This document shows, piece by piece, positions 1-25,607 of a stretch of DNA of 25,607 nt (position 1 is the stretch's first letter; each line of letters starts with the position of its first letter). This DNA comes from a virus. The position numbers and the translations under genes are program-made. The stretch lies in IMG/VR virus record IMGVR_UViG_3300049812_001767, positions 1 through 25,607 of that record, one strand, 5' to 3'. The notes under the pieces were generated by a model. The model ran no database searches. It was not told the DNA's origin and worked only from the letters and a program-made list of their open reading frames with translations.

Positions 1-3000
1 CTTCTGTCTACTAGAAATTCAGAGTTCATTAACTCCATAAAATCTTTCCAATATTGTTTTTGATTTGCAAATGCAACTGCAGCTTTAGCAGGGTTATTAA
101 AAGTCCAATTAATATAGTTAACAGACGATAAAGTTTGTAATAAACCAGATCTCATATTAAAGAACATAACAGCACCAACAGAATTATTTAACCAATTAAA
201 AAACTGATTTTCTAAACGACTTTGGCTTTGTTTTCTATTCATACCTGTAGTCATACGCTGTAGCATATCTTCAAGAGCTTCTCTAAACTTAGTTCCATAC
301 GTAGCTTGTATAGCATTCATTAGTTGGCCATTGTATTTACCGTTTTTATATTCTCCAAATATAATTTCAATATTGTCTTTCCACTCTTGTAAAGCTTTAG
401 GTCTTTTAACTAACCTAACTCCTTGAAGTAAATCACCTAGTATAGTACCAGCTCTCCATGTGTTACCTGGGTAATAATATCCATCACCTTTATTTATTGC
501 TACTAATTGATCTGCAAACTGTTGATAAGACGCGTTTGAATTAGCAAGATCTTTCATACTATTAAGTGTACTAACTGGTAAACCTTCTATTGTTATACCT
601 TGAGAATCCCAAGCTAATATTCTAATCATGTCTTGATAAGTATAACCGCCTAGGCCTGGAACTTCATCTTGCAAATTTTTAATAGGCTTACCATTTCCAA
701 CAAACGTTTTAACTAGCTGTTTATGATCTGCTATTAAAGAATTTTGATAACCGTTAATTTCATTTAAAGCTCTAGTATATGGTGCTACTAAATTGTCTTT
801 TAAAAACTCATAATCTGCATCACCTTCAGTACCTTTACCTAAAAATCTGTACAGTAAACCTGTAAAATTCTGAGCAGAAGCAGCCATAAATATATCGTCT
901 CTTACTTTGCTACCTTTTATTTCTGCTTTTACTTCTGATATATTTCTTAAAGCTTCTTCACTTAATTTTTTATTTTTAGCAGCTGTCATTCTAAATAGCT
1001 GATTTGCTATCTGTTCACCATCTAAAGCAAATCTTTCTTTAGCTTGTTGAACTCTACTTTTAACATCGGCAACTTCTACTAAATCTTTCATTGCATCAAC
1101 ATTTTGCTTAGTATCATCTGCAAAATAAATATCATTATAACCTTCAGCTATTTTACCGGCCATCCAGTTTGACTTAGCAAAAGGTGAGCTATTTCCTAAA
1201 CCTACTATATTTTCTAAAGGTAAATCTACACCTTGTGATTTTAAAAAAGCTTGTATAGCTTTTTCGGATTCAGGAGCTCTAGCAGTAAGTATAAACAAAT
1301 CTCTATCACCAGGAGTTTCCTTCATTTTTTTAAGTAATTCAAACAAAGGTCCTTTTTTACCATCTCTTACTATGTTAAAATCTGTAAAATCAAATTCAGC
1401 TCCTTTAGTTAGTAAATCTGAACCATCAGTAGCAAACTCTTCAGCCGTTAGTTCTCCTTTAGTACCATCAGGCATAGTGTAAAAAACTAAACTATTACTT
1501 TTAGCAACTGTATCATCAAAATCAAAAACTCTTATTTTTTTAACTTCTTCATTAGGTGTTCTAGCTTTAGTTAACACTTCATCTATAGTAGTCATTTTAC
1601 CTAATATTTCCGGATTAGAAGTTTTGGAATCAACTTCTTCTACCTTAGAGTCATTTAATGTTTTAGCGTTTCTTTCTTTAGGTTGTAATTGATTATTAGT
1701 ATTTTCTTCTAAAGACACTTTTTCTGGTAAAATCTTATCCTGTACTACCGTGTTTGCATCTAATGAAGGATCTTTAATTGAAAAGTAATTATCTAAATTA
1801 AAACCGCCATCTATTAATAATCTAGCATAATCAGCTGAAGATGTAGTACCACCTACTATATCTATTAACTCTGAAGCTGCTTTTACACCTACAACTTGAT
1901 CGTAGTTAGCCAATATTAAATCAGTTTCAAGACTTAAAGTTTTTAATATAGCTTCTTTTTCAATGTCATTACCAGCAGCTTTTCTTAATTTTGAAACAGT
2001 TTTTAATACATTTTCAGCTATTTTAGCATTTAAACCTGAAACTGGGCTAATGTGTTCTCCTTTAAATTTAAGGTTTTCTGCTAGTTTTTCTTCAAAAGCT
2101 TCTGCAGTTATAACATCTCCACCTTTTTTACCAGCTTTTATACTAAGTTGTGTTCTAGTTACTTCCTCAGCTAATTTAAAATACGGATGGTCTGTGTTTA
2201 TACCTTGTTCTTTATCGTCTTCAAAATATACAGATTGAGACTGCTCTGTAGGTTTTTGTATTAAAGAAACTCCAGATAAAGCCCTCCAACCTTTAGTGTT
2301 ATTAGCACTTGTTTCTAATAATCTTAGATAACCAGGTATTAAAGAAGGATTATCTGCTAGTATCTCAGCAGACTTAACTGTTATATAATTAAAAGCTTTT
2401 TTATTAGCTATATCAGCTTTTTGTAGTTGATCTATTATACCACCAGGTACTATTTTACCATCTACTAGTCCTAGTTCAGCGTACTTAGCATCAATACTAA
2501 TATCTTTTTTTAATATGTTTTCAGCTTTATTAAGTATTTTATACCCAGAGTTTATTAATCTAATATCTTCAGGGTTAAAATCTAGATTATCTTGTACTTT
2601 ACTTTTTTCAATTTTCTTTTTAATATCATCAAGTTGTTTTTTGTATGGACCAAATATAGTACCAGCTTTATCTTTTTTGCCACCGTCTAAATAGCCGTAT
2701 ATATAACCAAGAAAAGTAACTCCTCCAACTGCTTTTAAAACAGTAGGATCTATAACTTCTAGCAACTTTTTATTAAATGCGTGCATTTGTTCTGCACCTT
2801 CTTTAGTAATTTTTCCTTTTACTTGAGTATTAACTTTAAAATACTCATCAACTTGATCTTGAAGTTCTGTAGGAATATTCATATCCCTTACTTTTTGCTT
2901 GTACTGTTGAACTTCTCCAAATAAATCGTTTAATCTTATAAATATATCTTTGTAATTGTCTCTTAAATCTTTAGGTATTTTTATTTGAGCAGTCTCCCAA

Positions 3001-6000
3001 GCACTCATATCAGCACCGTTATTCATTGCTTCTGTAACAGCGTCCATTATAATTTTAGCTGACTTATCTGGGTTTAAAGCGAACCTATCTTTTGGATCTC
3101 TCTGTATTTCTCTAGCTATTTCTTCAACTGTAACTTCAGCCTGACCAACAATCTTATTTCTTTCATTATACATGTCCATCATATCATCTTGTTGAATGAC
3201 TTCCATTGTAGCGTCTTTGCCTAGGTTTTTAGCAATAACTGCATATAATTGATTTAACTTAGTGTATTTAGTACCTTTAGTTGGGTTTAAGTGATAATTA
3301 ACCCAAGCATCTTCATTATATGGAGCTTTTTCATATAGATAAACTCCATCTGCTATTTGCTCTTCTGTTTTAAAAGGTATTAAACCTTCTGCAACAGCTT
3401 TTCTAGTTTCAATAGGACCTAATCTTTTGCCTTGAATAGTAAAATCTTGAAAAGATTTATTCATGTTGGCCTGATCAATAGCATTATACATTTCTTCACC
3501 ATACGTACGTAAAAAGTTTTCAGCTCCCATATCTTGCACCATCTCTTTTATATCGTCAACTAGTTCAGTAGCATAACTATCTTGTAAAGATTTTTTAAGT
3601 TGTTTTATTGTAGGTGGTTTGCCTCTGAAAGTTTTTATTACAGCTTGCTTAGTATTTTCAAACACCTTACTTCCAGGTAGTATGCCTAAAGATTTACGCA
3701 TATTGTTTTTACCTTCAATATTTTCTTCAGTAGATAACTCTTCAACGATGTTTTCATCTGTAGTAGGCGTTGCAAAATCTCCTTTTTCTTGTTGTTGCTC
3801 TAGACTTGTGTTTTTTAATTCTTTACTTAAATCATCTAATATCTTAGGTAATCTTTTAGATAAATTGTTTCTAACATATATACCAAATGGCGAGTCTTTA
3901 AGTGAAGCGTCTCTTTTAAAAAATGTAGAGTATAAGTTATCAAACTCTTCTTCTAATCTTTGTTTTATTTCAGATACAGGTATAGCTCCTCTTGGATCTA
4001 TACTTTTATTAATAACTTCTTGTACTAATGGACCTTTATTTCTTTCAACTAAACTATTTTCTGCTCTTCGCTTAGCACCAATACCTGACTTAGGATCTTC
4101 AATTGTAGCTACATCTTGAGCATTTTGAATACCTTTATTAAGTACTTTAACTCTCTTTTGTAGTTTAGTAAGCTGTTTGGTATAATCTACAGAAACCATA
4201 TCTGCTTTTCTAGCAGTTAAATCTTTTATTTTATTTATTATATTAGTTTTTTCTTCTATATTTTCTTGAGTAGTAGCTGCTCTATCTTTACTTTCTGTTT
4301 TATCAGTTGTTGTTCCTTCTATACCAAGAGTAGGTTTTACTTTAGTCTTAAACTTAGTTTCAGCATCTTCATCTACTATTGGTTCAAAAGGAGTTCTATC
4401 TCCTTTAGCAAAATCTTTTAAGTAATCTATAAAATCGCTGTCTTTTTCAAACTTAATAGTTCCTAAATTAGGTAATTTGCTTTTTAATGATTTAGGTAAT
4501 TTGTTATATAACTTTCTTAATGACTTCTTGTATATATTTTTTATACTAGTTAAAGATGTTTTAACGTTATCATCATACTTTACAGCATCAATAAAATTAG
4601 CTATTATTTCATCTGCTAATTCTAAATCACTAGATCCTTTTTCTTCGTATTTTTTTAATATATCTAAATATTTAGAGTTTTCTACAGTTATATTTCCGTT
4701 TTCAATTTCATTTATAATAGCATTAGCCATAGCAAAAGTAGAACTTTCATCACCTGTACTTCTTTCAATATCATCTACTATTTTATGAAACTCTTCATGA
4801 CCAGCTTTATCTTCTCCTATTATTAAACCTGTTTGCTCATCATAAATAAAATATTGCTTGCCGTCTTTATCTCTATAAAATTTAGCAGCATTACCTTTCA
4901 TTGATGTTCCTATCTCTTGAGCTTTTTCTTCTGCTTCTATAGGGTTTTTAGCAACTATAATAGTAGCATCAGGATAATCTTGCTCTTGTTTTTTAGCGCT
5001 CTCTCTTATAGACTTTATTGTTGGATCTACTTTTTTATCAATAGTTTCTGCTTCTTCATCAAACTCACCTTCAACAGTAGTTTGTAAAGCTAACTGTTTT
5101 AATTTTTCATCGGTGCCTTTTAGTTCTTCTATTTTAGCAGCAGCTAAACTTGGATCTAAGTTTTTTATTTCTTCTTCTAGCTCTGATTTGTTTAACATTA
5201 AATCAAAAGCTTCTTTAGCATCTTTGACATTTAAATCTGCTGGTATCTTCTGTAATATATTATGTATTTTTTCAGCTTGTTTTATTTCTTCATTTACTTT
5301 ATCTATTTGCTCTTGAGTAACTGAATCAATAGATTTTAACTCTGCAAGTTTTATAGCTTTCCATATTCTATATTGTTGAGGATCTCTTATTTGTAAATAA
5401 GATTTTAATTGATCTTCATTTTGTTTTTTTAACTCGTTTATATCATTAGCTTTAGTAGCTATTTCAACAGCAGCATTAAAACCTGAATAAGCACCTACAG
5501 TCATTAAGCTAACCCAAACAACATCAGCAGTGTTTTCTTTCCATTGATCTGATAAAAACTCTGCAACCTCAAAACCTTGTTTAGTATCTAAATTTTTTAA
5601 AGAGTTATATAATTGTCTAGTTAATCTTTCAACCTCTTCTTGAGTAACTTCTACTGAAACTTCTGTAGCTCCTATAACAGGTATGCTGAATAATTTTTGC
5701 GCAGCAAACTTTTTAACTACATTATTTAAAGCTTCTCTAGTTGTAACCCCTTTTTTAAACATAGAGTTTATAAGTCTAAGAGTTAAAGCTTTGCCACCTG
5801 GCGTAGCCATAGCGTCAATACCTATTTTATCTAATAAACTTATAGCATAAGACAAACCTGTACTAAGTATTATCTCTTCAGTAGGCGTCATTTTAACTAA
5901 CCTACCTTTTTTTCTATAATTTAATATTTCAAATTTAAAATCATGAGCAGTTCTAGACATCATAGGTAAGTTTATATTTAATAAAGCTTTACCTATTTGA

Positions 6001-8462
6001 CCTATTTTTTGAGATCTAGTAAGATTTTTACTTTTAAGTAATTTTAATAATTTAGTTTTTCTCAACTTGCTAGTTCTACCTAATAAAGATATTCCACCTT
6101 TCATAGTGTATATATCCATTATTAATTCAACTAAAGCTTTTTCAACTTGCCCAATTCTACTAGCTTGAAAGTCTTGATTAAATTTATCAAATTCTTTATC
6201 GTCACCAGGTTTTATATCTAAAGCTCTCATTATTTCCTCAGAACCTTCTACAACTCTTACGATACTTTCAGCCATTTTATCAGCAAACTCTTCTCTACTA
6301 GTAGCTAAAGCTGCAGCTTGCAAACCTTGCAGCATTAATTCTACAATACCAGCTGGAAGCTTTACAAAAGTATCTTTTATCCTGTTTAATAATGTAGCTA
6401 CATAGTCAGCTATACTACCCTCAACATCTTGCTTTTTTTGTAATTTAATTTTCTCAAGAAGCGTTGTAAGTTGTTTGCCTAAAATAACTTCATTGTCTTT
6501 TATTAAAGCTTGTAAATAATTTAACTTATCTTGGTAATCTACAATTTTATCTACAACTTCATTAAATTTATCTTCATTATTAGATATTATTTCTAATAAA
6601 GGCAAATTATTATTTTGTTCTTCTAGTATTAAATCACTATTTAAAGTAATACTTACGCCTGTTTCAGGGCTAGTTACTATAACATTATCATCAACTTTCT
6701 TTGTGTCAAAATTAGAAAAAGGTTTTTTAGTATATTCTTCTATTAAATTATTAAAGTAATCTAATTTAGCATTATATGAAGGTACTAACCTGTTATATTC
6801 TGATATTTTATTAGTATCTTTTAAGTCTTCCATCTGCTGTTTACTAATTTTTTTATCAGTAAAAGCATCTAGCATAGCCTCTGTATAAGCCTGCTTTAAG
6901 GAGCTAACCTTATCTTCTATATCTTTTTTGTCTTGCATTACATTAGAGTTAGCTAAATCAGCTTGTAACTGATCTATTTGTGCCATTAAGTTATTGCTAA
7001 CTCTTTGTTGATCTTTATATATTTCTTCTATGTTTAAAAGATTTTCTGAGTCATCGTAGTCTCTATTGTAATCTGTTTTATTTTCTTTTAAAAACTTTTT
7101 TAATTGGTTAACGCCATTTATATTGTTGTTTCTAGCTTGAGATATACTTAAACCATCCATATTGTCTAAGTCTATAGGTAAGAATAAAAAGTCAATATCT
7201 ATAGACTTGGCAACTTCACCATTACTATTTAAAGGTTCGCCATCGTAAAGATTTAAAAATACATCATCTCTCTCTGTATCGTTAAATACATTTTCATCTT
7301 GAACATCTGCATATAATTTTCCATTTTCATACTTAAACCCGTAAGCTCTAAACTCAGACTCATTAAATTTTTCCCAAAGCTGATCATTACCAACGTCGTC
7401 CATGCTAGGTAGATTAGACAATGCGCTTTCAAAAGATTTATTATTAGGACCTGTAAAAACTTCTTCTTCAAATAAAGTGCTAGGCTCTGGATCATACCAA
7501 TCATCTTTGTATTTTTGAACTTGAGAGTTCCAATACGCATCATTTTGAAATTTACTTATTTCATCTTTAGTTATAGCTACTTCTAGTTCTGGTAAAGTAT
7601 ACTCTTGCCCTTGATTAGCTTGAGTTTCTATATTTCCAGCAGAGTCAGATAATACAACTCGATCGTCTTGACCTATATCTTGTTGTATTGTAACTTCTTC
7701 CGTTTCCAACAAAGGTTCATAACCACCTTCACCATCAGGCTTAAACATACCAGGTATAGGAGTTGCCTTAGTAACTGTAATTTTTTCTTTAGTATCACCA
7801 GGTATAATACCTATAGCTTGTTTAACGTCACCTGTTGGTCCTACAGCTTTATTGTTTTGTCTAATAAAATTAGCTGTGCTTTCTTCTAGTTCATCTAACT
7901 CTATAAAAGGTTTTTCACCTGGTTCGTCACCTAGGTTTAAATTAGTAACAGAGTCAATATCTAGATCTTTAGCTATTATAGATGTAATTTCCTCTATAGT
8001 TAATCCTTTTTTTCTTTTTTCAACACCTTCTACGTCATCTTTATTTAATGGCCCCTCATACCAATTATCAATTGTATCTTTAACATACTTATCTAGCTTT
8101 TTGTTTCCAGTATTTATAGTAGTAGACGGTTCAATAACTTCAGGTAAAGATTGTTTTAATTTACCTATAATTTTAACTTTTCTTTTCTCTCTTTTTTTAG
8201 CAAAATGAGGTTTATAATCTTTGGATGTTAACTTTGGAGTTGATTTAGAGATAGTAGGTATCTTACTAGTAGGCGTCTTACCAGTCTTTACCTTGGGCGG
8301 CTTACCTGCTTGCTTAGCGAGTTTTTCGGCTTGCTTTTTTCTTTTTTTAGCTTCTTTTTCAGCAAGTCTAACATCTTTAGGTTTTTGTTTTTGGGACTTT
8401 GATCCTTTAAATCCCCCAAAAAGTCCAAACCTATTTGCCTTGTTTTTAGGTGGAGTTGCCAT
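1..8462 (-). CDS. Giant multidomain virion protein (3' end outside window)
   Basis: Reading from the ATG at 8462, the frame stays open for 2820 codons to the left edge, so the protein exceeds 2820 residues and its stop is not in the window. In order: a Lys/Arg-rich low-complexity N-terminus (about 1-105); long, mostly helical charged stretches; hydrophobic segments at about 981-1004 and 1907-1925; a peptidase-like HEEFH motif at 1222-1226; a HAD-phosphatase domain at about 2310-2462; then a region (about 2465-2820) whose texture I associate with giant proteins of marine phages and 'large polyvalent protein' domains. It starts one base after the stop of the upstream gene (TAA-T-ATG) without a Shine-Dalgarno site, so it is probably translationally coupled. 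Following two internal-virion-like genes, it is most likely an ejected internal protein. I saw no RNA polymerase DxDGD loop and no obvious lysozyme motif in the part present. The frame is certain; the functional reading is inference. Confidence 0.9.
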   Translation of the reverse strand, partial: MATPPKNKANRFGLFGGFKGSKSQKQKPKDVRLAEKEAKKRKKQAEKLAKQAGKPPKVKTGKTPTSKIPTISKSTPKLTSKDYKPHFAKKREKRKVKIIGKLKQSLPEVIEPSTTINTGNKKLDKYVKDTIDNWYEGPLNKDDVEGVEKRKKGLTIEEITSIIAKDLDIDSVTNLNLGDEPGEKPFIELDELEESTANFIRQNNKAVGPTGDVKQAIGIIPGDTKEKITVTKATPIPGMFKPDGEGGYEPLLETEEVTIQQDIGQDDRVVLSDSAGNIETQANQGQEYTLPELEVAITKDEISKFQNDAYWNSQVQKYKDDWYDPEPSTLFEEEVFTGPNNKSFESALSNLPSMDDVGNDQLWEKFNESEFRAYGFKYENGKLYADVQDENVFNDTERDDVFLNLYDGEPLNSNGEVAKSIDIDFLFLPIDLDNMDGLSISQARNNNINGVNQLKKFLKENKTDYNRDYDDSENLLNIEEIYKDQQRVSNNLMAQIDQLQADLANSNVMQDKKDIEDKVSSLKQAYTEAMLDAFTDKKISKQQMEDLKDTNKISEYNRLVPSYNAKLDYFNNLIEEYTKKPFSNFDTKKVDDNVIVTSPETGVSITLNSDLILEEQNNNLPLLEIISNNEDKFNEVVDKIVDYQDKLNYLQALIKDNEVILGKQLTTLLEKIKLQKKQDVEGSIADYVATLLNRIKDTFVKLPAGIVELMLQGLQAAALATSREEFADKMAESIVRVVEGSEEIMRALDIKPGDDKEFDKFNQDFQASRIGQVEKALVELIMDIYTMKGGISLLGRTSKLRKTKLLKLLKSKNLTRSQKIGQIGKALLNINLPMMSRTAHDFKFEILNYRKKGRLVKMTPTEEIILSTGLSYAISLLDKIGIDAMATPGGKALTLRLINSMFKKGVTTREALNNVVKKFAAQKLFSIPVIGATEVSVEVTQEEVERLTRQLYNSLKNLDTKQGFEVAEFLSDQWKENTADVVWVSLMTVGAYSGFNAAVEIATKANDINELKKQNEDQLKSYLQIRDPQQYRIWKAIKLAELKSIDSVTQEQIDKVNEEIKQAEKIHNILQKIPADLNVKDAKEAFDLMLNKSELEEEIKNLDPSLAAAKIEELKGTDEKLKQLALQTTVEGEFDEEAETIDKKVDPTIKSIRESAKKQEQDYPDATIIVAKNPIEAEEKAQEIGTSMKGNAAKFYRDKDGKQYFIYDEQTGLIIGEDKAGHEEFHKIVDDIERSTGDESSTFAMANAIINEIENGNITVENSKYLDILKKYEEKGSSDLELADEIIANFIDAVKYDDNVKTSLTSIKNIYKKSLRKLYNKLPKSLKSKLPNLGTIKFEKDSDFIDYLKDFAKGDRTPFEPIVDEDAETKFKTKVKPTLGIEGTTTDKTESKDRAATTQENIEEKTNIINKIKDLTARKADMVSVDYTKQLTKLQKRVKVLNKGIQNAQDVATIEDPKSGIGAKRRAENSLVERNKGPLVQEVINKSIDPRGAIPVSEIKQRLEEEFDNLYSTFFKRDASLKDSPFGIYVRNNLSKRLPKILDDLSKELKNTSLEQQQEKGDFATPTTDENIVEELSTEENIEGKNNMRKSLGILPGSKVFENTKQAVIKTFRGKPPTIKQLKKSLQDSYATELVDDIKEMVQDMGAENFLRTYGEEMYNAIDQANMNKSFQDFTIQGKRLGPIETRKAVAEGLIPFKTEEQIADGVYLYEKAPYNEDAWVNYHLNPTKGTKYTKLNQLYAVIAKNLGKDATMEVIQQDDMMDMYNERNKIVGQAEVTVEEIAREIQRDPKDRFALNPDKSAKIIMDAVTEAMNNGADMSAWETAQIKIPKDLRDNYKDIFIRLNDLFGEVQQYKQKVRDMNIPTELQDQVDEYFKVNTQVKGKITKEGAEQMHAFNKKLLEVIDPTVLKAVGGVTFLGYIYGYLDGGKKDKAGTIFGPYKKQLDDIKKKIEKSKVQDNLDFNPEDIRLINSGYKILNKAENILKKDISIDAKYAELGLVDGKIVPGGIIDQLQKADIANKKAFNYITVKSAEILADNPSLIPGYLRLLETSANNTKGWRALSGVSLIQKPTEQSQSVYFEDDKEQGINTDHPYFKLAEEVTRTQLSIKAGKKGGDVITAEAFEEKLAENLKFKGEHISPVSGLNAKIAENVLKTVSKLRKAAGNDIEKEAILKTLSLETDLILANYDQVVGVKAASELIDIVGGTTSSADYARLLIDGGFNLDNYFSIKDPSLDANTVVQDKILPEKVSLEENTNNQLQPKERNAKTLNDSKVEEVDSKTSNPEILGKMTTIDEVLTKARTPNEEVKKIRVFDFDDTVAKSNSLVFYTMPDGTKGELTAEEFATDGSDLLTKGAEFDFTDFNIVRDGKKGPLFELLKKMKETPGDRDLFILTARAPESEKAIQAFLKSQGVDLPLENIVGLGNSSPFAKSNWMAGKIAEGYNDIYFADDTKQNVDAMKDLVEVADVKSRVQQAKERFALDGEQIANQLFRMTAAKNKKLSEEALRNISEVKAEIKGSKVRDDIFMAASAQNFTGLLYRFLGKGTEGDADYEFLKDNLVAPYTRALNEINGYQNSLIADHKQLVKTFVGNGKPIKNLQDEVPGLGGYTYQDMIRILAWDSQGITIEGLPVSTLNSMKDLANSNASYQQFADQLVAINKGDGYYYPGNTWRAGTILGDLLQGVRLVKRPKALQEWKDNIEIIFGEYKNGKYNGQLMNAIQATYGTKFREALEDMLQRMTTGMNRKQSQSRLENQFFNWLNNSVGAVMFFNMRSGLLQTLSSVNYINWTFNNPAKAAVAFANQKQYWKDFMELMNSEFLVDR
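1077..1535 (-). other. HAD-superfamily phosphatase domain inside the giant protein
   Basis: All four HAD motifs appear in order at sensible spacing. Motif I is VFDFDDT, with the expected nucleophile D2314 and acid/base D2316. Motif II is FILTAR, with T2393. Motif III is the lysine K2430 in FAKSNW. Motif IV is IYFADDT, with D2449 and D2450. A cap-like insertion of about 70 residues lies between motifs I and II. In this superfamily these residues form a Mg2+-dependent phospho-aspartate active site, so the domain looks catalytically intact. The substrate cannot be told from sequence. HAD domains in phages include the 3'-phosphatase of T4 polynucleotide kinase and nucleotidases, and either a nucleic-acid end or a nucleotide is conceivable. 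Confidence 0.82.
4578..4880 (-). other. Zinc metallopeptidase-like (HExxH) segment of the giant protein
   Basis: The residues H1222-E-E-F-H1226 match the HExxH zinc signature and sit at the start of a predicted helix, after strand-like segments (FIYDEQTGLIIGED). About 59 residues downstream, E1285 in ADEIIANF resembles the third ligand on the second helix of gluzincin peptidases, which is often written E-x-x-A-N. Such peptidases use two His and one Glu to hold zinc, with the HExxH Glu as catalytic base. HExxH occurs by chance in long proteins, so the downstream Glu context is what makes this worth recording. Possible roles are self-processing of the giant protein or cleavage of a host protein or peptidoglycan peptide. 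Confidence 0.5.
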
Positions 8463-8463
8463 A

Positions 8464-9780
8464 TTAATTTATAATATTTAATTTTTCATCTGTATTAAAT
8501 TCAGTCATTTCCTCTGTTAGATTATCTGATGGAAGCTCTTGATCAATTAATGTTCTAGTAACTTCACCTGTTTCTGGATCAACTGTTTTTTCAAATGTAC
8601 TTTTTAAACCTTGTTGAGATATTTTAACATCTATCATAGGATAAGCATGTTCCTGAGCATAGCTGTTGTTTAAAGCAGCTTGAGTAATTTCTCTATCCCA
8701 TATAACCTCTGGTGAATTAGCCCTATCATAAGATACTTGAGCGCCTGTGTAATTACCTATTATAGATGTACCATTTTTATTGTAATCATTGATAGGATCT
8801 GTCATGCCGTATGGATTATCTTTCCACAATGTTTTTATTTTAAGTTGCATAGGATCAAGCTCTACATCGTCTAGATCTTTTATAGAACTATACACACCTA
8901 AAGTTTGACTTAGTGCCTGAGGATATATACTAGAGCTATACTGTTGGTTATTTAGTATAGCTTCCTGTGGATAATTAGCTATGTCACTAAGTACATTATT
9001 ACCTTCTTCAAAGGTGATTTTACCTTTTTCATTAGGTTTAATTTTTTTATTTTCAAAAACTTTTTCAATAACACTTTGTTTTCCTTCACCTCCACCTATC
9101 ATGTTGTTAGTAACATCTTTCATATCTCCATTTAATTGCACTAAGGATGGGGAATTTGGGTCTAATAATGTTGAATTAAATTTATTCATATCAAACTTAG
9201 AACTACCTTTTAAACCAAAGCGTATATTGGTTCCGTCTTCACTAAGAGTAGCTTCCATATTTTTAAAATCAGGATCAGTTATTAAACTAGAACCTAATTT
9301 AAATATATCATTATCTATTAAGTGAGTGTTAATAGATTTAGGACCACCTCTAGGAACATCTAATGAAGCAGCTAATTCTGTTTTTATGTTATTTAAACCA
9401 GTCATAGTCCCCTTCAAACCATCTGCTAGTTTTAACATTTGATTAGCTGCAAATTTATTTCCTTCAGCTATATGTTTTAAATACTTATCTTTAGCATCCA
9501 TGCCTAACTGTTGTAGAAAAGCATTAGGTTCACTAGGTGTTTTTAAATTAGCAGTTACATTTTGGTTTTCTTGAACTTTATTTTTCTCTAATAAATCTAA
9601 TATTTCATTGTTTTGATCTTGTAAAGTTTTAAAATTTTTTGCAACTCCATTGTCTTCTTCAGCTGTAGCATCAGATTGAGCAAAACTTTTAAGATCTTCG
9701 TTAAATTTTGATATTTCTGCATTAGCTTGTTTTAAGCCAGCTGCGTTGTCTATTATTGCTGGTTGTCTGTAAGTTCCCAT
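8464..9780 (-). CDS. Probable internal virion protein (438 aa)
   Basis: I do not recognise a named domain. The N-terminal third (about 5-160) is helical and rich in Asn, Lys, Gln and Glu, with a likely coiled-coil around 20-70; the rest is mixed alpha/beta with many Asp/Asn-rich loops. There is no signal peptide or membrane segment. It lies between a small membrane-prone protein and the giant gene, which is where podoviruses place their ejection proteins (T7 gp14-gp15-gp16, P22 gp7-gp20-gp16). The start ATG at 9780 follows the upstream stop by 10 bases with an AATAAAC leader and no Shine-Dalgarno site. The role as an ejected or internal head protein comes from gene order only; a tail component is the alternative. 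Confidence 0.72.
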   Translation of the reverse strand: MGTYRQPAIIDNAAGLKQANAEISKFNEDLKSFAQSDATAEEDNGVAKNFKTLQDQNNEILDLLEKNKVQENQNVTANLKTPSEPNAFLQQLGMDAKDKYLKHIAEGNKFAANQMLKLADGLKGTMTGLNNIKTELAASLDVPRGGPKSINTHLIDNDIFKLGSSLITDPDFKNMEATLSEDGTNIRFGLKGSSKFDMNKFNSTLLDPNSPSLVQLNGDMKDVTNNMIGGGEGKQSVIEKVFENKKIKPNEKGKITFEEGNNVLSDIANYPQEAILNNQQYSSSIYPQALSQTLGVYSSIKDLDDVELDPMQLKIKTLWKDNPYGMTDPINDYNKNGTSIIGNYTGAQVSYDRANSPEVIWDREITQAALNNSYAQEHAYPMIDVKISQQGLKSTFEKTVDPETGEVTRTLIDQELPSDNLTEEMTEFNTDEKLNIIN

Positions 9781-9790
9781 GTTTATTATA

Positions 9791-10345
9791 TTATTGTAGT
9801 GCTGTACCTAAACTTGTAGCAGCTCCTGCTATATTGCCAAAAGCTTTAAATTTTTCAGATCTAAAAGCTTGCTCATCCATTCTAGCTTGGTCAAGCTGAG
9901 CTTGAGTCCTATCTAGCTTGGTCATATCTCTTGTTTCTTGTCTTTGAAATCTAGTATCTTCACCTCTAGCAAACATTCTTTGATTAGACAACTCTTGCTT
10001 TTGTATGTCTGCTGATATACCTTGCTTACTTTGTAAAGCAGCTTGAGCTAATGCTGTAGCACCACCCGCTCCACTACCAGTAGCTCTTATAGTATCTAAA
10101 GTATTAGCTAGTGATTGATCAGCTTGCTCTGCTTGAAACTCTGCAGCTTTTGAAGCTACGCCTAAATTTGCATAAGGGTTTGTTATCTTTTGTAAAGCTT
10201 TCTCTTGATCTGCTATAGAGTCTTTAAGTATTTGTTGCTCTCCTTTAGCTTTTTTTTCTTTATTATTAGCGTCTATGGCAACCCCGGTACTTACACCTGC
10301 GGCTACCACTGCTCCGGTAACTAATACTGCTGTTGCTACTGCCAT
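9791..10345 (-). CDS. Probable small internal virion / ejection protein (184 aa)
   Basis: Residues 1-23 form an Ala/Val/Gly-rich hydrophobic stretch that could cross or dock on a membrane. The rest is helical: a Lys/Gln/Glu segment (about 28-55), a Gly/Ala-rich turn (GSGAGG, about 90-95) and an Arg/Gln-rich amphipathic C-terminal half. A short protein with a hydrophobic N-terminus and Ala/Gln-rich helices is typical of the smallest ejection protein of podoviruses (compare T7 gp14 and P22 gp7), which inserts in the host envelope to start the DNA channel. The neighbouring 438-residue and giant genes would be its partners. The stop of the gene before it reads TAATAA and then runs into the ATG, again with no Shine-Dalgarno site. 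The assignment rests on composition and order, not a recognised domain. Confidence 0.72.
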   Translation of the reverse strand: MAVATAVLVTGAVVAAGVSTGVAIDANNKEKKAKGEQQILKDSIADQEKALQKITNPYANLGVASKAAEFQAEQADQSLANTLDTIRATGSGAGGATALAQAALQSKQGISADIQKQELSNQRMFARGEDTRFQRQETRDMTKLDRTQAQLDQARMDEQAFRSEKFKAFGNIAGAATSLGTALQ

Positions 10346-10349
10346 ATTA

Positions 10350-10751
10350 TTAATTTAAAATTTTAACTAATTCATGTGATGGTTTTTCATCTATATGCCA
10401 TCCTAATTTTCTATGTGTTTCTATTAAACTTTTATGTCTACATATACTAAAAGAATACTTGTAACCAAGATCTTTTATAATCTGTTCAGCTCCTGTTATC
10501 AATAGCTCAAGAGCTTGTTTTCTATTTTTATCTCTATATTCTGGATCTGATATAATCCACTCTAACAAAGCTACTTTCGCGTTTGTTAAGTATATAAAAC
10601 CAGCTATTACAGGCTTGCCGTTATTTTCAACAACAACACCTGTTTCTGGTAAAAAATCGTCAGCAGGAGATGTCCACTCTGGCCATGCTTCCCACCATTT
10701 TCTAATAAAAGTTAAATCTTCTTTTATTAATTTTCTTATATTTAATTCCAT
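10350..10751 (-). CDS. GNAT-like N-acetyltransferase family protein (133 aa)
   Basis: The pattern follows the GNAT fold. An N-terminal IRKLIKEDLTFI strand and helix come first, then two central strands (about 37-56, GVVVENNGKPVIAGFIYL). Motif A follows, with strand ALLEWIISDPEYR (61-73) and its helix (about 76-93), and a late strand and helix end in HRKLGW (113-118), a typical GNAT C-terminal signature. At 133 residues it is near the minimum for a single GNAT domain. The acetyl-CoA pyrophosphate loop, normally (Q/R)xxGx(G/A), reads R73-DKNRKQA here, so the usual glycine is missing. The enzyme may be divergent or inactive. It sits inside the tail and ejection gene run, so it may be a virion component or modify one; its substrate is unknown. 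Similar proteins are, to my knowledge, common in marine phage structural modules. Confidence 0.7.
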   Translation of the reverse strand: MELNIRKLIKEDLTFIRKWWEAWPEWTSPADDFLPETGVVVENNGKPVIAGFIYLTNAKVALLEWIISDPEYRDKNRKQALELLITGAEQIIKDLGYKYSFSICRHKSLIETHRKLGWHIDEKPSHELVKILN

Positions 10752-10755
10752 TTAA

Positions 10756-12597
10756 TTATGATGCAGACGCTACTATGTTTGTAGAAGCTGCAAATATTTG
10801 TTTTTGTCCAGCTAAATCAGTACTTGAATCTGTTTGAAGAGTTACTGTAGCAAAATATCCTTTTATACCTGATATTGTACTACCATAAATAACTTCACCA
10901 ACTCTTATACCACTGTTATTTTTTAAATTAGCTACATATTTACCCTCTTTTAATGTAAATCCAGCTCTGTATATTGGAGGTGTTAATGCTGCTGGGTATT
11001 CATTTCCATAACCATCATAAGCACCTTCGTAGTAACTATTTATAGTTACACTATTATCGGTATAATTTACATATTCTGATATGGTAGGAGAAGGATTTAT
11101 ATAGTTATCATTTACTACTTGTTTACCTTGTTGATCAGATGCAAAGCTAGATATTTCCCAACCGTTACTTCCTTCGTAGCCTATAGTTAAAAAGCTTTTA
11201 CTTATATTTACCTGTGGGTTAAATACAAATGTAATAGAAGATTTAGCTGCAGCAGCACCATAAAACACGTTTCTATTATTAGGCGTGCCTGTAAAATAAT
11301 GCTCATAAATCTCAGAAGAGTTAGTTGTAAAATAAGTATTTTTTAAACTAAATATGTTATTAGGCTTATAGCTGTAAAAAGTAGGCCAACCATTAATATT
11401 TTCATCAAAAGCTAAAGTATAATAATTTTCAGTTTGATTAGTAAATGTTGAGTTTCCAGCTTTCTGAAGTGATACAACATATTCTCTATCATGTATGTCC
11501 CAACCACCTAGTATTTTATCTCTTTCAAAAGTTCTAAACTTTAAATTAGCATCGGTAGGTATTGTAAAATTAGGATATTGACTAAGCGTTACGTAATTAT
11601 TTCTCCAACCAGTAACATAAATATCATATTCAACTCCATTGACTATTAGTTGAGAACCTAAAGGTATTGTTGGTCCAGACACTATAGTTATATAAGGAGG
11701 TATTCCACCACCACCTGGATCTTGAGTATTAGCATATACAGCAGAAACATCTACTGCTTCTAGGTTTTCGTTTAAGTCTTTTAACTTATCTCTAAAAAAG
11801 TTTGACATACCATACTCTGATATTTCAGTAATACCGTCAGCAGATAATCTTAATATAGAGCCTCTATCTTTATCTGCAAAATATTTTCTAAAACCATACA
11901 CAGCAAAAGACTCTGGGTTTTTACTAATACCAAATTCACCAGCATATGGGCTTAATTGACCTATAACAGTTCCAGGAGGTAGAGTTTGTGTACCACCTTC
12001 AGTTGTGTATATAGTATCTTTATCTATTAAAGCTTTATTTACTTTATCTTCTTGAAATACTATTAAGTTAGTATCTTCAGCATATAATTTTTGAATACTA
12101 CCTTTTTGAGGATCAACAGCTCTAGTTATAGTTTCACCTACCGAAAACACGTTAGTTTCGTTTATGCCTGTTCTAGAGTTATATACACCTGAATATATCA
12201 AAGCATTAGGCCTAAATTCAGGTTTATTAAAATCTTCTTTTAAATAAGCTTTAGCACCATAATCTACCGATGTAGCATTAAAATCTTCTTGGTATCTAGA
12301 AGCTTCTATAAACCAGTTTTCTTGCTCATCAAAACCATTTGTATTAGTAGGTGGAGTAGCAACAGTTCCAGGCTCTTTACCATTACCAGAAGGATAAGGA
12401 GGAAAACCAGTTGTTTCACCAGACCACGGTATACTTGGCCAAGTAGAAGCTATACCACCTCTCCATTGCTGTGGAGTTGCAAAGTTGCCATAATCGTAAG
12501 GCAAGCCACCACCAACACCTGAAGGAGTTCCAGTATATATACTTTTCTTTATCCAGAAAGAATTATAATAATCTACTTCTAATTTGTAATATGACAT
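10756..12597 (-). CDS. Tail structural protein (613 aa), likely partner of the 1170-aa tail protein
   Basis: The protein is rich in Gly, Asn, Thr, Ser and aromatic residues with little helix, which is the texture of beta-rich tail or neck proteins. Residues about 15-90 are a Pro/Gly/Thr-rich linker-like region. A well-defined central block (about 170-270) contains YAEDTNLIVFQEDKV and ISKNPESFAVYGFRKYF, segments I associate with tail stabilisation-type proteins of marine and crAss-like phages. The C-terminal part (about 400-613) is beta-rich, with EGKYVANL and a small-residue tail end. It follows the 1170-residue gene by 15 bases and probably builds the same tail structure. In relatives these two pieces may be one polypeptide. 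The start ATG at 12597 has no Shine-Dalgarno site. A receptor-binding role is possible but not shown. Confidence 0.75.
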   Translation of the reverse strand: MSYYKLEVDYYNSFWIKKSIYTGTPSGVGGGLPYDYGNFATPQQWRGGIASTWPSIPWSGETTGFPPYPSGNGKEPGTVATPPTNTNGFDEQENWFIEASRYQEDFNATSVDYGAKAYLKEDFNKPEFRPNALIYSGVYNSRTGINETNVFSVGETITRAVDPQKGSIQKLYAEDTNLIVFQEDKVNKALIDKDTIYTTEGGTQTLPPGTVIGQLSPYAGEFGISKNPESFAVYGFRKYFADKDRGSILRLSADGITEISEYGMSNFFRDKLKDLNENLEAVDVSAVYANTQDPGGGGIPPYITIVSGPTIPLGSQLIVNGVEYDIYVTGWRNNYVTLSQYPNFTIPTDANLKFRTFERDKILGGWDIHDREYVVSLQKAGNSTFTNQTENYYTLAFDENINGWPTFYSYKPNNIFSLKNTYFTTNSSEIYEHYFTGTPNNRNVFYGAAAAKSSITFVFNPQVNISKSFLTIGYEGSNGWEISSFASDQQGKQVVNDNYINPSPTISEYVNYTDNSVTINSYYEGAYDGYGNEYPAALTPPIYRAGFTLKEGKYVANLKNNSGIRVGEVIYGSTISGIKGYFATVTLQTDSSTDLAGQKQIFAASTNIVASAS

Positions 12598-12612
12598 ATA
12601 ATTACTTTAATT

Positions 12613-15600
12613 TTATTGAAAATTAACCCAAGCTGATACGAAACTAGTTAAACTACCTGTTAGACCGTTACAGTCTTTAATAGCTATTTTAAGTAAAGTT
12701 TTACTACCATTTGCTGTTATAAAGTTTTGAATAATAGTAGTATCATCAATAACTCTTATAGTTCTTTGAGGTGTAATACCAGCAAAAACAAATAAATCGC
12801 TACTAGCTATATTTGCTTTTTCAAATATTACTTCATTTTGAATACTATTCTGTGCATTAGTACCTGCAGCGCCATTATAAAGTGCTGCTGTAACTCCACC
12901 ATCATTATTACCAAGTTCTAAAAAATTACCTATTTTATTCCCAGGTCCTGGTAAATTACTATTTGATTGATCTTTCTTTATCACAAAAGGCGCTGTTTCA
13001 GAACCAGGAGATCCAGAACTTGGATTACCATTTTCACCAGGGTACCATACAAATGTTTGATTTATATTATATACATCAAATATATTAGGTGTGACGTAAG
13101 GCGCTTGATTAGTTAGTAAACACGTCTTAGTTACAGTATTATTTCCATTTGCTAATATTCTTAATGTTATATTAAATGTTCTAGCTAGTGAATCAGAACC
13201 GTACCAAAAATATGTATTAGACCTTAATCTATATCTTAAACCTGTGGTGTTTACTAAATCAAAAGGAGCTGGATCTAAAACTTGATTATGTCCATTTGTA
13301 ACAGATACTAGTTCTATAGTACCTGTTATCATTAAAGAGTTATTAATATCTACAGCTTGGAACTCATCACCTATCCAAGAAGTACTAGTTGGAACTTGAG
13401 TTTCTTCTAAAGAAAAAGCTACTGGTCTAGGAGGTGCTGTTGGTGTTGCTATATCTACACCAATACCACCTGAAGCACCATTATTTATAAGTTGATTTAA
13501 CCCTACTATAGTATTTGAAGTACTAGTTTCCCAGTATATATCTAACTCAGATTCTACAGGACTTGTTTCAAATATGTTTAAACCTCTTGCAAACTTAGGT
13601 GGAGATGCTTTTTGAGTAGCTGGAGAAAAACCTATTAAAAACTCAGTTTCTAGTTGTGCCACAAAAGGATTTTGGCTAGATTCTAAATATAAAGGATCAA
13701 TAAAGTTAGTACCATCATTAGGGTATGAAGAATTAGTTAACGGTGTTAATGATCTATTTGTAACCCAAGTACCTAAATCTTTGTATGCTAATATAGAACT
13801 AACTGTAAGCTCACTTTTAAAATCAACTTGTGAAGATTCTGACCAAGCAAACGTAGGCACCCAAACATCAGGATAATTAGTAGCTGTTTGTAAAAACTTA
13901 GTTACTACCCTTGGGTATAAAAGTGTTTCACTTCCAAATATTTCTGCTGTAGGACCTACTTCTTGAAGTTCTTTTGGTACTTTATTAATGTTATCACCAT
14001 ACAAAACTATATTTGATACAGCAGCGGCATTATTATAACCTACGTTACCACCTGCAGTAGTAGTATCACCTATTTGACCTTTAAAAGTTATTTTACCAGA
14101 GCAAGCACCTGGTACAAACACGTTGTAATATTCTTGTTCTTTTTGCTGAACTACCACCTTATATGTCATATATCCAGTAGGGTTAGTACTGCTAAATAAA
14201 CCAGGATAATCTTGGTTTTTTCCACTTGGTATTAAATCATTAAATACTACTTTTATACTGTCTCCAGGCCAACCAAGTACACTTTCAATGTTTTTATATG
14301 GTGAATATAAACTAGTTGCTTCACCTAATGCTGCACCAGTAAATACACTTTCATCTCTTAATATAACATTTGAAGGTCTTCCATACCTATCTTGTAATAC
14401 TATTCCTACTTTGTAAGATCTATTTTGTTTAACAGTGTGGTTAGGATATTCTTTTCTTGATCTACTTTTTTCAGGATTAACTAAACTTGGGTCACCATCT
14501 GTAAATTTATCACCTACTGATAAGTTGTAATTTAAGTTTTCTGGAGATCCGTGTTTTTCAGCAAAATTACCATATATAATTCTGTTTCCAGCAGTAGCTT
14601 GTGCAGCTGCTTTTATAGGTATTTTATCATGTACTCTAGTAGAAACTTCACTTGGTAATAACTTATATGGTTTGTTAGAAACATATTTGTAGTCATAATA
14701 CCTAAGTGTAGAAGAAGTAAAACTATCATCTACAACTATTTCATCTACAACTCTTATAGCATTACTAGTTGATTCTTTTAAAAGTATTTGAACTTGTTCA
14801 ACTTTAAATTGGTTTTTAAATTGATTTTGTATAACTCTTGATCCACCAGACAGTAAATTAACGTTAAACTGCGGAGGTAGATTAATTATCAAATTAGCTT
14901 CAGTAACTTGATTTTCCATTATTTTTAAAACACCACTTTCAGCTGTGTTTTTTTCATCTAGTTTAGTTGCTTTACCTTCAAAAGCTGAGTCTAATATATA
15001 ACCATATTGTTTAGGAACAAACAACGGTTGGCTAAAAGGCGCCATTAAAGAGTACTCGTTATCGTCATATTTAAATCTATAGCTAAATCTTACAAATTTA
15101 TCTTTTAAATAATTTTCGTCACCTTGAAAAGTAGAATCATATTCTACATTGTTTTGTTCAAACATTAATATATCGTCATTATCAAAAGCTACAGCAGAAC
15201 TACCTATTAAATTAGTTGCTGCTGCGTTAGCAGCTGTTATTGAAGGTCCAGAAGCATTACCAGAACCTATAGGATACTCAAAAACTACATTAGTGTAAGC
15301 AGGTGCAGATCCACCAAATATATTAGTTAGCTTAAAATAACCTAATTCAGGTTTATTTATATTGATAAATCTTGTGTTTTCAGGAGCGGTTATATCTAAA
15401 TCAGATATTCCATATTGAAGTACTACGCTAGTTGCACCCACACTACTTACTACACCAGCTGCATGAGCTGGAAAATATTCGCTTAAAGTATTTTTATATG
15501 TAGGTAAATTTGTAGTAGGATCTATAAAAGATATAGCATCAAAAGGTGCGTATTTAGCTACAGATACATGATCTTCATTAGTATAATAAGTTGGGTTAGC

Positions 15601-16125
15601 TATAGCAGTCTCTACGTTTATTTTTCTAGGTTGATTACGATTATCAGTAAAAAATAATAAATCTTCTATAAGATCTACACCCAGCATTGGATGAGTTTTT
15701 GAAAAATTTAAAAAGTTACCTTGTACTATTATAGCGCTATCTGGATTATTATTAACTAAAGGACCTTGTATATATGCTATAATGCACTTCGCACCTGGTA
15801 TTATACCACCTGCTGGATCATCAACATCTCCTTGAGGAAAGTTACTTAAATTATCAGGTGAAGAATCATTAAAGTTTGTAGCAAAAATAAATATTCTATC
15901 TTTGTTAGTGTCTACGTAGTAGCCTATTATCTCTACTCCTGTACCAAAGTTAAAGTTAGAGTATAAATTATTGCCTAATATGTTCTCAACTACGCCTTCA
16001 TCAGGACCTTCGCTTTTGCTTACTGAAATGTTTTGACCATCTCTATACTCTCCTTGAGGTAAAAGTCTTTCATCTAGGTCTTTATTCATTTTAGACCCAG
16101 TAAATAAATTCCTAACTTCTGCCAT
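12613..16125 (-). CDS. Large tail / tail-stabilisation-like structural protein (1170 aa)
   Basis: The N-terminus carries the phrase MNKDLDERLLPQGEYRDGQN (13-32), which I associate with a widespread phage tail or stabilisation protein family (including crAss-like and marine phages), followed by a conserved-looking VENILGN. After this the protein is long, beta-rich and full of Asn, Gly, Ser and Thr, with no signal peptide, membrane segment or coiled coil. That fits an extended tail tube or neck protein with several beta domains; an LSVGDKF / VGIVLQDRYGRPSN block (about 530-575) also looks domain-like. It begins one base after the preceding stop in the arrangement CAT-TAA-T-ATG, so coupled translation is likely. 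It follows two connector-like genes, so it should attach below the neck. The function is inferred from family resemblance and order. Confidence 0.8.
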   Translation of the reverse strand: MAEVRNLFTGSKMNKDLDERLLPQGEYRDGQNISVSKSEGPDEGVVENILGNNLYSNFNFGTGVEIIGYYVDTNKDRIFIFATNFNDSSPDNLSNFPQGDVDDPAGGIIPGAKCIIAYIQGPLVNNNPDSAIIVQGNFLNFSKTHPMLGVDLIEDLLFFTDNRNQPRKINVETAIANPTYYTNEDHVSVAKYAPFDAISFIDPTTNLPTYKNTLSEYFPAHAAGVVSSVGATSVVLQYGISDLDITAPENTRFININKPELGYFKLTNIFGGSAPAYTNVVFEYPIGSGNASGPSITAANAAATNLIGSSAVAFDNDDILMFEQNNVEYDSTFQGDENYLKDKFVRFSYRFKYDDNEYSLMAPFSQPLFVPKQYGYILDSAFEGKATKLDEKNTAESGVLKIMENQVTEANLIINLPPQFNVNLLSGGSRVIQNQFKNQFKVEQVQILLKESTSNAIRVVDEIVVDDSFTSSTLRYYDYKYVSNKPYKLLPSEVSTRVHDKIPIKAAAQATAGNRIIYGNFAEKHGSPENLNYNLSVGDKFTDGDPSLVNPEKSRSRKEYPNHTVKQNRSYKVGIVLQDRYGRPSNVILRDESVFTGAALGEATSLYSPYKNIESVLGWPGDSIKVVFNDLIPSGKNQDYPGLFSSTNPTGYMTYKVVVQQKEQEYYNVFVPGACSGKITFKGQIGDTTTAGGNVGYNNAAAVSNIVLYGDNINKVPKELQEVGPTAEIFGSETLLYPRVVTKFLQTATNYPDVWVPTFAWSESSQVDFKSELTVSSILAYKDLGTWVTNRSLTPLTNSSYPNDGTNFIDPLYLESSQNPFVAQLETEFLIGFSPATQKASPPKFARGLNIFETSPVESELDIYWETSTSNTIVGLNQLINNGASGGIGVDIATPTAPPRPVAFSLEETQVPTSTSWIGDEFQAVDINNSLMITGTIELVSVTNGHNQVLDPAPFDLVNTTGLRYRLRSNTYFWYGSDSLARTFNITLRILANGNNTVTKTCLLTNQAPYVTPNIFDVYNINQTFVWYPGENGNPSSGSPGSETAPFVIKKDQSNSNLPGPGNKIGNFLELGNNDGGVTAALYNGAAGTNAQNSIQNEVIFEKANIASSDLFVFAGITPQRTIRVIDDTTIIQNFITANGSKTLLKIAIKDCNGLTGSLTSFVSAWVNFQ

Positions 16126-16126
16126 A

Positions 16127-17281
16127 TTAATGTTTAATCCACTTGGACTTACCTCTCATTACTTGAGATATTTCGCCTAGTTTTATATTAGATAATCTTA
16201 TTTTAGCGTTTCTTAACTTAGCTGATTTTTCTTTTTTATATCTTGCAATTATATATTCTGGTATAGCCGGTCTAGAAGCCGCTATGGAATACAATATATG
16301 TGCATACATAGCATCTTCAGCCATTTTAGGTATCTTAGTGTCTGTATCATAAGCTAAACCATCAGATATGTACTCTACCACTATAAGCTTATCATTTAAA
16401 TTACTGCTAAATGAAAAAGTGCCTAATCTATAGTTAACGCTAAAAAATCCGTTTTCTTGTGTTATTTGTGGATCTATACCGTATCTTCTACCATAATTTA
16501 ATTTCCACCATGCATAATCATAAACGTACATGTTTTGATTATCCTCATCACCTACAATGTTGTTAGTATTTTCTGTTTTCCATCTTGTTTCTACTTCTGA
16601 CTGGGCTGCTAGATTATTTTCACCATAAGCATTTTGAGTTGGTATACCAGTAGCATCTTGTAATAGTAGTTCAGTTGGATTAGTTGTTAGGTTGTTTGTA
16701 GGATATATTATATGTTGTACGCCTGAATTATCTACCCATGATAACCTGACATAATTAATATAATCTTGAGGTATTGGAACAGATAAGCTTGGTGGTATAG
16801 TTAATTCTTGTGACTTAATACTTTTTAAAGTATCATAACTAAACTCTTGTAATCCTCTTTTAGCATGAAATATAACATCAGATCTTTTTACTCTAGGTAT
16901 TGCTTTATCCATACCTACATAACCAACCATAAAGTTGTTAACTATGTCAGTTAAGCTAATATAAGCGTATGTATTGTAATTCTTATTTATAGCTGACTGC
17001 TTTAACTGAACGTAAACGTTAGTAGCTGTATATGTACCAGTTAACGTTAATGTATTAGTTATATTGTTAGATACATAAGATAAATTTTCTGCTTGCGCAA
17101 CTCCATCTAAATATATTTCGTAATTTGAAGCTTGACTTATTTGAACACCAGCACTATTATAAGCACTGACTACTGCAATGTCAAAAGTACATGTAAAAGT
17201 AGGGTTAGTTGCACTTGATAAGGCAGAAAATAATTGCTGACCTGAATAATATTGTGAATTACTTTGTTGCATTAAACCCAT
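16127..17281 (-). CDS. Neck / tail connector (ring or adaptor) protein (384 aa)
   Basis: Residues 1-115 look like a beta-sandwich with alternating Thr, Asn and Val strands. From about 108 the protein changes to a helical core beginning YISLTDIVNNF, then VKRSDVIFHAKRGLQEFSYD and PQDYINYVRLSWVD. I recognise this block from structural proteins of marine podovirus-like phages, where it lies directly before the tail gene. The C-terminal 60 residues are basic (KKEKSAKLRNAKIRLSN), which could face DNA in the neck channel. It starts 3 bases after the stop of the 248-residue gene. Best guess: a ring protein of the neck or tail tube (comparable in place to P22 gp4/gp10 or T7 gp11/gp12). The internal MGLM start could shift to the second Met at residue 4 without effect on this reading. 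Confidence 0.72.
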   Translation of the reverse strand: MGLMQQSNSQYYSGQQLFSALSSATNPTFTCTFDIAVVSAYNSAGVQISQASNYEIYLDGVAQAENLSYVSNNITNTLTLTGTYTATNVYVQLKQSAINKNYNTYAYISLTDIVNNFMVGYVGMDKAIPRVKRSDVIFHAKRGLQEFSYDTLKSIKSQELTIPPSLSVPIPQDYINYVRLSWVDNSGVQHIIYPTNNLTTNPTELLLQDATGIPTQNAYGENNLAAQSEVETRWKTENTNNIVGDEDNQNMYVYDYAWWKLNYGRRYGIDPQITQENGFFSVNYRLGTFSFSSNLNDKLIVVEYISDGLAYDTDTKIPKMAEDAMYAHILYSIAASRPAIPEYIIARYKKEKSAKLRNAKIRLSNIKLGEISQVMRGKSKWIKH

Positions 17282-17284
17282 GTC

Positions 17285-18031
17285 TTATGTTTTTTCGTTT
17301 TGAGTATCTTGATTTAGCTGTGATGTAGCAGCTTGAATTATAGCTTGGTCTTTTATTATAACACCAGCATATTGTAATATTTTTAATATAAGCTCTGTTT
17401 GTTGCATATCGCTTATTTCAAAATTAACAGATCCACCGGTTGGTATAACAGGTGTTAAACTAAAACCTGATGTACCATCCCAGACATATTGACCTAAAGT
17501 ACCTACACCATAAGCCCATACAGGATCAAGAGGTTTTCTTATATAATTAAAACCTATGTCAGAATTTGCTGGGCTAGTCACAGCTGGATAAACCGTTAAT
17601 TTATTTTGTTGATAAATAGCTATTGGATGATTAACACTTGGTTGAAGTATTGGTGAGAGTGTTTGTTGGTGATACTCTCTTTTACTAACTATTTCTATTT
17701 CAGGAGCACCTACAGCTTTTTCGTAAAAAGCAGAACCAAATCTATGTAGGTTAGTTGGCAAAGTGTAAACATTACCAGCGGCATTAGATGCAGACGCATT
17801 TACTTCAAATATTTGAAACTCGTCTTTTATTTTGTCCATACGAGAAGCAAATTCTACATCTGTTTTTGGCATACGTATATATTGGTTATATTGCTCAAAA
17901 AAATCTTCAAATATTTCTAGTTGAGCTTGTGCTGCTACTTTGTTAAATTCATCTGGTGTTAAATAACCTCTTTGTTCTTTATTTAAAACCGTTAACACTG
18001 TAGTATAAACCGTATTTACGTTCACTGCCAT
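17285..18031 (-). CDS. Head-tail connector / ring-like protein (248 aa)
   Basis: The N-terminal 75 residues are helical and include NKEQRGYLTPDEFNKVAAQA (17-36) followed by QLEIFEDFFEQYNQY. I associate this motif with neck or adaptor proteins of marine and crAss-like phages. The middle is beta-rich (YTLPTNLHRFGSAFYE, about 95-110; a TVYP strand near 151) and the C-terminus is a helix rich in Gln and Ile. Small helical proteins lying between capsid and tail genes commonly form the 12-fold ring under the portal. The gene begins just after a strong hairpin terminator, so it may need its own promoter or read-through. The leader reads AATATTAAAATG with no Shine-Dalgarno site. The precise position in the neck is inferred. 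Confidence 0.7.
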   Translation of the reverse strand: MAVNVNTVYTTVLTVLNKEQRGYLTPDEFNKVAAQAQLEIFEDFFEQYNQYIRMPKTDVEFASRMDKIKDEFQIFEVNASASNAAGNVYTLPTNLHRFGSAFYEKAVGAPEIEIVSKREYHQQTLSPILQPSVNHPIAIYQQNKLTVYPAVTSPANSDIGFNYIRKPLDPVWAYGVGTLGQYVWDGTSGFSLTPVIPTGGSVNFEISDMQQTELILKILQYAGVIIKDQAIIQAATSQLNQDTQNEKT

Positions 18032-18045
18032 TTTAATATTTTTAA

Positions 18046-18072
18046 AAAGAGGTTACTTGATGCAACCTCTTT
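18046..18072 (-). terminator. Rho-independent-type terminator after the 254-aa gene
   Basis: On the minus strand a perfect 9-bp stem (AAAGAGGTT at 18072-18064 pairing with AACCTCTTT at 18054-18046) closes a 9-base loop. The stem ends in CTCTTTTT, giving a run of five T, two of them past the stem. It lies 16 bases beyond the stop at 18088 and 15 bases before the next ATG, where an intrinsic terminator or attenuator would be expected. Confidence 0.78.
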
Positions 18073-18087
18073 ATTTATAATCACTTG

Positions 18088-18852
18088 TTATTTTAACTTT
18101 TTCTGTATTGATTTATAAACCTCAACACCTTCGTCAGTCTTTAAATAAGCTGCAAAAGCAGAATAAGGATTTTCATCAAAAGGAACAGTCATAAGTTTTT
18201 TCTTATTACTTGCCCAGGATATTGTTCTTTGATCTTGTGCTAGGCTAATAATACCAGCTTCAGAAGCTTTAACAGCAAAATTTCTTAACTGTACATTTTC
18301 ATCATTTGCTAATTCTAAGAACAATACAGGGTTTCTTTTAGCAAATACTAGTATATCACGCTTAAGTTCCTTAGAACTCATCTTAGACACGTTAGAACCA
18401 ACTTCAACTCTCAATATAGCCTCAGCATGGTCAACATCTAGCTCTCTAGCAACTGAAAGAGCTTGAAACTCATGTTCTATGTCTTCTAAATCATCAGTAG
18501 CATTAGCTACAATATCTAATTCTTTATATCTTTTGTTTTTATGTGGGTGATATAAAGACAATAATTTTTGTAATGCTTGCTTTTCTTTAGGTACAAACAA
18601 TGTACCATGTTCAAAAATAATATGCTCTAAAGTTGCTTGTCCTTTTTGTTCATCAACAAATGGACTATTTTGGTTAGATGCATATCTTAATTCTCTTTGC
18701 ATACCTTTTTCTTCGTCAAACCATAATAATGGAAATCTTCTTGTATGCTTAGATGCCAGCGTATAAGTCAATGGCGATCTATCATTTGTCAAATAATAGT
18801 TTCTATCTTTTATTTGCCAAGTATTTTTTACTTCTTTTTCTTTTGTTTTCAT
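18088..18852 (-). CDS. Uncharacterised phage structural-module protein (254 aa)
   Basis: A soluble, charged protein without membrane segments. The N-terminal part (about 18-65) has short strands and the phrase TRRFPLLWFDEEKGMQRELR, followed by QNSPFVDEQKG. The middle and C-terminal parts are helical with Lys/Glu repeats (EFQALSVARELDVDHAEAI, SSKELKRDI). The end reads LKTDEGVEVYKSIQKKLK. I recall similar proteins next to capsid genes in marine phages but know no function. It is bracketed by two hairpin terminators (18879-18902 and 18046-18072), so its dosage may be set separately from both the capsid and the tail genes. The start codon is fused to an ATTAT repeat. Candidates are a head-completion, capsid-inner or assembly factor; none is proven. 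Confidence 0.8.
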   Translation of the reverse strand: MKTKEKEVKNTWQIKDRNYYLTNDRSPLTYTLASKHTRRFPLLWFDEEKGMQRELRYASNQNSPFVDEQKGQATLEHIIFEHGTLFVPKEKQALQKLLSLYHPHKNKRYKELDIVANATDDLEDIEHEFQALSVARELDVDHAEAILRVEVGSNVSKMSSKELKRDILVFAKRNPVLFLELANDENVQLRNFAVKASEAGIISLAQDQRTISWASNKKKLMTVPFDENPYSAFAAYLKTDEGVEVYKSIQKKLK

Positions 18853-18870
18853 AATATAATATAATATAAT
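18851..18870 (-). repeat. Four tandem ATTAT pentamers running into a start codon
   Basis: On the minus strand four perfect copies of ATTAT occur in a row, and the last AT joins a G to make the ATG at 18852. The tract sits between a strong terminator and the 254-residue gene. It may act as an unstructured A/T-rich ribosome-entry leader or as part of a promoter; I see no canonical -10/-35 or Bacteroidota TAnnTTTG element. Confidence 0.6.
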
Positions 18871-18878
18871 AATTAATA

Positions 18879-18902
18879 AAGACCCCGCCGAAGCGGGATC
18901 TT
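18879..18902 (-). terminator. Strong TTCG-tetraloop terminator after the capsid genes
   Basis: On the minus strand a 10-bp stem (18902-18893 with 18888-18879, one G-T wobble) closes a TTCG loop, flanked by AA before and TT after. It is GC-rich (CCCGC/GCGGG) in a very AT-rich setting, which makes it stand out. The C(UUCG)G loop is an especially stable RNA tetraloop. It starts 15 bases after the stop of the 99-residue gene. The following T-tract (CTTTATTAATT) is short and broken, so it could also act as an mRNA 3'-end stabiliser for the capsid transcript. Confidence 0.82.
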
Positions 18903-18916
18903 ATATTTATTTGTTA

Positions 18917-19216
18917 TTAGTTTTCACTAACTGTAACCGAAGCAACAGTTTGAGCCAAACTAACTGGTACCATTCCAGCACCACCACCAGCTGTACCAAC
19001 AGCCTCATTCAAAGCGTCAACATCTGCTTGAACAAAGTTGTTAGTATTTGGAACAATAGTAACCTCTAATTGCTTAGCAGCAGAACTACCAGCAGTAATA
19101 TAAGTTACTATTATTGGTTCTGGAGATCCAGATCCTGCAAGTTTAATTGAACCTACATTTTCAGCTGACAAAATATCAAATGCAGTGCCAGCTTTTTTCA
19201 ATTTTACATATCCCAT
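18917..19216 (-). CDS. Small structural protein after the capsid gene (99 aa)
   Basis: A short protein rich in Ala, Gly, Val and Thr with alternating strand-like patterns (VKLKKAG at 4-10, IIVTYITAG at about 35-43, LEVTIVPNT at about 50-58) and a flexible Gly-rich linker (GTAGGGAG). There is no Cys, signal peptide or membrane segment. Small beta-rich proteins directly after the major capsid gene are often capsid decoration (cement) or head-fibre proteins, so that is the best guess; no family is recognised. The gene starts 30 bases after the capsid stop and ends just before the strong hairpin, so it probably shares the abundant capsid transcript. The leader GATAGAAATTATG lacks a Shine-Dalgarno site. 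Confidence 0.75.
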   Translation of the reverse strand: MGYVKLKKAGTAFDILSAENVGSIKLAGSGSPEPIIVTYITAGSSAAKQLEVTIVPNTNNFVQADVDALNEAVGTAGGGAGMVPVSLAQTVASVTVSEN

Positions 19217-19246
19217 AATTTCTATCTTTTAAATGTTAAACAATAA

Positions 19247-20713
19247 TTAAGATGTAAACAATACAAAATTGTTAGCAGCTTGTGTTACTAAACATCTTTC
19301 AGATAGATAGTGTACTTCCATAGCATCAAGAGAAGAAGTGTAAGCACCACCGACAGAACCAGTGATCCATGACTTCATTCTTCTATCATCAGTTTCAGAA
19401 GCTCTATATCTTACGTGTAAGAAAGGACGTCTGATGTTTGATCCTAACATTTGATCATAAACTGTAGAAGTTCCAGCAGGAATTAATACACCTTTGATAT
19501 TGTCAACCATACCTCTAGTAGAAGCATCGTTTAAATATTTCCAGTCAGTTTTATAGAAGTCATAAGAACCTCTTCTAAAACCAGAGAAACCAAAGTTAAG
19601 AGCCATTTCTGATTCATTATCAAATAAACCGTAAGAAGCAGCTTGTGTAGAAGAATAACCACCACCAGCTTGAGCAGCAATCATGTCGTCAAAATCAAGA
19701 GCAGTAGCTCTGTCTAAGAATAACATATTTTCTTCAATAGCTCCTTGTAAGTCTAATTGAGCTAAGATAGCATCAAAATCTCCTAATGCACCAGCTCCAG
19801 GAGCAGCAGCACCAGCAAATCCAGAATATACATTACCTCTAGCATTTAAAGCAGCGAATAAACCTTCAGTACCTTTTCCAGAAGAAGCTAATCCGTGATC
19901 AGCAACACCAGAACCAGCAGCAGCAAGTTCACCTTCAACCATCGCCATTTCAAGATAATCTTCATATCTTAATCTAGTTTCTGATTCAGCTTTCATATAC
20001 CATAAATATCCAGAAGTACCATCTTCAGTAGCAACTTCGATCCAACCGATTTGAGCAGTATCAGATCCGTTAACGAAATACTTATCTTTAATGATGATAG
20101 GTCTATTATTATATTGAGTAACTTGTGGAGTTACAGAACCAATCATTCCTTCAGTTCCTTTAGCAAAATCAGATCCGTATACAAATACTTTTAATCCTGT
20201 ATCAGCTAAACCTTGGAAATCAGCAGCAGTATAAGCAACAGCTTTGAAAGTAAACGTACCAGGAGCAGGAGTAGCATCGTTAGACGCTTCAATTACTAAA
20301 CCTTTTAACGTATTTCCAGAAGCTGGATCAAATACAACAATAGTTTGATTAATTCTTACAACTACTTCATTTGGAGCAGCACCAAGAGGAGCTTGAACTG
20401 TAAAAGTAGCGTCAACACCAGCGTTGTCAGTTTTAGATACATTATCATAACCGATATGTAATCTATTTTGTTCAGACCAAATTACTTGATCAGAAGTCAT
20501 TGGCATTTCAGCGCCAACCATTCTTAAGAAACCTGATAACGTTCTGTTACCAAATCTCTCTACTTCCTGCTCATAAAGCTCAGGTAAGTATTGTTGAGCA
20601 AAGTCCGCAAAATTCGCACCAGCCTTGTCATTCCACTGTAAATAGTTAGTAGATAATATCGACATATCTGAAGTAGGCGAAAGTCCGGCATTTGTTACCG
20701 TGAATTGTCCCAT
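19247..20713 (-). CDS. Major capsid protein
   Basis: At 488 residues, placed after terminase, portal and scaffold, this is the expected position and size for an HK97-fold major capsid protein. The N-terminus is a flexible arm followed by a helix (NYLQWNDKAGANFADFAQQY, about 23-42); the middle holds beta-rich and helical parts (RLRYEDYLEMAMVEGELAA, a likely long spine-type helix). A Gly/Ala-rich segment follows (FAGAAAPGAG), then FGFSGFRRGSYDFYKTDW and a C-terminal part with VRYRASETDDRRMKSW. No cleavage site or separate protease gene is seen. Codon use differs from the neighbours: Ile is almost always ATT or ATC, whereas the giant gene mostly uses ATA, consistent with very high expression. 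It starts 12 bases after the scaffold stop in a CAATTAAAATG context. The fold is inferred, not shown. Confidence 0.86.
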   Translation of the reverse strand: MGQFTVTNAGLSPTSDMSILSTNYLQWNDKAGANFADFAQQYLPELYEQEVERFGNRTLSGFLRMVGAEMPMTSDQVIWSEQNRLHIGYDNVSKTDNAGVDATFTVQAPLGAAPNEVVVRINQTIVVFDPASGNTLKGLVIEASNDATPAPGTFTFKAVAYTAADFQGLADTGLKVFVYGSDFAKGTEGMIGSVTPQVTQYNNRPIIIKDKYFVNGSDTAQIGWIEVATEDGTSGYLWYMKAESETRLRYEDYLEMAMVEGELAAAGSGVADHGLASSGKGTEGLFAALNARGNVYSGFAGAAAPGAGALGDFDAILAQLDLQGAIEENMLFLDRATALDFDDMIAAQAGGGYSSTQAASYGLFDNESEMALNFGFSGFRRGSYDFYKTDWKYLNDASTRGMVDNIKGVLIPAGTSTVYDQMLGSNIRRPFLHVRYRASETDDRRMKSWITGSVGGAYTSSLDAMEVHYLSERCLVTQAANNFVLFTS

Positions 20714-20725
20714 TTTAATTGAGTT

Positions 20726-21877
20726 TTATTTTTTTCTTATTTTTAATTTATCACTATTGGCACCTGTAACAGCTTTTATTTTCATGCCATTTAAATATAA
20801 AGCACCCGGATCAGGAGCAGTCCTTGGCGAGTTATTTATATTTTTGGATTTTGCATACTCAGTTTTAACCGCGTCTGCTTTGCCCTGTTCATAAAAATGA
20901 TTTGCAATAGTGTCTATGTTTTGAGCCGCAAACAAAGATTTGTGATAATTACTTAAATCTGTAATGGCACCGTCTTCATTTAAGAACTTCTTAAGAAAAT
21001 CAGCAATGTCATTTTGACTTTTCGCTAACTCATTTGGATTTGGAACTTGATACTTAACTGTCTTATCTCCTAACTTAAAATCAAAACCTTTGAAATCATC
21101 ATTAAAAAATTTAGTTGTTCTATCAACAAAATCCTCTCGAGTTTTATTAACTTTTTCTTGTTCGCTATTATATCGATTGAAAAAATCCATAGCTTTCTTT
21201 TGTTCAACAGTAAGATTAGAGTTCAACTTGATCTCATCATAATACTTATTTTTTGTTTCATCTAGAAACCTACGGGCTTTAGCAACCTCTTCCTTTATAC
21301 CAAGCTTACGCTTACGTATAGTCTTTTCATCGTCTTCTTCTTCATCGTATGCAAATTGATCGTTTAACATAAATTCGATCTCTTCCATATTTAAATGAGG
21401 TTTAGACTGTTTGTAAAATTCTTTTAATAAAGTAACATCATCTACTTTAGAGTAATCTGCATTTAATCTAACATAATCTTCTACAGAACCTCCTGTTTCT
21501 TCCATGAACGAAACTAGTTTTTCAATATTTTCAGGAAGCGGTTTACCTGTTACTTTTTCGTCTCTTATAGCTTCTTTTAATTCTTGTGTAGTTTCTTTAA
21601 CTTCTTCTTTTACTTGTTCTTCTTTAACTTCTACTATAGGAGATACTACTTCTTCGGCGGGCCGTACTTCTTCAGCCACTTCTTTGCCACTTGCCTCGTC
21701 TTTCTTTTTTTCGACAATAACATTGCTATCATTTGTCTCGGGTGTTTGAACGGCATCTTCTTGTTTTTTAGATAAATCTATTTTATTAGCAACTTCTTCT
21801 TTTGAGTTACTTAACCTTTTCGGTCTTTTTTTCATTTTAAACTCACCTTCTTGTGGTATGTTTTCTTTATTTTCCAT
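20726..21877 (-). CDS. Probable capsid scaffolding protein (383 aa)
   Basis: Highly charged and low in aromatic and hydrophobic residues. Residues 1-25 are basic, about 35-115 are Glu/Lys/Val-rich low complexity (EVKEEQVKEEVKETTQELKE), about 120-300 are helical with an acidic patch (AYDEEEDDEK, about 175-184), and the C-terminus ends in a basic LKIRKK. Charged, helical, elongated proteins between portal and major capsid genes are normally scaffolds, whose basic C-terminal helix binds the capsid lattice. I saw no protease motif, so release probably does not use a fused protease. The start at 21877 gives MENKENIP; a second Met lies at residue 15, just before KKRPK. The leader has two ATCAT units running into the ATG. 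Assignment is by composition and position. Confidence 0.78.
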   Translation of the reverse strand: MENKENIPQEGEFKMKKRPKRLSNSKEEVANKIDLSKKQEDAVQTPETNDSNVIVEKKKDEASGKEVAEEVRPAEEVVSPIVEVKEEQVKEEVKETTQELKEAIRDEKVTGKPLPENIEKLVSFMEETGGSVEDYVRLNADYSKVDDVTLLKEFYKQSKPHLNMEEIEFMLNDQFAYDEEEDDEKTIRKRKLGIKEEVAKARRFLDETKNKYYDEIKLNSNLTVEQKKAMDFFNRYNSEQEKVNKTREDFVDRTTKFFNDDFKGFDFKLGDKTVKYQVPNPNELAKSQNDIADFLKKFLNEDGAITDLSNYHKSLFAAQNIDTIANHFYEQGKADAVKTEYAKSKNINNSPRTAPDPGALYLNGMKIKAVTGANSDKLKIRKK

Positions 21878-21900
21878 GATATGATATTATATAATAAATA

Positions 21901-21918
21901 GCCAAGTATTAACTAGGC
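21901..21918 (-). terminator. Weak hairpin overlapping the portal stop codon
   Basis: On the minus strand GCCTAG and CTTGGC pair over six positions with one T-T mismatch around a TTAATA loop that contains the portal TAA. A TATTTATTATAT tract follows. It could be a weak attenuator between packaging and capsid genes, but the short, mismatched stem keeps this tentative. Confidence 0.3.
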
Positions 21919-24263
21919 ATTTCAAAATTAGTTGGCATAGTGCCATCTTGTCTCTGCTGTATCATTTGACTTTGTTGAGTTGCTTGCATTTCTGTTCTTT
22001 TATCTTTACGATCTTCTATTAAAGCTTCTTTTTCTTTCATAGCTTGAACTTCCATTGCTTTTAACTCTCTGTCAAAACCATACTGTAATTCTATTATTTG
22101 TTTTTTAATTTCAGCTTCAGTTTGAATTTTTTGTAATTCTAACTGAGACTTACCTTGTTCTATTTGTAAAGTTGTTTGTGCTAAAGCTTGTTGTTTTTGT
22201 ACCTCAGCCATAGCAGCTTTTTCAGCGGCTTGCGCATTAGCATCTGCTTGAGCTTTTATATTAGCTAAATTATTTTGTTGATCTTTTTCTGCTTTTTGTT
22301 CTTGTTTAAGCTTTAATAATTTATTTGCTAATTTTAAATTTTTAACTTCTCTTATTTCAATAGCATCTGGAAGACTAATACTTTGTTGCTGTAAAGCCAT
22401 CTGTATATTTTGTTCAAGCATTGCTTTCTCTTCTTCGTCTGGTTCTATTTCTAAATATATACCAAAATCATAAAGATGTAAGTTTTGAACTTCTTCTAAT
22501 GTTTTTACATTATAAAGACTTATGCTATCTATAAGACTTTCTCTTAATAAATCAAACTGTATACTATCAGCAACTCTTAAAGATATATTTTCACAAGCTC
22601 TTAATGTTAAAAATAAACTAGCATTTAATATATGCTTAGTAGCAACATTTGAATTAGCAGCTGCAAGTTTTTGTAAACCAACTAATGATTGTTTGTCTGG
22701 TAATGTACCATCTCTTGCTTCATTTAAACCGGTCACATCTCTAATCATTTTAAGGTAGTACTCATAAGTTGATATAAGAGAATTAATTTTTTGTCCGCCT
22801 GAAGATGTAGCTAATTCTTGTATTGGAACTTTACCTTGGTTAATATCACCATCTTGAGTCATTGATCTACCAACAATACTACCAGTCTGAAAGTACATAT
22901 TTAAAGCTTCAGCTGGGTTGTAATTAGTACCATTACCTAGATCAACCTCTGCTAATCCATCTACATCCATAAATACACCGTCTGGAACTGTTCTAGAAAG
23001 TACTTGCTGCAGTTTTAACGATGTTATTTGTATCATGTCTGCAAAACCTATCATACGCTCAACTAAAGACTCTATACGTCCTTTATATGTGTGAGGAGCA
23101 ACTAACTGATAATTCATATTTACTTTAACAGTATTACTAAAAGGCCTTGTCATATTTTCAGCTATCTTCCACTCTAACATTATATCGTGACCTAATATTT
23201 TAGCACCACTATATAACATTTCAATAGATCTTGAAACTCTATTAAAATTATCACTAGGCGGAGGATTAAAGTTGTCAGTCTTTTCTAATGCTTTTTCTAA
23301 ACCTTGATCTGTATATTTTATTTTATATACTTGATCAGAATATGTTTTGTATTCAAAATATAAAACTTGTACAGTGTTATTATTATCTTGCCCGTCGTAA
23401 TTTCTTAAATAATTACTATTACCTGGATATTTCTGTATTTGCTCTAGCTCTTGATCGCTTAGTTGCGGAAACTCTTTTTTAAGTTCTGGTAAGCTTATAT
23501 TTTTAACTTCACCAACATAATATATATCTTCAAAGTTAGGATCTTCTGTATAAGACCAAACTAGATTAGCTGGATCAACATAATCAACTACAATACCTTC
23601 TGATTTATTCCAACTAGTTTTTACAGCTCCTATACCTAATACAACTAAATCTCTATTAAATCTATTTCTAACTAATTCAAATTTATTTTTAGCTAAAGTG
23701 TTTTCAATAAGTTCTTCTTCTGCTATTTCTATAGACTGTTTATAGTCTAACTGCATATGTATTTCTAATTCTTCTTCTGTTTCAGGTGCGCCAGCTGGAG
23801 CTTCTTTTAAATCAATACCAAGTTCTTGCTGCATTGTTTGTATAAACTCTCTAGCTTGAATATCTCTAAATATTTTTTCTGCATATTCAGTTCTTTTCTT
23901 TTGTGAAGCAGGATCTTGAGAATATGCTTTTATATCATACATCTTGTCAGACATACCATTAACAACAATATCAACAAACTTAGGTATAACAGGAACTGGT
24001 TTCCAATCAAGATTTAAGTAGCTTAAGTCACCATTTATAGATAATTCATCTTTATATTTTTGAACTGATTGTTCACCTCTAGCGTATAATCTTCTTTGAT
24101 GAAATATGCTGTAGTTAAATGAGTATCTATTACCTCCAACTCCCTGTCTAAACCATTCGCCTTCTATAGCTCTAGCAACTTGAAGACCATAGTCTAAGCT
24201 CATCTTCTCTTCTTGAGGAGCTACTTGATCTGGAAAAGAACTTCTATTATTAGTATATATCAT
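21909..24263 (-). CDS. Portal protein
   Basis: At 784 residues this has the size and texture of a large podovirus or crAss-like portal. The N-terminal part (about 25-120) is a helical/strand core. A wing-like region contains VDYVDPANLVWSYTEDPNF (about 228-246). The crown/stem region around LVAPHTYKGRIESLVERMIG and LKLQQVLSRTVPDG is followed by a Gly/Ser-rich turn (ATSSGGQ) and the stem-type helix LISTYEYYLKMIRDVTGLNE. The last 150 residues (about 634-765) are an almost continuous Gln/Glu/Lys/Ala coiled coil that would form a long barrel or bind internal proteins. It begins directly on the terminase stop (TAA-ATG, no gap), implying coupled translation. Portals form the dodecameric DNA gate at one capsid vertex and dock the terminase. 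Family is judged from size, order and composition. Confidence 0.86.
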   Translation of the reverse strand: MIYTNNRSSFPDQVAPQEEKMSLDYGLQVARAIEGEWFRQGVGGNRYSFNYSIFHQRRLYARGEQSVQKYKDELSINGDLSYLNLDWKPVPVIPKFVDIVVNGMSDKMYDIKAYSQDPASQKKRTEYAEKIFRDIQAREFIQTMQQELGIDLKEAPAGAPETEEELEIHMQLDYKQSIEIAEEELIENTLAKNKFELVRNRFNRDLVVLGIGAVKTSWNKSEGIVVDYVDPANLVWSYTEDPNFEDIYYVGEVKNISLPELKKEFPQLSDQELEQIQKYPGNSNYLRNYDGQDNNNTVQVLYFEYKTYSDQVYKIKYTDQGLEKALEKTDNFNPPPSDNFNRVSRSIEMLYSGAKILGHDIMLEWKIAENMTRPFSNTVKVNMNYQLVAPHTYKGRIESLVERMIGFADMIQITSLKLQQVLSRTVPDGVFMDVDGLAEVDLGNGTNYNPAEALNMYFQTGSIVGRSMTQDGDINQGKVPIQELATSSGGQKINSLISTYEYYLKMIRDVTGLNEARDGTLPDKQSLVGLQKLAAANSNVATKHILNASLFLTLRACENISLRVADSIQFDLLRESLIDSISLYNVKTLEEVQNLHLYDFGIYLEIEPDEEEKAMLEQNIQMALQQQSISLPDAIEIREVKNLKLANKLLKLKQEQKAEKDQQNNLANIKAQADANAQAAEKAAMAEVQKQQALAQTTLQIEQGKSQLELQKIQTEAEIKKQIIELQYGFDRELKAMEVQAMKEKEALIEDRKDKRTEMQATQQSQMIQQRQDGTMPTNFEMPS

Positions 24264-25607
24264 TTACTCGTTAATTTTTGAAAGAATACCATCGTTATTA
24301 TACGTCTTTATTCCTAAATTTACAGTTTTTGTTTTTCTATCAGCAACTGGTTTATATTTATTTTTGTTACAAGCCATTATAGCTAAACCAGAACTAATCG
24401 AAGCATCGTGCTTTGTTCTATTATTTATATTGAACTTAGCCCAGTCTTCTAATGTTTCTTGGTGATACATATCACCATAATTATCGTTATTAAAACCTAC
24501 ATAATTTTCTATATAAGCTTCTATAGCAGCGGCGTGCGCTTGTTTAATATCTTCACTTGAATTAGGTATTCCACCTATTTCTCTTTCTGTTGTTGAAAGC
24601 TTGTTCCAAACTTTATCAGGTCTATTTATTGAAAATCCTCTATAACCTCTACGTTTTAAATAGTATAATAATCTTGGTTTATTATTTTCAGCAAGTATAG
24701 GCATACCATAAAAAACTAAAGCCATGAGTACGTCTTCAAAAAAAGTATCAGCCGTTTGAGGTCTAGATATATATTCTAGAAAAAAATGATTTGGAGGTGC
24801 ATCTTCCATACTGAACCTTGTCAGTCCATGTAATGCTCCTTTAGAGCCGCGACCATCAACAGTACCGCTAATGTCGTAACTATCACAGCCAAAAGCTCCA
24901 ACGTGTTCGTTACCAGGATATTTATTTCCATTTTTTATAATCACTCTATTTTGTAAGTTTTTAGGTGGCACCCAACTTATTTTAAACCTCCCTTGATCAC
25001 TTGGCATAAATATAACTTTAGTGTCTTTAACACCATTTTCCCATTGAAAATTTCCTTTTGTAACGGCTATAGTATTATTTAATTCCTCGTTATAATCTAT
25101 TTGTTGGTATATTTTAGTTAAGTTAAATAAACTTTGTTTTGTTTCATCTCTAAATGCATGCTGTTCAGTTCTTGGAAACTGTCTATAGTATTCATTTAAA
25201 CTATCTTGATCATTTTTTAAACCTTCTACCTCATTTTCCCAATGCTCGATAACTCCTGTTGTAATTTCATAGCCATCAACTCCTTTGACTGTAGCTTCGT
25301 TTCTAATGAATACAGGTAATCCATAAGTATCGATGAATCCTTCGTAGTTCCACTCCATAGGAATGAACAAGCTATAGAGCCCAGAAGTTGTTTGTCCGTT
25401 TCTATTTCTTTTAGTAACGTCTGAAGCGTAGTAAAGTTTTTTAAAGTTGTTTCCACCTTTGTCTAAAGCATTTGATGTTGAGCCCATCATACATTTACCA
25501 ACAATTCTAGATCCTAGACGTAGCGTAGTTTTTGTAACTCTCCAATTGTTTAATATATTATCAGGTCTTTCCCATTTACCACTTTCATCATGAGCTAATA
25601 ACTTTTT
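24264..25607 (-). CDS. terL: Terminase large subunit, C-terminal part (5' end outside window)
   Basis: The frame is open to the right edge, so the ATG at 25490 (MMGSTS) is internal and not the start. The 447 residues present begin with KKLLAHDESGKW, where D-E (bases 25584-25589) are the Walker B Asp and catalytic Glu of the packaging ATPase, followed by the MGSTSN coupling-motif region. The nuclease half has an RNase H-like set of acids: D in GCDSYD (24882-24884), E in LAENN (24687-24689) and D in HDASISSG (24405-24407), matching the metal-binding pattern of phage terminase nucleases. The enzyme translocates DNA into the prohead through the portal and cuts genome ends. The Walker A half lies to the right of the window. 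It abuts the portal gene with no gap. Confidence 0.92.
   Translation of the reverse strand, partial: KKLLAHDESGKWERPDNILNNWRVTKTTLRLGSRIVGKCMMGSTSNALDKGGNNFKKLYYASDVTKRNRNGQTTSGLYSLFIPMEWNYEGFIDTYGLPVFIRNEATVKGVDGYEITTGVIEHWENEVEGLKNDQDSLNEYYRQFPRTEQHAFRDETKQSLFNLTKIYQQIDYNEELNNTIAVTKGNFQWENGVKDTKVIFMPSDQGRFKISWVPPKNLQNRVIIKNGNKYPGNEHVGAFGCDSYDISGTVDGRGSKGALHGLTRFSMEDAPPNHFFLEYISRPQTADTFFEDVLMALVFYGMPILAENNKPRLLYYLKRRGYRGFSINRPDKVWNKLSTTEREIGGIPNSSEDIKQAHAAAIEAYIENYVGFNNDNYGDMYHQETLEDWAKFNINNRTKHDASISSGLAIMACNKNKYKPVADRKTKTVNLGIKTYNNDGILSKINE

Follow-up and report, generated by a model that had tools for sequence, protein, structure and literature searches.

What is the protein encoded by a single reading frame that is still open after 2,820 codons when the contig ends, and what would a virus use it for? 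The window analysed here, a linear IMG/VR record of 25,607 bp taken at its full length, carries such a gene on its minus strand (3..8462), running from an ATG at 8462 to base 3 with its 3' end at the contig edge. A preliminary description had reported a single frame of more than 2820 codons that closes outside the window, and this is borne out by a homologous gene on a separate contig (L003), which is complete at 3,326 aa, stops at L003:19981 and is 71% identical to the window giant across its whole length. The L003 start codon lies at the same place as that of the window, immediately past the stop of the upstream gene. Since L003 residue 2879 is the aligned partner of window residue 2820, about 447 residues are missing from the window giant, which answers, by way of L003, the question raised in that description of where the frame closes; by this alignment the complete protein would have about 3,270 residues.

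The portal and capsid proteins of the window match those of Flavobacteriia phages, namely Manatee Spring podovirus ctfjg026, Maribacter phage Panino, Elemovirus, Callevirus (Pervagoviridae) and Pachyviridae, at 28-51% identity, and the genome-collection relatives of the giant are mostly Bacteroidota MAGs. The window virus is best read as an uncultured Bacteroidota podovirus. A giant is also the last gene of the virion block in Elemovirus (gp18, 3,694 aa), ctfjg026 (3,859 aa), Panino (1,829 aa), phi38:1 (gp101, 1,691 aa) and Cellulophaga phage phi18:3 (gp123, 1,935 aa), and the earlier placement of the window giant at the end of the tail and ejection gene run thus holds in related phages as well. 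Most giants of related viral contigs measure 2,070-3,608 aa, and in Bacteroidota phages akin to Elemovirus, Callevirus and Pachyviridae the virion genes end with proteins of 2,000-3,900 aa. In this regard, phi18:3 gp123 bears the annotation 'virion structural protein, experimental MS/MS', and the proteins encoded immediately ahead of it, gp120 and gp121, are likewise listed as virion proteins on the basis of experimental MS/MS.

The window giant is linked to this MS/MS-annotated virion protein through a conserved core module around its peptidase (residues ~886-1407; 4242..5807, minus), which is homologous to relatives, to phi38:1 gp101 and to phi18:3 gp123. A core profile built from 20 relatives, leaving out the window and L003, recovered L003 (E 5e-15), phi38:1 gp101 (E 6e-13), the window (E 3.6e-11) and phi18:3 gp123 (E 4e-6), the best of 20 shuffled controls reaching E 0.0085. 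The hhalign probability for the module was 98%, and group profiles independently reached the phi38:1 and phi18:3 proteins, down to E 5e-18. The virion annotation itself belongs to gp123.

We consider it likely that the giant represents the giant subunit of a T7/N4-type podovirus ejectosome, belonging to the 'polyvalent protein' class and devoid of a recognisable polymerase. This is supported by the MS/MS-detected gp123 and by phi38:1 gp101, which occupy the same syntenic slot and share a homologous core; against it, gp123 is shorter than the window giant and lacks HExxH. More broadly, phi18:3 gp123 (Pachyviridae), phi38:1 gp101 (Callevirus, Pervagoviridae) and Elemovirus gp18 resemble the window giant in position, in the small-medium-giant block to which they belong, in cysteine absence and in the core module. 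The phi18:3 and phi38:1 giants differ from it in their length of 1,700-1,935 aa and in having neither HExxH nor HAD, whereas Elemovirus gp18 carries HExxH together with a DUF3293 domain and no HAD. The C-terminal module of the window was undetected by sequence in all three.

The giant opens with a basic region (residues 1-110; 8133..8462, minus), with 33 K+R vs 6 D+E in residues 1-100 and a net charge of +26 across residues 1-150, in agreement with the basic N-terminus described before. The hydrophobic segments of that description are weak: no 19-residue Kyte-Doolittle window along the giant has a mean above 1.42, for which reason transmembrane segments were rejected, and a clear membrane segment is found instead in the 184-aa ORF upstream. 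Within the core lies a predicted zincin-type metallopeptidase (residues ~1147-1296; 4575..5024, minus), with the zinc-binding/catalytic motif HEEFH at residues 1222-1226 (4785..4799, minus), conserved in relatives, and a conserved third ligand, Glu1285 (4608-4610, minus); the peptidase-like site suspected at first can now be given these residues. The HExxH residues and the distal Glu are the only four invariant positions in an alignment of 22 sequences (the window and 21 relatives), among which identity across the peptidase region is only about 15%. The predicted model shows the helix order around three strands known from zincins, at low pLDDT, and a Foldseek search of the domain model against PDB returned no fold match.

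Further on, the variable middle contains the sequence GEHISP (residues 2135-2140; 2043..2060, minus), whose E-H column pair (residues 2136-2137) is nearly invariant and reads EHxxP in most relatives; no relative emerged when viral contigs were scanned with the middle region. It is followed by a predicted HAD-type phosphatase domain (residues ~2301-2466; 1065..1562, minus), confirmed by motifs as proposed in the preliminary description. All four elements of the set DxDx[TV], [ST], K and DD are present (4/4), in the form of DFDDT (D2314/D2316), ILTAR at 2391, a K, and FADD at 2447, and they are retained in nearly all relatives; Pfam scores of the region stay below cut-off, and its model reaches a pLDDT of ~80-90. 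In two relatives, L022 (giant residues 2236-2369) and L028 (2432-2577), a P-loop kinase separates HAD motif I from the remainder of the domain, and in a third, L026 (796-942), such a kinase lies just behind the peptidase. All three are of the AAA_33/zeta-toxin type, and the occurrence of a kinase at two different places may be taken as a sign of module exchange.

From residue 2467 onwards begins a helical C-terminal module (3..1064, minus), which is complete (~850 aa) in L003; together, HAD and C-terminal block are 36-47% identical to ~20 relatives. A Foldseek comparison of the C-terminal model with viral models retrieved close uncultured relatives, more weakly a structural protein of Tenacibaculum phage Gundel_1, and PolyVal/LPD-named proteins, for which E was 1e-5 to 6e-4 and the TM-scores were low, so that a structural likeness to polyvalent-type phage proteins is, at this stage, a lead. 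The predicted models of the giant have a mean pLDDT of ~60, and neither of the two giant models had a significant Foldseek match in PDB. With the window giant and family profiles as queries, sequence searches of Pfam, PHROGs and PDB identified no domain with confidence, and tblastn of the giant against 50,697 phage records gave no match, or a single weak one in the HAD region.

The proposal that the giant is a purely structural internal virion protein, a core or scaffold component in which the enzyme-like motifs survive as inactive relics, would fit the location of its homologue in the virion, the absence of HExxH from the phi18:3, phi38:1 and Panino giants, and a chain that is largely helical without domain assignment. 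It appears unlikely, however, in view of the four residues kept invariant at such low identity, the HAD motifs conserved in nearly all relatives, and the kinase domains that relatives have gained at two different places.

The polymerase found in N4 deserves similar attention. N4 gp50 resembles the window giant in being a cysteine-free protein of 3,000-3,500 aa, encoded by the last gene of the virion block, in which HExxH precedes a large helical C-terminus; a peptidase followed by a large helical C-terminus has been described for the C-terminal part of the N4 virion RNA polymerase (PMC12633501), and the giant RNAP of N4-like phages is an ejection protein (PMC10925440). This agreement in size, layout, cysteine absence and operon position might suggest that an unrecognised virion RNA polymerase is hidden in the middle of the window giant (~residues 1500-2250). 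We regard this as improbable, since the giant lacks a TxxGR motif, its sole DxDxD-like string (DLDID, residue 166) falls outside the middle region, no profile matches the N4 or crAss001 polymerases, and part of the middle (residues 1501-1800) is the least conserved stretch between window and L003, at 60% identity. Having neither TxxGR nor a profile match, the giant does not qualify as a single-subunit RNAP, and assignment as an N4-type virion RNA polymerase was rejected. Unlike N4 gp50, to which it has no sequence homology, it carries a HAD domain instead of RNA polymerase motifs.

If the giant is an ejectosome subunit, its partners would be encoded by the two genes preceding it. These specify a 438-aa cysteine-free protein (8464..9780, minus) in the 'periplasmic tunnel' position and a 184-aa cysteine-free protein with an N-terminal membrane segment (9791..10345, minus) in the 'outer-membrane pore' position, corresponding by gene order only to T7 gp15/N4 gp51 and T7 gp14/N4 gp52, respectively. 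The membrane segment spans residues 6-24 (Kyte-Doolittle 2.06), and a family profile of the 184-aa protein built from relatives matches the window at E 1.5e-44 and phi38:1 gp99 at E 1.9e-10. In the window and in most relatives with enough upstream sequence, a small, a medium and a giant gene follow one another immediately behind the tail genes, and N4 (gp52/gp51/gp50) and T7 (gp14/gp15/gp16) show the same small, medium, large order. Relatives of such N4/T7-type ejection proteins constitute an outer-membrane pore, a periplasmic tunnel and an inner-membrane or polymerase subunit (PMC10925440, PMC12633501).

The window thus shares a three-gene ejection block layout with N4/Schitoviridae gp50-52 (PMC12633501, PMC10925440). 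With T7 gp14/gp15/gp16 it has in common the gene order, the relative sizes, the hydrophobic start of the small protein and the lack of cysteine in gp15 and gp16, but T7 shows no detectable sequence homology and its gp16 has 1,318 aa. The crAss001 cargo (gp45-gp50) likewise follows the tail muzzle gene, has 0-3 cysteines per protein and includes an HExxH in gp47; in contrast, the giants share no sequence homology and the RNAP is absent. Direct homology of the window proteins to T7 gp14-16, N4 gp50-52 and the crAss001 cargo was undetected. Among pores and tunnels, T7 gp14, gp15 and N4 gp51 were unmatched and N4 gp52 gave only E 0.012, while the 438-aa protein had no detected homology to known tunnels. 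As the assignment of pore and tunnel genes is inconsistent between two N4-type papers (PMC10925440, PMC12633501), the roles of the 184- and 438-aa proteins rest only on size, membrane segment and order, from which the former would be the pore and the latter the tunnel.

The window giant has 0 cysteines in 2,820 residues; among the giants of 21 relatives (counting L003), 18 are cysteine-free and the total is 8 in 61,337 residues, and the small-protein family has 0 in 4,492 residues (19 relatives). The remaining ORFs of at least 300 aa at the same loci contain 9.34 cysteines per 1000, a figure inflated by one outlier, an ORF of 1,080 aa with 62 cysteines downstream of the L022 giant (L022:14801). 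Per genome, Fisher P for cysteine depletion is 0.007 in the window, 2e-7 in Elemovirus and 8e-11 in ctfjg026 (MW202828), with 1e-10 for the N4 control, and on the window alone the test is therefore modest. ORFs of at least 300 aa without cysteine are not rare as such (16/38). The medium protein of the window lacks cysteine, and its counterparts have 33 Cys in 20 proteins, with 2 in L003; the notion of a family-wide absence of cysteine from all three proteins was dropped, as the medium protein often has a few. In line with this pattern, N4 gp50/51/52 and T7 gp15/16 have zero cysteines and the crAss001 RNAP cargo proteins 1-3 each, and long virion proteins of the same phages other than the ejected ones have 2-17 per 1000. 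Lack of cysteine has been proposed as a requirement for passage of the vRNAP through tail and periplasm in N4-like phages (PMC3715699, PMC2784036); a literature search on cysteine-free ejection proteins generally found no paper, the statement existing for vRNAPs.

A late intracellular multidomain enzyme, made from the end of the structural operon and kept out of the virion, would also have enzymatic domains, and the MS/MS detection comes from phi18:3 and not from a close relative. Such an enzyme is nevertheless very improbable, given the concentration of cysteine depletion in the small-medium-giant block and the MS/MS of phi18:3 gp120, gp121 and gp123. As for the gene itself, dN/dS between window and L003 is 0.11-0.31 in 10/10 blocks (nine of 300 codons and one of 114) and their substitutions fall mainly on third codon positions; the giant is a real gene under selection. 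A chance open frame or an assembly artefact, to which a frame stopping at the contig edge might point, is refuted by the separate full-length homologue, by these ratios throughout the gene and by a chance of ~10^-116 for 2,820 open codons at the window base composition, and can safely be dismissed.

Returning to the giant as an ejectosome subunit, what the sequences show is the gene with its conserved catalytic motifs, its lack of cysteine, its place in the gene order and a core homologous to a protein annotated by MS/MS as part of the virion. From these we infer for this phage its packaging and ejection, the roles of the three proteins, and the enzyme activity, self-cleavage and substrates of the giant, in the following scheme. 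The giant would be packed in the capsid along with its two smaller partners, the 184-aa membrane protein and the 438-aa one, and the three would be expelled from the head before the DNA. On infection, the 184-aa protein would make an outer-membrane pore and the 438-aa protein would span the periplasm, while the giant would slip through the narrow tail as a chain that lacks cysteine and is at least partly unfolded, and would refold at or inside the inner membrane. There, the zincin domain would most likely cleave the giant itself, freeing effector domains, or else cleave a host target, and the HAD phosphatase would act early in the host cytoplasm, with nucleic-acid ends or phosphorylated molecules of the host as possible substrates. 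Delivery or packaging may be the task of the conserved helical C-terminal module, and phages may exchange the variable N-terminal and middle parts among themselves.

The preliminary description had set the giant beside multidomain proteins delivered with phage DNA; the multidomain nature stands, now accompanied by a virion-annotated homologue, and delivery itself is probable. The giant does not stand alone, however: homologues and syntenic giants occur in many uncultured Bacteroidota phages and in cultured ones of Elemovirus, Callevirus and Pachyviridae, and the pairing of a peptidase with effector modules has been published as a theme of 'polyvalent proteins' (PMC5512222). Phage polyvalent proteins (Iyer et al. 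2017, PMC5512222) resemble the window giant in uniting unrelated enzyme modules in one giant chain, with a zincin that in the window giant is a prediction, and the zincin and HAD motifs in one frame provide at least two functionally unrelated domains in a single polypeptide. The window giant gave no match to Pfam LPD domains, and the words 'phosphatase' and 'haloacid' are absent from the text of that paper (PMC5512222). The giant probably works as an N4/T7-type ejectosome subunit does and has the look of a phage polyvalent protein, but on the tests applied it is not an N4-type RNA polymerase.

More tentatively, and with considerable doubt, the family could be seen as a marine Bacteroidota class of giant ejected proteins that has the N4-type delivery layout with a phosphatase in the place of the polymerase, the phosphatase being freed by the giant's own protease to serve as a pre-made early counter-defence or repair enzyme; as part of the same doubtful proposal, phosphatase and P-loop kinase would form a polynucleotide kinase/phosphatase-like pair in some relatives. 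The giant family would show that a giant protein can be delivered in the N4 manner without being a polymerase, and an almost complete lack of cysteine may allow giant phage proteins that travel through the tail to be recognised from sequence alone. Elemovirus and Callevirus phages are in culture, which opens the predicted ejection of a 1,700-3,700-residue protein to direct testing.

Several minor observations concern the neighbourhood and the relatives. The 613-aa tail protein of the window (10756..12597, minus) carries the muzzle C-terminal domain of crassviruses (PF25729, E 1e-7, over gathering score); the portal of the same phage matches those of Elemovirus and Pervagoviridae. A 133-aa ORF (window 10350-10751) separates the tail genes from the ejection genes and belongs to PHROG 17252, of function unknown (E 3.7e-25); its sequence resembles a GNAT acetyltransferase, and its MW202828 counterpart is annotated as an acetyltransferase subunit. 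The Panino giant (L033 35429-40918) is annotated as 'tRNA methyltransferase' and the MW202828 giant (L036 741-12320) as 'reticulocyte binding/rhoptry protein', names without Pfam support and probable misannotations. One Aliivibrio MAG holds three contigs encoding the C-terminal module (L040, L041 and L045), which are probably misbinned Bacteroidota phage contigs. Finally, crAss001 gp47 (L050), annotated as an RNAP subunit cargo protein, shows HEAFH at residue 2157 and only one cysteine among its 2,341 residues, and may carry a zincin as well.
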